A DNA stretch of 64,000 nt from Luteitalea pratensis (GTDB lineage Bacteria > Acidobacteriota > Vicinamibacteria > Vicinamibacterales > Vicinamibacteraceae). The notes beneath the pieces were generated by a model. That model saw only the letters and a program-made list of their open reading frames with translations, did not search any database and was not told the DNA's origin. This document shows, one piece after another, positions 1-64,000 of this stretch. The translations under genes and the position numbers were made by a program. How positions within the stretch are numbered: position 1 is the first letter of the stretch; each line of letters opens with the position of its first letter. The DNA lies in assembly GCF_001618865.1 (NCBI RefSeq), contig NZ_CP015136.1, positions 1,089,001 to 1,153,000 of the forward strand, written 5' to 3'.

Positions 1-1
1 G

Positions 2-1177
2 TTTTGGGCGGTCCGAAGCCGCGGCGCCGAGGACGAGACGCCCGATTCGCGGACGCTTCAGCGCGGGTTCGATGGCGTTCCGCTCATCGAGGCCGACGAC
101 CGCGCCGTCGCGGACATACCGTTCTTCAACGACTGGGTACGACATTCCGATCGCGATGCGTACTGGCAGGCCATCGACGGCGACCGGCGCGCGGCGCTGT
201 TGCAGGGACCGGTGCTCCTGACGGCCGGGTGGTTCGATCCGTTTCTGCCGGGTCAGCTCGCCGACTTCGTTCGGATCCGGCGCGAGGGCCGTGCTGATGT
301 GGCGGCGTCGACGAGATTGACTGTTGGCCCGTGGGCGCATGCGGAAACCGTCACGCTGCCCGGCGATGTCCGTACCCGCAACTACCGTCTCGAGAGCCTG
401 GCTCCGACGATTCCATGGTTCGATCGTCAGCTTCGTTCGGCTGGACGTGGCGTTCAGCCCGACGCGCCAGTGCGCATCTACGTGATGGGCGCAAACGTGT
501 GGCGCGACGAGCAGGACTGGCCGCTCGCACGCGCGCGGGCGACGCCGTTCTACCTGCGGAGCGGTGGACGCGCGAACTCGGCGTCAGGGGATGGACAGCT
601 GTCGATCGACGCCCCGAGCGAAAACGAGCCGGCGGACACATTCGCGGCCGATCCGCAGCGTCCCGTTCCCACGCGCGGCGGCGCGACGCTTGGTCCTGGC
701 GCCGGCGTGGCGCGACAGAACGACGTCGAGATGCGTGACGACGTCCTCGTCTACACGACCGCGCCGCTGCCGGAGGACGTGGAGGTGACCGGGCCGATCG
801 CCGCGACGCTCTACGTCGCCTCGTCTGCGCCGCACACCGACTTCACCGCCAAACTCGTCGATGTCCACAGTGACGGCAACGCGTACAACGTCACGGACGG
901 CGTTGTCCGGCGTGCCTACACCGCACACGCCAATCCGGCGGACGCCGAGCCGGGGGCGATCGAGATCATGTTGTGGCCCACGAGCATGGTGTTTCGTCAG
1001 GGACATCGCATCCGACTGGAAGTGGCGTCCAGCAATTTCCCACGCTTCGATAGCAACCCGAACACAGGCGCCCCGATTGCAAGCGCAGTCGCGACGGCTG
1101 TCGCGAGGCAGGCCGTTCATCACGGACCGGGCGCGCCCTCGCGAATCGTCCTGCCGGTTGTTCCCGGGCCTCGATGA
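2..1177 (+). CDS. CocE/NonD family hydrolase, C-terminal part (gene starts upstream of the window)
   Basis: The reading frame is open from the window edge, so the N-terminus and probably the catalytic Ser are outside. The first visible residues (about 60 codons before the first internal ATG at 200) read like the alpha/beta-hydrolase cap of the CocE/S15 family (FFNDWVRHSDRDAYW). The motif AGWFDPF follows, with a His-containing segment VGPWAHAE. The C-terminal half is the jelly-roll X-Pro dipeptidyl-peptidase C domain (DVLVYTTAPLPEDVEVTGP ... DFTAKLVDV ... GHRIRLEVASSNFPRFDSNPNTG). Family members hydrolyse acyl esters or amides, and many are secreted in soil bacteria; the substrate cannot be told here. 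The stop overlaps the next start (ATGA), so the two are translationally coupled. Confidence 0.9.
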   Translation, partial: FWAVRSRGAEDETPDSRTLQRGFDGVPLIEADDRAVADIPFFNDWVRHSDRDAYWQAIDGDRRAALLQGPVLLTAGWFDPFLPGQLADFVRIRREGRADVAASTRLTVGPWAHAETVTLPGDVRTRNYRLESLAPTIPWFDRQLRSAGRGVQPDAPVRIYVMGANVWRDEQDWPLARARATPFYLRSGGRANSASGDGQLSIDAPSENEPADTFAADPQRPVPTRGGATLGPGAGVARQNDVEMRDDVLVYTTAPLPEDVEVTGPIAATLYVASSAPHTDFTAKLVDVHSDGNAYNVTDGVVRRAYTAHANPADAEPGAIEIMLWPTSMVFRQGHRIRLEVASSNFPRFDSNPNTGAPIASAVATAVARQAVHHGPGAPSRIVLPVVPGPR

Positions 1178-1809
1178 TTACCGAACCCAGCACACTGGTG
1201 ACCGATTACCTGCTCGCCACCCTGTGCCTGTGGCTCGCGTGGCGCTTACGGGCGAGGCCCCTCGCCGCACATCGGCGGGCGGTCAGGTTGTTCTCAGCGG
1301 CACTTGCGGCCACGGCGGCAGGAAGCTTCGCAGGCGGCACCTATCACGGCTTCAAGATCGTTCTCTCGGATGGCGTTGCCGGCGCGATCTGGACGACCAG
1401 CACGATCGCGATCGGCGCAGCGGCGTGCCTGTTGCTGTCTGCGGTGTTGACCGCCGGCGTGCGCGAGCCGGCGCGGCGTTGGCTGCTGGTTGCGGTATGG
1501 GGACAGTTTGCGGCGTACGCGCTCTGGATGCTCCAGCACGATGAGTTCGTGAATGTCATCATCGAGTACGGTTCGGCCCTGCTCATTATCGCGTTGCTCT
1601 ACCTCGGTCTTCCGACGCTGCGGTATCACCGGTCGGCTCGATGGATCATCGCCAGTATCGTCGTGACGATCGCCGCAGCCGCAGTGCAACAGAGTGGAAT
1701 CGATGTGCACGTCTACCTGAATCACAACGACTTGCAACACCTCATACAGATGATCGCGGTCGCGCTGCTCTACAAAGGTGGCGCGGAGCTTCGTGATGCG
1801 GTGGGTTAA
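1174..1809 (+). CDS. Multipass membrane protein of unknown function (possible CREST/ceramidase-like fold)
   Basis: 211 residues, about six or seven hydrophobic segments. The start is fixed by the 4-base ATGA overlap with the upstream hydrolase stop. Conserved-looking polar residues lie inside or next to membrane segments: GTYHG near residue 55, QHDEF near 113, and NHNDLQH near 189. This spread of His and Asp residues in a seven-helix protein recalls the CREST superfamily (alkaline ceramidases, PAQR receptors), but that is inference from pattern only. There is no signal peptide and no soluble domain. Co-transcription with a hydrolase suggests an envelope or lipid-related role. Confidence 0.75.
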   Translation: MITEPSTLVTDYLLATLCLWLAWRLRARPLAAHRRAVRLFSAALAATAAGSFAGGTYHGFKIVLSDGVAGAIWTTSTIAIGAAACLLLSAVLTAGVREPARRWLLVAVWGQFAAYALWMLQHDEFVNVIIEYGSALLIIALLYLGLPTLRYHRSARWIIASIVVTIAAAAVQQSGIDVHVYLNHNDLQHLIQMIAVALLYKGGAELRDAVG

Positions 1810-1842
1810 CAGCGCGTGGTGCGATTCACCATGGGCTGTCGA

Positions 1843-1917
1843 CTCGCCGCTGAGTGCCTTCAACATCACCTCTTGCACCGTCATTACCCGCTCCCACGCG
1901 GCGTCGGGATACGACAT
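1843..1917 (-). pseudogene. Relic of a transposase N-terminus (ISNCY/IS481-like helix-turn-helix)
   Basis: The first 25 codons of a minus-strand ORF read MSYPDAAWERVMTVQEVMLK and onward. This resembles the start of helix-turn-helix transposases that begin with 'WERxMxxQEVxLRAxSG'. After the 25th residue the similarity stops and the frame continues as antisense of the neighbouring gene, so only a fragment is left. Between 1946 and 1995 there is a small hairpin (CCGCTT TCG AAGCGG, 1946-1960) and a direct repeat of AGCGGTCARATCA at 1956 and 1981, which could be part of an old element end. The rest of the 1810-2106 gap shows nothing else. Confidence 0.45.
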
Positions 1918-2106
1918 GGAGCACCTCAGCTCTGTCGTCTCCCAGCCGCTTTCGAAGCGGTCAGATCACTTGCTCTCGGGAGCGGTCAAATCATGTACTC
2001 CCTACAGCACCCCTGAGAACGGCCCTTCTGTTGCCTCCCGACGGCGCTAATGCTTGCTATCGTCGCTGGCGTCTTTGCCCGTTCGCGGTGTATGCGCGTG
2101 ATGAGA

Positions 2107-2526
2107 TCACCGCGAAAAACGGCGCCGGCGGGCGAGTGCCAGCGAGGCGAATGCCAGCCCGACCATGGCGAAGGATGACGGCTCCGGTACGGTTAAGCTC
2201 GGCGGGTTGACGGAGCCTGGTACGAAAGTGCTGAGGAACCCGCTCGTATCGGATCGCGTGACTGCGATATTTCCGTTGACGACGAACGCACCACTGCCTC
2301 CCCCATTTTGGTTGGTGATAGTGATGACGAGGGGAGCCAACGGAATATTTACGGTATCCGTGGCAGGTTGCACCGTTGTCGAAGTTTGGAGGATGGTGCC
2401 CAAGAGCAGGCCCTGGGAACCGGAGAGAACTCCCGAATTCGCTCCGTTGTTCGCTGCGTAGATGCTCAGGCTGGACCCGGCCCCGTAGCCGGTCACCGTG
2501 GTTACCGGGGCGACGCTATAAGAAGA
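2107..2526 (-). pseudogene. C-terminal fragment of a PEP-CTERM exported protein
   Basis: The frame ends with a typical PEP-CTERM sorting tail: VPEPSSF, a hydrophobic helix (AMVGLAFASLALA) and an Arg-rich end. Such tails direct proteins to exosortase for cell-envelope attachment. The preceding 110 residues are Gly/Ser/Asn/Thr-rich, as in secreted members of the class. There is no signal peptide. The only nearby start is a GTG at 2496, and upstream the frame runs into sequence of another truncated gene and then a stop near 2620, so the N-terminal part is missing. The left border of about 2526 is where protein-like sequence appears to begin; it is an estimate. Confidence 0.6.
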
Positions 2527-2838
2527 TGAAACCGATCGTCGGTGCGGTACTTCGTCCTGAGCGTGGCCACCACGGCCGGATCGTTCAATTCGAGCTCGCT
2601 TCTGAGCACGCGTCCGGTATCAGCGTCGATCCAGAACTGGCCATGGGCAAAGATGTCCCGGCCGCGTTGTCCTTTGATGACGGCGGGCCGTCTCTGCTCA
2701 CGATACCCTACGATCCAGACGCTTGCCCGAGCGGTACGATCCTGCCTCTCGAGCGAATAACGTCTGACCTTCTGAAGCGGCCGAAAAACACACGAGAAGC
2801 CCAGTCGCGCCAAGAAACAGCCGCGGGCGCCGTGCCAT
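2502..2838 (-). pseudogene. Truncated secreted protein of a TolA/LolA-like hypothetical family, frameshifted
   Basis: A plausible start at 2838 encodes a signal-peptide-like stretch (MARRPRLFLGATGLLVCFSA). The recognisable body lies in another frame: VWIVGYREQRRPAVIKGQRG, then FWIDADTGRVLRSELEL and TLRTKYRTDDRF. The 'WIDxxTGRVLRSEL' pattern is seen in secreted acidobacterial proteins of unknown function. The similarity ends abruptly at about 2525, exactly where the PEP-CTERM fragment begins. The normal continuation (a short 'VPVEMRE'-like segment) is lost. I read this as the 5' remains of one gene joined to the 3' remains of another. Family naming is tentative. Confidence 0.45.
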
Positions 2839-2882
2839 GAGCCGACTATACTGCAGGACTGAATCAAGAGAGGAGCGCGAGA

Positions 2883-4115
2883 ATGAGACGCACGATCGCG
2901 GCCGCTTCAATCTTCGCCGTCACCCTGGTGTCGCTGACCATTTCTGCGCAGCAGCGCACAGCGCCTACGCCGGCCGCGCAGGGCGCGCGGCCACAGTCGT
3001 CGGCGACGTACTTCCCGGATCGCTTTGAATGGCAGCACAAGCGCCCTGAGGAAGTCGGCATGAACGCCGCGCTCGTCGCCGAGGCCGTGAAGGCCGCGGC
3101 GAGCCAGGAAATCGCCGGCAACCGCGATCTGGCCCTCGAGGCCGCGACGACCTTCGGGAGAAACGAACCGTTCGACACCGTCATCGGTCCGCTCAAGCCG
3201 CGCGGACCGGCAAGCGGCGTCATCGTGCACAACGGCTACATCGTCGCCGAGTGGGGCGAGCCGATCCGCGTCGACGTGACCAACAGCGTGACGAAGACGT
3301 TTCTCACGACGGTGATCGGCCTTGCCTGGCAGCGAGGGCTGATTCGTGACGTCAACGACTACGCGCGCGACTACATGCCGCCGGGCGTGGATCTCTTCGA
3401 AGCCGAGCACAATCAGAAGATCAAGTGGGATCACCTGCTCCGCCAGACGAGCGACTGGCAGGGCACCCTCTGGGGCAAGCCCGACTGGGCGGATCGGCCC
3501 GAAGGCAAGACGGCGGCCGACTGGCCGAATCGTCCGCTTCGTGAGCCGGGCACGCATTTCAAGTACAACGACGTCCGCGTCAACGCGATGTCGCTCGCGG
3601 CGCTGCAGGTCTGGCGTCGTCCGCTGCCCGCGGTGTTGAACGAGATGGTGATGGAGCCAATCGGCGCGTCGTCGACCTGGCGTTGGTACGGGTACGAAAA
3701 TTCCTGGGTCGATATCGACGGACAGAAAGTGCAGTCGGTGTCGGGCGGTGGACACTGGGGCGGCGGCATATTCATCAACGCCTATGACATGGCGCGCTTC
3801 GGGTACCTCTTCCTGCACAATGGGAAGTGGAAGGATCGCCAGATCGTGTCGGAGAAGTGGATCGAGATGGCGAGAACGCCAGGCCCGGCCAATCAGAACT
3901 ACGGTTATGCCAACTGGTATCTGAACACCGACGGCAAGCAGGTACCGACGGCTCCGACAAGCGCCGTGCGATTTGTCGGCAACGGCAACAACATCATCTA
4001 CATCGACTGGCAGAACGATCTCGTCATCGTCACACGCTGGTCGAACGGCTTGAACGATCTCGTTGAGAAGACGATCGCATCGCTCAAGCGCTCGCCCACG
4101 ACTGCGGGCCAGTAA
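2883..4115 (+). CDS. Exported serine hydrolase, class C beta-lactamase-like
   Basis: 410 residues. An N-terminal signal peptide is present (MRRTIAAASIFAVTLVSLTISA). The catalytic SxxK is S135-V-T-K138 in 'TNSVTKTF', and the second motif is Y228-N-D. A 'GGGHWGGG' loop and the C-terminal 'VGNGNNIIYIDWQNDLVIV' strand fit the beta-lactamase/transpeptidase-like fold. Members of this group are usually esterases, D-aminopeptidases or penicillin-binding-like proteins, not true drug-resistance enzymes. The start is supported by GAGGAG seven bases upstream of the ATG. The gene stands alone, divergent from the broken genes before it. Confidence 0.9.
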   Translation: MRRTIAAASIFAVTLVSLTISAQQRTAPTPAAQGARPQSSATYFPDRFEWQHKRPEEVGMNAALVAEAVKAAASQEIAGNRDLALEAATTFGRNEPFDTVIGPLKPRGPASGVIVHNGYIVAEWGEPIRVDVTNSVTKTFLTTVIGLAWQRGLIRDVNDYARDYMPPGVDLFEAEHNQKIKWDHLLRQTSDWQGTLWGKPDWADRPEGKTAADWPNRPLREPGTHFKYNDVRVNAMSLAALQVWRRPLPAVLNEMVMEPIGASSTWRWYGYENSWVDIDGQKVQSVSGGGHWGGGIFINAYDMARFGYLFLHNGKWKDRQIVSEKWIEMARTPGPANQNYGYANWYLNTDGKQVPTAPTSAVRFVGNGNNIIYIDWQNDLVIVTRWSNGLNDLVEKTIASLKRSPTTAGQ

Positions 4116-4126
4116 GACGGCAGGAA

Positions 4127-4146
4127 GGGCGGGAGGGGCAGGGGGG
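4127..4146 (+). other. Potential G-quadruplex just downstream of the serine hydrolase
   Basis: Four G-runs separated by one or two bases (GGG C GGG A GGGG CA GGGGGG) start 12 bases after the stop codon, on the coding strand. This meets the usual G3+N1-7 rule. No T-rich terminator is seen between the two convergent genes, so the structure could mark the 3' end of the transcript. This is prediction from sequence pattern only. Confidence 0.4.
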
Positions 4147-4332
4147 CAGGAAGGGAAAACTTTCGGCCCTACCTGGCACCGTTCACGTGCGGCGTCAGGA
4201 CGGCCGCGATGAAATTGTGCATGGGCGTTGGCTCGCCCAGTTCCTGGCCAATGCGGACGACGGCGCGTCGCGCGTTGCGTCGACTTAAGAGCTCGGCGGC
4301 GCACTCGCGCCGGCCTGGCCGCACGCCCTGTG

Positions 4333-4836
4333 TCACGCGGTGGCGAGCCGGGGCCGCCGGGCGAAGAGGCCGTGCAGAATGCGGTCGAGGCCGGCGAAGC
4401 GGCCGCTTCCTGTCGCGAAGATGACGACGAGCGCGCACAGCTCCACCAGGTTCTTGTTCACCACGAGATAGCTGCCTTCGGTGGGAATCGAATAGAAGTA
4501 GCCCACAAACGGCGGGTTGCACAGATAGAACATCGACAGGAACGCGATCCCGCCGATGCTCGCCAGCCGCGTGAACAGACCCAGAATCAGGCAGAGCCCG
4601 ACCAGCGTCAGCCCCCACATCGTGATGAGGTCGGCGTTGGCGAGCAGGTTCGGCTGCGCGGCCAGCCACCGGAACAGCTCCGCGAAGGGACCGCGCGACT
4701 GCTTCATGTAGCCCGCTGCCGACCACGAGGGCGACGTCAGTTTGGCGAGGCCCTCGTACAAGAAGTGCCACCCCACGAACACCCGCAACACCGTAATCGC
4801 GATGAGAGGCCAGCGGGCGCCTTTGACGTCTTCCAT
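4333..4836 (-). CDS. DoxX family membrane protein
   Basis: 167 residues with four predicted membrane helices and the DoxX signature region 'LRVFVGWHFLYEGLAKL' near the N-terminus. A later segment, GLTLVGLCLILGLFTRLASIGG, is also typical. DoxX proteins form small membrane assemblies, often linked to quinone or thiosulfate redox or to envelope stress, and the exact activity is unclear. The start is set at the second ATG (4836), because AGGAG ends directly at the first ATG (4842) but lies six bases before the second. Only a few bases separate it from the oxidoreductase stop upstream, so the two are an operon. Confidence 0.88.
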   Translation of the reverse strand: MEDVKGARWPLIAITVLRVFVGWHFLYEGLAKLTSPSWSAAGYMKQSRGPFAELFRWLAAQPNLLANADLITMWGLTLVGLCLILGLFTRLASIGGIAFLSMFYLCNPPFVGYFYSIPTEGSYLVVNKNLVELCALVVIFATGSGRFAGLDRILHGLFARRPRLATA

Positions 4837-4845
4837 GTCCATCTC

Positions 4846-6273
4846 CTAGATCTTGAAATCTTCGGGCTTGAACGCCAGGCGCGTGTTCGCCTCGATCGCC
4901 TCGTTGACCTTGAGGACGGCGACTGCGGTCTGATACGCCTCCTCGGACGGGCAATTGAGTTTCGCCGTGCCGCGCACGGCGTCGAAGAAGTTCTGCAGAT
5001 GCGGCTGATGATAGGGGTCGCGCAGCGCCACCGGCACCGTGTGACGGTCGGGCGCGACCGACTCGCGCACGTCGGCAATCGCGCCGGTGTCGCTCTGCGC
5101 CTTCGCCTCCTGCACCTGCGGAGCGCTGACGTAGCCTTTCTGGATCCACGCGTCCCAGGCGGGGGCATTCGGGTCGCGATAGAGCGAGCCGGGGTTGTTC
5201 ACCTCCGACTCGGAGATGAGCAGCGTGCCCTGATCGCCCATGAAGGTCTCGAAATAGCCCTGGCTGCCGTTGGTCGTCTGCGTCTGGTAGTACGCCTTGG
5301 CCGGACCGAGCGGCGTGTCGTAGTCGTAGACCACCATGACCGTGTCGTACCACTCGTGGGTCTTCGGTTCGTAGTACAGCCGTCCGCCGCTCGCCATCAC
5401 GTGTGAGGGGTTCGCCCCGAGGAACCAGCTGTAGATATCGATCTGGTGCGATCCGAGGTCGACGATCGGCCCGCCGCCCTTACCCTTGTACCAGCGCCAG
5501 TTGCGGAACTGGTGCATGTCCTTGAAGCCATACTGCGTGAGCTGAGCCTGGGGGATAGCGTAGCGCTCGGGCGCGCCGAGGTCCGGCGTCACCGCGCGGT
5601 TCCACTGGCCGTTCACCGTCACGATGCGGCCGAGCAGCTTCGCCTCGCCGAGCAGCTTCTGGTAGCAGTGGAGGTAGCGCGGGTTCGATCGGCGCTGGTG
5701 GCCGATCTGGAGGAGCTTGCCGGTCTGGCGGGCGGCGGCCACCATGCTGCGCGCGCCCTCGAGCGTGTTCGACATCTCCTTTTCGCAGTACACGTGCTTG
5801 CCGGCCTCGAGGCAGTCAATCGCGTGCTGCGCGTGCCAGAAGTCCGGAGTCGCGATGATGACCGCGTCGAGCGCCTTTTCCTTGTCGAGCATCTCGCGGT
5901 AGTCCGCGTACCCGTTCACCTCGTGCTTGAATCGCTTGAGGGTGTTGACCGCTCGTCGTTGGTTGTAGTCGGTCCAGATGTCGCAGACGGCGCGGAAGCG
6001 GAGCCCCGGGATGCGAAGCATGGCTTCGGTCAGCACCTGGCCCTGCGCGCCGACGCCGAGGAGGGCGACGTTGATCTCCTGCAGGCCGGCCGGGGTCGCC
6101 GGCGACGCCGCGGCCGCGGCGGCCCGCGTCTCCTGATACCCACGTTGCTGCTGCCACGCGTAGCCGAATAGTCCCAGCGCCGGGACCGTGGACAGCCCCA
6201 TGAGCAGGTCGCGCCGATCGAGCTTTTTCGGTCCCTCGGCCGCGCCCTTGCCCTTCTCGTTCTCGCCAGCCAT
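4846..6273 (-). CDS. Exported Gfo/Idh/MocA family oxidoreductase
   Basis: 475 residues. The N-terminus carries a twin-arginine-like signal (RRDLLMGLSTVPALGLFGYA), so the protein is probably exported with its nucleotide bound, as for glucose-fructose oxidoreductase. A Rossmann motif VALLGVGAQGQV follows near residue 70. The usual EKP motif of the family is present as EKE ('HVYCEKEMSNT'), keeping the Lys. The C-terminal alpha/beta domain contains GGGPIVDLGSHQIDIYSWFLG, with the conserved D..H pair. Substrates in this family are sugars, inositols or sugar nucleotides; none can be assigned. AGGAGA lies seven bases before the ATG. DoxX follows directly. Confidence 0.9.
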   Translation of the reverse strand: MAGENEKGKGAAEGPKKLDRRDLLMGLSTVPALGLFGYAWQQQRGYQETRAAAAAASPATPAGLQEINVALLGVGAQGQVLTEAMLRIPGLRFRAVCDIWTDYNQRRAVNTLKRFKHEVNGYADYREMLDKEKALDAVIIATPDFWHAQHAIDCLEAGKHVYCEKEMSNTLEGARSMVAAARQTGKLLQIGHQRRSNPRYLHCYQKLLGEAKLLGRIVTVNGQWNRAVTPDLGAPERYAIPQAQLTQYGFKDMHQFRNWRWYKGKGGGPIVDLGSHQIDIYSWFLGANPSHVMASGGRLYYEPKTHEWYDTVMVVYDYDTPLGPAKAYYQTQTTNGSQGYFETFMGDQGTLLISESEVNNPGSLYRDPNAPAWDAWIQKGYVSAPQVQEAKAQSDTGAIADVRESVAPDRHTVPVALRDPYHQPHLQNFFDAVRGTAKLNCPSEEAYQTAVAVLKVNEAIEANTRLAFKPEDFKI

Positions 6274-6434
6274 CTGTGTCTCCTGCGTCTTTGCGCCGGC
6301 CCCTCGGGCCGCCGACCAAGTGGCAGCGCGGCGGTCCGGGTTCAGGCCGATGGCACTCGGGCCATGGCCGGCCCGCGCGCAAGTCTATCGCCGCGGACCC
6401 TCTGTGGCCCTGCCAGGCGAACATCGTTCGTGTC

Positions 6435-7415
6435 TCAAGGACCCGCCGCCGATTCGGAGGCGTCGGCATGGAGACTGCCGAAGTGGAGCAGTTCCACCTC
6501 GCCGGGCCGGCCGTCAGCGCCCTCCGGTAACACCCAGGCCTCCAGCCCGGGACTGCGCTCGCAGAGCGCCGCGATCTCCTCGATCCCGAGCAACATGAAC
6601 GCCGTCGTCAGGGCGTCGGTGACCGCGGTCGCGGCCAGTCTGGGCCCTTCACCGACCGACGCCCGAGCCTGCGCTGGCTCCGGCCGTGGCGCCGCCACCC
6701 AGGCGGCGCGGCGACCGCGGACGGGCAGGCCGGTGAGCGGTTCGACGATGTGATCGCCCTTCTGGATGCCGGACGCCCCCAGCGCGGTCTGCCGCAGCGA
6801 AAGGCGGGTGAGCACCCGTGAGGGCGCGCCGGGATCGCTCAGCGTCAGCGGCCAGCCTTCGCGTCCATCCGGCGCCTCGAGGGTGAGGACGGAACTGAAG
6901 CCCCCGTGAACGAGCGCCCGCCGAAGCCCCCAGTCCTCGAGCACTTCCGCCATCAAGTCGACCGCGTAACCCTTGCCGATGCCGCCGAGATCGAGGCGGA
7001 CCCCCTCTTGTGTGGCGCGCACGACGCAGTCCTCTGCGTCGAACTCGAGCGAGGGCAGCCCGGTGCCGATCGAGACGTCGAACGCGCCGCCCGTCAGTTC
7101 GAACACGTGCCGCGCGATGACGAGACACTCCAGCGTCGTGGCGCTCACCCGGGTACTCTCACCCGCGGCCAAGTGATTGATTCGAGTGATGTCGCTGTTG
7201 GCGACGAAGCGGCTCAGCTCGCGCTCGAGGCGGTCAGTCAGATCGAAAGCCGCCTGCGCCGCCTGCGCCGCGTACCGCTCATCGGGATGCGCCGCATGCA
7301 CCTCGAAAACGGTGTGCATCGCCTCATGCGAGTAGCGCCGCGCGTCGCTCGCGCGCGGCCCCTCGATCCCGACCCCTCCATCTCCGTCCATGTGTACTCG
7401 CTGGCCGATGCCCAT
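6435..7415 (-). CDS. apbE: FAD:protein FMN transferase (ApbE family)
   Basis: 326 residues. ApbE transfers FMN from FAD to a Thr or Ser of partner proteins, usually on the periplasmic side. Recognisable parts are the AMHTVFEV N-terminal strand, the ELSRFVANSDITRIN helix, LDLGGIGKGYAVD, HGGFSSVLT, DHIVEPLTG and the C-terminal ATAVTDALTTAFMLLG with the Mg-binding D..T motif. No clear lipoprotein or Sec signal is seen, so its location is uncertain. No strong ribosome site precedes the first ATG; a second in-frame ATG at 7391 is also possible. It sits between two exported Gfo/Idh/MocA genes on the same strand. No obvious flavinylation target was seen in the window. Confidence 0.9.
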   Translation of the reverse strand: MGIGQRVHMDGDGGVGIEGPRASDARRYSHEAMHTVFEVHAAHPDERYAAQAAQAAFDLTDRLERELSRFVANSDITRINHLAAGESTRVSATTLECLVIARHVFELTGGAFDVSIGTGLPSLEFDAEDCVVRATQEGVRLDLGGIGKGYAVDLMAEVLEDWGLRRALVHGGFSSVLTLEAPDGREGWPLTLSDPGAPSRVLTRLSLRQTALGASGIQKGDHIVEPLTGLPVRGRRAAWVAAPRPEPAQARASVGEGPRLAATAVTDALTTAFMLLGIEEIAALCERSPGLEAWVLPEGADGRPGEVELLHFGSLHADASESAAGP

Positions 7416-7437
7416 GACGGGCCGTCGGGCCGGGGAG

Positions 7438-8862
<1,425 letters not shown>

Positions 8863-8959
8863 CGTGTGCTCTCCTACGCCAGGGCCCGATCTCGTGGGCG
8901 GGTGCATCGTAGCGCATCATGCACGCGTCGACCGCGCCTCGTCGGCGGTCTGGACAGAT

Positions 8960-9757
8960 TCACCGACGGGCGCCAGGATTCCTGGTCGTCCCGTCACGTG
9001 GACGGTGGGTGACGCGCTCGCGCCAAATGTACCCGAGTTCGACCACCGCGCGGGCAAAGTCGTACCAGCGGAGCTTGGAGCCGGGGATGTCGTGCCACGC
9101 AGGCACGACGAGCTCGTAGAGACGATCCCGACGGGCGGGCTCGCCCGGAGCGACCGGCAACCGCAGGTAGCGGGCGATCAGTTCGACGTCGAAAATCCAC
9201 GGGCTGCGGAACGGCTCGGCGAACATCGTCGCCATCGACCCGTTCGCGCGCAGGACCTTTGCTCCGCACTGCGTGTCGTACACCGGCAGGTCAAGGGCGA
9301 AGGACACCGCGGTGGCGAAGACCCGGCCAAGGTAGTGGCGCGTCGCCTTCCGCCTGACGTCACGACCCATCAGCATGACGCGCGAGCCCAGCACGAACTC
9401 GATGGTCGGATGGTCGCGGAGCACGGCCATGAAATCGTCGACTGCCCGGAGTGGCGTCGAGAGGTCGGCGTCGAAGAATCCGACGAGCGCCGCGCGCTGG
9501 TCCAGTCCCGCGAGGATGCCGGCCCGCACCGCCTCGGCCTTGCCGCGGCGCGCCGTAAGCCGCAAGGTGGTAACCGCGTCAGGCGCCGCCTCGCGCATCC
9601 GCTCGAGGATGTCCCCCGTGGCGTCGACACTCCCATCGTCGACCATCACGAGCCGCACGCCCGGGTGGGTGGCGAGGAACTGCAGGAAGGCCTCGGGGGC
9701 GAGGCGGGCCGCCTCGTTGTAGCAGGGCACGACGAGGGCCAGCTCGGGAGGGGTCAT
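8960..9757 (-). CDS. Glycosyltransferase family 2 (dolichyl-phosphate-glucose/mannose synthase-like)
   Basis: 265 residues from the ATG at 9757, which overlaps the upstream stop as ATGA. The GT-A fold shows LALVVPCYNEAARL, VMVDDGSVDATGDIL, the metal-binding FFDADLSTP and the acceptor region DTQCGAKVLR followed by SPWIFDVELIARY. This pattern is that of ALG5/DPM1-like enzymes, which load a sugar on polyprenyl phosphate. No trailing membrane helices are present. Its tight coupling to a GT39-type integral membrane transferase suggests it makes the lipid-linked donor for that enzyme. Confidence 0.9.
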   Translation of the reverse strand: MTPPELALVVPCYNEAARLAPEAFLQFLATHPGVRLVMVDDGSVDATGDILERMREAAPDAVTTLRLTARRGKAEAVRAGILAGLDQRAALVGFFDADLSTPLRAVDDFMAVLRDHPTIEFVLGSRVMLMGRDVRRKATRHYLGRVFATAVSFALDLPVYDTQCGAKVLRANGSMATMFAEPFRSPWIFDVELIARYLRLPVAPGEPARRDRLYELVVPAWHDIPGSKLRWYDFARAVVELGYIWRERVTHRPRDGTTRNPGARR

Positions 9758-11406
9758 CTCGCACGTGCCGCGCGCCACAGTGCGACAGCGGGCGTTGGTC
9801 CGCACGCGTGAGCACTGGGCGGCACGGCGTCACCACACCCCGGCGCCCACCCGCCGAGGGCCGCCCGGGCGAGGAACCGCTCCCATAGCCCACGCTCGAC
9901 GTAAAGCGCCAGCAGCACTTCAGGCCTGAGACCGTAGAACTCCGTGACATAGCGGTCGCCGAGCGATGCATCGAGCGCTGCCGTGTGCTCCATCGCGGCG
10001 ACGATGACCGGCGCCTGCAGTGCAACCGGATCATCCGCCCCGGCCCAGTAGCCGACCAGCGGCATCGCCCGGAGATACCAGGGAATCGGCCACTGCTCGT
10101 GCGGCGAGGCGATGACCGATACCTGCATGCGCGCCCCGTCGGGATGCAGGGCAGCCAATTCGCGAATGCGCGTCGCCATGCGGACCGCGTCGGGGACGGT
10201 GTGCGCGTAGACGTAGGGATTGCGCGGGTCTGACGCGTAAGTCACCGACGCGCGCCATGCCTGCCATCCCAACTGGCCAGAGGCGATCACAAGCACTGCC
10301 GCCAGCGTGCCCCGCACCACACGGGACGCGGTGACCTGGACGAGCGTCGAGAAACCGACTCCGGCCAGCACGATCGCACCGACGTAGCACGGCAGCAGGT
10401 TCCAGGGAGTCTTGTACGGGATGGCCGAGAAAATGGCCGTGGTGACGATGACGTTGACGGTGAGGTAGCGAGCCCAGAAGGTGCGTTCAAGGTGGGAGCG
10501 ATCGAGCGTGCCCCACGTCGTCATCGCGCCGACGATCGCCAGCACGAGCACCAGCCCCTCGCTCCACGTCAAGCCGCCGGACGACGAGTACGCGAGCAGG
10601 CCCAGGTAGTAATGCCACGGATGCGAGTGGGTGCCCGGGGCGATGCCGCGATCGAGGTAGGTATCAGCACCGCGGAACGGCTCGAGGGCGGCCCCGGGTG
10701 CGGCGAGGAACGACGAGTAGAAGAGCCCCGCCACCGCCGCGGCAGCTCCCAGGCTCACGAGCGCCGCCCGCCGCCCACGTTGGTGGGCCAGCGGATTCCG
10801 GGGCCGTCCCGCTCCCAGCGACCACCAGGCGATCGCGCTCGCGACGAGTGCTGCGGGCAGGACGATGACCGAGGTTTCCTTGGTTGCGACTGCCAGGCCT
10901 GCGGCGACGCCGGCCAGCGCGGACCACGCCAATCCGCCTCCTGTCGCCAGGCGCCCAAGGGCGATCACGAACGTGAGCGTGAAGCAGGCAAACAGCGATT
11001 CCTGGATGTACATCCGCGAGTAGAAGACCATCGCGGGTGAAAGCGCCATCAGCCACGCGCTCGCGGCTGCCGCCGTCCGGCCAATCGCCGCCGACAACAG
11101 CGGCAGCAGCAGGATCGTCGCCGCGCCGAACACCGCGGTCACGCCGCGGAGCGTACGTTCGTCGAGGGCGGCGAGCGTGGCCTGCCCGCGGAGCCACGCC
11201 GCCGGAAGGGTCAGGAAGTAGAGCGTCGGACCGTGGTGATCGTACGCGTCGTAGCGGTATTCGCCGCGCTCGAGCAGCGCGCCGAACTTGACGGCCTGGT
11301 TCGCTTCGTCATGGTGCATCGGACGCACATCGAGCCGGGCCAGGCGGAGCGCCAGGCCGGCCGCGAGGGCGATCGCCATGAGGGCACCGAACCACACGCG
11401 TGTCAC
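9754..11406 (-). CDS. Integral membrane glycosyltransferase, GT39/ArnT-like (TIGR03663 type)
   Basis: 550 residues from a GTG at 11406 that overlaps the upstream stop (GTGA). Many membrane helices. The first loop contains the catalytic-type acidic pattern 'RPMHHDEANQAVKFG', and 'YRYDAYDHHGPTLYFLTLP' follows, as in the TIGR03663 (flippase-associated, Agl23-like) family. Later segments (SPAMVFYSRMYIQESLFACF, ATKETSVIVLPAAL, YKTPWNLLPCY) also match the group. Such enzymes move sugars from a polyprenyl-phosphate donor to proteins or lipids on the outer face. The longer upstream ORF is antisense-like and is not used. The downstream GT2 probably supplies the donor. Confidence 0.88.
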   Translation of the reverse strand: MTRVWFGALMAIALAAGLALRLARLDVRPMHHDEANQAVKFGALLERGEYRYDAYDHHGPTLYFLTLPAAWLRGQATLAALDERTLRGVTAVFGAATILLLPLLSAAIGRTAAAASAWLMALSPAMVFYSRMYIQESLFACFTLTFVIALGRLATGGGLAWSALAGVAAGLAVATKETSVIVLPAALVASAIAWWSLGAGRPRNPLAHQRGRRAALVSLGAAAAVAGLFYSSFLAAPGAALEPFRGADTYLDRGIAPGTHSHPWHYYLGLLAYSSSGGLTWSEGLVLVLAIVGAMTTWGTLDRSHLERTFWARYLTVNVIVTTAIFSAIPYKTPWNLLPCYVGAIVLAGVGFSTLVQVTASRVVRGTLAAVLVIASGQLGWQAWRASVTYASDPRNPYVYAHTVPDAVRMATRIRELAALHPDGARMQVSVIASPHEQWPIPWYLRAMPLVGYWAGADDPVALQAPVIVAAMEHTAALDASLGDRYVTEFYGLRPEVLLALYVERGLWERFLARAALGGWAPGCGDAVPPSAHACGPTPAVALWRAARAR

Positions 11407-12071
11407 TTCGGCAGGCCGTAGACCTCCACCTCGACGTAGTGGTTCAGGTCGTTCGTCGTGTTTCCCTTGGAGTAGAGGCGGACGTATCGACCTTTCGCCC
11501 CCTTCGGGTCGACGAGCCTGCCCTCGGCGACCTCGATGTACTCCTTGTCCGTGCCCTGGGCGATCTTCGACGAGTTGTCGTGATCGTTGTTGAACACCGT
11601 CGTCACACCCGTCTTGAACGACGCGTCGTTCGAGAGTTGGACGACGACGTCGCGGTAGACGCGCGCCTGGCTGTGGTAGTGCCACAGGAGGATGGCGGAC
11701 AGGGGATGCGGGGCGCCGAGGTCGATCTGCACCCACTGGGAGCCGGGTCCGAGTTCGACGAAGTACCCGTCACCGCCTGCCTTCTCCCCGTCGGTGATCA
11801 TGTCGAGCTCGCCGATGACCGGCTGTGAGTCGCTCGAGGTCACCGTCTTCTTCAGCGACAGCAGGACGGTACCCTTCGGCACGTAGAACGGCGCCCGTGA
11901 CTTGCCCGTGACCACTTCGAGGTTGGGGCTCCGGAGGTTGGTGGGAGTGCCGATGAACATGGGCTTCGGGAGCTTGAGCTTCAACTCCTCCTTGTCGGCA
12001 GCGGGCTGCGCACCGAGCGGCGCCAGGGTCAGGACGAACAACAACGAGCCTGCGAGTATGCGCTTGGTCAT
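11403..12071 (-). CDS. Secreted discoidin (F5/8 type C)-like domain protein
   Basis: 222 residues with a clear signal peptide (MTKRILAGSLLFVLTLAPLGAQ). The body resembles a galactose-binding/discoidin-like beta sandwich: GSQWVQIDLGAPHPLSAILL, the 'VYRDVVVQLSND' strand, FNNDHDN and the terminal GRYVRLYSKGN ... HYVEVEVYG. Such domains bind glycans or cell surfaces and rarely carry enzymatic activity. The gene leads the minus-strand set with the two glycosyltransferases and overlaps the GT39 start by four bases. It could therefore be a target of the glycosylation system or could recognise the same glycan, which is inference. Confidence 0.8.
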   Translation of the reverse strand: MTKRILAGSLLFVLTLAPLGAQPAADKEELKLKLPKPMFIGTPTNLRSPNLEVVTGKSRAPFYVPKGTVLLSLKKTVTSSDSQPVIGELDMITDGEKAGGDGYFVELGPGSQWVQIDLGAPHPLSAILLWHYHSQARVYRDVVVQLSNDASFKTGVTTVFNNDHDNSSKIAQGTDKEYIEVAEGRLVDPKGAKGRYVRLYSKGNTTNDLNHYVEVEVYGLPK

Positions 12072-12178
12072 CGAGGTTCTCAGAAGATGACGTGGTTTAT
12101 CGGATGGAGCGTCTACCGGCCGACGCCGGCGCTCACGGCACGCCCGCATTCTGGAAATCTTACACTCGAGTCCGGCTT

Positions 12179-15100
12179 TCATGATCCTGAGACGCTCGAC
12201 ACGCCGGGCGTTGCCAGCATCGCCGCGCGCGCTCTGGCTTTCCGCAGTCCGCTGAACCACCACCAGCCGATTGCGAGGGCCGCCAGCGCACCAACGACGG
12301 CGCCGGCCAGGGCGCCAGGATACGGGCGCCCAACACCCCGCGCCAACGCACCGGCAGCGGTCATCGTGCCGACGGCGAGCGGCACCATCGACAAATCGAA
12401 GCGCAGGACGGTGACGTAGGTGAGGATCAGCGCCGCGCCGATCGCCGCCATCCCCATCAGCCATCCCACCGGTTCGGTCGTCGCCGGCACGCCGGCTGCC
12501 GCGAATCCAACCAGTGCGAGCAGCAGCACGCCGAGGAGGCGATGGCGCCTCCACCCCGTTGTCAGATGATCGACGGTCAGCAGGGTCGGAAGCATCACGG
12601 CCGTCGCCATGAGCACCCGAAGCGCGGGCGCGAGCGCGGCCTGGAGGATCGGCACCAGCGATCCTGCGGCGTCGATATTCGGCGACTGTGCCCATTGGGG
12701 TGCGCTCACGGCGGCTGCGATGGCCGCCGCGGCGGCGCCGAAGAGCCCGACCGCGATGCCCAGCCGCGCCGCATCGGTTCGCGGCAGCTCACCCGAGAGC
12801 GTCAGACGGTGTGGTGCCGCACCGAGCGCGAGACCGACGAGGGACGCGGTGATCAGCAGGCCCACCGCACCAGTGCCCAGGATGCCCAGGAGTGCCAGGC
12901 GCAGTGGTGCCGCCGTCGGCACGTTCGCCAATAGAGTAGGCCACGTGTTGGCGAAGCGGACGATGGACAGCAGCAGCATCAGCCCGGCGCCCGAGACGAA
13001 GAGCATTGGCGTGTAGCGCCGTCTGCTCCACGACATCATGGCAAACACCGCGGCGCCGACGAGCAGCCCCGCGAAGACCATGACGTCGGCAATCCGGATG
13101 ATGAGGTCGCGCGTGCCGGCTGCCCGTTGCTGACGCTCCCATTCTTCCGGCACGAAGACGTAGGGCCGCGCCGAGACGACTTCGTCGCCCGCGATCCCGA
13201 CGTCGATGCGCGGTTCGCCCTGCGGCAGCGCGGCAACGGTGGTGTCGACGAAGGTGAACGTCCAGTCGGTGCGCGCCTTCAACTTCGAGGGGCGCGCCGA
13301 GACTTCCCTGATTTGCCCTCGTGCTGCGTCGAGACCGAGCCGCTCGGAGACGGCCTTGACGGCGAGCGCCCTGGCGCGCGGCTCGTCGAGTGACGGGCCG
13401 GCGCGATCCTCGGGCACGATGTGGCGGACGCGCATGACGCGGCCGTCTGCCGAGATCAGTGCGGCCCATTCTTCCGCGCGATCGGCGACGTCGCCTTCGA
13501 AGGTCGCGACCCGGACCGACCAGCCGGGCGCCGGAAGGTACGTGCCGACAAGCTCACGTCGTCGCGCCTCGCCGGCCGTCTTCGCGACGAATTCATGCGG
13601 GCCGTCGCTGCCATCGAGCGGCTGGGGCATCACGCGCCATTTCCGATCGAGGCTGACGCCGCGCTCGGCGAGCGTGCGCCGCGTCGCGGCGTCGGCGTCC
13701 TGACGGGTGGCCGACAATCGCGTGGTGTCCGATCGCAGGCTTGTTACCACCAGCGCCAGCAGCGCGACCGCCCCGATCGCCAGCCAGGCCATGCGAGCGC
13801 GTGGTCCGATGGGTGTCTGCGGCGGTTCGAAGGCCGCGGTCTCTCGTTCGACCATGACCGGCGGGGTCCACGCGGCGTTGCGATCGGCCGGGGAGAGTTC
13901 TGTCCAGCTTCCGACCTGAGCTCGCCGGAACAAGACGATCCACAGCGGGACGAGGACCAACACCGCAATCATCGCCTTCTGGATCCAGATGCCGGGGGCG
14001 TCGGCGACCAGGATGGGAATGGCGAAGAGCACCACGTCGAAGGCGTAGTGCAGGACGATTCCCGGCAGCAGGCCGTAGTGGAGGTAAAGGAGACCGAAGC
14101 CGACCGACGGGAGGAGCAGCTCCACCGGCCGTGCGTACGACGGCTGGGCGGGATACGGCGCGTGGCCGGCGCCGAATACCAGGGCCTGCACGACGAAGCC
14201 GATGACCAGGAAGAGACGCCGTTGACCGAATCGGTCGCCGATAAGGGCTGCCCCCGCAAGCGGCACTGCCCGAAACAATGCTTCCTCCCAGAAGCCGGCC
14301 TGGAAGGAGTTGGCAATCGCGGAGAGCCAGGGCGCGTAGGTCGAGAGCACATCCGGGTGCAGGAGGGCTTCGGAGGGAGACCACCATCCGAAGTACTTCG
14401 TGGCAACGTAATACAGCATCACGTCGTAGGCGAGGAAGACCGCGACGAGCAGGTAAGCGCCGACGGTGCGCCCGAGAATCTGCACCGATGCGCCGGGCGC
14501 CGCGGCCTCGTCGCCGGTGGACGACCGGCGCGCCCACGCGCTCCACAACTGCGGGTGGTCGCCGAATGCCCGGCGTGTCAGCGTCTCGGCCGCCATGAAC
14601 GAGAGCGCGGCGAACGCGGAAAGACCGAGCAGGCTGGCGATCACGAATGTCGCCTGCTGCGCCAGGAACGTCGAGCGCGGCAGCGCCGTGTCGTAGGCCA
14701 TCCACTCGAGCGGCAACTGGTTGATCATGGCCAGCGCCTGCATCGCGCCGACCGCGGCGCCCCACGTGGCGGCGCGCCGCCACACCAGCCACCGTACGCG
14801 GAGCATGAAGAACAGACCGATGCCGATGCCGCCGATCACGTAGAGCAGCATCATGCCGACCATCCCGCCGACGCCGATGGCGTCGTTGGCGGAGCGCATG
14901 TTGGCGTAGCGCCGGATGAATGCCTCGGGAATGCGCACGAAGTGCGTGACTTCCGTGAGCCGGTCGCCCGACACCACCAGGCGCAGCCGATAGCGCCCTT
15001 CCCCGGCGGAGGCATCGGTGCGCTCGTAGGTGATGGTGTGGTCGATGCGCCCGCCGACGCGACGCTCCTGGCCCTGCTCGGCGACCGCGAACTTCGAGAG

Positions 15101-15577
15101 ATCGACGTTCCATCGCGGCGCGGCGCGCTCGGCGAGCGCCCGCGCCGCACTGGCGTCGAGCGCCGCCCCCGGCGCGTCCTGCCTCAGTTGCTCGACGAAG
15201 CCGTACAGCCTGCCTTCGGGCGTGAACCTGATAGTCGCCTCATGAGGCTCACCTTCCTTGAACTGCCGGACCCGCCAGGTGTAGGCCGAGTAGAGGCCGT
15301 TGCTGAGCATCGCCGTGAACGCGTCCTTGCCGCCACCTTCCAGCTCGATGAAGGTCTGCGCCTCACCGTCCAGCGCGAACGAGGCCGCCTGCCGGTAGCC
15401 GGCCGGCCCGAGCGCTTCACGCGTCATCACGTCGCGGGCATGGGCGAGCGCCTGCTCGCGGTCCATGGTGATGTCGAGCGCGACGATGGCGAAGGCGCGC
15501 GGGAAGTAGCGGACCGCGACCAGCGCGGAAAGGAGGGAAAGGACGGCGAATGCCAGCCAGAATGCAGGACGCCTCAC
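12179..15577 (-). CDS. Very large CPBP-family intramembrane metalloprotease with duplicated extracytoplasmic domains
   Basis: 1132 residues, far longer than ordinary CPBP (Rce1-like) proteases of 200-300 residues. The protease core carries E431-E432-x3-R436 (FWEEALFRAVP), H472 in FGAGHAPYP, and H510/D514 (LHYAFDVVLF), the three motifs needed for catalysis. An N-terminal anchor and a soluble domain (about 35-225) come first, then about eight helices with the core. A second soluble domain (about 640-800) follows, and a C-terminal block of helices. The two soluble domains share the same order of features: a W-x-V strand, a DGR/EGR turn, an 'ARALA' helix, a 'TxTYERTD/FTFVDTT' strand and a 'GDxxxxxxxFVxxPE' end. 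This looks like an internal duplication. The gene is divergent from the alditol-oxidase-like gene. Confidence 0.88.
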   Translation of the reverse strand: MRRPAFWLAFAVLSLLSALVAVRYFPRAFAIVALDITMDREQALAHARDVMTREALGPAGYRQAASFALDGEAQTFIELEGGGKDAFTAMLSNGLYSAYTWRVRQFKEGEPHEATIRFTPEGRLYGFVEQLRQDAPGAALDASAARALAERAAPRWNVDLSKFAVAEQGQERRVGGRIDHTITYERTDASAGEGRYRLRLVVSGDRLTEVTHFVRIPEAFIRRYANMRSANDAIGVGGMVGMMLLYVIGGIGIGLFFMLRVRWLVWRRAATWGAAVGAMQALAMINQLPLEWMAYDTALPRSTFLAQQATFVIASLLGLSAFAALSFMAAETLTRRAFGDHPQLWSAWARRSSTGDEAAAPGASVQILGRTVGAYLLVAVFLAYDVMLYYVATKYFGWWSPSEALLHPDVLSTYAPWLSAIANSFQAGFWEEALFRAVPLAGAALIGDRFGQRRLFLVIGFVVQALVFGAGHAPYPAQPSYARPVELLLPSVGFGLLYLHYGLLPGIVLHYAFDVVLFAIPILVADAPGIWIQKAMIAVLVLVPLWIVLFRRAQVGSWTELSPADRNAAWTPPVMVERETAAFEPPQTPIGPRARMAWLAIGAVALLALVVTSLRSDTTRLSATRQDADAATRRTLAERGVSLDRKWRVMPQPLDGSDGPHEFVAKTAGEARRRELVGTYLPAPGWSVRVATFEGDVADRAEEWAALISADGRVMRVRHIVPEDRAGPSLDEPRARALAVKAVSERLGLDAARGQIREVSARPSKLKARTDWTFTFVDTTVAALPQGEPRIDVGIAGDEVVSARPYVFVPEEWERQQRAAGTRDLIIRIADVMVFAGLLVGAAVFAMMSWSRRRYTPMLFVSGAGLMLLLSIVRFANTWPTLLANVPTAAPLRLALLGILGTGAVGLLITASLVGLALGAAPHRLTLSGELPRTDAARLGIAVGLFGAAAAAIAAAVSAPQWAQSPNIDAAGSLVPILQAALAPALRVLMATAVMLPTLLTVDHLTTGWRRHRLLGVLLLALVGFAAAGVPATTEPVGWLMGMAAIGAALILTYVTVLRFDLSMVPLAVGTMTAAGALARGVGRPYPGALAGAVVGALAALAIGWWWFSGLRKARARAAMLATPGVSSVSGS

Positions 15578-15611
15578 GAATGCTCCTCAATGGCAGTCAG
15601 CTTCATCGCTG

Positions 15612-15631
15612 TTGGTGCAATGTTGCACCAA
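15612..15631. promoter_or_regulatory. Perfect inverted repeat between divergent genes (candidate operator)
   Basis: TTGGTGCAA-TG-TTGCACCAA: nine-base arms with a two-base spacer. It sits in the 130-base gap between the CPBP protease start and the flavoprotein start. The size and symmetry fit a dimeric repressor or activator site. The regulator is unknown, and no other copy was noticed in the window. Confidence 0.55.
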
Positions 15632-15707
15632 TCGGGATGAATCCCTCTGACCTTCGTTGTGCAATCATCGTCCGGCCGGGGTCAACGGACAGACAGGGGC
15701 GTTTGTC

Positions 15708-17072
15708 GTGAATCAGAGTCGACGACGGTTCGTTGGGCAGTGCGCCGCTGCGGTGAGCACATCGGCGGTGTCGGCAATGATTGGTCCCAATCCGGCTGAG
15801 GCCGCGCAGACCCAGCCGCTGCGCAATTGGGCCGGCAACTATCGGTACGGCACCAACCGCATCACGTCGGCGACGTCGCTCGCGCAGATCCAGGCGTTCG
15901 TCCGGAAGCACCCGCACTTCAAGGTGCTCGGCACCCGTCACTGTTTCAACGGGATTGCTGACAGCGCCGACCATTTTCTCTCGCTTCGCGAGATGAACGA
16001 GGTCGTCGCACTCGATCGGGCGGCGCGGACGGTTACGGTGGAGTCGGGCATGAGCTACGGCCAACTGTGTCCGTCTCTCGAGCGCGACGGCTTCGCGCTC
16101 CATAACCTGGCCTCGCTTCCGCACATCTCCATCGCAGGTGCCTGCGCTACCGGCACGCACGGCTCGGGTGTGAACAACGGGAACCTCTCGACGGCGGTCT
16201 CGGCATTCGAGATCGTGACTGCCGGCGGGGATGTCCTGTCGATTGCGCGCAGCAAGGACCTCCGCACGTTTCAGGCGACGGTCGTCAATCTGGGTGCGCT
16301 TGGCGTGGTCACCAAGGTTACGCTGGACGTGCAGCCAGCGTTCACCATGCGGCAGGACGTGTATCTGGACCTGCCGATGGCGCAGGTCAGGGAGCATTTC
16401 GAAGAGATCGCCTCCGCAGGCTACAGCGTCAGCCTGTTCACCGATTGGCAGCGGGGACGGATCAACGAAGCCTGGGTGAAGCGTCGCGTCGGAAAGGGTG
16501 AGACCCTGACGGCCTCGCAGGAGTTCTACGGCGCGCGTCCCGCCACGACAAACGTTCACCCGATCGTCGAGCTCTCAGCGGAAAACTGCACCGAACAGAT
16601 GGGAGTGGTCGGTCCGTGGTACGAGCGGCTGCCGCACTTCCGGATGGGCTTCACGCCCAGCAGCGGCAAAGAGCTGCAGTCAGAATATTTCGTGGCGCGC
16701 AGCAACGCCGTCGATGCCATCAGTGCCGTCGAGCGACTTCGGGATCACATCAGTCCTCACCTGATGATCACAGAACTCCGCACCATCGCGGCCGACGACC
16801 TCTGGATGAGTCCCTGCTACACACGGCCCAGCCTCGCGATCCACTTCACATGGAAGCAGGACTGGCCGTCAGTGCGCAAGGTGCTGCCGATGATCGAACG
16901 GGAGCTCACGCCATTCGAGGTGCGGCCGCACTGGGGCAAGCTCTTTACCATTCCCTCGACGCAGCTCCAGCAGCGATACGAGATGTCGGCTGAGTTCAAG
17001 CGGCTCGTGGCTGAACATGACCCGCACGGCAGGTTTCGCAACGCATTCCTCACCGCGAATCTGTACGGCTGA
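15708..17072 (+). CDS. FAD-linked alditol oxidase-like dehydrogenase, Tat-exported
   Basis: 454 residues from the GTG at 15708, chosen because AGGGG precedes it and because it gives a compact Tat leader (NQSRRRFVGQCAAAV). A TTG 51 bases earlier is the longest alternative. The PCMH-type FAD domain begins at NWAGNYRYGTNRI, as in alditol/xylitol oxidases. H78 in VLGTRHCFN aligns with the His that binds FAD covalently in AldO. SLPHISIAGACATGTHGSG is the flavin-binding loop. The C-terminus keeps ELRTIAADDLWMSPCY and HFTWKQDW ... RPHWGKLF, the substrate-side signature of the family. It probably oxidises a polyol in the periplasm, with the electron acceptor unknown. Confidence 0.88.
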   Translation: MNQSRRRFVGQCAAAVSTSAVSAMIGPNPAEAAQTQPLRNWAGNYRYGTNRITSATSLAQIQAFVRKHPHFKVLGTRHCFNGIADSADHFLSLREMNEVVALDRAARTVTVESGMSYGQLCPSLERDGFALHNLASLPHISIAGACATGTHGSGVNNGNLSTAVSAFEIVTAGGDVLSIARSKDLRTFQATVVNLGALGVVTKVTLDVQPAFTMRQDVYLDLPMAQVREHFEEIASAGYSVSLFTDWQRGRINEAWVKRRVGKGETLTASQEFYGARPATTNVHPIVELSAENCTEQMGVVGPWYERLPHFRMGFTPSSGKELQSEYFVARSNAVDAISAVERLRDHISPHLMITELRTIAADDLWMSPCYTRPSLAIHFTWKQDWPSVRKVLPMIERELTPFEVRPHWGKLFTIPSTQLQQRYEMSAEFKRLVAEHDPHGRFRNAFLTANLYG

Positions 17073-17239
17073 CACCGATCTGCCCGGACACCTTGAACGT
17101 CATGGGGTCCGAGACGCCCACGCGCCGTTGAACAGCAGCATCAGCATCGACGCGCCAAGGGCCAGCAGGCGTTCGGTCCGGGTTCCAGTCACGGTGCTCA
17201 TCCCATTGGGGTCAAGGCACCGCCACAAGTCGTTGACGG

Positions 17240-19936
17240 CTATTCCGCGCGCAGCGCGGCCCACGGGTCGATTCGTGTCGCGCGGCGCGCGGGTACCCAT
17301 GCCGCCATCAGTGCCACCGCCAACAGCAACAGCGTGACGATCGTGAACGCGATCGGATCGGTCGGCGTCACCCCGAACAGGAACCTCTGCAGCACCCGCG
17401 TCACAGCGACGGCCCCCGCGAGGCCGACGATCAGGCCGGCGCCGACGATCCGGAGTGCGCGTACCAGCACGAGGCGGAGCACTTCGCGGCGATCGGCGCC
17501 GAGCGCCATGCGCACGCCGATCTCGCGGCGGCGCTGCGCCACCGCGTAGGCCATCACTCCGTAGATGCCGCACGTCGCAATCAGCGTCGCGGCCGTCGCA
17601 AACAGCACCAGCAGCCACATCCGGAAACGCGGCGGTGCGACCGACGCCGCCACCGCTTCGTCCATTGTCGTTGCACCGGCGATGGCCAGATCGGGCGCCA
17701 CGCGACGAACCTCGGCACGCATGCCCTCGACCACGCTTGCGGGCGTGGCCGTGCGCGCGACGAACGACACGAACCGCAGGTAGAGCATGCCCCGCTCCTG
17801 CTGGTAGGGCACGTACAGCATCGGCTCCACCTCCCGGTCGAGCCCCATCTGGCGGATGTCCGCCACGACGCCCACCACCGTCAGCCACTCGCCGTCCTCG
17901 CCCATGCGCACGCGTCGACCGAGTGCCTCGCGCGTCCCACCTGCAATGTAGTCGCGCACGATGCGCTCGCTGATGATCGCGACCTTCGGTGCATTTGCCG
18001 TGTCGCCGGCGGTGAACTCACGCCCTGCCAGCAGCGCAATCCCCATGGTCGTGAAGTAGGCCGCGTCGATCTTCGGCCTGCCGGCGGAGATTTTCGGCTT
18101 CGGCAGACCCTCGATGTCGAACTCGTCGCGGATGAACATCCTCCCGAACGGCGCCGAGTTGATCAGGCTCGCGGACTTCACGCCCGGCAGGGTCTGGATG
18201 CGATCGAGCACGTCGCGCGCGAACGCGTGCATGCGCTCGGGATCGTCGTACTGGCGTGGGGGCAGCGTCACCCTGACGGTCTGGACGACGCCGTCGCTCC
18301 CGCTCAGTTCGAAGCCCGGCGACACCGACGTGAGACGCACGAAGCTGTGAATCAGCAGGCCCGCGCCGATCAGGAGGACGAGCGTCATCGCGACCTGCCC
18401 GACAACCAGCAGCGTCCGCAGTCGTTCGCCCTGACGGTCTCCGGTCGTCCGCGCCCCGCCGGCATGCAGGGCGAGGTTCTCGGCAAACGCCGCGGCGCTG
18501 ACGCGCGCTGCTGGCACGAGACCAATCATCAGCGTCGACACGAACGACAGGCCGAGGCAGAACGCCAGCACACGTGCATCGATGACGATGCTGCCCAGGC
18601 GGGGGAGCGCGAACTCTGGCACGAGCGGCAGCATGACGTCGATCGCGATCCGCGCGAGCAGGACGCCTAAGACCGCACCCAGCACTGACAACACGACCGC
18701 TTCGGTCAGGAGTTGACGCACGATCCGCCCTCGCCCGGCGCCGAGGGCCAGGCGTACGGACAACTCGCCGCGGCGCGCGGTGAGGCGCGCCATCTGCAGG
18801 TTCGCGACATTGACGCAGGCGATCAGGAGCACGAACGACACTGCCCCGAGCAGAATCAGCAGCAGCGTGCGCACCGACTCCGTGCCGTGCTCCTGCAGGC
18901 CGACCGTGCGCGCGAGCGTGCGGACGTTCGGCGCGAGTGCGCCCTCCATCCCGCGCGCGCCGGTCGCGAAGGACGGAGCGTTCACCAGCGCCGTCAACTC
19001 CGATTCGACCCGTTCCTGCGTCATGCCCGGTGTCATCCGGCCCAGCAGGAAGAGAAACGCGCCCTTGCCCGGATCGCCGACCCAGCGATTGGGCAGGTAG
19101 ACGTCCGGTTCCGGCAACGTACCGATCCGGATCACCGGCCTGAAGCTGAAGTCCGGCGGCAGCACGCCGACGACGGTGCGGGGAAGGCCGTCGATGGTGA
19201 TGGATTGCCCGACGATGGCCGGATCGGCCCCCAGCGACGTGCGCCAGAGCCGATCGCTGACGATCGCGCTGCGATCGTCGTCGGGAGCCGCGGCGCCGGT
19301 GAGGAACGCGCGGCCGTGCACGGGAGTGACGCCCAATGTGACGAAGAAGTTCGTACTCACGTCGAGCGCGCGCAACTGCAGCGGCTCGCCGCGTCCGTTG
19401 AGCTCGGCGTCGATTGAGGTGTAGGCCGCGAGCTGATCGAACGTGGTCACGTGCTGGCGTAGCGCGTCGTACGACACCGGCGACCAGTTCCAGAAGGTCC
19501 TGGGGCCCGTCTCCGTCCGCTGTGCTGACGAGAGAAGGATGAGGCGGTCGGGCTCGTGGTACGGCAGCGGACGCCAGAGGACGCCGTAGGCCACGGAGAA
19601 AATAATGGTTGTGAGGCCGATGCCGAGCGCGAGCGTGGCGAGGGCGGTGACGGTGAAGGCCGGGTCGCGCCGAAGCAATCGCAGCGCGTGCCGCGCGTCC
19701 TTTGCGAACGTTTCGGTCGTGGCGAAGACCCAGGCTTCGCGCGACTGCTCGCGAAGCCTCAGCGCATTGCCGATCTGCCGTCGCGCGGCCGCTTGCGCCT
19801 CGTCGCTGCTCATGCCCTCCGCATCGGCGAGCGCGCGCGCCTTCATCTCCTCGTGAAAGCGGAACTCGTCTTCCAGATCCTGATCGAACTGATGGCGCTT
19901 GAACAAGAACAGCACCCGTCGGAGCACGGAACCCAC
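17240..19936 (-). CDS. ADOP-family permease (MacB/FtsX-like, TIGR03434 type), copy 1
   Basis: 898 residues from a GTG with AGGAGAG five bases upstream. The architecture is that of acidobacterial duplicated orphan permeases: a short N-terminal cytoplasmic segment (DLEDEFRFHEEMKARAL), a first helix after 'RHALRLLRRDPAF', a large MacB-type periplasmic domain, three helices near 360-470 ('LLIACVNVANLQMARL'), then a second periplasmic domain and three C-terminal helices ending 'PARRATRIDPWAALRAE'. No ATPase is encoded nearby, as usual for these orphan permeases. Their substrate is unknown. The PadR gene 25 bases upstream shares its transcript and probably represses it. Confidence 0.93.
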   Translation of the reverse strand: MGSVLRRVLFLFKRHQFDQDLEDEFRFHEEMKARALADAEGMSSDEAQAAARRQIGNALRLREQSREAWVFATTETFAKDARHALRLLRRDPAFTVTALATLALGIGLTTIIFSVAYGVLWRPLPYHEPDRLILLSSAQRTETGPRTFWNWSPVSYDALRQHVTTFDQLAAYTSIDAELNGRGEPLQLRALDVSTNFFVTLGVTPVHGRAFLTGAAAPDDDRSAIVSDRLWRTSLGADPAIVGQSITIDGLPRTVVGVLPPDFSFRPVIRIGTLPEPDVYLPNRWVGDPGKGAFLFLLGRMTPGMTQERVESELTALVNAPSFATGARGMEGALAPNVRTLARTVGLQEHGTESVRTLLLILLGAVSFVLLIACVNVANLQMARLTARRGELSVRLALGAGRGRIVRQLLTEAVVLSVLGAVLGVLLARIAIDVMLPLVPEFALPRLGSIVIDARVLAFCLGLSFVSTLMIGLVPAARVSAAAFAENLALHAGGARTTGDRQGERLRTLLVVGQVAMTLVLLIGAGLLIHSFVRLTSVSPGFELSGSDGVVQTVRVTLPPRQYDDPERMHAFARDVLDRIQTLPGVKSASLINSAPFGRMFIRDEFDIEGLPKPKISAGRPKIDAAYFTTMGIALLAGREFTAGDTANAPKVAIISERIVRDYIAGGTREALGRRVRMGEDGEWLTVVGVVADIRQMGLDREVEPMLYVPYQQERGMLYLRFVSFVARTATPASVVEGMRAEVRRVAPDLAIAGATTMDEAVAASVAPPRFRMWLLVLFATAATLIATCGIYGVMAYAVAQRRREIGVRMALGADRREVLRLVLVRALRIVGAGLIVGLAGAVAVTRVLQRFLFGVTPTDPIAFTIVTLLLLAVALMAAWVPARRATRIDPWAALRAE

Positions 19937-19960
19937 GGCACTCTCCTGAGAATCAGGACA

Positions 19961-20305
19961 CTAGGTCGTTTTCATCACGCGCATGATCGCGCCGGACATC
20001 TGGGAGAATCGCGATGCCTCGACGCCGAGCTGCTTCTTGCCGGCAGTCGTGAGCGTGTAGAAGCGCGCCCGTCGGTTGTTCGCCGAAATCTTCCACTCGG
20101 CCAACACCCATCCCTTGACGAGCATCCGTTGCAGCGCCGGATACAGCGATCCCTCTTCGATCGTCAGCACGTCGGCCGACAGCATCTGGATGTGCTGGGC
20201 GATGCCGTAGCCGTGCATCGACTCGATCGACAGCGTCTTCAGAATCAACATCTCGAGCGTGCCTGGCAGCAGCTCGTTCCGGCCCTTCGTCCTCGCTTCT
20301 TTCAT
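19961..20305 (-). CDS. PadR family transcriptional repressor, paired with ADOP copy 1
   Basis: 114 residues. The winged helix shows LLPGTLEMLILKTLSIESMHGYGIAQHI and 'EEGSLYPALQRMLVKGWV', then 'SANNRRARFYTLTTAGKKQL' and the dimerisation helix. The ATG at 20305 is preferred over the longer start at 20371, since AAAGAGG lies just before it. PadR proteins bind inverted repeats and release DNA on binding small aromatics, drugs or unknown ligands. The tandem PadR-ADOP arrangement indicates local control. Confidence 0.9.
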   Translation of the reverse strand: MKEARTKGRNELLPGTLEMLILKTLSIESMHGYGIAQHIQMLSADVLTIEEGSLYPALQRMLVKGWVLAEWKISANNRRARFYTLTTAGKKQLGVEASRFSQMSGAIMRVMKTT

Positions 20306-20318
20306 CAGTGCCTCTTTG

Positions 20319-20333
20319 CATAGACGAACTATG
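20319..20333. promoter_or_regulatory. Small inverted repeat upstream of PadR 1
   Basis: CATAG-ACGAA-CTATG lies 14 bases upstream of the PadR start. It is short, so chance is possible, but its place fits an autoregulatory site. Confidence 0.3.
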
Positions 20334-20554
20334 GAAGCGAGAAGTTTCCCCCTGACGGGAGAGGCTGTCAACTGCTGGCGTTTGCGTTGTCCGGAGCAGA
20401 GGTCAGCCCGCCGGCCCTCGGCTGGTGGAGGACGGCGCTGGCCCTGGAACCCTGGCGCGCCGCGGCCAGCGGCAAGTGCTGGACCGGGGATAGGTACAAT
20501 GCGCGAGCAGTTGGCGGAACACGTTCAGACCTTACATCGATCCGGAGGAACGCG

Positions 20555-22045
20555 ATGCGGCTCACAACGGTACCCACGGCCATGCTGTTGCTGACCCTAC
20601 TCGCGACCGGCGCCGCGGCGCAGGACGCGGCGTCTGTCGTGGCCGCGGCATCGAAGGCGATGGGCGTCGACACGTTGAACGCCATCACCTACTCGGGGAC
20701 AGCGAGCAACGGCGCCTTCGGCCAGAGCAAGGCCATCGGCGAGCCGATGGGCCCGGTCAACGTCACCACGATCTCGCGATACACGCGAACACTCACGTTC
20801 GGCCCTGCAGCTGAACCCGCGGCCCTGGTCTCGCGTGCCACCGGACCAACGCAGCCGCCCACCATCCCGGGCGTGCCCGCGCAGGCGGCCGGCGTCTTCA
20901 ACCAGAACATCACCGGCGCGCAAGCCGGCAGCACCTGGGCGCAGGCGCTCAATGTCTGGACGACACCGTGGGGGTTCCTCAAGGCCGCCGCCGGACGTGA
21001 GGCGAAAGTGCAGCGTCAGGGCGGACTGCAGGTGGTGTCCTTCTCGCCGGCGAACCTGACGTCACCGTCGGGGCAGACCTACACCGTGACCGGCTACGTC
21101 AACGACCAGAACCTCGTCACGAAGGTCGAGACGCGCGTCGACAACGCGGTCGTGGGCGACCTGTTGGTCGAGTTCGACTACTCGAACTATCGGAGCATGA
21201 ACGGCGTGCAGGTGCCGGGCCGCATCGTCCAGCGCCAAGCCGGGATGCAGACGTTTGACGCCACCATCGACGCGGCGACGCCGAATCCCGCCAATCTCGT
21301 CGAGTTGCTGACACCGCCGCCCCCCGCAGCGGGCGCGCCGGCCGCGCCGGCCGCTGCACTTCCCGCGGCCGCCGCCAGTGCGCCGCCCGTCGAGAAGCTC
21401 GGCGAGGGTGTCTTCAAGATCGGCGGCAATTACGCGTCACTCGCCGTCGACATGGGCGACCACATCCTCGTCGTCGAGAGCGGGCAGAGCGACGGACGTG
21501 GTATGGCGGTCATGGCGGCAGCCCGGCAGGCCATTCCGGGAAAGACGATCCGCTTCGTCGTCAATTCGCACGCGCACTTCGATCACGCGAGTGGGCTCGG
21601 GGCAGCGGTCGCCGAGGGGGCCACGATCCTGACGCATCGCAACAACGAGCAGGTCCTCGAGCGGCTCCTCGCGGGCCCGCGGACGCTCATCGGCGACAGT
21701 CTGTCGAAGGTGCCGAGTCGCCGGAAGGACGTCGTCCAGGCGGTTGGCGATCGCGACATCCGGAAAGGCTCGAACGGAAAGATCGTCGAGCTGCATCACG
21801 CGCCCAACGAACACAGCGACGGCATGCTCGTGGTCTATCTGCCGGCGGAAAAACTTGTCTGGACGGCGGATGTCTCGATTGTGAATTCGACGCCTGTGCA
21901 ATTGGCAACCGTGAAGGCAGTGGCCGCCACGCTCGATCGTCTGAAGCTCGACTACACCGTCTGGCTGCCGGCCCACCCGCCGAACCCCGATCGGCCCCTC
22001 ACCAAGGACGATGTCGTGAAGGCCGTCGGCGCAGCAGCCCCGTAG
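20555..22045 (+). CDS. Exported MBL-fold metallo-hydrolase with N-terminal LolA-like region
   Basis: 496 residues from the ATG at 20555, where GGAGGAA precedes; the longer ORF lacks a site. A signal peptide (MRLTTVPTAMLLLTLLATGAAA) is followed by a roughly 220-residue region of the outer-membrane lipoprotein-carrier-like kind. A Pro/Ala-rich linker (252-280) leads to the metallo-beta-lactamase domain: H339-A-H341-F-D343-H344 ('VVNSHAHFDHASG'), then HHAPNEHSDGMLVVYLP and WTADVS with the bridging Asp. The C-terminal WLPAHPPNPDRPL holds the last His. It could be a secreted hydrolase of lactones or phosphoesters. A deleted second copy lies at 26249-26413. Confidence 0.88.
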   Translation: MRLTTVPTAMLLLTLLATGAAAQDAASVVAAASKAMGVDTLNAITYSGTASNGAFGQSKAIGEPMGPVNVTTISRYTRTLTFGPAAEPAALVSRATGPTQPPTIPGVPAQAAGVFNQNITGAQAGSTWAQALNVWTTPWGFLKAAAGREAKVQRQGGLQVVSFSPANLTSPSGQTYTVTGYVNDQNLVTKVETRVDNAVVGDLLVEFDYSNYRSMNGVQVPGRIVQRQAGMQTFDATIDAATPNPANLVELLTPPPPAAGAPAAPAAALPAAAASAPPVEKLGEGVFKIGGNYASLAVDMGDHILVVESGQSDGRGMAVMAAARQAIPGKTIRFVVNSHAHFDHASGLGAAVAEGATILTHRNNEQVLERLLAGPRTLIGDSLSKVPSRRKDVVQAVGDRDIRKGSNGKIVELHHAPNEHSDGMLVVYLPAEKLVWTADVSIVNSTPVQLATVKAVAATLDRLKLDYTVWLPAHPPNPDRPLTKDDVVKAVGAAAP

Positions 22046-22071
22046 TAGGGTTCGCCTCCCGGCCGGTTCCG

Positions 22072-24093
22072 TTACGGCACGGCCAGGGCGATGAGCTCGG
22101 CGGGAACGCCGCGGGCGCCGATGGCGACGACGATGTATTGGCGATCGTCGACCATGTATGTCATCGGAATGCCCGTCGTGCTGGCGGGCAGCGCCATCTC
22201 GTGGACGATCGCGCCGCTCTTCTTGTCGATGGCGCGAAACATCTTGCCTCCGCTTCCAGGGCCGGCGCTGAAGAGGCCCGAACCGTCGGCGCCGAACAGC
22301 AGCGTCTTGGTCACCATAAGCGGGGAGCGTTCGGGCTTGCCGGCCTTCGAGAGATCGAGGTTCAGGCCCTTGATAGCCGGATTGTTCTTCACGACGTCGG
22401 GCGCGTCACCGTTGCCGATCATCCAGAGGTGGTCGCCCGTGTTGAGGTCGATCGCCGTGATCCGGCCCCAGGGTGGGCGGATGAGCGGCAAACCCTGGGG
22501 CCCGAAGTTGGGACGGCCGGCGCTTTCGCCGGCAACGGGCGGCGCGGCGGTCTGGACGGCGCCGCTGGGGGCGCCAGGATGCGCGCCGAACGTGGCCACG
22601 TACGCCATGTCCGTCCGTTTCGGATCGCCCTTCTGGAGTGCCACCGCGTCGGCGTTGGTGACCGAAGACACGTACATGATCCCCGTCTCCGGATCGAGCG
22701 CGCCCCCCGGCCAGTTGGCGCCGCCGGTGTGATGCGGCAGCCACAACGACGACAGCTTGCCGTCGGCCCCGGCCAGGATGGGGGGCAGGTACGGAGTGGT
22801 CGACGTCTTGTAGTGCCCGAGAATCCTGATCGCTTCCGCTTTCAGTTCGGGCGTGAAGTCGAGGAGGTCGTCGGTCGTGACGCCCTGGCGGTCAAAGGGC
22901 GCCGGCCTGGTGGGAAACGGCTGCGTCGGTGACGTCCGCTCTCCTGGAACATCGGTCTGCGGCACCGGCCGTTCCTCGATCGGCCAGACCGGCATGCCGG
23001 TGACGCGATCGAACACGAAGGTGAACGCCTGCTTCGTGACCTGGGCGACGGCCTTGATCTTCTTCCCGCCGACGGTGATGTCGGCGAGCATCGGGGGCGA
23101 CGAGGGCTCCCAGTCCCAGATGTCGTGGTGGACGATCTGAAAATGCCAGACGCGTCTGCCCGTCTTCGCATCGAGGCACACGAGGCTGTCCCCGAACAGG
23201 TTGTCGCCCAGGCGGTGGCCGCCGTAGAAGTCGCCAGTCGGCGTCTCGACGGGGACGTAGACGTAGCCGAGTTCTTCGTCGGCGGCCAGCGGCGCCCACG
23301 CGGCGGTGTTGCCCGTGTATTTCCACGAGTCGCCTTCCCAGGTCTCGTGGCCGAACTCGCCGGGCTGCGGGATTGTCTTGAACGTCCAGATCTGCTGGCC
23401 GGTCCGGACATCGAAGCCGCGCACGTACCCCGGCACGTGCGTCTTCGACGGAGGAGCGGTGCCGGCGATCATGGCGGCCCCGACCACGACGACATCGCGG
23501 ACGACGACGGCCGGCGAGCTCGAGCCGATCTGGCCGGGTGTCACCACATCGCGGTCGAGGCCATTGGTGAGCTCGACAATGCCGTCCTTGCCAAACGCGG
23601 GGATCGGGCGGCCGGTCTTCGCATCGAGCGCGACCAGTTGATAGCCCGGGGTGACGAGGAGGAGCCGGGCGTCGCCCTTGCCGTCGGTCCAGTAGGCGAG
23701 GCCGCGATTCTGTTTTCTCGGGGCGCGGTCGCCGCGTTCGCCCTCATCGAGGCGGTACATCCAGAGGGTCTCGCCGGTGGCCGCGTCGACGGCGACGACG
23801 TCACGCCGGGAGCCGGCCGTGAAATACAGGACGCCGCCGATCATCAGCGGGGTGACTTCCCAGTTGTAGTCGGGCGTCGGGCCGAAGTTGTCCGCCTTCC
23901 AGCGCCAGACGATCTCGAGCTCCCTGACGTTCCTGGCGTTGATCTGGTCCAGCGGCGAGTACTTGGTGTTGCCCTGATCGGCGCCGTAGTAGCGCCATTC
24001 GCCCTTCGTCGCGCCTTGTTGCGCGTGGAGGTTCCCGGCCAATGCCAGCAGCAGGGCCGACGCGGCGACGAGGCGAGCGGGTTGGCGTCTCAT
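22072..24093 (-). CDS. PQQ-dependent dehydrogenase (quinoprotein glucose/alcohol dehydrogenase type)
   Basis: 673 residues with a signal peptide (MRRQPARLVAASALLLALAG). The eight-bladed propeller is indicated by repeated 'GxxxWxY' tryptophan motifs: GEWRYYGADQGNTKYSPLDQ, ATGETLWMY, TGQQIWTF, TGRRVWHFQIVHHDIWDWE, TGDHLWMIG. The HHDIWDWE segment is typical for the glucose-dehydrogenase branch. It is periplasmic and passes electrons to a cytochrome or quinone. No heme motif is in the protein itself; the separate cytochrome c gene directly upstream overlaps it by four bases (ATGA) and is the likely electron acceptor. Substrate unknown. Confidence 0.9.
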   Translation of the reverse strand: MRRQPARLVAASALLLALAGNLHAQQGATKGEWRYYGADQGNTKYSPLDQINARNVRELEIVWRWKADNFGPTPDYNWEVTPLMIGGVLYFTAGSRRDVVAVDAATGETLWMYRLDEGERGDRAPRKQNRGLAYWTDGKGDARLLLVTPGYQLVALDAKTGRPIPAFGKDGIVELTNGLDRDVVTPGQIGSSSPAVVVRDVVVVGAAMIAGTAPPSKTHVPGYVRGFDVRTGQQIWTFKTIPQPGEFGHETWEGDSWKYTGNTAAWAPLAADEELGYVYVPVETPTGDFYGGHRLGDNLFGDSLVCLDAKTGRRVWHFQIVHHDIWDWEPSSPPMLADITVGGKKIKAVAQVTKQAFTFVFDRVTGMPVWPIEERPVPQTDVPGERTSPTQPFPTRPAPFDRQGVTTDDLLDFTPELKAEAIRILGHYKTSTTPYLPPILAGADGKLSSLWLPHHTGGANWPGGALDPETGIMYVSSVTNADAVALQKGDPKRTDMAYVATFGAHPGAPSGAVQTAAPPVAGESAGRPNFGPQGLPLIRPPWGRITAIDLNTGDHLWMIGNGDAPDVVKNNPAIKGLNLDLSKAGKPERSPLMVTKTLLFGADGSGLFSAGPGSGGKMFRAIDKKSGAIVHEMALPASTTGIPMTYMVDDRQYIVVAIGARGVPAELIALAVP

Positions 24094-24530
24094 CTGGTTC
24101 GGGTGATCGTGATCTGGTTGAGCGCGTCGAGCTCGGTCGGGAACTCGCGGTCGCCGGCCGGAAAGCCGTTGGCGCTGAGCAGGTAGGCCGCGATGTCGAC
24201 GCAGCGCTTTCGGCTGATCTTCCCAGGGCCGTCAGACGGCATCGTCGTGCGGGTGTACTCGACGAGGTCGCCGACGGTCTTGCCGCCCCAGAACGTGAAG
24301 AAGACGTCGTCGACAAGGGCAGGGGAGTTCTCGCCGCCGCCGAGCGTCTCGCCGTGGCAGCGGGCGCACAGGGCGTTGTAGGCGGTTTGCCCGCGGTCGA
24401 CTTGATCCTGGTTGAACACACGGTCCCAGGCGGACCGTGCGGCAGGGGGCGGAGCTTGTTCCGCCGCGGCCGAGATCGACAGGGTCAGCGCGGCGAGCAG
24501 GCCCGCGAGCCGCGTGCAGGGCGCACTCAT
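24090..24530 (-). CDS. Periplasmic class I cytochrome c, partner of the PQQ dehydrogenase
   Basis: 146 residues. A signal peptide (MSAPCTRLAGLLAALTLSIS) precedes a single heme-attachment motif C55-A-R-C-H59 in 'YNALCARCHGETLGG'. The distal Met is probably in 'TRTTMPSDGPG', and 'CVDIAAYLLSANGFPAGDRE' is the usual terminal helix of monoheme cytochromes fused or linked to quinoprotein dehydrogenases. The start overlaps the aldolase-like stop and its stop overlaps the dehydrogenase start, so the three are one translationally coupled operon. Confidence 0.92.
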   Translation of the reverse strand: MSAPCTRLAGLLAALTLSISAAAEQAPPPAARSAWDRVFNQDQVDRGQTAYNALCARCHGETLGGGENSPALVDDVFFTFWGGKTVGDLVEYTRTTMPSDGPGKISRKRCVDIAAYLLSANGFPAGDREFPTELDALNQITITRTR

Positions 24531-25477
24531 CTGGGCGGGGCCGGTGGGGGCTCGTATCCCGTGGTGGTGGCGTCGCGCGGGCCCTGGAACAGCCGGTAGC
24601 CTGGTCGGTCCTTCCAGCTCGACGGGCCGGCGAGAACCAGGCCTCGCTTGAGGACGGCTTCGCGTACGAGCTTCTCGCGCGCGTTGTAGCTCGCGTCGCC
24701 GTCGCGATCGCCGCCGTGCATGCCGAAGTCGTTGCTCGCCACCATGACGATGTCGATGCCCTGCACCTCTTCGAGGAGGTCGTCAATGATGCCGACGCCG
24801 TGCGGGTTCTCGATCAGGATCATCACGAGGATGTTGTTGTTCGCGTTCACGGCGTAGCCAGGGCCCCAGAGGCTGGGCGCCTGCATCTGGCCCGAGCTGC
24901 GATGGCCCCATGGCTTGGCGTTCGGGTTGTCGCGGTGCCCGATGGGGAATTTGGAGAACAGGACGGCGTTGCGCGCCTCCTCGACCGAGTCGGCCATCGG
25001 GATGATGATGCCGAGCGCGCCCGCATCGGTGGCTTTCTGGATGTCGCCCTCGTTCGCGGTCGGTACGCGCACGAAGGGAATGCTTCCGGCTTCGACAATC
25101 ACCTTGATCAGCTGCTGGGTCTCACGCCAGGTGAGCGTGCTGTGCTGCATCTCGATCCAGATGAAGTCCACCCCTTCGCAGGCTTTCTTCGCGACGGCGA
25201 GGTCAGGACCGATGATGGTGTTGCTGAAGACCTGCTTTCCTTCTTTCAGCTTCGCGATCACGGTGTTGAACGTCTGCGAACCGGCCTTGACCGGAGGCGC
25301 GCCTGGCCGTGCGGCCTGTGGAGGCGCAGCGATCTGAGGCGCCGGCTCAGCCGCGGTCACCGAGACTGCGGCCAACAGCGCCGCCGACAGCACGAGCAGC
25401 CGGGTCGTACGGGACTTCGTCGAGACGGCAATGGGGTGGGCGGGGGCCGGTGTCGTGGGGCGCATAGGTCCATTCAT
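24527..25477 (-). CDS. Exported HpcH/HpaI aldolase/citrate lyase-like protein
   Basis: 316 residues from the ATG at 25477; two further ATGs (25519, 25468) are possible and no strong ribosome site decides. A hydrophobic leader (TRLLVLSAALLAAVSVTA) suggests export, which is unusual for a family of cytosolic class II aldolases. The TIM-barrel motifs are present: the metal-side 'FIWIEMQHS' with Glu/Gln, 'IPFVRVPTAN', 'GALGIIIPMADSVEEARNAV', 'MILIENPHGVGIIDDLLEEV' and 'MVASNDFGMHGG'. Family enzymes cleave 2-keto-4-hydroxy acids. It heads the operon with cytochrome c and the PQQ dehydrogenase. Confidence 0.85.
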   Translation of the reverse strand: MNGPMRPTTPAPAHPIAVSTKSRTTRLLVLSAALLAAVSVTAAEPAPQIAAPPQAARPGAPPVKAGSQTFNTVIAKLKEGKQVFSNTIIGPDLAVAKKACEGVDFIWIEMQHSTLTWRETQQLIKVIVEAGSIPFVRVPTANEGDIQKATDAGALGIIIPMADSVEEARNAVLFSKFPIGHRDNPNAKPWGHRSSGQMQAPSLWGPGYAVNANNNILVMILIENPHGVGIIDDLLEEVQGIDIVMVASNDFGMHGGDRDGDASYNAREKLVREAVLKRGLVLAGPSSWKDRPGYRLFQGPRDATTTGYEPPPAPPR

Positions 25478-25493
25478 TTGGAGTGTCGTCGGG

Positions 25494-25890
25494 CAGCGGC
25501 GATGAGCATAACAAGACACGGACTCGAAGCGGCCCAGTCGAGGATGCCGCGGCGGAGCGCCCTTGCGTACGCGGCCGCGCAGACGAACTCGTCGTTGTCC
25601 ACGGTCTGCGTTCTTCCCTTCAGGAGGTGCCGTGTCACCGTCTCGCCCGGGAGCACGTCGTCCTGGAACTGATCGAGGGGCATCGTGTTCAGATCACGAT
25701 GCGAGTACGTGTGGTTTACCCAATTCGAGTCCCGCGTCCAGCCACATCCGGAGCAGGCGTGTTCGGCCCTCGACATCGCTGGGGCCCCGGCCGTCGACGA
25801 ACAGCCGTCCCTCGTTGACGAAACCCACGGCAGGAATGGTGTACGCGCGCACTGCGCCCAGAAGCGACGACAAGTCTTTTCCAGCGCCGG
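25494..25890 (-). pseudogene. Broken polysaccharide deacetylase (frameshift and internal deletion)
   Basis: Two frames together read as a NodB-like polysaccharide deacetylase. The first frame gives SSLLGAVRAYTIPAVGFVNEG, 'LFVDGRGPSDVEGRTRLLRM' and LDAGLELG, and then breaks. The next frame continues NHTYSHRDLNTMPLDQFQDD and ETVTRHLLKGR. One extra A in 'GGTAAACCAC' (near 25718) explains the shift, since without it the expected 'LGNHTYSH' zinc-binding motif is restored. After HLLKGR the middle of the domain is missing, and the sequence jumps to TVDNDEFVCAAAYARALRRG, the family's C-terminal end. The N-terminal catalytic 'FDDLP' part is also lost. The deletion cannot be a sequencing error. Confidence 0.7.
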
Positions 25891-25908
25891 GCGTCCACGA
25901 TCCTCACG

Positions 25909-26112
25909 GTATTCAACGACGCCATCATTCGAGTGGCCATCGAGCATTCCCTTCCCGTCATAGACCTTCGCTCGGTGTGTGCCACAAGGGAAGACTATGC
26001 CAACCTCATCGAACCATCGTCGGTGGGTGGGGAGAAGATCGCCCGAGTAGCGGTCGGACTTGTCTGCGGAGCCACGACGACTGCGCCGGTTACGCGGATT
26101 TTCGTCGCGTGA
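25909..26112 (+). pseudogene. C-terminal fragment of an SGNH/GDSL-type hydrolase
   Basis: A plus-strand frame reads VFNDAIIRVAIEHSLPVIDL, then VCATREDYANLIEPSSVGGE and KIARVAVGL, ending at a stop at 26110-26112. The pattern 'PVIDLRxVC ... DYANxIEPSxxGGxKIA' is that of secreted acidobacterial GDSL-like hydrolases close to their C-terminus. Everything upstream (Ser and block motifs) is absent: at about 25900 the sequence changes directly into the antisense deacetylase fragment. Family assignment is by pattern memory only. Confidence 0.5.
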
Positions 26113-26248
26113 ATCTGTGGACGATATCCGCGTCAGGATCATCAGCCGCCGACAGCGAGTAGGGATGCACGCATACTTCACGCGCCTCGCTCGCGCGGCG
26201 ACTTTGGCGCTCCTCGGCCAGCGGTAGCGCTGGATCCGGGATGCGTGG

Positions 26249-26413
26249 GCCATTCCTACCCGGGGACAGCGAGCAGCGGCGCCTTCGGCCAGTGGCCAAC
26301 ACGCTCGATCGTCTGAAGCTCGACTGCACCGTCTGGCTGCCGGCTCACCCGCCGAACCCCGATCGGCCCCTCACCAAAGACGTGTCGTGAAAGCCGTCGG
26401 CGCAGGACAGTAG
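26249..26413 (+). pseudogene. Internally deleted partial copy of the MBL-fold hydrolase gene
   Basis: Bases 26249-26289 match 20681-20727 of the intact MBL gene (sharing GGGGACAGCGAGCA and GCGCCTTCGGCCAG). They are followed at once by a segment that matches 21919-22045, the last 40 codons and the stop (sharing ACGCTCGATCGTCTGAAGCT and CCGAACCCCGATCGGCCCCT). About 1.2 kb between these two parts is missing, and several point differences have accumulated. The join is out of frame. The intact copy lies 4 kb upstream on the same strand. Confidence 0.85.
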
Positions 26414-26516
26414 CTGAAGCCGCAGGCCCGCCGTTCGTCGGCCACCAAGGCGTGGCCGACCCGGGTCGATGGCACGGAGGGCGTCTACGCACTGGTGCTG
26501 GAACTACAATCGGCGC

Positions 26517-27148
26517 ATGCCTGAACCGGCCGACATCACGGGCCTGCTGAGAGCATGGAGCCGGGGAGACGACGAAGCGCTCGAGCAACTCATGCCGCTG
26601 GTCTACGCCCAGCTCCATGCGCAAGCCCGGCGCTACATGCGGAGCGAGCGCGCTGACGTCACGCTGCAAAGCACAGCGCTCGTCCATGAGGTGTACCTGC
26701 GTCTCACCAAGGCACGCGACTTGAACTGGACCGATCGTGCCCACTTCTTCGCACTGTCGGCACAGATCATGCGGCATATTCTGGTCGAGGCGGCGCGTGC
26801 CCGGACCGCCTCGAAGCGAGGCGGCGGCGCTGCACGGGACGGACGCTCGCCGGCGATCGATCCGGACCAGATTCCGACGGCCCAGTCCGACACGGCTTTC
26901 ATGCTCTGTGCGCTCGACGACGCGCTCGACCGCCTGGCGCAGCACGATTCCAGACGAGCGAAGGTGATCGAGATGCGCTTCTTTGCTGGACTGAGCGTCG
27001 AAGAAACGGCGGGCCTGCTGCAGGTCTCGCCGCAAACGGTGATGCGGGACTGGCGGCTGGCGAAGGTGTGGCTTGCGCGTGAGTTGAGGGCTGATGGGTG
27101 CGCCACTAGTGGCGTGACGCGCGCAGCAGGCAGGTCGACCCGGCATTA

Positions 27149-27149
<1 letters not shown>
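26517..27149 (+). CDS. ECF-type RNA polymerase sigma factor (TIGR02999-like), partner of kinase 1
   Basis: 210 residues from the ATG at 26517, where the conserved protein begins (MPEPADITGLLRAWSRGDDE). Region 2 spans about residues 20-95 ('HFFALSAQIMRHILVEAARAR', with a basic 'ASKRGGG' patch). Region 4 is near 125-190 ('RAKVIEMRFFAGLSVEETAGLLQVSPQTVMRDWRLAKVWL'). This group lacks a classic anti-sigma gene and is typically followed by a large Ser/Thr kinase, as here. Its stop overlaps a possible GTG start of that kinase by one base. A very similar pair occurs at 57266-60750. Confidence 0.9.
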
Positions 27150-30097
<2,948 letters not shown>

Positions 30098-30137
30098 GCC
30101 GACCACGTGTTGCGTGTTGCAGCTCGGACAACTCAAT

Positions 30138-30692
30138 TCAACGGTGTCCCCGTCCGAATTGCCGCGCGGGAATTCTGTACGGTAGCGAGGCCCTGCTGGG
30201 CACCAACTGGTACAGATACAGGTAATCCTTCGTTCTCACCAGGATCGCCACCAGTTCATACACGCAGTTCTCGTCAGTGAGCTTCCAACGAAACTCGCGA
30301 ACGGTGTTGGCTCTCTCGTCGAGCGTCCAGATGGCGGAGGCGACGGCTAGCGAGTTACAGCGAAGCTCCACACCCGCTTCGCGGTTGTCGGCCGCGAATG
30401 GCGTGACGACGGCGAAGTTCAGCGAGACAGGTGGCTCGTACAGCCGCTGTTGGACGAACGCGACATCCAGTGGCAGCGCCGTCGTGCGCGCGGATGGCCC
30501 GTGCGAGTCCGCCGCCACGCTGATCATGTAGATCTCGGAACTGGCACGTCCGAGATCCTGGGCCCACTCGCCATTGGTCATCACCGGCGAAGGGTGCGCG
30601 TCGCTCGACTGATCGGCCCCTGGAAGCGCAGCGGGTGTTGCCAGATGAAACGTCGCACAAACGGCGAGCGGCAGCCGGAGCGTTGCCCACAT
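30138..30692 (-). CDS. Hypothetical secreted protein
   Basis: 184 residues. The ATG at 30692 has GAGGGAGG six bases upstream and opens a signal peptide (MWATLRLPLAVCATFHLATP), so the longer ORF start is rejected. No known domain was recognised. The mature part has a two-cysteine pattern (LRCNSL ... DENCVYELV) and alternating hydrophobic strands (EFRWKLTDENCVYELVAILV), suggesting a small beta-rich domain. It is convergent with kinase 1 across 40 bases. A 38-codon ORF with its own ribosome site lies 11 bases upstream on the same strand. Confidence 0.7.
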   Translation of the reverse strand: MWATLRLPLAVCATFHLATPAALPGADQSSDAHPSPVMTNGEWAQDLGRASSEIYMISVAADSHGPSARTTALPLDVAFVQQRLYEPPVSLNFAVVTPFAADNREAGVELRCNSLAVASAIWTLDERANTVREFRWKLTDENCVYELVAILVRTKDYLYLYQLVPSRASLPYRIPARQFGRGHR

Positions 30693-30703
30693 GGAAACCT
30701 CCC

Positions 30704-30820
30704 TCAACGGTTGCCGTCGAGCGTGCCGTGGATGCTCGCGAGAGTGAGGCTGGTCCCGAGAACGAGCATGGCCCCCACTGAAGTGATGAACCCCAGGTGT
30801 CGGCGAGTTCGCAGTCTCAT
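30704..30820 (-). CDS. Small membrane or secreted peptide, 38 residues
   Basis: MRLRTRRHLGFITSVGAMLV and the residues after it form a basic N-terminus, one hydrophobic helix and a short polar tail (ASIHGTLDGNR). GGAGG stands seven bases before the ATG. It is followed after 11 bases by the secreted hypothetical gene, so they would share a transcript. It is too short for confident family assignment. The 190 bases upstream, to the tyrosinase relic, show no other gene. Confidence 0.5.
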   Translation of the reverse strand: MRLRTRRHLGFITSVGAMLVLGTSLTLASIHGTLDGNR

Positions 30821-31011
30821 GACGTACCTCCAGTCGTATGGGGGGAACTGGCGATTCAATGGAGGAGCCGCGCCGGCTCCTCGGCTCACGCACGACCACG
30901 TGGCTCGAGGCTCGACCCGCGGGGTGATGCGCGTTCACGGGGTTAAGCGCAGAACCGGCGGCGGAACTTCAACGGAAATGTGACAGGCCAAGAGGACGCC
31001 TGACAGGCAGA

Positions 31012-32900
31012 CTAACCCTGGACGGCGAGTTCGATGGCCGTGCCGCGCCTGGTCACGGTCGCCTTCGGCAGGAGCGCCAGGCGCAGCAGCGTGCGCGCGT
31101 AGATGTTCACCAACACATGACACGCGGGCTGGTCGTCGCGTTGCGTACCCGCCGGTCGATCGTCGAGCGCGTGGGCTGCCTTGGTGTGGACGTTGCGCAC
31201 GGCGACGCGGGCCTTCGGTGCGAGCAGCAGGCGCGAGTACCGTGCGCCACGCGGCGGTCCGGCCTGCACGGGCACGGGCAACTCACCGAGCACGGGCATC
31301 ACCATGGCGCCGATGCCGCGTGATCGGTAGGAGATCGTGGTGGCCAGTGTGACGGCGCCCTTGGCGGCCATCGAGGCGATGGTGGCGTAGTCCACGTCGG
31401 CCCCCGTGCCGAATCCCATGCCGAACACCACGGTGTCGGCGAAGCTGCCGTCGGGGATCGAACTCATGAGCGCGCCCGACGTGCGGATGCCGTCGGTGAG
31501 CATCGCCAGGTAACGGCGTTCATCGGCCGGCAGGTTGCCGAACGGCGCGGCCACGAGCGTGGAGTGGACGTCGGCCAGGGCGTCGGCCAGCGGTGTGCTG
31601 CCGCCCGGCGACATGCCTGCAACGGCCCCGTCGAAGGCGGCCTGGCTGTGCGTACCTCCGGCCTTGACCAGGCCGTAGCCCGGCGCCGGCAGGACGTTTA
31701 CGAAATCGTTGGCGATGCCCATCCGGCGGAACGTCTTGACGCCTGCCACCACGTACGTGACGCCGCTCTCGTGCACCGTCTCGCAGTCCTGCAGGAACGT
31801 CGACACGCCACGTGTCGCGGCGGCCCACTTGGTTACGTCCGGATCGCTACTGATCATCGGATCGGGCGTCATGGCGAGCATGCTGCCCGTGCGGTCGAGG
31901 CCGAGCCCGACGATGGCGATCGAGTCGTAGGTGTAGCCGAGGGCGCGGAAGTCGAGCGTGTCCGCGTTGATCACCGGCCCGAGCGCGGCGAAGTCGGGCA
32001 TCGGATGTCCGTGGCAATCGTGGCGTTGGTGCCGTACCCCGCCGCGCCGCCGTGCCAGCGATACATCAGGTCGTTCCGGTGATGGTGTGCCACTCCGCCG
32101 GCAAGCGGGTATTCCGTGGCATGGCCGTCCACCTGCCACATCGCCCATAGCCGGTCGATGTTGCAGTGGTGCAGGTGGAAGATCGGGTCGAAGGGCGACG
32201 CGGTCGGATTGTTCATGTGGCCGCCGATCCAGCCGTGCAGCCCGTTGCGCAGTTGCTGTGCAGGGAAGCTGGTGAGGCCGTTGCCGCTCTCGAGCGCCTG
32301 CTACGTCGAGTACGAGGCCATGTCGAGCAGTTCACGCAGGTCCGTGGCCGAGGGCAGAGAGCCGACGCCAGACGAGTTGCGACGGAGGGCGCCGTCGAAC
32401 GTGCCGAATCCCATTGAAGTCCGGCAGCCGCCAGCCGGTGGGGCCCGCAGGCCACCACGCGGGCGCGGGTGTCGGATTGGTGCCCGTCGTGGGCGCGTCC
32501 GCGCCGAAGTAGCCACTGCGCACCTCGTCGCCGACCGACCCATCCGGGCCGAGGAAGTCGTCGGTGAGAATCGATACAGGGTCGGTCCAGTCCCAGTACG
32601 GCATCATCACGCCTGGCACCTTCGTCTGCAGGTCCAGCTCGAGCCGGTACAGGAAGTAGCGATGCCAGCTGAGGAAGCTGTAGCGACCGAGTCCGCCGTG
32701 CCCGAAGTTCACCGACGCCGCGCCGGGCGCAAACGCGCTCTGGATCATGCGGTGTATGGCGCCAGTTGGTCCCAGCGACTGTACTGCTGGGCCGCAGGCG
32801 CAGCCGGATTGACGATGTCGGCCTTCTTCAACACGCAGGCGCGGGCGAAGTCCTCGCGCTCGGCGGACGACAGGAACTTGGCGTTCTTGCGGATGCCCAT
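31012..32900 (-). pseudogene. Tyrosinase fused to a vWA domain, broken by several frameshifts and a stop
   Basis: The start at 32900 (MGIRKNAKFLSSAEREDFAR) has GGGAGA upstream. Across three frames the protein shows the CuA helix FLSWHRYFLYRLELDL, PYWDWTDP, the CuB region HGWIGGHMNNPTASPFDPIF and LHHCNIDRLW, followed by a von Willebrand A domain (VGLGLDRTGSM as MIDAS, then AMLTDGIRTSG). Lesions: a one-base loss near 32745 (stop after APYTA), a shift near 32410 before MGFGTFDG, an in-frame TAG near 32304 (MASYST-stop-QALESGNG), and a one-base loss near 32000. The last intact frame (31012-32000) still encodes the vWA half. An intact protein would be a roughly 630-residue copper oxidase with an adhesive or metal-binding tail. 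Confidence 0.8.
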
Positions 32901-32999
32901 CACGTTCTCCCTTGCAGTAGCGGCCAGGCTGTCGCAGCAGGGAGGGAGCTGGCAGTCCAAAGATGCTTTCAGGTCTGTTCCAGGCGGACCGCCGTGGTC

Positions 33000-35555
33000 A
33001 TGGCGGATCGAGTCGGCACGGCCCCGTTGAATAAAACGTCGACGTTGCGCGGTGCGGACATCGCCACGAGGCCGCCAGGCATCAGCCCGCGTTCGGCATC
33101 GGCCGGGTTGATCGTTCCAAAGAAGGATCGCGTATGTGCGGACCGTCGCGCCGTATCGGAGTTGCAGCTGAACTGGGCCCTTTCGCCAGGCGATGTCCTG
33201 GGCCACTACCGTGTCATCGCGCCACTCGGAGCGGGCGGGATGGGGCAGGTCTTCCTCGCCGAGGACACCCGGCTCGGGCGCAAGCTCGCCCTGAAGGTGC
33301 TCGCCCCGCAGAGCCTGGCCACCGGGGAACTCATCGAACGATTCGATCGCGAGGCGCGCAGCGTCTCTGCCCTCAATCACCCCAACATCATCACGATGTA
33401 CGACACGGGGCAGATCGGCGGCACGCGCTACATCGCCACGGAGTTCATCGAGGGGAAGACGCTGCGTGTGCTTCTTGGCCACGGCCGGATGGACGTCCGT
33501 CAGTCCCTCGAGATCGCCGCGCAGGTGGCGCAGGCCCTTATTGCCGCCCATGCCGCCGGTGTCGTGCACCGGGACTTGAAGCCCGAGAACGTCATGCTGC
33601 GCCACGACGGCTACGTGAAGGTGCTCGACTTCGGCCTTGCCAAGTCGCGTGGCATCGTCACCGGCTCGAGCAACGCAGGTGCCGGGCGCGTCTACGAAAC
33701 CGCGGCAGGCATCGTGATGGGCACGGTGCGGTACATGGCGCCCGAACAGGCGCGAGGCCAGGAAAGCGACGCGCGTACGGACCTCTTCGCACTCGGCGTG
33801 GTCCTCTACGAGATGCTCGCGGGCGCGACACCATTCGCGGGCGCCACCGCGGCCGACACCATCGGCGCGCTCCTGCGCCAGGAGCCACAGCCGATTGCCG
33901 ACGTTCCCGATGACGTGAATCGCATCACCTTGACGGCGCTGCGCAAGGACCGATCGGAGCGCTATCAGTCGGGAGCGTTGCTGCTCGACTCCCTGCGATC
34001 GGCCCAGCGTGCACTCGAGTCTCGCCTCGGCGACGCCACCCTCGTCATGCCGTGGACGCCTCCGACGGCGGTATCGGACAGCCCGAGCGTGGGCGCGTCC
34101 ACGCCAGCGACCCGGCCGACCGAGAGGACGATCACGCCCAGGCGACGGTACGTCCGCAGGACCCCCCGCTCGCTGGCGGTGTTGCCGATCGCGGCCGATC
34201 GTGCGCATGCCGACGAGCAGTACATCGCCGAGGGACTGACCGAAAGCCTGATCAACAACCTGTCACAGATGCCGCGCCTGCGAGTCATGGCGCGCAGCAC
34301 GGTCGTCCGCTGTTGTAGCCCCGACGTCACCGATCCGCGGGCCATCGGGCGCGAGCTCGGGGTGCAGGCCGTGCTCACCGGCCGGTTGACGCAGCGTGGC
34401 GAGACATTCGCGGTGAGTGTCGCGCTGATCGACGTCGAGGATGGATCGCAGCTGTGGGGCACCAGCCTCCACCGGCCATCGCGCGACCTGTTCACGCTGC
34501 AGGCCGATATCTCGCACGAGCTGACCACCGCGCTCAGCGTCCGACTGACCCGCGAGCAGAAGCAGCGATTGGCGAGGCGCCACACGGCGAACGCGTCGGC
34601 TTACCGCCTGTACCTGCGCGCACGCTATCTGTGCAACCAGCGGACGCGACCCGCGCTGGAGGAGGCGCAGATGCTCCTCGAGCAGGCGGTCACCGAGGAT
34701 GCGGACTTTGCGCTGGCCTACGCCGCGCTCGCCGACTGCTGTTCATTGCTGGCGGTAAGCCTGCGGCCCTCGTCGAGCGGTCCGACGATCCGGAAGGCAC
34801 GGGACGCCGCCTTCAAGGCATTGACGCTCGACGATGGTCTTGCGGAGGGCCACGCGTCGCTGGCGTTCATCGCGTTCCGGTTCGACTGGGACTGGCCGCG
34901 CGCCGAGGCCGAGTTCGTCCGCGCCCTTGCGCTCAACCCAGGGCACGCGCCGTCGCGGCAGTGGCACGCGATGTTCCTGGCGGCCCGTTCGCGCCTCGAC
35001 GCGGCGCTTGCCGAGATGCGGGCGGCGCTCGAACTCGATCCGTTGTCGCTCAACGTCCAGACTGGTGTCGGACGGATCCTGCATTTCGCGCGACGTTTCG
35101 AGGACGCCGTCACGCAGTACGAGCACGTGCTGCGGACCAACCCATCCTTCGGACAGGCGTATCTCGATCTGGCGCTGACTCGCGTGGCGACCGGTGAATT
35201 CGCGGCCGCCCGCGAATGCCTCGACCACGCGGAACGGTTGATGGGGCGGGTCTCGACGATCATGGTCGTCCGGGGCGTCTGCGCCGCCCGTGCGGGCCGT
35301 CCCGATGAAGCGCGATCCATCCTCGCCGAGCTCCAGTCGTGGTCTGGACAGGGTGATACGGGCATTGGCGATCTGGCATGCCTCGCGGCGGAGCTTGGCG
35401 ACTGGGATCTGGCCCTCCCATGGCTGCGGGAGGCCTGTGCCATGCGCGCGGCGTTCATCGCCTACGTCGACGTCGAGCCGGTGATGTCACCCCTGATCGA
35501 GAACCCCGAGTCGCGGGCGCTGCTCCAGCCATACGGATTCGCAAGCGATCGCTGA
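33000..35555 (+). CDS. Kinase 2: Ser/Thr protein kinase with TolB-N-like domain and TPR repeats
   Basis: 851 residues if started at the ATG at 33000; later TTG starts just before 'LNWALSPGDVLGHYRV' are possible, and the first 55 residues look non-conserved. The kinase domain has GAGGMGQVFLAEDTRLGRKLALKVL, HRDLKPENVML, DFGLAKSRG and VRYMAPEQARG. A linker leads to a TolB N-terminal/FlgO-like domain (SLAVLPI ... EQYIAEGLTESLINNLSQMP ... IGRELGVQAVLTGRLTQRGE). At least four TPR-like units follow, for example 'AEFVRALALNPGHAPSRQWHAMFL' and 'EDAVTQYEHVLRTNPSFGQAYL'. No convincing membrane helix is seen, unlike the other three kinases, so it may be cytosolic. It is divergent from the tyrosinase relic. 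Confidence 0.88.
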   Translation: MADRVGTAPLNKTSTLRGADIATRPPGISPRSASAGLIVPKKDRVCADRRAVSELQLNWALSPGDVLGHYRVIAPLGAGGMGQVFLAEDTRLGRKLALKVLAPQSLATGELIERFDREARSVSALNHPNIITMYDTGQIGGTRYIATEFIEGKTLRVLLGHGRMDVRQSLEIAAQVAQALIAAHAAGVVHRDLKPENVMLRHDGYVKVLDFGLAKSRGIVTGSSNAGAGRVYETAAGIVMGTVRYMAPEQARGQESDARTDLFALGVVLYEMLAGATPFAGATAADTIGALLRQEPQPIADVPDDVNRITLTALRKDRSERYQSGALLLDSLRSAQRALESRLGDATLVMPWTPPTAVSDSPSVGASTPATRPTERTITPRRRYVRRTPRSLAVLPIAADRAHADEQYIAEGLTESLINNLSQMPRLRVMARSTVVRCCSPDVTDPRAIGRELGVQAVLTGRLTQRGETFAVSVALIDVEDGSQLWGTSLHRPSRDLFTLQADISHELTTALSVRLTREQKQRLARRHTANASAYRLYLRARYLCNQRTRPALEEAQMLLEQAVTEDADFALAYAALADCCSLLAVSLRPSSSGPTIRKARDAAFKALTLDDGLAEGHASLAFIAFRFDWDWPRAEAEFVRALALNPGHAPSRQWHAMFLAARSRLDAALAEMRAALELDPLSLNVQTGVGRILHFARRFEDAVTQYEHVLRTNPSFGQAYLDLALTRVATGEFAAARECLDHAERLMGRVSTIMVVRGVCAARAGRPDEARSILAELQSWSGQGDTGIGDLACLAAELGDWDLALPWLREACAMRAAFIAYVDVEPVMSPLIENPESRALLQPYGFASDR

Positions 35556-35704
35556 CAGGATCACCGAGGCGACGTGATCCGGGGGTGCCCGACACCACGC
35601 AACACACGCCTGCATTGGCGTCTCCACTGGTTCGCGGGCTCTGGACACGCGAGCAGGCTGTGAGGTCAGCGGCCGTCCGAGCGCGCGGTGCAGCATGACC
35701 CGGT

Positions 35705-35758
35705 GCGCGACAAACGCGGACGACATCACGATCCTGCCTCGCTGCGTCACCGCAACTC
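35705..35758 (+). repeat. Dispersed intergenic repeat, copy A
   Basis: This segment and copy B (37540-37593) share CGACAAACGC at one end and a nearly unbroken core (CGATCCTGCCTCGCTGCGTCA) continuing to 'ACTCGT'. A second shared word, CCTGCATTGGCG, occurs at 35608 near copy A and at 37671 near copy B, but on the opposite side. The 345-base gap 35556-35900 contains no gene that I can support. Confidence 0.55.
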
Positions 35759-35900
35759 GTCGACTGGTTGGGCGTGACCGGCCTGACGGGCCGGCCGATA
35801 CGCGGCGCGGCGGCAGCGGTGAGAAACCGTTGGTAGGGACCGCTCTCCGAGCGGTCCATCACAGTGCGGTGATGATCCCGAGGGCGAGCCAACGCGGCGT

Positions 35901-36269
35901 TCATCGCGCTGACCGGCGGTCGACGACGTACACGATCAGGTGCGCGACGCCGATGCCGATGAGCACCAGGCCAAACCACTGGGCGCCATCCGGGATCGGG
36001 CTCGTCTGGTTGTCAAAACCTGAAATGACGGCGTTCACGGCCAGGATCCCTGCCGCACCTACGGCGACCCACGTGAGACCGGACAGCAGCAACAGGCGCT
36101 GGACCGGCCACCTGTCGCCGTCAACCTTGTCGTCGGACGGCGGCACGGGCACCCCCTTCTCGAGTGCGGCCAGCCGCTCCCGGTGCGCCATCAGGCGACG
36201 CGCGTGCACCAACCAGAGGCGAAATGCGACAAAGGCGATGACGGCGATTGTGACGATGGCGACTTCCAT
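35901..36269 (-). CDS. DUF6249-type small membrane protein
   Basis: 122 residues with three hydrophobic segments (VTIAVIAFVAFRLWLV, LLLLSGLTWVAVGAAGILAV, WFGLVLIGIGVAHLIVYVV). The cytoplasmic segment between the first two is RRLMAHRERLAALEKGVPVP, the hallmark of the family found next to ECF sigma/anti-sigma pairs. AAGGAG precedes the ATG. It is transcribed away from the sigma-factor gene 100 bases further on. The role is unknown; association with envelope-stress sigma systems suggests membrane sensing. Confidence 0.85.
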   Translation of the reverse strand: MEVAIVTIAVIAFVAFRLWLVHARRLMAHRERLAALEKGVPVPPSDDKVDGDRWPVQRLLLLSGLTWVAVGAAGILAVNAVISGFDNQTSPIPDGAQWFGLVLIGIGVAHLIVYVVDRRSAR

Positions 36270-36280
36270 GCGATGACGCT

Positions 36281-36315
36281 CCTTGCGGGTTTATACCCGC
36301 GGAGTACCTGCAAGG
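36281..36315. promoter_or_regulatory. Two overlapping hairpins in the divergent DUF6249/sigma promoter region
   Basis: GCGGGT-TTAT-ACCCGC (36285-36300) is a perfect short hairpin. The longer left arm CCTTGCGGGT (36281-36290) can instead pair with ACCTGCAAGG (36306-36315) with one mismatch. The two structures exclude each other. The left arm overlaps the ribosome site of the DUF6249 gene. Confidence 0.45.
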
Positions 36316-36369
36316 TTGCGGCGCCGCCCGCTGCTGAAATGCAACCACCAGACAGAGTTGCGCGTATCA

Positions 36370-36900
36370 ATGCCCGACGTGGAAGACGAGGTCCAGGGCC
36401 TGCTCCGTGCCAGACGGTACGACGAGGCGTTCGAACGGCTGCTGGACCGGCACGAGGCGCAGGTCTTCCGCATGGCCGTCATGATGCTTCGCGATCACGG
36501 GCGCGCCGAGGAACTCACCCAGGACATATTCCTGCAGTTCTGGCGTGTCTTGCCCCGGTATGACGGGCGAGCGGCACCGTCGACATGGCTGTACACGATG
36601 GCCCGCAACGCGTGCCTGTCGGCGCTGCGGGCGGCGGTCCATCGCCGCACCAGCCCGCTGGAGGACGTGCCAGAGCCAGCGGCCGCCAGGCCCGCACCTG
36701 TCGACGCGCTGGACATCCGCCAACTCGTGTCACGGTTGCCGGACGTGCAGCGGGAGATCGTGACGCTGTTCTACCTGCAGGATCGAAGTCTCAAGGAAGT
36801 CGCTCTTGGGCTCGACCTGCCAGAGGGCACCATCAAGAGTCACCTGCACCGATCACGACAGGCATTGGCGAGAATGATGCTGGAACGAGGGGGCGAGTGA
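36370..36900 (+). CDS. ECF sigma factor (RpoE-like)
   Basis: 176 residues. Region 2: LLDRHEAQVFRMAVMMLRDH, 'AEELTQDIFLQFWRVLPRYDGRAAPSTWLYTMARNACLSALR'. Region 4: LPDVQREIVTLFYLQDRSLKEVALGLDLPEGTIKSHLHRSRQAL. The start at 36370 begins directly before the conserved part. It ends in TGATG overlap with the anti-sigma gene, giving strict co-translation. The pair is of the classic type controlled by a membrane anti-sigma factor, unlike the kinase-linked sigma factors elsewhere in the window. Confidence 0.93.
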   Translation: MPDVEDEVQGLLRARRYDEAFERLLDRHEAQVFRMAVMMLRDHGRAEELTQDIFLQFWRVLPRYDGRAAPSTWLYTMARNACLSALRAAVHRRTSPLEDVPEPAAARPAPVDALDIRQLVSRLPDVQREIVTLFYLQDRSLKEVALGLDLPEGTIKSHLHRSRQALARMMLERGGE

Positions 36901-37298
36901 TGACCTGTGATGAGGCGCAGGAGGCGGTGTTGGACGCGATCGACGAAGGGCGGGTCCCTGAAGGAGCCCTGGCCCTGCATCTCGAAGGCTGCCGCCGGTG
37001 TGCGGAGCTGTTCGAGTCGCATCGGATGCTCGATCGACGGCTTGCAGAGGCCTTCCCGCTGCCCACGTTGAGTCCTTCGTTCCGGCCGGCGTTGCGTCGC
37101 CGGATCCAGCGCGAGCAGGCGCCCACATGGTGGCCTGCGTTGCCGGAGGCGGTGCACCTCATCGCCTGCAGCCTCGCGACCGTCGTTGTCGGGCTCATCC
37201 TGCCCGTGCCGCCGGCGACAACGATGACGCTGGGGGTCCTGGGAACAGGACTCAGCTACGTCCTGCTCGTGGTGGTCGAGGAGGCGGTCACTGGATAG
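36900..37298 (+). CDS. Membrane anti-sigma factor with zinc-binding HxxxCxxC
   Basis: 132 residues. The N-terminal domain has an early Cys (MTCDEAQ) and HLEGCRRC, forming the ZAS/zf-HC2 zinc site. Two hydrophobic helices follow (LIACSLATVVVGLILPV and TLGVLGTGLSYVLLVVV). It should hold the upstream sigma factor at the membrane and release it upon a stimulus. The ATG shares its A with the sigma stop (TGATG). No substantial periplasmic domain remains, so sensing may be through the zinc site or the membrane. Confidence 0.9.
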   Translation: MTCDEAQEAVLDAIDEGRVPEGALALHLEGCRRCAELFESHRMLDRRLAEAFPLPTLSPSFRPALRRRIQREQAPTWWPALPEAVHLIACSLATVVVGLILPVPPATTMTLGVLGTGLSYVLLVVVEEAVTG

Positions 37299-37539
37299 CG
37301 CCCTGAGCTTTCAGTGCCGGGTAGGGGAGCGGCTGCCCGTCGCCTCAGCCTTGGTGGCTGGCGGCGCTTTGTCGAGCTGCTGTTTCAGCCCGCCCGCAGG
37401 CATGGTCAAGCGCCGCCAGGCGCATCGTGCGACGTTTGGCAGCGGCACGTCAGCCAGTACCAGCTGGCGGGCCACGCAGCAAATTGCTTTGGGAAGACGC
37501 TCGCGGTGAGCGAAGGTTGGCGGACCAGCCGAACCGCTG

Positions 37540-37593
37540 CCCGACAAACGCCAGCGATGTGGCGATCCTGCCTCGCTGCGTCAACGCCACTCG
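37540..37593 (+). repeat. Dispersed intergenic repeat, copy B
   Basis: Same core as copy A, in the same orientation. About 45 bases further on, GGCGCAGCGAGAATG is partly complementary to the core, so a hairpin can form. The 347-base gap 37299-37645 that holds it shows no gene I can support. The copy ends about 50 bases before the small gene at 37646. Confidence 0.55.
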
Positions 37594-37645
37594 TGTGTGC
37601 AATGCGATACAGACGTGACGCCCCTGGCGCAGCGAGAATGCACAC

Positions 37646-37825
37646 ATGGCGACCATACCTGATGTCCCTGCATTGGCGAGTACCAAGGGCGACGAGCGAT
37701 GGCAACAGTGGGTGGCGAGGGGCGTCGCGCACGACGCTGACGTTCGCCATCGTACGAAGGTGATCGCAATGCTGATTGTCTCGACTGGCGCACTCGTGCT
37801 CGCACTGTTGCTCGGCCTCAATTGA
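37646..37825 (+). CDS. Small single-helix membrane protein, 59 residues
   Basis: The frame reads ATIPDVPALASTKGDERWQQ, then WVARGVAHDADVRHRTKVIA and a C-terminal membrane helix MLIVSTGALVLALLLGLN. The order 'PxxPxLxxxKGDxRWQQWxxxGxxxD' followed by a basic stretch and a helix recalls short conserved proteins of unknown function in this kind of bacterium. Codon use is like the neighbours. The ribosome site is weak (GCGAGAATGC). The cytoplasmic part and single anchor suggest a small regulatory or docking peptide. Confidence 0.6.
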   Translation: MATIPDVPALASTKGDERWQQWVARGVAHDADVRHRTKVIAMLIVSTGALVLALLLGLN

Positions 37826-37888
37826 CCTCGGCGCGGCTGCCGGTGCTGCGCGTCCGACCCATCTCCCGCAAGGCACGAGGGACCCACA

Positions 37889-38146
37889 GTGATTGCAGTT
37901 GACCAGTCTCCCGCCTCCTCGTCCAATGCGGAGGCTGACCCGCGGGACGAGCACCTCTGGTCCCTGACGAGGGGGCGTAGCACCGCGACGTGCTGGCAGC
38001 GTCCTGGCCCCGCCGGGCTCGAGTTGCGCGTGGACGTCGATGGCCACGTGTGCCACCGCCGCACCGTCACGACTCGACTGAACGTCTTGTCCGATAGCGT
38101 CCGCTGGCGGACGCTGATGGTGGGACGGGGGTGGGCGCGCGCGTGA
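37889..38146 (+). CDS. Hypothetical protein, 85 residues
   Basis: A GTG start with GAGGG eight bases upstream opens a frame containing EHLWSLTRGRSTATCWQRP and GLELRVDVDGHVCHRRTVTT. It looks like a small beta-sheet domain with 'LWxLxR' and 'GxExxxxxDG' turns, as in short soil-bacterial proteins of unknown function. It lies after the 59-residue gene and before the convergent Crp-type regulator. A chance ORF is possible. Confidence 0.4.
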   Translation: MIAVDQSPASSSNAEADPRDEHLWSLTRGRSTATCWQRPGPAGLELRVDVDGHVCHRRTVTTRLNVLSDSVRWRTLMVGRGWARA

Positions 38147-38248
38147 TGGGGCTCGTGCGCCGAGGCCGGGCGGTCATCCGGCGCCGATCGCAGGGAGCCG
38201 GCCTTCAGGGGGATGAGTCGCGCCCTCGCGGTTCTTCTCTCTCTCTCC

Positions 38249-38911
38249 TCAGTCGTGAAGGACGATGCTCAGGAGCGAGCTGTTCACCTTGAGCACGCCG
38301 TTGTATTCGATCAACCCGAGCTTGCGGAACTTGTTCATGAAGAAGTTCACACGGGAGCGGGTCGTCCCCACCATCTCCGCGAGCGTCTCCTGTGACAACT
38401 TGGGGAGTACGCGCGGCGTCGTATCCTCCTTGCCGTATCGAGCCAGGAGCAGCAATGTACGGGCGAGCCGCTTCTCGCTGGAATTGAAGAGCTGATCGAC
38501 CAGATCCTCTTCGATTCGGATGTTGCGCGTCAGCATGTGCGACAGGAACCGGTCGGAGAATGACGGATGTTCGTGCAGCATCCGGACCATGTCGCGCTTC
38601 GGGATGCGCAGCAGCGCCGTCCGCATGACGGCCGTCGCCATGCCCATGCGCAACGGCTGCCCGGCAAGGCAGCCCTCGCCCAGGAAATCGCCGGGCCCGA
38701 GCATGGCCACGACGGCCTCCTTGCCGGACGAGGAGAGGACCGAGAGCTTGATCCCGCCCGCCTGGACGAAGAACACGCTGTTTGCCTGTGCGCCCTGGGC
38801 GAAGACGACGGCGCCCGTCGCAAATCGCACGTTGCGCGGAGAGATTCTCGCCGACTCGAGGAACGACTCGACGTCGAAGGTCGGGAGGGCCGGGAGTGGC
38901 TTGGGCGGCAT
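38249..38911 (-). CDS. Crp/Fnr family transcriptional regulator
   Basis: 220 residues. The cyclic-nucleotide-binding-like jelly roll spans about 25-130 (FATGAVVFAQGAQANSVFFVQAGGIKLSVLS, then GPGDFLGEGCLAGQPLRM). There are no N-terminal Cys residues, so it is not an Fe-S Fnr. The C-terminal winged helix is near 170-205: LSQETLAEMVGTTRSRVNFFMNKFRKLGLIEYNG. It is similar to general Crp-like regulators that affect stress or carbon metabolism. It is monocistronic; DUF2252 lies upstream on the same strand after 160 bases. Confidence 0.9.
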   Translation of the reverse strand: MPPKPLPALPTFDVESFLESARISPRNVRFATGAVVFAQGAQANSVFFVQAGGIKLSVLSSSGKEAVVAMLGPGDFLGEGCLAGQPLRMGMATAVMRTALLRIPKRDMVRMLHEHPSFSDRFLSHMLTRNIRIEEDLVDQLFNSSEKRLARTLLLLARYGKEDTTPRVLPKLSQETLAEMVGTTRSRVNFFMNKFRKLGLIEYNGVLKVNSSLLSIVLHD

Positions 38912-39071
38912 GCCGTCCGATCATCCCACGACTGACCCGCTTACCCACTCGAGCCCCTATTGTGGGAGCCTCGCGGCGGGCGCAGATGTGTACAACTGCA
39001 CAGACGATCAGCCTCAGAAATGGGACGATCGGACCACGAATCCGCGTCAGCGCACGCAGACAGCAGTGGCC

Positions 39072-40280
39072 TCACGATGCGGGCACGACGAGGCCCGCGT
39101 CGTACACCTTGCTGTAGGCCGACCACTGCGCCAGCGAACGTTCGCCGCATCGCAGGGCCAGCGCGGGCAGCGCGCGCTGCCACCTCGAACCTGCGACGTA
39201 ACGCTGCAGCTCCTCCAGCGCGCAGGCTCCATAGCGGTAGCAGGTGCGCAGATGTGCCCACGCAGTCACCGCGCCCATGCTGGCGATCGTCGACTCCAGG
39301 CGTTCGATCCGGCCGTCCCATCGGGCGAGATCCAACCGGTCCGTCATCGGCTGCAGTTCCTTGAGCACGAACGGTCTCCCGCCGATCGTCACCGCATGCA
39401 GCAGCGCCGGTGAGATGGCCTGGGCGACACGCTGCGTGGTGACCACGCGATGCGCCTCGGTGGCCCATCGGAACGAGTGCCGGTCGCGCAACGCCGGGAG
39501 CGTCGATGGCACGGCACGCTTCAGGTCGAGCAGGTAATTGCTACGCGGCGCGCCCTTGCCTTCCACCAGCAGTACATAACGTTCGAGCCCGAGGCTCCCT
39601 TTGCCGGCCACCCGCCGCGCCGCATCGAGCAAGCGATAGAAGCGCTGTTCGCCTTGCGCGGCGCCGAAGCCTTCGATGAAGGCCTGGAGTTCTGCACGCT
39701 GCGGCTTCTCGATCGGCAGCGCGCGCTCGTTCAGGCGTAGCCGCCGGCCCCTGTCTGTGCGGACCGTGCGCGCTTTCAGCAACTGGAGTCGCGTGCGTCC
39801 GATCACGCTCCCCAGCAGATCGCGCACCATGCCTTCTGCCGTCGACCGTTCGAGCCAGCGGGCCTTGCCGTCCAGGATCCAGTTCCGGTAGCAGTCGATG
39901 AACAGCTCGCCGAGCCCCTCCGCCTGCCGCGTGGACAGCCGAAGATGGGCAGCGACATGAATGCTGCCGATGAACCGCAGCAGGTCGAGCGTGAACGGTG
40001 CCAGGGTCGCCTCGTCGAAGTCACTCAGGTCGAAATACGCGAGGCGGTTGTCGCCCTTGTAGACACCGAAGTTCTCCAGGTGCAGGTCGCCGCACACCAG
40101 CACCGCCGGGGCGGTCGCGAGCACGGCGTGACGGGGCAGGTTTTGGTAGAAGAGGTGGCAGGTGCCGCGGTAGAACGCGTAGGGATCAGCGCGCAGCAGC
40201 TCGAACTTGCGCCCCAGCATCTGGGGATCGCGTCCGCGGTTGTAGTCGAGAATGGACTGCGCACTGTTACGGGCCATCAT
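39072..40280 (-). CDS. DUF2252 family protein (aminoglycoside-phosphotransferase-like fold)
   Basis: 402 residues. Motifs that define the family are RADPYAFYRGTCHLFY, the catalytic-loop-like 'VLVCGDLHLENFGVY' with H and N, and the metal-side 'YFDLSDFDEATLAPFTLDLLRF'. The later part has KGSLGLERYVLLVEGKG and FVLKELQPM. The fold is that of kinase-like phosphotransferases, and the substrate has not been established for the family. Two ATGs stand at the start (MMARNSAQ). No partner gene is obvious. Confidence 0.88.
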   Translation of the reverse strand: MMARNSAQSILDYNRGRDPQMLGRKFELLRADPYAFYRGTCHLFYQNLPRHAVLATAPAVLVCGDLHLENFGVYKGDNRLAYFDLSDFDEATLAPFTLDLLRFIGSIHVAAHLRLSTRQAEGLGELFIDCYRNWILDGKARWLERSTAEGMVRDLLGSVIGRTRLQLLKARTVRTDRGRRLRLNERALPIEKPQRAELQAFIEGFGAAQGEQRFYRLLDAARRVAGKGSLGLERYVLLVEGKGAPRSNYLLDLKRAVPSTLPALRDRHSFRWATEAHRVVTTQRVAQAISPALLHAVTIGGRPFVLKELQPMTDRLDLARWDGRIERLESTIASMGAVTAWAHLRTCYRYGACALEELQRYVAGSRWQRALPALALRCGERSLAQWSAYSKVYDAGLVVPAS

Positions 40281-40304
40281 GGGTCGCGAGGAGAGACTAT
40301 GGCG

Positions 40305-41726
40305 CTACCGGCTCGCCATGTGCAACGCCATCCGCCTGATCAGATCGTCGAAGTAGTCCGGAACCGTCGGACCGAAAAACGACATCGTGCGCGGCTCGTA
40401 TCCGTCCATGTGGTAGTAGCGGGGCAACACGACGTAGCCGACATAGTCGCCGTTGAAGCTCGTGATCACCGCCTGGCGGCCTGTTCGCGCTCGCAGGAAA
40501 TCCTTGATCCCGAGGGCGAGCTCGCCGCTGAAGTCGCAGGGCGTGGATACCCACACCGCGTCCTGGAGCCGGAACGCCTGAAGGTACGTGCGGGTTTTGG
40601 CCGGCACCAGGTGCGCAGCCAGCCACGGCCGGAGCCGGATCCCGTCGCTCACACGCACGTTCAACTCGGGCAGTGAGACCGCCAGCCCGAAGGTCCCGAA
40701 GGCGACCTGCCTGGAGAGCGGCACGTTCGGCAACTGATCGAGCAACTGGCGCGCCAGGCCGTCGCCCATCAACTGCGCCCCCTCGAACCCTCGCGTGGGA
40801 GTCACCGGCCCGTGACTCCCGACGCCACCGGCCAGGAACACCGCGATGCCGCCAGTCGCAGACTCGACCGCTCGCTGCCAGACACCCGGATAGTCGGCAC
40901 TGAACTGCATCACGGCGGCAGGGAGGACCGTGGCGTGCGCCGCGTAGCTGCCCAGCACGCCGATTCGGCCGCCTGCCTGCTTCAGGACGACGAAGCTGAA
41001 CTCGGGGTCGACGGTCCCTCGTTCCTGAACGAGCCGGTTCCGTACGAACTCGCGCGCGTCGAATCGCCCCTGGCCGAACTCGGCGGGGGTGAGGTCACCG
41101 AGAGACTCCGCGATGGCGGCGACGATGCGATCGGCGAACCAGACGCGCACGCCGGGTTGGAAGCCGCCCGCGAACGACTCGGCGACGCGACCTTCGCCCC
41201 AGCCCCCGAGGCTGCTATGGCTGTGCGTGGCGCTGAGGTACACCTGTTGGCGCGACAGGTGCAGCTCGGACTCGACGCGGTGCATCACCGCCTCGGTCAC
41301 TTCGGGTGGGATGATCAGCGCGTCTGCGCCAACCATCACGCCGAGTTGATCGGCGACGCGGAAGGCGACCGCCTTGACCTCGAGGTCGTCGTGGGTACCG
41401 GTGGCGGGCTTGCCGTCCCGGCTGCCGAACCCCGCGAGCGGCATCGAGCGAAACTGCCCCCTGGAGGGATCGTCGTGCGGCGCGTCGATCGTTGGGGTCA
41501 GACGAGCCCGGCCGAAGCCGGCCTCCAGGTCACCGTGGACGATCGCGCCGGCCCGGATCGACTCGCGGAGGCGCGCCGCGGTCTCGGTCGCGTAGGCCGA
41601 CGCCATGTATGGTCGATGATCGACGCCGTCGAGCGTAATGCCCGCCCCAAGGGGCACCAACAGCGTCGTCCCCAGCGAAAGTCGGAGCAGGAGTCGCCGA
41701 GGTTTCGTCATCCCCTCAATTCTCAT
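40305..41726 (-). CDS. Neutral/alkaline ceramidase-like exported hydrolase
   Basis: 473 residues from the ATG at 41726; an ATG at 41711 is only one base after GAGGGG and is less likely. A leader (RRLLLRLSLGTTLLVPLGAG) is present. The N-terminal ceramidase domain shows 'GFGRARLTPTI', 'VEVKAVAFR'-like HDDLEVKAVAF, 'ATHSHSSLGGWGEG' with the zinc-binding His pair, 'GSYAAHATVLPA' with a further His, and 'SADYPGVWQRAVE' with the catalytic-site region. The C-terminal beta-sandwich of true ceramidases is missing, so substrates may be other amides. It is divergent from the DinB gene. Confidence 0.85.
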   Translation of the reverse strand: MRIEGMTKPRRLLLRLSLGTTLLVPLGAGITLDGVDHRPYMASAYATETAARLRESIRAGAIVHGDLEAGFGRARLTPTIDAPHDDPSRGQFRSMPLAGFGSRDGKPATGTHDDLEVKAVAFRVADQLGVMVGADALIIPPEVTEAVMHRVESELHLSRQQVYLSATHSHSSLGGWGEGRVAESFAGGFQPGVRVWFADRIVAAIAESLGDLTPAEFGQGRFDAREFVRNRLVQERGTVDPEFSFVVLKQAGGRIGVLGSYAAHATVLPAAVMQFSADYPGVWQRAVESATGGIAVFLAGGVGSHGPVTPTRGFEGAQLMGDGLARQLLDQLPNVPLSRQVAFGTFGLAVSLPELNVRVSDGIRLRPWLAAHLVPAKTRTYLQAFRLQDAVWVSTPCDFSGELALGIKDFLRARTGRQAVITSFNGDYVGYVVLPRYYHMDGYEPRTMSFFGPTVPDYFDDLIRRMALHMASR

Positions 41727-41793
41727 CAGGCGCATCTCGCTTCGAGGAGCTCCGACGCCGTCGTCGTCCGCGAGTTGCATGGCATGATCGGCC

Positions 41794-42297
41794 ATGCCAG
41801 AGACCGCACAACAGTACATCCAGCGGATACTGAGCCACGCCGAGGGCCTCGATGGCTTGACGCTCCTGGCTGAGACGCCCTCACGACTCGAGTCGTTGCT
41901 GCGCGCCACGTCGGCAGACAGGTGGCGCACGCGCCCGGCTCCGGAGCGCTGGTCGGCCGGCGAGGTGCTGGCGCATCTGGCAGACTCCGAGATCGTCACG
42001 GGCTGGCGCGTGCGCTCCATTCTCGCAACCGATGGCGTCCCGCTTCAGCCGTTCGATCAGGACGTCTGGGCCGAGGCATTCAGGTACGGCGAGATCGATC
42101 CCGCCGAATCGCTCGCGACCTTCTCCGCTGCGCGAGCGAGCCTGCTCTCGCTCCTGCGACGCGTCGACCCGTCACGGCGTCAGCATCACGGCCTGCACGC
42201 CGAGCGGGGCAAGGAATTCATCGAGCACCTGATCCAGTTGTATGCCGGCCACGACCTGAATCACCTGAAGCAGATCGAAGCGCTGGTCGCCTCGTAG
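41794..42297 (+). CDS. DinB family protein (DinB_2-like)
   Basis: 167 residues forming a four-helix bundle. It has an N-terminal helix with 'LLRATSADRWRTRPAPERWSAGEVLAHLADSE', where the first metal His is in AHLAD, and 'YAGHDLNHLKQIEAL' near the end, which supplies the other two His. DinB proteins bind a metal and often act as thiol- or bacillithiol-dependent transferases. It is followed after four bases by the glycoamylase-like gene, so they are co-transcribed. Confidence 0.9.
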   Translation: MPETAQQYIQRILSHAEGLDGLTLLAETPSRLESLLRATSADRWRTRPAPERWSAGEVLAHLADSEIVTGWRVRSILATDGVPLQPFDQDVWAEAFRYGEIDPAESLATFSAARASLLSLLRRVDPSRRQHHGLHAERGKEFIEHLIQLYAGHDLNHLKQIEALVAS

Positions 42298-42301
42298 AGC
42301 C

Positions 42302-43600
42302 ATGGACGATCTCCATCGACCGCCCACCGAGCGAGAGCTGGGCCTGCTGCAGTTCTCCACGGTTCTCTACTACCTGCATGAGACCAACCCGGACAATGGA
42401 CTGGTCCGGGACAAGACGGACCCGACGGCTCCCGTCAGTATCGCCGCCGTCGGCATGGCGCTGGCGACGATCCCGGTCGTGGTCGAGCGTGGAGTGCTCT
42501 CGCGAAACTTCGCCGCAAAGATCACCCTGAAACGCCTGCGGTATCTTCTCGCCTGTCGGCAGGGTCCCGAGCCAGACGCCACCGGTTACAAAGGCTTCTT
42601 CTACCATTTCCTCGACATCGAGACCGGTCGTCGCGTGTGGAACTGCGAGCTGTCCACAATCGACTCGGCGTTCCTGTTTGCCGGCGCCCTGACGGTCGGC
42701 ACCTTCTTCGACCGTGACACTCGCGACGAGATCGAGATCAGGGACCTTGCCGACAGCCTGTACCGTCGGGCCGACTGGAACTGGGCGCGGGATGGCGGGC
42801 CAACGCTCACGCATGGCTGGCGGCCGGAGACCGGCTTCATCCAGCACCGCTATCAAGGCTATGACGAAGGCCTGCTGCTGTACGTCCTCGGACTCGGCTC
42901 GCCCACGCACCCTTTACCGGCCGAGAGCTATCACGCCTATTGTTCGACGTATCGATGGCAGCACATCTACGGTCGTGACCTGCTGCACTCGGGCCCGCTC
43001 TTCACCCATCAGCTCTCGCACCTGTGGATCGACTTTCGCGGTATTCGTGACGCGTTCATGCGAGCGCACGACAGCGACTACTTCGAGAACAGCCGGCAGG
43101 CGACATTCGTGCAGCAGGAGTACGCGATCCGCAATCCCGGGAACTTCGTCGGCTACGGCGAGCACTGCTGGGGCTTCACTGCATGCGACGGCCCGGGCTG
43201 GGAGACGCGTGTCGTCGGTGGAGTCCAACGCGAGTTCTTCGACTACCTCGCCAGAGGCGCGCCATTCGGTCCCGACGACGGCACTGTTGCCCCGTGGGTC
43301 GTCCTCGCCTCGCTTCCATTCGCGCCAGAGATCGTCATTCCCACCGTGCGAAACTTCGCCCAAATGGACATGGGAATGATTGGCAAGTATGGGTTCAAGC
43401 CGTCCTTCAACCAGTCGTTTGCCGTACCGGAGAGCCCGACCGGATGGTGGGTCACGCCCTACCATTTCGGCGTCGATCAAGGGCCGGTCGTGCTGATGAT
43501 CGAGAACTATCGGACAGGGCTGCTCTGGAAGATCATGAGCCGCTGCCCGGCGGTGGTCATGGGACTTCGGCGCGCGGGATTCACCGGGGGCTGGTTGTAG
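42302..43600 (+). CDS. Glycoamylase-like (GH144-type) protein
   Basis: 432 residues. The (alpha/alpha)6 barrel motifs include CELSTIDSAFLFAGALTVGT, TLTHGWRPETGFIQHRY, YDEGLLLYVLGLGSP, FTHQLSHLWIDFRGIRD, GYGEHCWGFTACDGPG and DDGTVAPWVVLASLPFAPE. These match the glycoamylase-like domain (PF10091), whose members include endo-beta-1,2-glucanases (GH144). No signal peptide is seen: the protein starts MDDLHRPPTERELGLL, so it may be cytoplasmic or leave by another route. It follows DinB by four bases. Confidence 0.88.
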   Translation: MDDLHRPPTERELGLLQFSTVLYYLHETNPDNGLVRDKTDPTAPVSIAAVGMALATIPVVVERGVLSRNFAAKITLKRLRYLLACRQGPEPDATGYKGFFYHFLDIETGRRVWNCELSTIDSAFLFAGALTVGTFFDRDTRDEIEIRDLADSLYRRADWNWARDGGPTLTHGWRPETGFIQHRYQGYDEGLLLYVLGLGSPTHPLPAESYHAYCSTYRWQHIYGRDLLHSGPLFTHQLSHLWIDFRGIRDAFMRAHDSDYFENSRQATFVQQEYAIRNPGNFVGYGEHCWGFTACDGPGWETRVVGGVQREFFDYLARGAPFGPDDGTVAPWVVLASLPFAPEIVIPTVRNFAQMDMGMIGKYGFKPSFNQSFAVPESPTGWWVTPYHFGVDQGPVVLMIENYRTGLLWKIMSRCPAVVMGLRRAGFTGGWL

Positions 43601-43690
43601 CGGGCCGTGCCGGCCATCCCATGTATCTCGCCTCGACCTGTTGACACGCCACAGGGGCACGCTAGACTCGTGTGGAGGAGCCACAGGAAC

Positions 43691-44035
43691 GTGTCCAAGC
43701 TCGAACTTCTTCAGGGAACGCTGGACCTCATGGTGCTGCAGACACTGCACACGCTGGGGCCGTTGCACGGCTATGGCATTGCCCGTCGGATCGAGCAGGC
43801 GAGCGGCAACGAGGTATTGCTCAATCAGGGCACGATCTACGCCTCCCTGGTGCGGTTGCAGCACCGCGGCTGGATCACGGCCGCGTGGGGCACCTCGGAC
43901 AACAACCGCCGCGCGAAGTACTACGCGCTGGCGGCCCGTGGACGCGCCGCGCTGTCGAAAGAGACCGCGCACTGGCATCGCGTCACCGGCATGGTGGGCC
44001 GGGTCCTCGGCGCCACTGGCGGGGCCGTGAAGTGA
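43691..44035 (+). CDS. PadR family transcriptional repressor, paired with ADOP copy 2
   Basis: 114 residues from a GTG at 43691, right at the conserved beginning (SKLELLQGTLDLMVLQTL). It has the winged helix with LHGYGIARRIEQASGNEVLL and NQGTIYASLVRLQHRGWI, then DNNRRAKYYALAARGRAAL. AGGA is three bases and GGAGG thirteen bases upstream. Its stop overlaps the GTG of the permease (GTGA within GTGAAGTGAGG), so both are made from one transcript. Confidence 0.9.
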   Translation: MSKLELLQGTLDLMVLQTLHTLGPLHGYGIARRIEQASGNEVLLNQGTIYASLVRLQHRGWITAAWGTSDNNRRAKYYALAARGRAALSKETAHWHRVTGMVGRVLGATGGAVK

Positions 44036-46668
44036 GGGACGCACTGCGGGAGACATGGCAGCGATGCGTGGCGGTGCTTCAGGGGCGCCGCCGCGATCTG
44101 GACTTCGACGACGAACTCCAGACCCACCTCCAGTTGGCGACCGACGAGCTCGTGGCACGCGGTGTCGATGGCGAGGAAGCGCGCCGCCGCGCCGCGGTGG
44201 CGATCGGCGGACTGGACGCGGCGCGTGAGGCACATCGAGACGCGCGCGGCCTGCCGTTGCTGGAGAGCGCGTGGGCCGACGTCCGGTACGGCGTGCGGCG
44301 GCTGATCAAGGCGCCGGCCTTCACGCTGTGCGTCGCCGTCATTCTGGCCGTCGGCATCGGCGCGAATACGGCCATGTTCAGCGTCGTGAATGCGATCGTA
44401 TTGCGTCCGCTGCCGTTTGCCGCCGCCGACCGCCTCGTCTGGATCGCTCCGGATACGCGAGACGAGGGGATGAGCGCGCGCACGTATCCCATCCGTGTCG
44501 TGGAGGAGATGCAGCGCAACAGCAGCACGCTGGATGGCGTGACGGGCTACTTCGCGTTCTTCGGCTTTGCCAGCTACACGCTCACCGGCCGCGGTGACGC
44601 GGAGCGCCTGATCGGCGTGCCCGTCGGTCCGCAGTTCTTCGAGATGCTCGGCGTGGCGCCGGCGATCGGGCGCGGCTTCACTGCGCAAGAACTCGCTCCA
44701 AACGGCCCGCGAGCGGCCCTCATCACGCACGCGACCTGGCAAAGGACGTTCGCGGGTAACGCGGCCATCGTCGGGCAGCCCGTCACGCTCAGCGGGCAGC
44801 CCGTCACGGTCGTCGGTGTCTTGCCGGCGGCCTTCGACTTCGGCTCGGTGTTCGTGCCAGGCACCCGGGTGGACATGTTCGTGCCCGCCAACTATGCAGA
44901 GATGCGGGAGTGGGGCAACGTGTTGGCTGTGGTCGGCAGGCTCGCGCCAGGTGCGTCACTGGAAGCAGTCCGGACGGAATTTCGATCGCTCATGCCGCGC
45001 ATCGGCACGAACCTCGGGACGTTTCTCAACCAGACGGCAGTGATCACGCCACTCGAAGAGCACGTCAACGGCCGCATCGAGCGATCCCTGCTGGTGTTGT
45101 GGGGCGCGGCAGGTCTCGTACTGCTCATCGCCTGTGCCAATCTCGCAGGGCTGCTCCTGGCCAGGACGTCGGCCCGCAGCAAGGAGATCGCGGTGCGCTT
45201 GGCGCTAGGCGCCAGTCGGTCACGGATTGTCCGGCAGATCGTCACCGAGAGTACTGTCCTGTCGGTCATCGGCGCTGGTCTGGGAATTCCACTCGCGTAT
45301 GGCCTGGTGAGCTACCTCAAGTCGCTGCCCGGGCTGAGCCTGCCCCTCCTGCACCGGGTCGAGGTCGACGGCATGGCCCTGCTCTTCACGGCGTTGGTCG
45401 CAGTGGGGTCTGGCGTGGCGTTCGGCCTGCTGCCCGCCAGACGGATCGCCTCCGGAGACTCGCAGCAGTCCATGCGCGATCAAACGCGTGGCTCCACCCG
45501 CGGACGAGGCCATGCGCGGCTGCGGTCCACGCTGGTGGTCGTGGAGATCGCGCTTGCCTGCGTGCTGCTGGTCGGCGCCGGCCTCCTGCTGCGCACGTTC
45601 CTCCGTGTCCAGGCCGTCAACCTGGGATTCGCGCCGTCGCAAGCCTTTGCCATGCGCGTGAACACCAGTGCCGACATGGACCGCAAGGCGCGGCACGTGT
45701 TGCTGCGGGAGATGCTTCGCCGCCTGAGGAATGCCCCTGGCATCGAGGCAGCGGCGCTGAGCGATGGACTGCCGCTCGATCGCAACCGCACGTGGTCCGT
45801 CAGCGCTCCAGGGCGGGAGGTCAGGCCCGGCGAGACGCTGCTCGCGTTTGTCTACATCACAGGCCCGGAGTTCTTCAAGACCATGGGCATGCGGCTCACC
45901 AGCGGCCGCGACCTGGCCGAGACCGATCGGTCCGACAACGAGCCGGTGATGGTCGTCAGCGAGAGCCTGGCGCGTGCGCTCTACCCGGGGCAGGACGCCG
46001 TCGGGCGCATGGCCCAGCGTGGACCTGGGCTGGTGCGGATCGTCGGCGTCGTCAGCGACATCCGGCAGACGAGCCTGGAGGCGCAGGGCGCGCTGCACAT
46101 GTACCTGCCCTACGAGCAGGTCGGGGATGGAGGGCTCGATCTCATCGTCCGCTCCTCGCTTCCCGCGGCGTCTGCCGGCACGACGGTGCGCCGCACGACC
46201 GGGGAACTCGATCCGACGCTGTCAGCGACGGACCTCCGGTCGCTGGACGACCTGATCGAACGTGCCATCTCGCCGCGTCGCTTCCTGGTGTGGCTGCTCG
46301 GCGCGTTTGCCGTCATTGCGCTGGTTCTCGCGTCGCTGGGCATCTACAGCACCGTGGCCTTCAGCGTCGGCGAACGTGTCCGCGAGTTCGGCGTGCGCAT
46401 GGCGCTGGGCGCGACTGCGGCAGACATCAGCCGTGGCGTGCTGGCGCAGACGGCCACACTGGCAGCTGTTGGCGTGACGATCGGCGGCCTCGTGTCGCTA
46501 TGGCTGGCGCGGCTCATGACGGCCCTGCTCTACGAGACCTCCTCGACAGACGTCGCCACGTTCGTGCTGACGGCGCTGGTGCTCTCCACCGTCGCCATGG
46601 TCGCTGGCTACGTTCCCGCGGCGCGCGCGGCCCGCGTGTCGCCCATGGCTGCGCTACGAAACGAGTAG
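44032..46668 (+). CDS. ADOP-family permease, copy 2
   Basis: 878 residues from the overlapping GTG at 44032; the longer ORF start lies inside the PadR gene in another frame. The N-terminus carries the 'DFDDELQTHLQLATDELVARG' cytoplasmic helix pair typical of ADOPs. The first membrane helix begins after WADVRYGVRRLIKAPAF. The MacB-type periplasmic domain, the LLIACANLAGLLLARTSARSKEIAVRLALGAS motif, a second periplasmic domain and the end motif YVPAARAARVSPMAALRNE are all present, so it appears intact. No ATPase is next to it. Confidence 0.93.
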   Translation: MRDALRETWQRCVAVLQGRRRDLDFDDELQTHLQLATDELVARGVDGEEARRRAAVAIGGLDAAREAHRDARGLPLLESAWADVRYGVRRLIKAPAFTLCVAVILAVGIGANTAMFSVVNAIVLRPLPFAAADRLVWIAPDTRDEGMSARTYPIRVVEEMQRNSSTLDGVTGYFAFFGFASYTLTGRGDAERLIGVPVGPQFFEMLGVAPAIGRGFTAQELAPNGPRAALITHATWQRTFAGNAAIVGQPVTLSGQPVTVVGVLPAAFDFGSVFVPGTRVDMFVPANYAEMREWGNVLAVVGRLAPGASLEAVRTEFRSLMPRIGTNLGTFLNQTAVITPLEEHVNGRIERSLLVLWGAAGLVLLIACANLAGLLLARTSARSKEIAVRLALGASRSRIVRQIVTESTVLSVIGAGLGIPLAYGLVSYLKSLPGLSLPLLHRVEVDGMALLFTALVAVGSGVAFGLLPARRIASGDSQQSMRDQTRGSTRGRGHARLRSTLVVVEIALACVLLVGAGLLLRTFLRVQAVNLGFAPSQAFAMRVNTSADMDRKARHVLLREMLRRLRNAPGIEAAALSDGLPLDRNRTWSVSAPGREVRPGETLLAFVYITGPEFFKTMGMRLTSGRDLAETDRSDNEPVMVVSESLARALYPGQDAVGRMAQRGPGLVRIVGVVSDIRQTSLEAQGALHMYLPYEQVGDGGLDLIVRSSLPAASAGTTVRRTTGELDPTLSATDLRSLDDLIERAISPRRFLVWLLGAFAVIALVLASLGIYSTVAFSVGERVREFGVRMALGATAADISRGVLAQTATLAAVGVTIGGLVSLWLARLMTALLYETSSTDVATFVLTALVLSTVAMVAGYVPAARAARVSPMAALRNE

Positions 46669-46785
46669 GTCAGGACGAGCGAATCTGTGTGACGCATGAC
46701 CTTGCCGTTCAGTCGGCAGTTCGCTACTTTCGCGGCGAGCGTCGATAACCGACGGCTGGGGTGGTGCACGTGTGACCATTGACCC

Positions 46786-46816
46786 TTCCCGCCACATTCA
46801 TGGAATGTGGCCGGAA
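46786..46816. promoter_or_regulatory. Long inverted repeat between ADOP 2 and kinase 3
   Basis: Arms of 14 bases with one mismatch flank a three-base loop: TTCCCGCCACATTC-ATG-GAATGTGGCCGGAA. The inner nine bases pair perfectly. There is no T-run, so it is either an operator for the kinase gene, which starts 137 bases on, or a stem that protects the permease transcript. Confidence 0.5.
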
Positions 46817-46952
46817 GTGTCAGCGGCCGGTTACGGCGTGGCTCCTGGTCGGCATTTTCGAATCCGTCGAGCTCAGCCGATCCGTCGAGTACAAGTGTTC
46901 CGCGCCACGCATCGGCGCCCCTGGATGGACGTACACTGCACCACGCACGCAC

Positions 46953-49520
46953 ATGTCGTTGTCGGCCGGCACGCGAATCGGCCCGTACGAGATCGTGGTG
47001 CCGCTCGGGGCAGGCGCCATGGGGGACGTCTACCGCGCGCGCGACACGCGTCTGGCCCGCATGGTCGCGATCAAGGTCCTGGCGCGCACCGACGCACGCC
47101 GAATCGCCCGCCTCGAACGTGAGGCCCGCGCCATCTCACGCGTAAGCCATCGCTACATTTGCGCGCTACACGACATCGGACGCCAGGACGGGCTCGAGTA
47201 CCTGGTGATGGAGTATCTCGAAGGCGAGACGCTGGCCCGGCGGCTCGAAGGCGGCGCCCTGCAACTCGACGAGGCGCTCTCCATCGGCATCCAGATGTGC
47301 GAGGCCCTGGATGCGGCGCACTCGGCCGGCGTCATCCACCGCGATCTGAAGCCGAGCAACGTCATGCTGACCCCGGGCGGCGTGAAGCTGCTCGATTTCG
47401 GCCTGGCCAAGCTGCACGACCCCGAACCGGACCCGAACCTGCCGGCTTCCACACAGAGTCGCTTCAGCACCGAAGACGGCGCGGTCGTGGGCACGTATCC
47501 GTACATGGCGCCCGAGCAGGTCGCGGGTGGCCATGTCGATGGCCGCGCGGACATCTTTGCGCTGGGCGTCGTGATCTACGAGATGGCGTCGGGCGTGCGT
47601 CCATTCGACGCGCCGACGCGGGCCGAAGTGGCGGCTGCGATTCTCACGCGGACGCCGCCCGTCCTTTCAAGCCTCTGTTCCCATGTGCCGGCGGCGCTCG
47701 ATCGTGCCGTCCAACGATGCCTGGCCAAGGATCCGGAAGCGCGCTGGCAGACGGCGCGTGACCTCGCGTCGGAGCTGCGCTGGATCGCGGGAGAGGTCGA
47801 AGCCGGCCGTCCCGATCGACCCGCATCGCCGCACGAGGCCACGCCGCGGCGGCGACTCCTTGCGTGGGCAGGAATCGGTAGCGTCGCCGGGCTGGCGGTG
47901 GGTGCCGTCGTGCTGTGGGGCTTGATCGCGAGTGGCCTGGTGCGCCGCACTGCTCCCATCCCGCGGTTCACTCAGCTGACATTTCGTTCGGGCACGATTC
48001 CCGCTGCCCGATTCGCCCCGGACGGCGAGACGATCATCTATAGCGCCGCCTGGCACGATCAGCCGTATGGGTTGTACATGTCGCGGACGGGCAGTGCCGA
48101 AGCACGCGCGCTCGGCATCACCGGCGCGAAGCTCCTGGCCGTCTCGACATCGGGCGAACTGGCCTTGCTGCGGGGAGGCCATGGCACCCTGAGTTTCTTC
48201 GGTCGCGGCGCCGGCACACTTGCTCGCGTGTCGCTTGCGGGCGGCGCACCGCGGGACGTGCTCGACCAGGTGGTGTCGGCCGACTGGGTGCCGGGCACCG
48301 ACCAACTCGTCGTGTCCCGAACCGGTGGCCACGTCGAGTTCCCGATCGGGACGAGGATCTACAAGTCATCGTCGGGCGGAGTCCGGGCCGTGCGGGTGGC
48401 ACCGAGCGGCGACCGCGTGGCGTTGCTACAGGGGGGTGCAGGAGGTACGAGTGTCATCATCCTCGATCGATCGGGCAGGACGATCGCGTCGAGCTCGTGG
48501 AGCGATGCGGGTAACGTCACGTGGTCGCCGGACGGACAGGAGGTCTGGTTCAGCGCGAACCGGCGGTATGCGTCGCCCGTGTTGTGGGCCATGTCGACGA
48601 CAGGAGAGATCAGGGTCCTGGTGCCGACCCCCCCTGAGATGCACATCATCCAGGACGTGTTCCACGACGGTCGCATCCTCGTCGCGACGCACATGCGCCA
48701 GCACGGCCTGTGCTGCGTAGGTTCGGACACGCCTCCTCGCGAGTTGGCGTGGTTCGACTTCTCGATACCAGAAGCGCTGTCGGCCGGCGGCACCACCGTG
48801 GTCTTCGGCGACAGGCCCGCCGGCGCTCCCGGCACGGCCTACCTGCGCAAGACCGACGGGAGCGACGCGATCCGGCTCGGCGAGGGATACCCGGAGGACC
48901 TGTCACCCGACGGCAATTCCGTGCTCGTTGGTATCAGGACCGGAGCCGCACATTGGGCCATCCTCCCGACCGGTTCCGGTTCGTCGAGATCGTTGCCGCG
49001 GGGACAACTCGAGAGACTGGGTGAGGCCAATTTCCTGCCTGACGGGCGGCACATCGCCTTCTGGGGCGCCGAGCGAGGCCGCGCCGGACGCATCTTCGTG
49101 CAAGACCTCGATGACGGCTCCGAGCCTCGCGCGATCTCTCCCGAAGGCGTCGGGACGAACGCACTGGCCACGCCGGACGGACGATTCGTCTGGGGCGCCT
49201 CGTCCGTCTCCGGTCACGCGCTCTATCCGGTGGGCGAAGGTCGCCCGCGGCCGGTGCCGTTGCTGTCCACAGATGACGAGCCCTTGCAGTGGAGCACGGA
49301 CGCCAGATACCTGTACGTCCGCCGCGACGACTGGCCGCCAGAGATCGACCGAATCGATACCACGACCGCCACGCGCATCCGGTGGCGAACCGTGTTTCCC
49401 AGCGACCCTGCGGGTGTCGACACCATCGGCAACATCCTGATTACCCCCGACGGGAGGCTTCACTGCTACAACTACGCGCGCCTTCTGACCAACTTGTTCA
49501 TCGTGGACCAGTTCAACTAG
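46953..49520 (+). CDS. Kinase 3: transmembrane Ser/Thr protein kinase with beta-propeller
   Basis: 855 residues from the ATG at 46953, which gives a clean start (MSLSAGTRIGPYEIVVPLG). Kinase domain: GAGAMGDVYRARD, VAIKVLAR, HRDLKPSNVML, DFGLAKLHD and TYPYMAPEQVAGG. A membrane helix follows near 300 (LLAWAGIGSVAGLAVGAVVLWGLI). The C-terminal propeller has repeated WD40-like blades (RFAPDGETIIYSAAWHDQP, WSPDGQEVWFSANRRY, FLPDGRHIAFWGAERG). No sigma factor is linked. It may respond to the neighbouring permease or to the downstream FHA regulator. Confidence 0.9.
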   Translation: MSLSAGTRIGPYEIVVPLGAGAMGDVYRARDTRLARMVAIKVLARTDARRIARLEREARAISRVSHRYICALHDIGRQDGLEYLVMEYLEGETLARRLEGGALQLDEALSIGIQMCEALDAAHSAGVIHRDLKPSNVMLTPGGVKLLDFGLAKLHDPEPDPNLPASTQSRFSTEDGAVVGTYPYMAPEQVAGGHVDGRADIFALGVVIYEMASGVRPFDAPTRAEVAAAILTRTPPVLSSLCSHVPAALDRAVQRCLAKDPEARWQTARDLASELRWIAGEVEAGRPDRPASPHEATPRRRLLAWAGIGSVAGLAVGAVVLWGLIASGLVRRTAPIPRFTQLTFRSGTIPAARFAPDGETIIYSAAWHDQPYGLYMSRTGSAEARALGITGAKLLAVSTSGELALLRGGHGTLSFFGRGAGTLARVSLAGGAPRDVLDQVVSADWVPGTDQLVVSRTGGHVEFPIGTRIYKSSSGGVRAVRVAPSGDRVALLQGGAGGTSVIILDRSGRTIASSSWSDAGNVTWSPDGQEVWFSANRRYASPVLWAMSTTGEIRVLVPTPPEMHIIQDVFHDGRILVATHMRQHGLCCVGSDTPPRELAWFDFSIPEALSAGGTTVVFGDRPAGAPGTAYLRKTDGSDAIRLGEGYPEDLSPDGNSVLVGIRTGAAHWAILPTGSGSSRSLPRGQLERLGEANFLPDGRHIAFWGAERGRAGRIFVQDLDDGSEPRAISPEGVGTNALATPDGRFVWGASSVSGHALYPVGEGRPRPVPLLSTDDEPLQWSTDARYLYVRRDDWPPEIDRIDTTTATRIRWRTVFPSDPAGVDTIGNILITPDGRLHCYNYARLLTNLFIVDQFN

Positions 49521-49533
49521 GCAGGCGCGATCC

Positions 49534-50151
49534 TCATCTGAACTCGATCGTCATGTGAGGGAAAAGATGAACACCGTCGCGGAACTTTTCCGTCATCTCG
49601 ACGAAGAACGACCGGCCATCGCTCAGCTGACCAGCGACCACCATCGCCTCGTTGCCGCCTCGCTGTCCGCGAGTGTCATTCCTGATGGATTCAAGGAAGA
49701 ACGACGCGGAACCCACGGTCAGTGATGGCAGCGCGGCGAGTTCGCCCATCGTCAGCAGGTCGTCGGCAACCGCGGCTTCCAGCTCGGACCAGCGTACGAA
49801 CCACACGGGAACCTCATCGGTACCAGACAGGAACTGTGCCGCCGGATACGGGTCGTCGAGACTGGCCCAGTTGACGCGCCCTTCGATGTGCAACTGGCAG
49901 AGGGCGGGCTGGCCGCTGAAATCGAGGAAGTCGAGCAGGTTGAACCCGGGCGGGATGCAGTCCGGCGAGCGGTAGAACACGATCACGGCCCACTCGTCCG
50001 TATGCGGCTGAAACCCTCGCGCGAGGTTTGCGTAATACGGTGGCTGGATGTCTTCGGGAATGCGCATGTGAATCTGCGCCTGGAGCGGAGCCGAGGCTGC
50101 GAGGACGGCAGCCATCACACCGACCAGCGTCATTCGCGTTCGTGCCTGCAT
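49534..50151 (-). CDS. Hypothetical secreted protein
   Basis: 205 residues. The ATG at 50151 has AAGGAGA six bases upstream and begins a signal peptide (MQARTRMTLVGVMAAVLAAS), which decides it over the ORF start at 50193. The mature part contains EDIQPPYYANLARGFQPHTD, two cysteines (SPDCIPP, PALCQLH) and a C-terminal LPSLTVGSASFFLESI region. No known domain was recognised. It is convergent with kinase 3 and divergent from the FHA regulator. Confidence 0.72.
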   Translation of the reverse strand: MQARTRMTLVGVMAAVLAASAPLQAQIHMRIPEDIQPPYYANLARGFQPHTDEWAVIVFYRSPDCIPPGFNLLDFLDFSGQPALCQLHIEGRVNWASLDDPYPAAQFLSGTDEVPVWFVRWSELEAAVADDLLTMGELAALPSLTVGSASFFLESIRNDTRGQRGGNEAMVVAGQLSDGRSFFVEMTEKFRDGVHLFPHMTIEFR

Positions 50152-50295
50152 GATTGTCTCCTTCCGCCGATGGCTGCCACTCTCAAGAACCATTCTCGCG
50201 TGGCGGCATGGCGATGACGCGACGCTACGCCGAGCGCCACCGGAAGTCGCAGGAGGGAGGTAGCATTACGTCAGGATTTCTTCAGGACAACCGTC

Positions 50296-50946
50296 ATGCG
50301 GGTCGCCTTCGGTGAATTCCTGCTCGACTCAGAGACCCGCGAACTGTGCCGCGCCGGTCGAGCCCTGGATCTCACACCGAAAGCCTTTGATCTCCTGGCG
50401 ATGCTGATCGCGAACCGGCCAAGGATCGTGACGAAGGCCGAACTCCAGGAACGTTTGTGGCCCGACAGCTTCGTTGTCGACAAGAACCTCGCCAACCTCG
50501 TGTCCGAGATCCGTGACGCACTCGGCGAGGATGCTTCCAACCCTCGCATCATCCGCACGGCCCATCGGGTCGGCTATGCGTTCCAGCACCGCGACGGCAG
50601 GGACGAGCCGCGGCATCAGTCCGCCCGCAGGAACGAGCGCATCTTCCGGCTCATGTGGGATGACCAGCACATCACGCTCGAAGAGGGCGAGTACGTGATC
50701 GGCCGCGATCCGGATGCCGACGTGTACGTGGATTCGCCGAGCGTGTCGCGACGACATGCGGTGCTGAGAATCACGGGGCACCAGGCGTGCGTCGAGGATC
50801 TTGGCAGCCGAAACGGCACCTTCGTGGGCGATCGCCGCATCGACAGTTCGTCAGCGCTCCAGAACGGAGATGCCATTCGAGTCGGTTCGGTGGTGCTGAC
50901 GTTCCGCGCCGTCGTTGCGCCCGGATCGACGAAGTCCGCCGGCTAG
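50296..50946 (+). CDS. Winged-helix DNA-binding protein with C-terminal FHA domain
   Basis: 216 residues. Residues 1-95 form an OmpR/PhoB-type winged helix without a receiver domain (LTPKAFDLLAMLIANRPRIV, DKNLANLVSEIRDALGED, IIRTAHRVGYAF). Residues 115-207 form an FHA domain with all phosphothreonine-binding positions: G136-R137, S151-x2-H154 and N173-G174 ('DLGSRNGTFVG'). The combination resembles mycobacterial EmbR, but without the central BTAD domain. FHA domains bind phosphothreonine, so the likely partners are the Ser/Thr kinases of this window. The start follows a sparse site (CAGGACAACC). Confidence 0.9.
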   Translation: MRVAFGEFLLDSETRELCRAGRALDLTPKAFDLLAMLIANRPRIVTKAELQERLWPDSFVVDKNLANLVSEIRDALGEDASNPRIIRTAHRVGYAFQHRDGRDEPRHQSARRNERIFRLMWDDQHITLEEGEYVIGRDPDADVYVDSPSVSRRHAVLRITGHQACVEDLGSRNGTFVGDRRIDSSSALQNGDAIRVGSVVLTFRAVVAPGSTKSAG

Positions 50947-51116
50947 CTTCGCGCGGCGCGTGGTTCCCGAAAGGCGTCCGGAACGCTTCTGGACGGCGGT
51001 CGCCAATTCGGCGCGCGAACAGGCGGCGAGCGATGGAGGCACGCAGCCGACCGAGGTCATCCGAGAGCGAGCCGGGACGAGGATCGTCCCGGCCGGATCA
51101 GTGACGGCCGCGACGG

Positions 51117-51812
51117 CTACTTCGCCGGATGGATGCGGTCGGCGATGGTGTCGCGGTGGAACGCCGAGTGCTGACGAATGTCGGCCCAGCCGCCGGCGGT
51201 GGCGTCTCCCGCCGATGACGCGGCCGCCCGATCGCTCGCGAAATCCTGCCAGGAGTTGTAGCGCGTGATGGTCGCGAAGGTCCAGTCGCTGCCTTCGACG
51301 TGCTGCAGCAGCACGTTGCCGGTCTGTATCTTGCCGGCTGCCCCGGTGGTGCCGAGCGATTGCAGGAGCTGCTCGCGATGACCAGCGACGGCGCGGTGGA
51401 CGCCGACGATGTATACCTGACCAGGCGCCCCGCCGATGCCCATTTCCTTGGTGAACTGGCTCCACGATGGCCCGGTCGTGAACGTGTCGTTATGCCAGGC
51501 GACGAGCCCTCGCGTCGGGTCCGTCGGCGGCGCGCCTCCCGCCGTCACCTCGGCCTTCGGCCCGAGATGCTGGATGACGACGTAGTCCCAATCGTCGCCT
51601 TCCTGATGCCGGAGCACGACGAAGTGATCGGGCATCGGCGAGGTCTTGTCAGGGGTCATGAGCGACTTGGCGTGTGCGGCCGCCTGCCCTGGCGCGGACT
51701 TCGTGAAGTGGACGTGGTACAGGTCGGTCGCCGGCGGTGTGCCTTGTGCCGAGGCCACCGTTGCTGCAGCGATCCCCACGAATACGACGAGACAAACAGC
51801 CGTGAACCGCAT
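51117..51812 (-). CDS. Hypothetical secreted protein (possible dimeric alpha/beta-barrel domain)
   Basis: 231 residues from the ATG at 51812 with GGAGG seven bases upstream. A signal peptide is present (MRFTAVCLVVFVGIAAATVASA). The mature part reads DLYHVHFTKSAPGQAAAHAK, then MPDHFVVLRHQEGDDWDYVV, and again VLLQHVEGSDWTFATITRYN. This repeated strand-helix pattern with 'HxxGxDWxxxxI' is like two ferredoxin-like (ABM/NIPSNAP) units, which is inference. It follows the broken ADOP on the same strand. Confidence 0.75.
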   Translation of the reverse strand: MRFTAVCLVVFVGIAAATVASAQGTPPATDLYHVHFTKSAPGQAAAHAKSLMTPDKTSPMPDHFVVLRHQEGDDWDYVVIQHLGPKAEVTAGGAPPTDPTRGLVAWHNDTFTTGPSWSQFTKEMGIGGAPGQVYIVGVHRAVAGHREQLLQSLGTTGAAGKIQTGNVLLQHVEGSDWTFATITRYNSWQDFASDRAAASSAGDATAGGWADIRQHSAFHRDTIADRIHPAK

Positions 51813-51919
51813 CGGATACCTCCAGTGCTCACGCGCCGGGCATCGAACCGGATGCCGTAAAGGATGATGCTGGTTTGCCCGGGCGAGGGAGTGGGCAAAC
51901 ATACCACGGATGAGGTTGT

Positions 51920-53192
51920 GCCGAAAGCGCGGATGAGGCGAATGCTCGTCAAGGCGAGCAGCATGCCAAGGAGTCCCGAGACAGCGGCGAGCACGAGGCT
52001 CCCGGTGAGCAGCTGTCGCACGATCCGTCCAGCACTTGCCCCAACCGCTGCGCGAAGGGCCATCTCGCGCGCGCGGGCGCTGCTGCGCGCCAGCGAGAGG
52101 CTCGTGACGTTGGCAGCGGCGATCAGGAACACCAGGAACACGGCGCCGCCGAGCATCCACAGCGCCAACCGCGACTGTCGTCCCACCATGTACTGGCTCA
52201 CGGGGACGACGGTGATGCCACGGCTCCTCTCGGTGGCCGGCCGCTGATCGTCGAGATGGCGCGACAGTGCGCTCATCTCCGCCTGGGCCTGCTCGAACGT
52301 TGCGGTCGGCCGAAGTCTTCCGATGACGAACCAGGTCTGTCCGCCGCGCGTGCTGGGGTGCGTCGGATGCGGTTCCCACACGTCCGCGTCGAACCTCGCA
52401 ACCTGGAAGTCAGCGGGGAGGACGCCGATGATCTGCGATGGCATGCCGTTGAGCACGAGCGTGGCGCCGAGCGCTTTGGACGAGCCTCCGAATCGTGCCC
52501 GCCAGAAGCGATGACTGATCAGGACCAGTCGCTGCCGTTGCTCGGCTTCTTCGATCGAGAAGCTGCGCCCCAGGACGGGCTGGACACCGAGCAGTGGAAG
52601 CAGGTTGGGGGGAGATACTCGCGCCGACGATCTGCTCGACCCCTTCATCTCCACTCAGCAGGGTGGAGACGGAATCGAAGGTGGCCATGTCCGCGAAACT
52701 CTCACTTCGACTGCGCCACTGCTGGACATCCCACAGGGCCGATCGACCCTCGCGAAGGTTCTGCGCCGGATCCTCGGTCCACAACGTCGCCAACTGGTCG
52801 GGCGACCGATACGGAAGCGGCCGGAGCAGCACCGCGTCGAGCACGCTGAACATGGCGGTGTTCGTGCCAATCGCCAACGCCAGCGTGGCCACCGATGCGG
52901 TCGTGAACGCCGGACTCCTGCGGAGGCTGCGAAGTCCCTGGCGCACGTCACGCGCCAGACCCTCCAGCCACATGAATGACTGGACCTCCCGATACACCTC
53001 TTTCGCCTGCGTCGTGCCGCCGAAACTGCGGTGCGCGGCCCGGCGCGCCGTCTCAGGGGAAAGGCCGTGCCGGACGTACTCCTCCGTGGCTTCGGCCAGG
53101 TGGCTGGCGATCTCGTCGTCGATCTCGCGATCCACCTGCCTGGACCACACGAGGGCCCGTAGCCGGAACAGGAAGACGCGCAGGCGCGTCAT
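51920..53192 (-). pseudogene. ADOP-family permease, copy 3, frameshifted and truncated
   Basis: The start at 53192 (MTRLRVFLFRLRALVWSRQ) overlaps the PadR stop as ATGA. The first frame runs through DDEIASHLAEATEEYV, the first helix and part of the periplasmic domain to 'GVEQIVGAS'. The rest ('SPPNLLPLLGVQPVLGRSFS' onward) is in another frame. Removing one C from the six-C run at 52604-52609 restores 'GASISPNLLPLLGVQP', so slippage or an assembly error explains the shift. The gene stops after the middle helices (MLLALTSIRLIRAFG at 51920). The whole second half, about 400 residues, is absent. The truncation makes it non-functional in any case. Confidence 0.82.
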
Positions 53193-53536
53193 GGGGTGTC
53201 CTCGGAGATCTTCAGGAAGCGTTCGACAATGCTCGCCGCACGCTGCCACTGCGCCTCTTCCTTGTCGAGTTGCTTGCGACCGGTGCGCGTGAGTGCGTAG
53301 ATCTTCACGCGACGGCCGCTCTCGGATGTACCCCATTTGGACGAGATCCAGCCCATCTGCTCCAGCTTGAGCAGGGCGGGGTACAACGTGCCCTGATTGA
53401 GTGCGATCTGATTGCCGCTGATCTGCTCGACGCGTCGCGCGATGCGATACCCATGTAACGGGCCCAGGGCCTCCAGGATCTTGATGATCATCAAGCCGAG
53501 GGTGCCGTAGAGGACGTCACTCCGGTCGGGTGTCAT
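53189..53536 (-). CDS. PadR family transcriptional repressor at the copy 3/4 permease locus
   Basis: 115 residues: MTPDRSDVLYGTLGLMIIKI begins the winged helix, followed by LGPLHGYRIARRVEQISGNQ, NQGTLYPALLKLEQMGWI and the wing SESGRRVKIYALTRTGRKQL. It is co-transcribed with the broken ADOP 3 (ATGA overlap) and divergent from the intact ADOP 4. The long inverted repeat between them is a likely operator. With its own permease broken, ADOP 4 could be its remaining target. Confidence 0.9.
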   Translation of the reverse strand: MTPDRSDVLYGTLGLMIIKILEALGPLHGYRIARRVEQISGNQIALNQGTLYPALLKLEQMGWISSKWGTSESGRRVKIYALTRTGRKQLDKEEAQWQRAASIVERFLKISEDTP

Positions 53537-53631
53537 GTGTTGGGAGCCTACATCTCGAGCTGTTGGCAGTCAACTGGTCCAGCGTTCGCTCGAAACCGGC
53601 TGCCGGCCCGGACTGGTCGGCGGAGCTGTTT

Positions 53632-53687
53632 CTCCTGTTGTTTTCCAAAATGAAGCCGTGTACTCTCATTTTGGAATACAACAGGAG
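53632..53687. promoter_or_regulatory. 22-base inverted repeat before ADOP 4 (candidate PadR operator)
   Basis: The left arm is 53632-53653 and the right arm 53666-53687, with a 12-base spacer and a single mismatch. The inner part is TTTTCCAAAATGA facing TCATTTTGGAATA. The right arm ends in the ribosome site (AGGAG) of the ADOP gene. Within it TGTACTC and GAATACA also form a TGTA-N14-TACA pattern, as seen in PadR sites. Binding would cover both promoter and ribosome site. Confidence 0.6.
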
Positions 53688-53693
53688 CCTGAG

Positions 53694-56396
53694 ATGACAT
53701 CTCTCCGGCGATTCATGAAGCGCCTGGCCGCGTCGGCGCTCGGACGACGAGACGACGAGCGCATGCGGGAGGAGTTGGCCGAGCACCTGGAGATGCTCGT
53801 GCAGGAACAACTCCGCACGGGACTGCCACTCGACGAGGCGCGTCGCAGGGCGAGGCTCAAGCTGGGCGGGCCGGACGCGCTTGCCGAGGCGTACCGGGAC
53901 GAGCAGCGCCTGGGCTGGTTGGAGAATCTCGGCAAGGACCTCCGCTACGGGCTCCGGAGCGTGCGCCGCAATCCGGGGCTCAGTGCGGTGGCGATCGGGA
54001 CGCTCGCGCTCGGTATCGGCGCCAACCTCGCAATTTTCTCGCTCGTCAACGCAATGCTGATTCGGCCGCTGCCGTTCAGGGACGCTGAAGCGCTGGCACT
54101 GGTTCACCTGCTCATGCCGGAAGACGATGCACCTGGCGTCTACCGCCGGACAATCTGGTCGTACCCCAAGTACGAAGTCGTCCGTGCCGGCCAGCAGGTC
54201 TTCTCGGCGACCAGTCTGTTCACGGACACGGAATGGAGCCTGACGAAGGCCGGCGAGCCGGAGCGCATACAGGGCGAGGTCGTCGAGGCGGCGTATTTTC
54301 CGCTGCTCGGCATCGACGCCCGCCTTGGGCGGCTGTTCTCGGCTGATGACGATCGCGTCGGCGCGACGCCCGTGGCCGTCATCGGCCATGGCGTGTGGCA
54401 GCGCCGCTTTGGCAATGACCCGGGGGTGCTGGGGAAGGCCATCACCCTCGACGGCACCGTCCTGACCATCGTCGGCGTGACACCACAGGGATTTCGCGGC
54501 TTGTCCGGACGTGCCGAGGTGTGGCGGCCGCTGAAGCCGACCGTTCCCTTCGACCTCAACGAACCGTTCTCGCACAGCTACCACCTGATCGCGCGACGCC
54601 GGCCCGGCGTCTCACTCGAGCAGGTCGACACGGCGGTCCGGACGCTCGGCGCGCAGATTGACGCCACGTTTCCCGTGCCACGATCCGTGGGGAAGAGCGG
54701 CGTGGCTGCCGTGTCCCTCAACGATGAGCGCATCGATCCCTTGCTGCGGCGTGCAGCCCTCGTCCTTCTCGGCGCAGTGGGGCTCGTGCTGCTGATCGCG
54801 TGCGTGAATCTCGCCAATCTCACGCTCGTGCGCGGTCTCGCACGGCAGCGTGAGGTCGCGATTCGTCTCGCGCTCGGCGCCAGCCGCCTGCGCATCGGTC
54901 GCCAGTTCTTCATCGAGAGCCTGTTGCTGTCGGTGGCCGGCGCTGCGGCGGGCGCACTCGTCGCGACGCTTTCGATCCGGCTCGCATCCGCTGCCGTCCC
55001 AGACTTGAACGCCTGGCTGCATGGTCCGACCGGCGGCCTCATGCGCGTCGGCGCCTCGATGCTCGGCGTCGATACAACGGTGGCGGCCCTGGCTGTCGCG
55101 CTCGGTCTCGTCAGCGCCATGCTCTTCGGCATCGTGCCGGCATGGCAGGCAGCGCGCGGCGATCTGACGTCGCCGATGAAGCCTGTCGTCGGTGGCCATC
55201 ACGCGATGGGCTCGCGCGGCCAGGCGTTTCGCAACGGCCTGCTGGTCGCCGAGGTCGCCCTGGCGCTCGTCATGCTGGTGTCGGCCGGGCTGATGCTGAA
55301 GAGCCTGATCCGTTTGAACCAGACCGACCTCGGGTTCCGCCCCGATCACGTGCTGACCTTCCAGATTGCGCTGCCAGGCGACTCGTATCCGCCAGAGCGG
55401 AGCATCCCATTCATCGAACAGCTGCTGGCGAAACTGAAGGCGCGGCCCGAAGTGCAAGCGGTTGCGTTCGGCCATTGCGCGCCGGTCATGGATCGGTGCA
55501 ACGGGACGCGGGCGACCTTCCCCGATCGCGCCCCCGTGCCGGCCGGCAGCGGTCCACTCGTCGGCGTGACGTGGGTATCGCCAGGCGTCTTCGACGCGCT
55601 CGGCATCCGGCTCGTACGTGGCCGCGGGTTCACGGAACGCGATCGTCAGGGCCAGCCAAAGGTGGTGGTGATCAACGAGACGGCCGCGAAGCAACTGTGG
55701 GCCGGCGACGATCCGATCGGGAAGCGGATCAGTATCGGACAGGGCGGCTTTCGCGACGGAGCCGAGGTGATTGGCGTGGCCGCCGACGTCCGGTATCGTG
55801 CGGTGGAGACGCCACCTGGACCTGACGTCTACATCCCGGTGCTTCAATCACCGCGCCCGTTCGGCTTGATCTTCGTGCGCAGCCGGCTCCCTTCGTCCGC
55901 GCTCGTGCCGATGATTCGCCACGAGGTGGCTTCGCTCGATCGTGATCTGCCGCTCAGCGACATCAAGTCGATGGACGAACGATACGGCGAGGCGACGTGG
56001 CGGACGTGGGCGATTGGCGTGTTGCTGTCGATCTTCGCCGTGCTCGCCCTCGTCCTCGCGGTCGTCGGTGTCTTCGCGGTCCTGGCGCAGAGCGTCGCGC
56101 AGCGCACGCGCGAGATCGGCGTCCGCATGGCGCTGGGCGCAGCGCCGCACGACATCCAGCGACTGGTGCTGGGCCGTGCCGTGACGATCGCCGCCGTGGG
56201 TGTCGGCATCGGCCTGGGCGCCGCCTGGCTCTCGTCCCGGCTGCTGACGACGTTGCTGTACGAAGTCGAGCCACACGACGCAGGCGTGCTTTCGCTGGTC
56301 GCGCTGCTGCTCGTTGTCGTGACCATTGTCGCGAGTTACATACCGGCCTACCGTGCGGCGCGCGTCGATCCGCTCGAGACGGTGCGGGCCGAGTAA
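53694..56396 (+). CDS. ADOP-family permease, copy 4
   Basis: 900 residues from the ATG at 53694 with AGGAG upstream; the longer ORF enters the operator region. The N-terminus shows the 'ERMREELAEHLEMLVQEQLRTG' helix, then KDLRYGLRSVRRNPGLSAVA and helix 1. The first MacB-like periplasmic domain, LLIACVNLANLTLVRGLARQREVAIRLALGAS, the second domain and the terminal YIPAYRAARVDPLETVRAE are complete. No ATPase neighbour is present. The permease is divergent from PadR at 53189 and convergent with the lipoprotein-like gene at 56558. Confidence 0.93.
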   Translation: MTSLRRFMKRLAASALGRRDDERMREELAEHLEMLVQEQLRTGLPLDEARRRARLKLGGPDALAEAYRDEQRLGWLENLGKDLRYGLRSVRRNPGLSAVAIGTLALGIGANLAIFSLVNAMLIRPLPFRDAEALALVHLLMPEDDAPGVYRRTIWSYPKYEVVRAGQQVFSATSLFTDTEWSLTKAGEPERIQGEVVEAAYFPLLGIDARLGRLFSADDDRVGATPVAVIGHGVWQRRFGNDPGVLGKAITLDGTVLTIVGVTPQGFRGLSGRAEVWRPLKPTVPFDLNEPFSHSYHLIARRRPGVSLEQVDTAVRTLGAQIDATFPVPRSVGKSGVAAVSLNDERIDPLLRRAALVLLGAVGLVLLIACVNLANLTLVRGLARQREVAIRLALGASRLRIGRQFFIESLLLSVAGAAAGALVATLSIRLASAAVPDLNAWLHGPTGGLMRVGASMLGVDTTVAALAVALGLVSAMLFGIVPAWQAARGDLTSPMKPVVGGHHAMGSRGQAFRNGLLVAEVALALVMLVSAGLMLKSLIRLNQTDLGFRPDHVLTFQIALPGDSYPPERSIPFIEQLLAKLKARPEVQAVAFGHCAPVMDRCNGTRATFPDRAPVPAGSGPLVGVTWVSPGVFDALGIRLVRGRGFTERDRQGQPKVVVINETAAKQLWAGDDPIGKRISIGQGGFRDGAEVIGVAADVRYRAVETPPGPDVYIPVLQSPRPFGLIFVRSRLPSSALVPMIRHEVASLDRDLPLSDIKSMDERYGEATWRTWAIGVLLSIFAVLALVLAVVGVFAVLAQSVAQRTREIGVRMALGAAPHDIQRLVLGRAVTIAAVGVGIGLGAAWLSSRLLTTLLYEVEPHDAGVLSLVALLLVVVTIVASYIPAYRAARVDPLETVRAE

Positions 56397-56404
56397 CACG
56401 AAAG

Positions 56405-56557
56405 ACACAAGGGAGAACGAAAAAGAAACCAGGAAATCATGAGAGACGAGACAAAAGAGAAGAGGGCAAGAAGCGACCTGCCTTCCCCCTGTCATCCTTC
56501 GGTCTCGTCCCTCTTGGCAATTCCTTGTCTCTTGTTCCCTCTCTCTTTTCACTCTTT
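56405..56557. terminator. Long imperfect hairpin between convergent genes (possible bidirectional terminator)
   Basis: The first half of this gap is almost pure purine and the second half almost pure pyrimidine, in mirror order. GAGAGACGAGAC (56441-56452) pairs with GTCTCGTCCCTC (56502-56513) with one mismatch. Further out, GAAACCAGGAAAT pairs partly with the segment around AATTCCTTGTCTC. It lies exactly between ADOP 4 (plus) and the gene at 56558 (minus). Confidence 0.5.
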
Positions 56558-57121
56558 TCAGGGGTTCGACTGATCCGCGAACGCGATCGATCCCTCGAAA
56601 GTCCCGGTGGTCGTGCCGGTGGCCGGATCGAACACGCGATGCACGATGAAAGACCCTGAGACACCCGACAAGCGGCCCGTACCACCCGTGACCGTCGCAT
56701 TCTCGACGATCGTGGTGACCACGCCACGCTGCGCCTGGCCAGTGAAATGCGCGATCAGCGTCGCGCCGTTGGCCGCGGTGAAGGTGTAGGTGCCTTCGCC
56801 GGTCGAGGTCGCGAAGTTCACGGTGTGCGGAAACGTCACGGTGAACAGCCCGAGATGCGTGCCAGTTCCGGCCGCCGAGCCGTCCACCAGGGCGAACGGT
56901 GGCTGGATCGGCGTCACCGTCTGCTGACCTTCGAGACTGCCCTTGAACGGCACCAGTTGCGTGCCGGCCGACGACGCCGTCTGGTCTCCAGCGCCACCAG
57001 CGGAGGCGGTCGCTGAGCCACGGCCCTGCACGGCCGACGGGCTCGTTGGTGTGCTCGACGCATTGCAACTGGTGCACAGCACCGCAGCAGCAACGATGGC
57101 GACGGCGTACGACGTGTTCAC
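56558..57121 (-). CDS. Hypothetical secreted protein or lipoprotein, beta-rich
   Basis: 187 residues from a GTG with GGAGG five bases before it. The leader ends in 'AAAVLCTSCNASS', a possible though atypical lipobox with Cys. After a Ser/Ala/Gly-rich linker, the domain reads GLFTVTFPHTVNFATSTGEG, TYTFTAANGATLIAHFTGQA, ATVTGGTGRLSGVSGSFIVH and GTFEGSIAF. This strand-turn pattern resembles small beta-barrels of the allene-oxide-cyclase/dirigent kind, which is only a guess. It stands divergent from the sigma factor at 57266. Confidence 0.75.
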   Translation of the reverse strand: MNTSYAVAIVAAAVLCTSCNASSTPTSPSAVQGRGSATASAGGAGDQTASSAGTQLVPFKGSLEGQQTVTPIQPPFALVDGSAAGTGTHLGLFTVTFPHTVNFATSTGEGTYTFTAANGATLIAHFTGQAQRGVVTTIVENATVTGGTGRLSGVSGSFIVHRVFDPATGTTTGTFEGSIAFADQSNP

Positions 57122-57265
57122 GGGCGACCTCCTCAATCGAAAGGACAGGGCTGAGAACTGCTCCTGTTCCTTTCGGCGTAGACTGTCGCGCAAACGGCTC
57201 ACAACCGGCTCGAGGCCCCCGCAGCACGCCTGGGCCCCTTGCGCCGAGGCTCGTGGGCAGCTGCC

Positions 57266-57856
57266 ATGTCTACATCCCCGTCGGATGTCACGCGACTGCT
57301 CCGCCTGTGGAGCGAAGGCGACGCCGACGCGCTCAATCGACTCGTGCCCTTGATGTACACCGAGCTCAGTCGTCTTGCGCGCCAGCGGCTGCGGCATGAG
57401 CCCTCGAACTGCGCGCTGGACACGACGGGGCTCGTCCACGACGCCTACATGAAGCTGATCGACGTGCGGCACGCGCAGTTCCGGGACCGTGGACATTTCC
57501 TGGCCATGGCGTCGCGGGTCATGCGGCGGGTACTCGTGGACCAGGCGCGGGCGCGACGCGCCGCCAAGCGCGGCGGCGCGGTGGAGGCCGTCGAACTGGA
57601 CGAGTCGCTCTGGGTCTCGGAGGCACGGGCCGAAGCGTTGGACGCGCTCGACCAGGCGCTGGCGCGGCTCGAGGTCCTCGATCCGCGGCAGGGCCAGATC
57701 GTGGAACAGCGGTACTTCGGCGGGCTTTCTCTCGAGGAAACCGCAGAAGCCACGAGCGTGTCGCTGGCGACGGTCAAGCGGGAGCTGCGGTTCGCGCACG
57801 CCTGGCTTGCGGCGCAGCTCGGTGCACTGCCGGACGTGAACGGGAATGGCACGTGA
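57266..57856 (+). CDS. ECF-type sigma factor (TIGR02999-like), partner of kinase 4
   Basis: 196 residues. It is highly similar in layout to the factor at 26517: DVTRLLRLWSEGDADALNRL, 'LDTTGLVHDAYMKLIDVRHAQFRDRGHFLAMASRVMRRVLVDQARARRAAKRGG' for region 2 and 'QGQIVEQRYFGGLSLEETAEATSVSLATVKRELRFAHAWL' for region 4. The stop overlaps the GTG of kinase 4 (GTGA). Co-translation with the kinase and the absence of an anti-sigma gene suggest that the kinase controls it. Confidence 0.92.
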   Translation: MSTSPSDVTRLLRLWSEGDADALNRLVPLMYTELSRLARQRLRHEPSNCALDTTGLVHDAYMKLIDVRHAQFRDRGHFLAMASRVMRRVLVDQARARRAAKRGGAVEAVELDESLWVSEARAEALDALDQALARLEVLDPRQGQIVEQRYFGGLSLEETAEATSVSLATVKRELRFAHAWLAAQLGALPDVNGNGT

Positions 57857-60750
57857 CGCGGTGGACGAAGCTCAAGGAAGCGTTCTGGACGGTCGTCGAC
57901 CTCGACCCCGCCGACCGTGCGCACCGACTTGCGGAGCTGACCTCAACCGATCCCGAGCTGGCCGAGCAGCTTGACGCGTTGCTGGCGGCTGACGCGCGCG
58001 GAGAATCCCTCGACCATCTGTTCGAGGCAGAGCCCCAACCGTCTTCGCCGCAGTACCCGGCGCGCATCGGCCCCTACGACGTCCTCGGGGTTGTCGCCAC
58101 GGGCGGGATGGGGCAGGTGTATCGCGCCCGCGACCCGCGGCTGCAGCGCGACGTCGCGATCAAGGTGCTGCCGAGCGGACTGACCGACGATCCCGACCGC
58201 CGGTCGCGGCTGGAGCGCGAGGCCCGCGTACTGGCGTCATTCAATCACTCGCACATCGCCCAGGTGTACGGTCTCGAAGATGCGGGCGGATCGATCGCGA
58301 TCGTCATGGAACTCGTGAACGGGCCGACGCTTGCGAGCCTGATCGGACGTTACGAGACTGCGCCCCTGCCGTTGTCTCGCGTGCTGGCGATGGCACGGCA
58401 AATCGCCGACGGCCTCGACGCTGCGCACGAGAAGGGCATCATCCATCGCGACCTGAAGCCGGCCAACGTCGCAGTGACGGAGGAGGGCGACGTCAAGATC
58501 CTGGACTTCGGCGTCGCGAAGAGCCTCGATGGTCGCGGGCCGGCAACGGCCGACGCCCCGCTCGCCACCGACGCGGGCGTCGTGCTCGGCACGCCTGCCT
58601 ACATGAGTCCCGAACAGGCGCGCGGGCTGCCCGTCGACCGGCGGACGGACGTCTGGGCCTTCGGCTGCCTGCTCTACGAGCTGCTCACCGGGCGTCAGCC
58701 CTTTGCCGGTGACACCCCGACCGATAGCCTGGCCGCCGTGCTCGGGCGGGAACCGGACATGACGATCCTGCCCGCGGCGACACCAGCCGGCGTCCGCACA
58801 CTGCTACGCCATTGCCTCGAGAAGGAGGCGAGGAAGCGCCTGCGCGACATCGCGGATGCTCGGCTGGCGCTCGACGATGTCCTGAACCAGGGCAATGGTC
58901 TGGCTGCACCGGCCGCAGACCTCGCCTCGGTGCAAGCGAGCGGAGGCTGGCGTTGGCTGGTTGTGACTGGTCTCGGCACGCTCGCGGTCGCCGCGCTCGC
59001 CTTCGCGTCGTGGACCTCAGGTGCAAGTCGGTCGAGGGTGCCCGCGCGAGTGGTGGCATCGCTCGTGTTGCCGGACGGGATGAGCCTCGCGGGCACCGAT
59101 CAGCAGTCACGGTCGGAGGCGCGATTCGCCTTGTCGCCGGATGGGCGCAAGCTCGCGATCGTCGCTTCTTCTGTGTCAGGCCGGCCTCAGATCTGGATTC
59201 GCGAGCTGGCGTCCGCAGTGCTGCGGCCCATCCCGGAGACCGAAGGTGGGTCGTTTCCGTTCTGGTCTCCCGATTCCGGGTCGATCGGGTTCGTCGCGCA
59301 GGACAAGCTCAGGACAATCAGGCTGTCTGACTACACGGCGGTGACGGTCAGCGCCGCCGCATTCCGCAGTGGCACGTGGAGCCGCGACGGCGTGATCCTG
59401 TTCACGCCGGCGAGCGCCTCGGCCATTCACGCGATATCGGCCGGCGGTGGCAAGTCGAGGGCCGTGACGAGGCTTGACCCGGGCTCCGGTGAGGTACAGC
59501 ATGGTGAGCCCAGCTTCCTGCCGGACGGGGACCACTTCCTGTACTTCAGCATCGGGACCTCGTCGGGCGGCGCGCTCGATCGTCGCGGCATCTTTCTTGG
59601 CTCACTCGCGCGTCCCGATCAGCCGAGGTCGCTCCTGCCAGGAGTGACGCAGGCTCGCTACGCCAACGGTCACCTGGTGTTCGTGCAGGGCGGCACGTTG
59701 ATGGCGCAGGCGTTCGACACGACGCCAATGGAGCTTCGCGGGGCGCCGTTCCCGATCGCCGAGGACGTCACGCCCTCAACCGGGGGAGCGACGGAGACCA
59801 CTGCGGCCTTCAGCGTCTCGGAGAACGCCGTCCTCGTGTACCAGGCCGCCGTCAGGACACAGTCACGGATCGTGACGGTCGACCGCAACGGCACGCAGCT
59901 CGCAGTGATTGCGCCCCCAGGCGACTATGTCGACGTGGCCATCTCGCCCGACGGGGCGCGCGTGGCGATCAGTGAGCGAGACCCGGCACGGTCTTCGCGC
60001 GATCTCTGGGTCTACGACGTGGCCGGCAGCCGGCGGCAGCGGCTCACCTTTGACACGGGTGAGGAGTTCGCTCCCGTCTGGTCTCCGGACGGGACGCGCG
60101 TGCTCTACAGCGCGATGAGCAAGGGGTTGGTCGATCTGCACGTCAAGGGCGTCAGCGGCGGCGGCGACGCCGGGCCGATCCAGGTCGATGCGTTGGGATT
60201 CGGGCGATTCGCCGCGGACTGGTCTCGTGACGGACGCTTCATCATCTACATCGGCGGTGGGCGCGCCATCGCCCGAAGCGACCTGTGGATAGCGCCGCTG
60301 TCCAACCTACGCGGCGCGCGGGCGTTGCTCGAATCCGCGTTCATCGAAACCCACGGGCGATTCTCGCCCGCAGGAGGATGGTTCGCGTATGCCTCGAACG
60401 AAACGGGCCGACTCGAGGTCTATGCTGACAGATTCCCGTCGCGAGGCTTCAAGCACCTGATCTCGACGGGTGGCGGCGGCTGGCCGCGATGGTCTGGCGG
60501 AGGACGCGAGATCCTCTATCTCTCGCCCGACAATCGCCTGATGGCCGTGGACGTGCGCGCCGCGGGCAACCGCCTCGACGCCGGTGTCCCGCGGGCGCTG
60601 TTCGCGTTGGGTCCGCGGCCGCCGGCGCGGCTCGATGCGTACGCCTACGACGTGTTTCCTGACGGTCGACGATTCGTCGTCAACGCGATTGCGGAAGACA
60701 CCGCTGCGACCACCGTCACCCTCGTGCTCGACTGGAACGCTGGGCGCTGA
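57853..60750 (+). CDS. Kinase 4: transmembrane Ser/Thr protein kinase with beta-propeller
   Basis: 965 residues from the overlapping GTG. The N-terminal region (LKEAFWTVVDLDPADRAHRL) is the helical cap common to these sigma-linked kinases. Kinase domain (about 75-340): the glycine loop reads VATGGMGQVYRARD, so the first Gly of GxGxxG is replaced by Ala, then VAIKVLP, HRDLKPANVAV, DFGVAKSLD and TPAYMSPEQARG. A membrane helix is near 370 (WLVVTGLGTLAVAALAFASW). The rest is a propeller (ALSPDGRKLAIVASSVSGRP, WSPDGTRVLYSAMSKG, FSPAGGWFAYASNETGR). It is convergent with the NTF2-tailed protein. Confidence 0.92.
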   Translation: MTRWTKLKEAFWTVVDLDPADRAHRLAELTSTDPELAEQLDALLAADARGESLDHLFEAEPQPSSPQYPARIGPYDVLGVVATGGMGQVYRARDPRLQRDVAIKVLPSGLTDDPDRRSRLEREARVLASFNHSHIAQVYGLEDAGGSIAIVMELVNGPTLASLIGRYETAPLPLSRVLAMARQIADGLDAAHEKGIIHRDLKPANVAVTEEGDVKILDFGVAKSLDGRGPATADAPLATDAGVVLGTPAYMSPEQARGLPVDRRTDVWAFGCLLYELLTGRQPFAGDTPTDSLAAVLGREPDMTILPAATPAGVRTLLRHCLEKEARKRLRDIADARLALDDVLNQGNGLAAPAADLASVQASGGWRWLVVTGLGTLAVAALAFASWTSGASRSRVPARVVASLVLPDGMSLAGTDQQSRSEARFALSPDGRKLAIVASSVSGRPQIWIRELASAVLRPIPETEGGSFPFWSPDSGSIGFVAQDKLRTIRLSDYTAVTVSAAAFRSGTWSRDGVILFTPASASAIHAISAGGGKSRAVTRLDPGSGEVQHGEPSFLPDGDHFLYFSIGTSSGGALDRRGIFLGSLARPDQPRSLLPGVTQARYANGHLVFVQGGTLMAQAFDTTPMELRGAPFPIAEDVTPSTGGATETTAAFSVSENAVLVYQAAVRTQSRIVTVDRNGTQLAVIAPPGDYVDVAISPDGARVAISERDPARSSRDLWVYDVAGSRRQRLTFDTGEEFAPVWSPDGTRVLYSAMSKGLVDLHVKGVSGGGDAGPIQVDALGFGRFAADWSRDGRFIIYIGGGRAIARSDLWIAPLSNLRGARALLESAFIETHGRFSPAGGWFAYASNETGRLEVYADRFPSRGFKHLISTGGGGWPRWSGGGREILYLSPDNRLMAVDVRAAGNRLDAGVPRALFALGPRPPARLDAYAYDVFPDGRRFVVNAIAEDTAATTVTLVLDWNAGR

Positions 60751-60765
60751 GGCGCCTGCACCCCG

Positions 60766-62064
60766 TCAGGGCGCCTCGACGTTCTCCACGACCCAATCAT
60801 TCGCGCGCTGCAGCATCGTGAATCGCCAAGTCCCTTCGACGATCTGTGTGTCGTGATTGCCCACGCGGGGTCGATACCGCAGCGTGCCGCGGCAGAGGAC
60901 GGTCGCCGTGTCTCCATTCATGGCGCCGCCGCACCGCGAGAGCGTGAGTCGCTGTTCACGAAGCGCGGTGAAGGTCGTGACGAGCGCCTGATGGTCCGCC
61001 GTCGGCCAGACCGCCTGCGTGGCGCTCGCGTCCATGCGGTTGTACGCCGCGGCGAAGCGGCCAACGGTGGCCAGGACCTCCGGAGGCGCGGCGCTCGGCG
61101 CGGGCGCGGCAGCCTGTCGACTCGTTGTCACAGTGGCAACGGACGCTCGCGTGGGGTGGCGTGCTGGCGGAACGGCCCGCCTTGAAGGCGCGACCGCCGC
61201 GGCGACCTGCACAGGTGGCGAGGCTGGCACGGGCGTGACATCGGTGGCGGCTTGCGGCGCCGCCGGGACGTCGCCGGTGGCCAGTTGCGGACCAGCCACC
61301 GCCGGCGTCGCCAACGGCGCGGTGACCATCGGAGGCGGCGCCGGCGAGGGCCGCTCTGCGGCGACCGGCGCGGGGCGTCCGTCCGGTCGCCACGCCACGC
61401 TGAAGGCGACCGACGCCATGACGCCGATCAGCGCCCCGGTCCCGAGGAGCGCCAGTCGCTCGACCCTGGTGCGTGTTTGCCCTGCGATCGGCGGCAACGA
61501 CATTCGCACCGGTCGCTGCCCACCGCTCGGCGCGATCGCCAGGGACAACCGCAGAGGAGTAGCGTCGGCAGTCGGCCAGGAGGGCATCGAGGTCGACGTA
61601 TGCTGCCCAACCGGCGCGGTGATGGTGGTCTGCAGCATTGGGGTCGTCGCAGGCGGCCTGGACGGCGGGAGCGAGGGCCGCGCCGCCGCAGTCGCCTCTT
61701 CGGACCCGATTGTCGGCTCTGTCGAGGTTTCGACCTGATCCTCCAGCGCCGGGGCTCGTGGCGCCTCGGGGGGCTGTGCGGGCTTCCGCACTACGGTGGA
61801 GGTCGCCTCGCTGGCAAACCGCGACGTGATCGGATCATCGACCCACGCGTCAGCCGCGTCGTCGGGCGGTGGGGTCGTCGGCATGCCCCTCCCGCGCTTC
61901 GGCAGCCACGCCCGGTACGAGGCCTGGCCCGGCGGCGTCATGTTCTTCCAGGCCAGCCTGCCGGCTGCGTCGCGCTCGAGTTCCAGTGTCTCGATGTCGT
62001 CGAGTTCGCCACGCGCAACCGGCCAGGGCAGGTCCGCATCGTCGGGCGCTCTGTTGCTACCCAT
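60766..62064 (-). CDS. Pro/Thr-rich single-pass membrane protein with C-terminal NTF2-like domain
   Basis: 432 residues from the ATG at 62064, with GGAACTC upstream; an in-frame TTG 12 bases earlier is less likely. A roughly 200-residue cytoplasmic part is rich in Pro, Thr and Ser. A membrane helix follows (LALLGTGALIGVMASVAFSVAW). A Pro/Ala-rich periplasmic linker leads to a final domain (about 330-432: VLATVGRFAAAYNRMDASAT ... TVLCRGTLRYRPRV ... GTWRFTMLQRANDWVVENVE), which has the SnoaL/NTF2-like form. The Thr-rich cytoplasmic part is a possible kinase substrate, which is inference from position next to kinase 4. Confidence 0.75.
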   Translation of the reverse strand: MGSNRAPDDADLPWPVARGELDDIETLELERDAAGRLAWKNMTPPGQASYRAWLPKRGRGMPTTPPPDDAADAWVDDPITSRFASEATSTVVRKPAQPPEAPRAPALEDQVETSTEPTIGSEEATAAARPSLPPSRPPATTPMLQTTITAPVGQHTSTSMPSWPTADATPLRLSLAIAPSGGQRPVRMSLPPIAGQTRTRVERLALLGTGALIGVMASVAFSVAWRPDGRPAPVAAERPSPAPPPMVTAPLATPAVAGPQLATGDVPAAPQAATDVTPVPASPPVQVAAAVAPSRRAVPPARHPTRASVATVTTSRQAAAPAPSAAPPEVLATVGRFAAAYNRMDASATQAVWPTADHQALVTTFTALREQRLTLSRCGGAMNGDTATVLCRGTLRYRPRVGNHDTQIVEGTWRFTMLQRANDWVVENVEAP

Positions 62065-62140
62065 GGTGAGTTCCAAGAGTATCTACCATCCGGGCCCCGA
62101 GAAACAGGGGTGGGCGCACGCCGCACCGGCCACTGTCCCC

Positions 62141-63940
62141 TCAGGTCTTTTTCGACCGTTTGCGCGCGTGGAACCTGCGGATCACTGCGGCAGGCGACCA
62201 TTCCTCCTGCTCGAACGCCTGGCGATACTCGGCAGCTGAGCGTTCCAGGAACGCGTCGGTCCGCTTGTGGCGATCCCACTTGCCGATGCCCTTGCCGATC
62301 ACGAAGCGGACCTGGCCGTCGGCGTCCAGGACGACGGTCGAGCCGCCCAGGTACCATCGGCGCTCCTTTTTCGCGCGCTGTGTCACTTCCGCAACGATGT
62401 GGAAGTCCAGGTCATCGTCAGGCGTGAGCCGCCGCAGCGTACGAATGGACTCGACGACGGGTTCGTCGTAGAGGACCCCACCGGAGCGTCCGGGAGGCAC
62501 GAGGCCGAAATGCTTGTGGCGGTCGTCGCTGGTGACGTATCGCCCCAACGCGTTGGCTCGCTCGATCCTCTCCTCCTGGTCCGCGAACCAGCCTGGTTCG
62601 AACCGATGACGCAGGTCCGCGAAGCTCAAGCCCTGGATCGGCGGCAGTGGCCTCTCCGGGCCCTTCCAGAGCAGCGCCTCCTCCGACAGGTCCGGCACGC
62701 CAGGGACCGTGATGCCGTACCGGCGAAAGGCCATGACCAGGGCTTCGCGATACTGGTACGGATCGGCGGGTACCGTCACCCAGTCCGCGGTGACGAGCGC
62801 ACGCAGGAACTCGCCGAACGTGATGTCCACCGGCGGGCAATAGTCGATCGCGCGGATGACGATGTTCAGGAACTGACCCGCCAGGTCGCGCGCGGCCGTC
62901 GTCAGCAGATCAATCAGGTGGTCGCGCGAACCTGGGGACTGCTCGGCAATCTTCCGGAGGGTCCTGGTCTTGCTCTTGAAGATCCGGCTCATGGCCTCGA
63001 ACACGGCTGCGACCAGGACCGCGCCCAGATCGTGGTGCTCTTTCTTCGGGTTGTAGCGATCCTCCCTGGGCACCGGCGCATCGGCCGGTCCCTGGCGGTA
63101 CAGGACCTCGCGGAGCGGGGCCCGCCCATCACCGTCCGTGCGTCCCCACTGCTTCGCCATGTCGGTGAGCAGCGGAGCGTCGAGTGTCTGGTCCTTCGAC
63201 TCCTCGAGTCCACGCCGGACGACGTCCCTGTAGCGGAACCGCATGAGCAGGGCGACGAGATCGGCCAGCCCCTCGTGGAAGGCCGCCACGTCGGGATTGG
63301 ACGGACGCATCAGGTGCGGCCGCATGCCGTCGAGCATGGCATGCGAGGTCTCGTGCGCGATCACGTCGTGCGAGAGGCAGGTGAAGACGTAAGCGCCGGG
63401 TTGCGTGGTCCCCAGCGACCTGGCGGTCGACTTCACGTAACCGAAGCAGAGCGCGGCCTCGTCGGGCTCGTAGTACGCGTTGTCCTCGTGGTCCCAGTGC
63501 GGGCGGATCTCGATGCGTCCTCGCTCGGTCTTGCGGAGGACGGCAGGGGAGAACTCCGGAAGACGGCCGAGCGCCATGCGAAAGCGCTCGTAGGTGGACA
63601 TCGCGACCGCATAGGTCATCTGCTGCGCGAAGCGGGGATTCGTCGTGCTTGGGGCGAGTCCCTTGTCGACGGTGACGCGGAACTCATCGAGGTCGATGGG
63701 CGCCCACACGTCGCCCGTGGGCTTGTGGATATCCCGCACGACGAAGACGCTGCCGGTCGGTCCGGGCCCGACCGGTTCCCAGGGCAGCTCCATTTCGGCG
63801 ATGGCCCCGTCGGCTTTCGACGTCCCCGGGTCCTGCGTGTAGACGCGCAGCACGCGCTGCACCGGATCGTCGAGCTTCCGCCGGTACGGCTCGGGCCTGG
63901 CGTTCTGCAGGAGTCCCGATCCGAGGTTGAACGGGGCCAC
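62141..63940 (-). CDS. Putative zinc metallopeptidase (HExxH) of unknown family
   Basis: 599 residues from a GTG at 63940; the frame stays open to the window edge, so the true start may be outside. H196-E-T-S-H200 ('HDVIAHETSHAMLDGM') is the zinc motif. 'AAFHEGLADLVALLM' 23 residues later offers E223 as the third ligand and D226 beyond it, as in gluzincins of the thermolysin type. A long helical region and a C-terminal part with KFVIGKGIGKWDRH-like basic patches follow. No signal peptide is visible. It is on the same strand as the NTF2-tailed gene, 76 bases upstream of it. Confidence 0.7.
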   Translation of the reverse strand: MAPFNLGSGLLQNARPEPYRRKLDDPVQRVLRVYTQDPGTSKADGAIAEMELPWEPVGPGPTGSVFVVRDIHKPTGDVWAPIDLDEFRVTVDKGLAPSTTNPRFAQQMTYAVAMSTYERFRMALGRLPEFSPAVLRKTERGRIEIRPHWDHEDNAYYEPDEAALCFGYVKSTARSLGTTQPGAYVFTCLSHDVIAHETSHAMLDGMRPHLMRPSNPDVAAFHEGLADLVALLMRFRYRDVVRRGLEESKDQTLDAPLLTDMAKQWGRTDGDGRAPLREVLYRQGPADAPVPREDRYNPKKEHHDLGAVLVAAVFEAMSRIFKSKTRTLRKIAEQSPGSRDHLIDLLTTAARDLAGQFLNIVIRAIDYCPPVDITFGEFLRALVTADWVTVPADPYQYREALVMAFRRYGITVPGVPDLSEEALLWKGPERPLPPIQGLSFADLRHRFEPGWFADQEERIERANALGRYVTSDDRHKHFGLVPPGRSGGVLYDEPVVESIRTLRRLTPDDDLDFHIVAEVTQRAKKERRWYLGGSTVVLDADGQVRFVIGKGIGKWDRHKRTDAFLERSAAEYRQAFEQEEWSPAAVIRRFHARKRSKKT

Positions 63941-64000
63941 GTCAACGTCCCAGGCGCTGACGCCAGTACGCCGCGCCCGCCTCGTGGATTTGCAGCCACC

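Follow-up and report, generated by a model that had tools for sequence, protein, structure and literature searches.

The inverted repeat that separates a PadR-family regulator gene from a divergent ADOP permease gene in Luteitalea pratensis is very probably a PadR operator, as judged by comparing related elements across the phylum. Its main ligand is probably the product of a distant gene, PadR2. Taken as a whole, our reading, to which we assign a probability of about 0.5, is that PadRs of the TIGR03433 family in several Acidobacteriota lineages would share a two-dyad operator-promoter and a residue code, that ADOP genes lacking a PadR of their own would be wired in trans, and that the ADOP gene of the window (the whole 64,000-nt stretch of DNA that was analysed) would be a target of PadR2.

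An inverted repeat at the start of a divergent ADOP gene

TIGR03433 PadR regulators and TIGR03434 ADOPs (duplicated permeases; both are NCBIfam families) occur as gene pairs, and such pairs were seen in many of the loci examined here. The L. pratensis genome yielded 40 PadR matches and 103 MacB-core matches, most of the latter in ADOP-type permeases. In the window, the ADOP product (ADOP4) is full-length, scoring 837.2 bits against TIGR03434 (cut-off 622.3) over model positions 2-803, and the product of the gene adjoining the repeat, PadR1, scored 124.4 against TIGR03433 (padR_acidobact), above the curated cut-off of 101.8.

The repeat has exactly the geometry given by the sequence-only reading, with two 22-nt arms that are complementary at 21 of 22 positions across a 12-nt spacer (Table 1). 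That it exceeds chance also held, as uniform-base arithmetic predicts about 5e-6 repeats with at least 21/22 pairs and a spacer of at most 20 nt. An exhaustive scan returned it, in five overlapping registers, as the sole repeat in the whole window with 22-nt arms, at least 19/22 pairs and a spacer of at most 30 nt, and four windows simulated from first-order base transitions contained no comparable repeat. Its described location between a PadR gene and a divergent ADOP gene was confirmed, with the right arm covering the permease Shine-Dalgarno sequence AGGAG, 6 nt 5′ of the ATG at 53694. The repeat lies 96 nt before the PadR1 start codon; PadR1 being divergent, the site directly precedes the ADOP gene instead. 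The canonical PadR/LmrR motif ATGT-N8-10-ACAT is absent from 53632-53687, as read from the sequence. The exact 22-nt arm pattern gave 0 matches in viral contigs. Among 298 genomes, the exact core pattern was found in L. pratensis and once in G251, where it falls within a coding frame resembling a tail-collar protein by eye and was rejected as a chance match. A terminator-like hairpin is predicted just 5′ of the repeat, at window positions 53600-53623.

Table 1. Coordinates of the features in the window (positions count from the first base of the window).
Feature	Position	Strand	Remarks
ADOP (duplicated permease, TIGR03434)	53694..56396	+	900 aa; gene controlled in the proposed reading
PadR1 (TIGR03433 regulator)	53189..53536	-	adjoins the repeat; probably not the main ligand
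PadR1 own promoter, TTGACT-17-TAGGCT	53545..53573	-	unlike the repeat; kept before relatives in G029 and G075
ADOP after PadR1, disrupted	51900..53192	-	two frames; second half not found
Left arm	53632..53653	+	dyad 1 at ~53633-53653 with TTG-N5-CAA core; -35-like TTGTTT at 53638-53643
Spacer	53654..53665	+	-10-like TACTCT at 53661-53666, its last base being base 1 of the right arm
Right arm	53666..53687	+	dyad 2 at ~53666-53686; AGGAG at its end, 53683-53687
Predicted transcription start	~53672-53674	+	in the right arm; inferred
Whole operator-promoter (predicted)	53632..53687	+	R1 60.9 bits; R2 55.1 bits, top site in the genome
Weaker family member	43635..43689	+	directly before a PadR-ADOP pair, PadR from 43691

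A near-identical repeat precedes the distant PadR2 gene

With up to 3 mismatches, the arm occurs at two places in the 7,480,314-bp L. pratensis genome and at 0 places in a reversed-genome control; at either place it is present twice, forming an inverted repeat. The second copy (G000:C1:6234364-6234420) ends 8 nt before the GTG start codon of the PadR2 gene (G000:C1:6234429-6234770), 5.09 Mb from the window site along the sequence. The window and PadR2 arms are identical at 21/22 and 20/22 positions (41/44, ungapped), and because the spacers differ and the 100-nt flanks are unrelated (21% and 34% identical), it is the arms, not the neighbourhood, that are conserved. PadR2 scored 132 against TIGR03433 (cut-off 101.8) and shares 53% identity with PadR1 over the matched part. 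The element also sits immediately upstream of the start codons of its orthologs in G059 and G044 (90% and 89% identity), the G044 ortholog being followed by an ADOP gene. In L. pratensis, PadR2 has a divergent beta-lactamase-family protein on one side and a DUF2975 protein downstream (L045 2789-4381 and 4870-5397), and no ADOP gene was found on its strand within the stretch examined around it.

Related elements precede PadR and ADOP genes in several lineages

Model searches indicate that the repeat is a member of a family of control sites present in several lineages of the phylum, through which PadR proteins probably repress both their own genes and ADOP permease genes. We used two models: R1, a covariance model with arm pairs built on an alignment of 20 elements, most of them chosen by visual inspection upstream of PadR genes, and R2, which contains no own-genome sequences and neither of the PadR2 orthologs from G059 and G044, their sister lineage being included. 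In the L. pratensis genome, R1 detected only the window and PadR2 places (E up to 5). Across 60 genomes, 17 including L. pratensis had R1 sites (E up to 0.1), amounting to 31 distinct sites outside L. pratensis, 10 of which were already in the model. Among the 21 sites outside the model, 15 lie directly before a PadR gene and 1 before an ADOP gene (G006:C16:75344); another 2 precede genes judged ADOP-related by eye, namely an adaptor-like protein beside an ADOP (G010:C128) and an ADOP-like N-terminus that breaks off (G005:C11), and the neighbours of the other 3 are unclear (G006:C49, G044:C19:91910 and G006:C10; E 7e-7, 0.003 and 0.006). A scan of 149 genomes of the phylum (E up to 0.001) gave sites in 9, including L. 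pratensis. Seven genomes outside the class contributed 14 distinct sites, none of them in the model; 13 neighbourhoods were inspected (all except G320:C1:396743), of which 12 adjoin a PadR gene and one site precedes an ADOP gene alone. PadR1-like proteins were found in 52/60 genomes, yet 43/60 had no R1 site, a count that, like the 140 genomes without a site in the phylum scan, comes from scans whose filters lose weak matches.

R2 returned five distinct sites in the L. pratensis genome (E up to 5), all beside PadR or ADOP genes. The window site ranked first (2.2e-10), followed by PadR2 (3.4e-9), 43635-43689 of the window (0.005), 1184135 (0.07) and 145970 (4.2), the three weaker sites being located just before PadR genes by position. 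An ADOP gene with a site and no PadR directly before it was also found at G006:C30:14949 and G006:C16, with a weaker site at G006:C15, and in G279; the arrangement of the window therefore recurs. The G006:C30:14949 site shares 52/57 bases, by eye, with the site of a PadR gene 14.4 kb away. The sequence-only reading had suggested deriving a motif and scanning for it, and had counted a lack of related motifs upstream of other ADOP genes against itself. Since related motifs of the repeat family were found upstream of other PadR and ADOP genes, the sequence part of that objection falls away.

When the upstream regions of the own-genome PadR genes were compared by BLAST with those of 14 additional ADOP or ADOP-like permease genes that have no PadR in front, no shared operator was recognised beyond the PadR2/window pair; the best of the remaining pairs (L007/L244, L022/L232 and L035/L233), being short or repeat-like, were not taken as operators. 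Separately, different inverted repeats occur near the start codon at L011, L013, L014, L017, L020, L038, L039 and other own-genome PadR loci. They exceed the 95% level of shuffled regions, and each may represent a further operator type. The regions upstream of the own-genome PadRs L014, L016 and L026 contain recurring palindromes of the GTCGACCT/AGGTCGAC type, which look like an interspersed repeat.

A PadR residue varies together with an operator base

For comparisons of arms, dyads and residues, we took sites of at least 28 bits, each counted on a single strand and at a single locus, about a dozen coding-strand sites of 19-25 bits being left out; G006:C30:14949 was added to the arm and dyad comparisons but not to the residue comparison, and G006:C16 to the arm and dyad ones. 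The residue comparison excluded sites without a PadR, and at 2 further sites the PadR was not recovered. In the resulting 41 PadR-operator pairs, the second residue of the NxGTLYP-type segment of the protein was set against the fourth base of CCTxTTG in the operator: NY was accompanied by A in 18/18 pairs and NQ by G in 19/19, and 4/41 pairs had other residues. The rule has a Fisher p of 6e-11, computed on rows that are related and reflect few independent changes, since NY falls mostly in one clade of a quick tree. All 12 readable pairs of a held-out distant set fit the rule (4 NY, 8 NQ). Proteins of the NQGTIYA type are accompanied by CCTGTG in 4/6 rows. The rule holds for the weaker own-genome site preceding L040 (NQ with G); the PadRs at the other two weaker sites have other residues.

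By analogy with PadR structures in general, the NxGTLYP segment would be the recognition helix, and we propose a code in which x = Gln would read CCTGTTG and x = Tyr would read CCTATTG. Of the evidence gathered, this covariation speaks most strongly for binding of the element by PadR itself. It cannot separate PadR1 from PadR2, because both carry NQ; arm matches and orthologs count instead.

PadR2 is a likelier main ligand than the adjacent PadR1

The sequence-only reading had offered the adjacent PadR1 as the protein that binds the repeat. The idea of a PadR operator appears right in kind, very probably over the ADOP promoter, but PadR1 does not fit well as the main ligand. In this alternative, PadR1 would be a local divergent regulator of the ADOP gene, and perhaps of itself, through a single operator. 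PadR1 does adjoin the repeat and is a TIGR03433 PadR, it shares the NQGTLYP segment with PadR2 and could thus bind too, and a GTTG-N5-CAAC dyad in its own promoter resembles half of the repeat. A quick tree built from 122 PadR proteins also groups its six-row clade (support 87) with an operator-bearing clade, the two forming a 38-row group (support 88) in which the 31-row sister clade (support 98) has a strong R1 site directly upstream in 26/31 rows. In this tree, PadR1 was scored as lacking a site, because the window site had been recorded solely through its match on the plus strand; the match on the minus strand is the one 96 nt before the PadR1 start codon. Rows cut by contig ends (L121 and L137) were likewise scored as lacking one.

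Against PadR1 stand its own relatives. The repeat is absent before its 87% ortholog (G029), and the five other rows of its clade, from other genomes and including that ortholog, gave no R1 match on either strand (E up to 0.05) and, with R2, only one truncated match, in L155 (E ~1). What PadR1, the G029 ortholog and a close G075 relative have in common is instead a different promoter immediately upstream of the gene, which reads TTGACT-17-TAGGCT in the window. Furthermore, among the 46 sites compared, the PadR2 site is by far the best arm match to the window (41/44); the sites of its two orthologs tie at 35, and the others share at most 33/44 arm bases. We therefore regard PadR2 as a better candidate than PadR1, since the element is missing from the PadR1 relatives, the closest of which retain a different promoter, and since the arms best match the putative auto-operator of PadR2; direct control by PadR1 is rather unlikely. 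In G029 and G075, the PadR1 relatives have an ADOP reading frame behind them (cut by the locus end in G075). The ADOP gene after PadR1 itself is disrupted; PadR1 may be a regulator without its former target.

We also considered whether ADOP4 could derive from a PadR2 partner that has since been lost. Its closest ADOP relatives (52% and 47% identity) have different N-termini and a reading frame resembling a different PadR upstream, and the loci of the two gave no R2 match; the idea was not supported.

Two dyads surround a predicted promoter

The element consists of two dyads of the CCTRTTG-N5-CAAYAGG type, with centres usually 31-34 bp apart. In the family layout, a -35-like TTG lies in the left dyad, a -10-like box in the spacer and a Shine-Dalgarno sequence at the end of the right dyad. 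Dyad symmetry averaged 0.74 (left) and 0.77 (right) against 0.54 in shuffled controls, which covered the left-arm search range only. The clearest dyads are those of L169 (CCTGTTG-N5-CAACAGG twice, 8/8 pairs each), and those of the window have 6/8 and 6/8 pairs with centres 33 bp apart; this distance was 31-34.5 bp in 35/46 sites and 25-30, 35 or 39-43 bp in the other 11. A -10-like box matching at at least 4/6 positions was found 16-19 nt after the left-dyad TTG in 19/44 sites (2/46 having no TTG at the expected place), against 7.6% with shuffled spacers. The window boxes, TTGTTT-17-TACTCT, are weak, with 3/6 matches each, and a strict sigma-70 consensus scan found no promoter in the repeat, which counts against the promoter reading of the window when it is taken alone.

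Arm pairing was assessed on the R2 alignment, whose rows were mostly picked through R1 and which thus leans towards pairing. The paired cells (72.8%, against 27-44% in slid and 68.2% in shuffled alignments) and the cells changed on both sides (32, against 3-13 slid and a shuffled mean of 16.6) exceeded the controls. Pairs with changes on both sides (8, against 7.1 shuffled, with one slide reaching 9) and pair types (15, against 14.1 shuffled, with one slide reaching 17) are the two of five pairing measures that were no higher than in shuffles, and the R1 set gave a similar picture, the same two again failing to exceed their shuffles.

These features bear on whether the repeat acts as RNA, either as a hairpin that hides the Shine-Dalgarno sequence and so controls translation, which the sequence-only reading had also entertained, or as a terminator. 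The repeat folds well as RNA (-29.2 kcal/mol, z -9.4), and the failure of the strict scan to detect a promoter within it would agree with such a role; foldability of the arms, though, is a property of any strong DNA inverted repeat. The family-wide -10-like box in the spacer argues the other way, because transcription from it would start within the right arm; provided that the promoter has been placed correctly, the transcript would lack the left arm and hence the hairpin. Moreover, both arms have a dyad of their own, a hairpin would not require them to stay about three helical turns apart, and a protein residue varies together with the operator bases. A terminator is further disfavoured by the absence of a T-run after the repeat. 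We consider action as RNA highly improbable. It is just as doubtful that the repeat is the operator of a non-PadR regulator or a mobile palindromic (REP or MITE-like) repeat, since the two near-identical copies within one genome that would suit mobility have similarity that stops close to the arms and are the only strong copies genome-wide, most sites elsewhere precede PadR or ADOP genes, and the residue-base covariation is with PadR.

Proposed mechanism and relation to known PadR systems

We propose that one PadR dimer would bind each arm, an imperfect dyad of ~19-21 bp with a TTG-N5-CAA core. As the dyad centres in the window are about three helical turns apart, the two dimers would lie on one face of the DNA, bracketing the -10 box, with one over the -35 box and the other over the start point and the Shine-Dalgarno region. 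Bound PadR would block RNA polymerase, and its release, probably upon binding of a hydrophobic compound, would allow the permease to be produced; such relief by a small molecule would resemble that of LmrR (PMC4534193). The family operator usually stands directly before TIGR03433 PadR genes, which suggests auto-repression of the PadR-ADOP operon. The window permease would carry the operator without a PadR of its own in front, and PadR2 would repress both itself and this ADOP, in trans because the likeliest ligand, with nearly the same operator at its own gene, is encoded far away.

The kind of regulation is already known: operators at which PadR proteins act on their own genes have been described, as has the control of ABC transporters by PadRs (PMC4534193, PMC3506622). 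LmrR of Lactococcus lactis, a PadR-family protein, represses an ABC transporter and itself through the lmrR and lmrCD promoters, and two dimers have been proposed on its own promoter (PMC4534193). The system suggested here is alike in both respects, PadR-type repression of a transporter together with the regulator, and two dimers. It differs in the DNA motif, which for LmrR is given as ATGT/ACAT with ~8-10 nt between (PMC3506622) and here comprises CCTRTTG-N5-CAAYAGG-type dyads ~33 bp apart. It further differs in that the predicted promoter lies inside the dyad pair and the permease is an ADOP. bcPadR1 of Bacillus cereus also binds its own promoter region, but through a degenerate ATGT-N10-ATAA motif and with another target (PMC3506622). 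A search of the open-access literature, which left most subscription papers outside its scope, found no operator for TIGR03433/TIGR03434 pairs and no precedent for the motif, the two-dyad layout around the promoter, the residue rule or the trans-regulated permease.

The shared operator and the residue rule would allow PadRs to be assigned to permeases from sequence, even where the neighbouring PadR is not the regulator, and the operator family offers short DNA targets for binding tests. If the proposal is true, regulons would become readable from sequence through the operator copies that stand before PadR-less ADOP genes.
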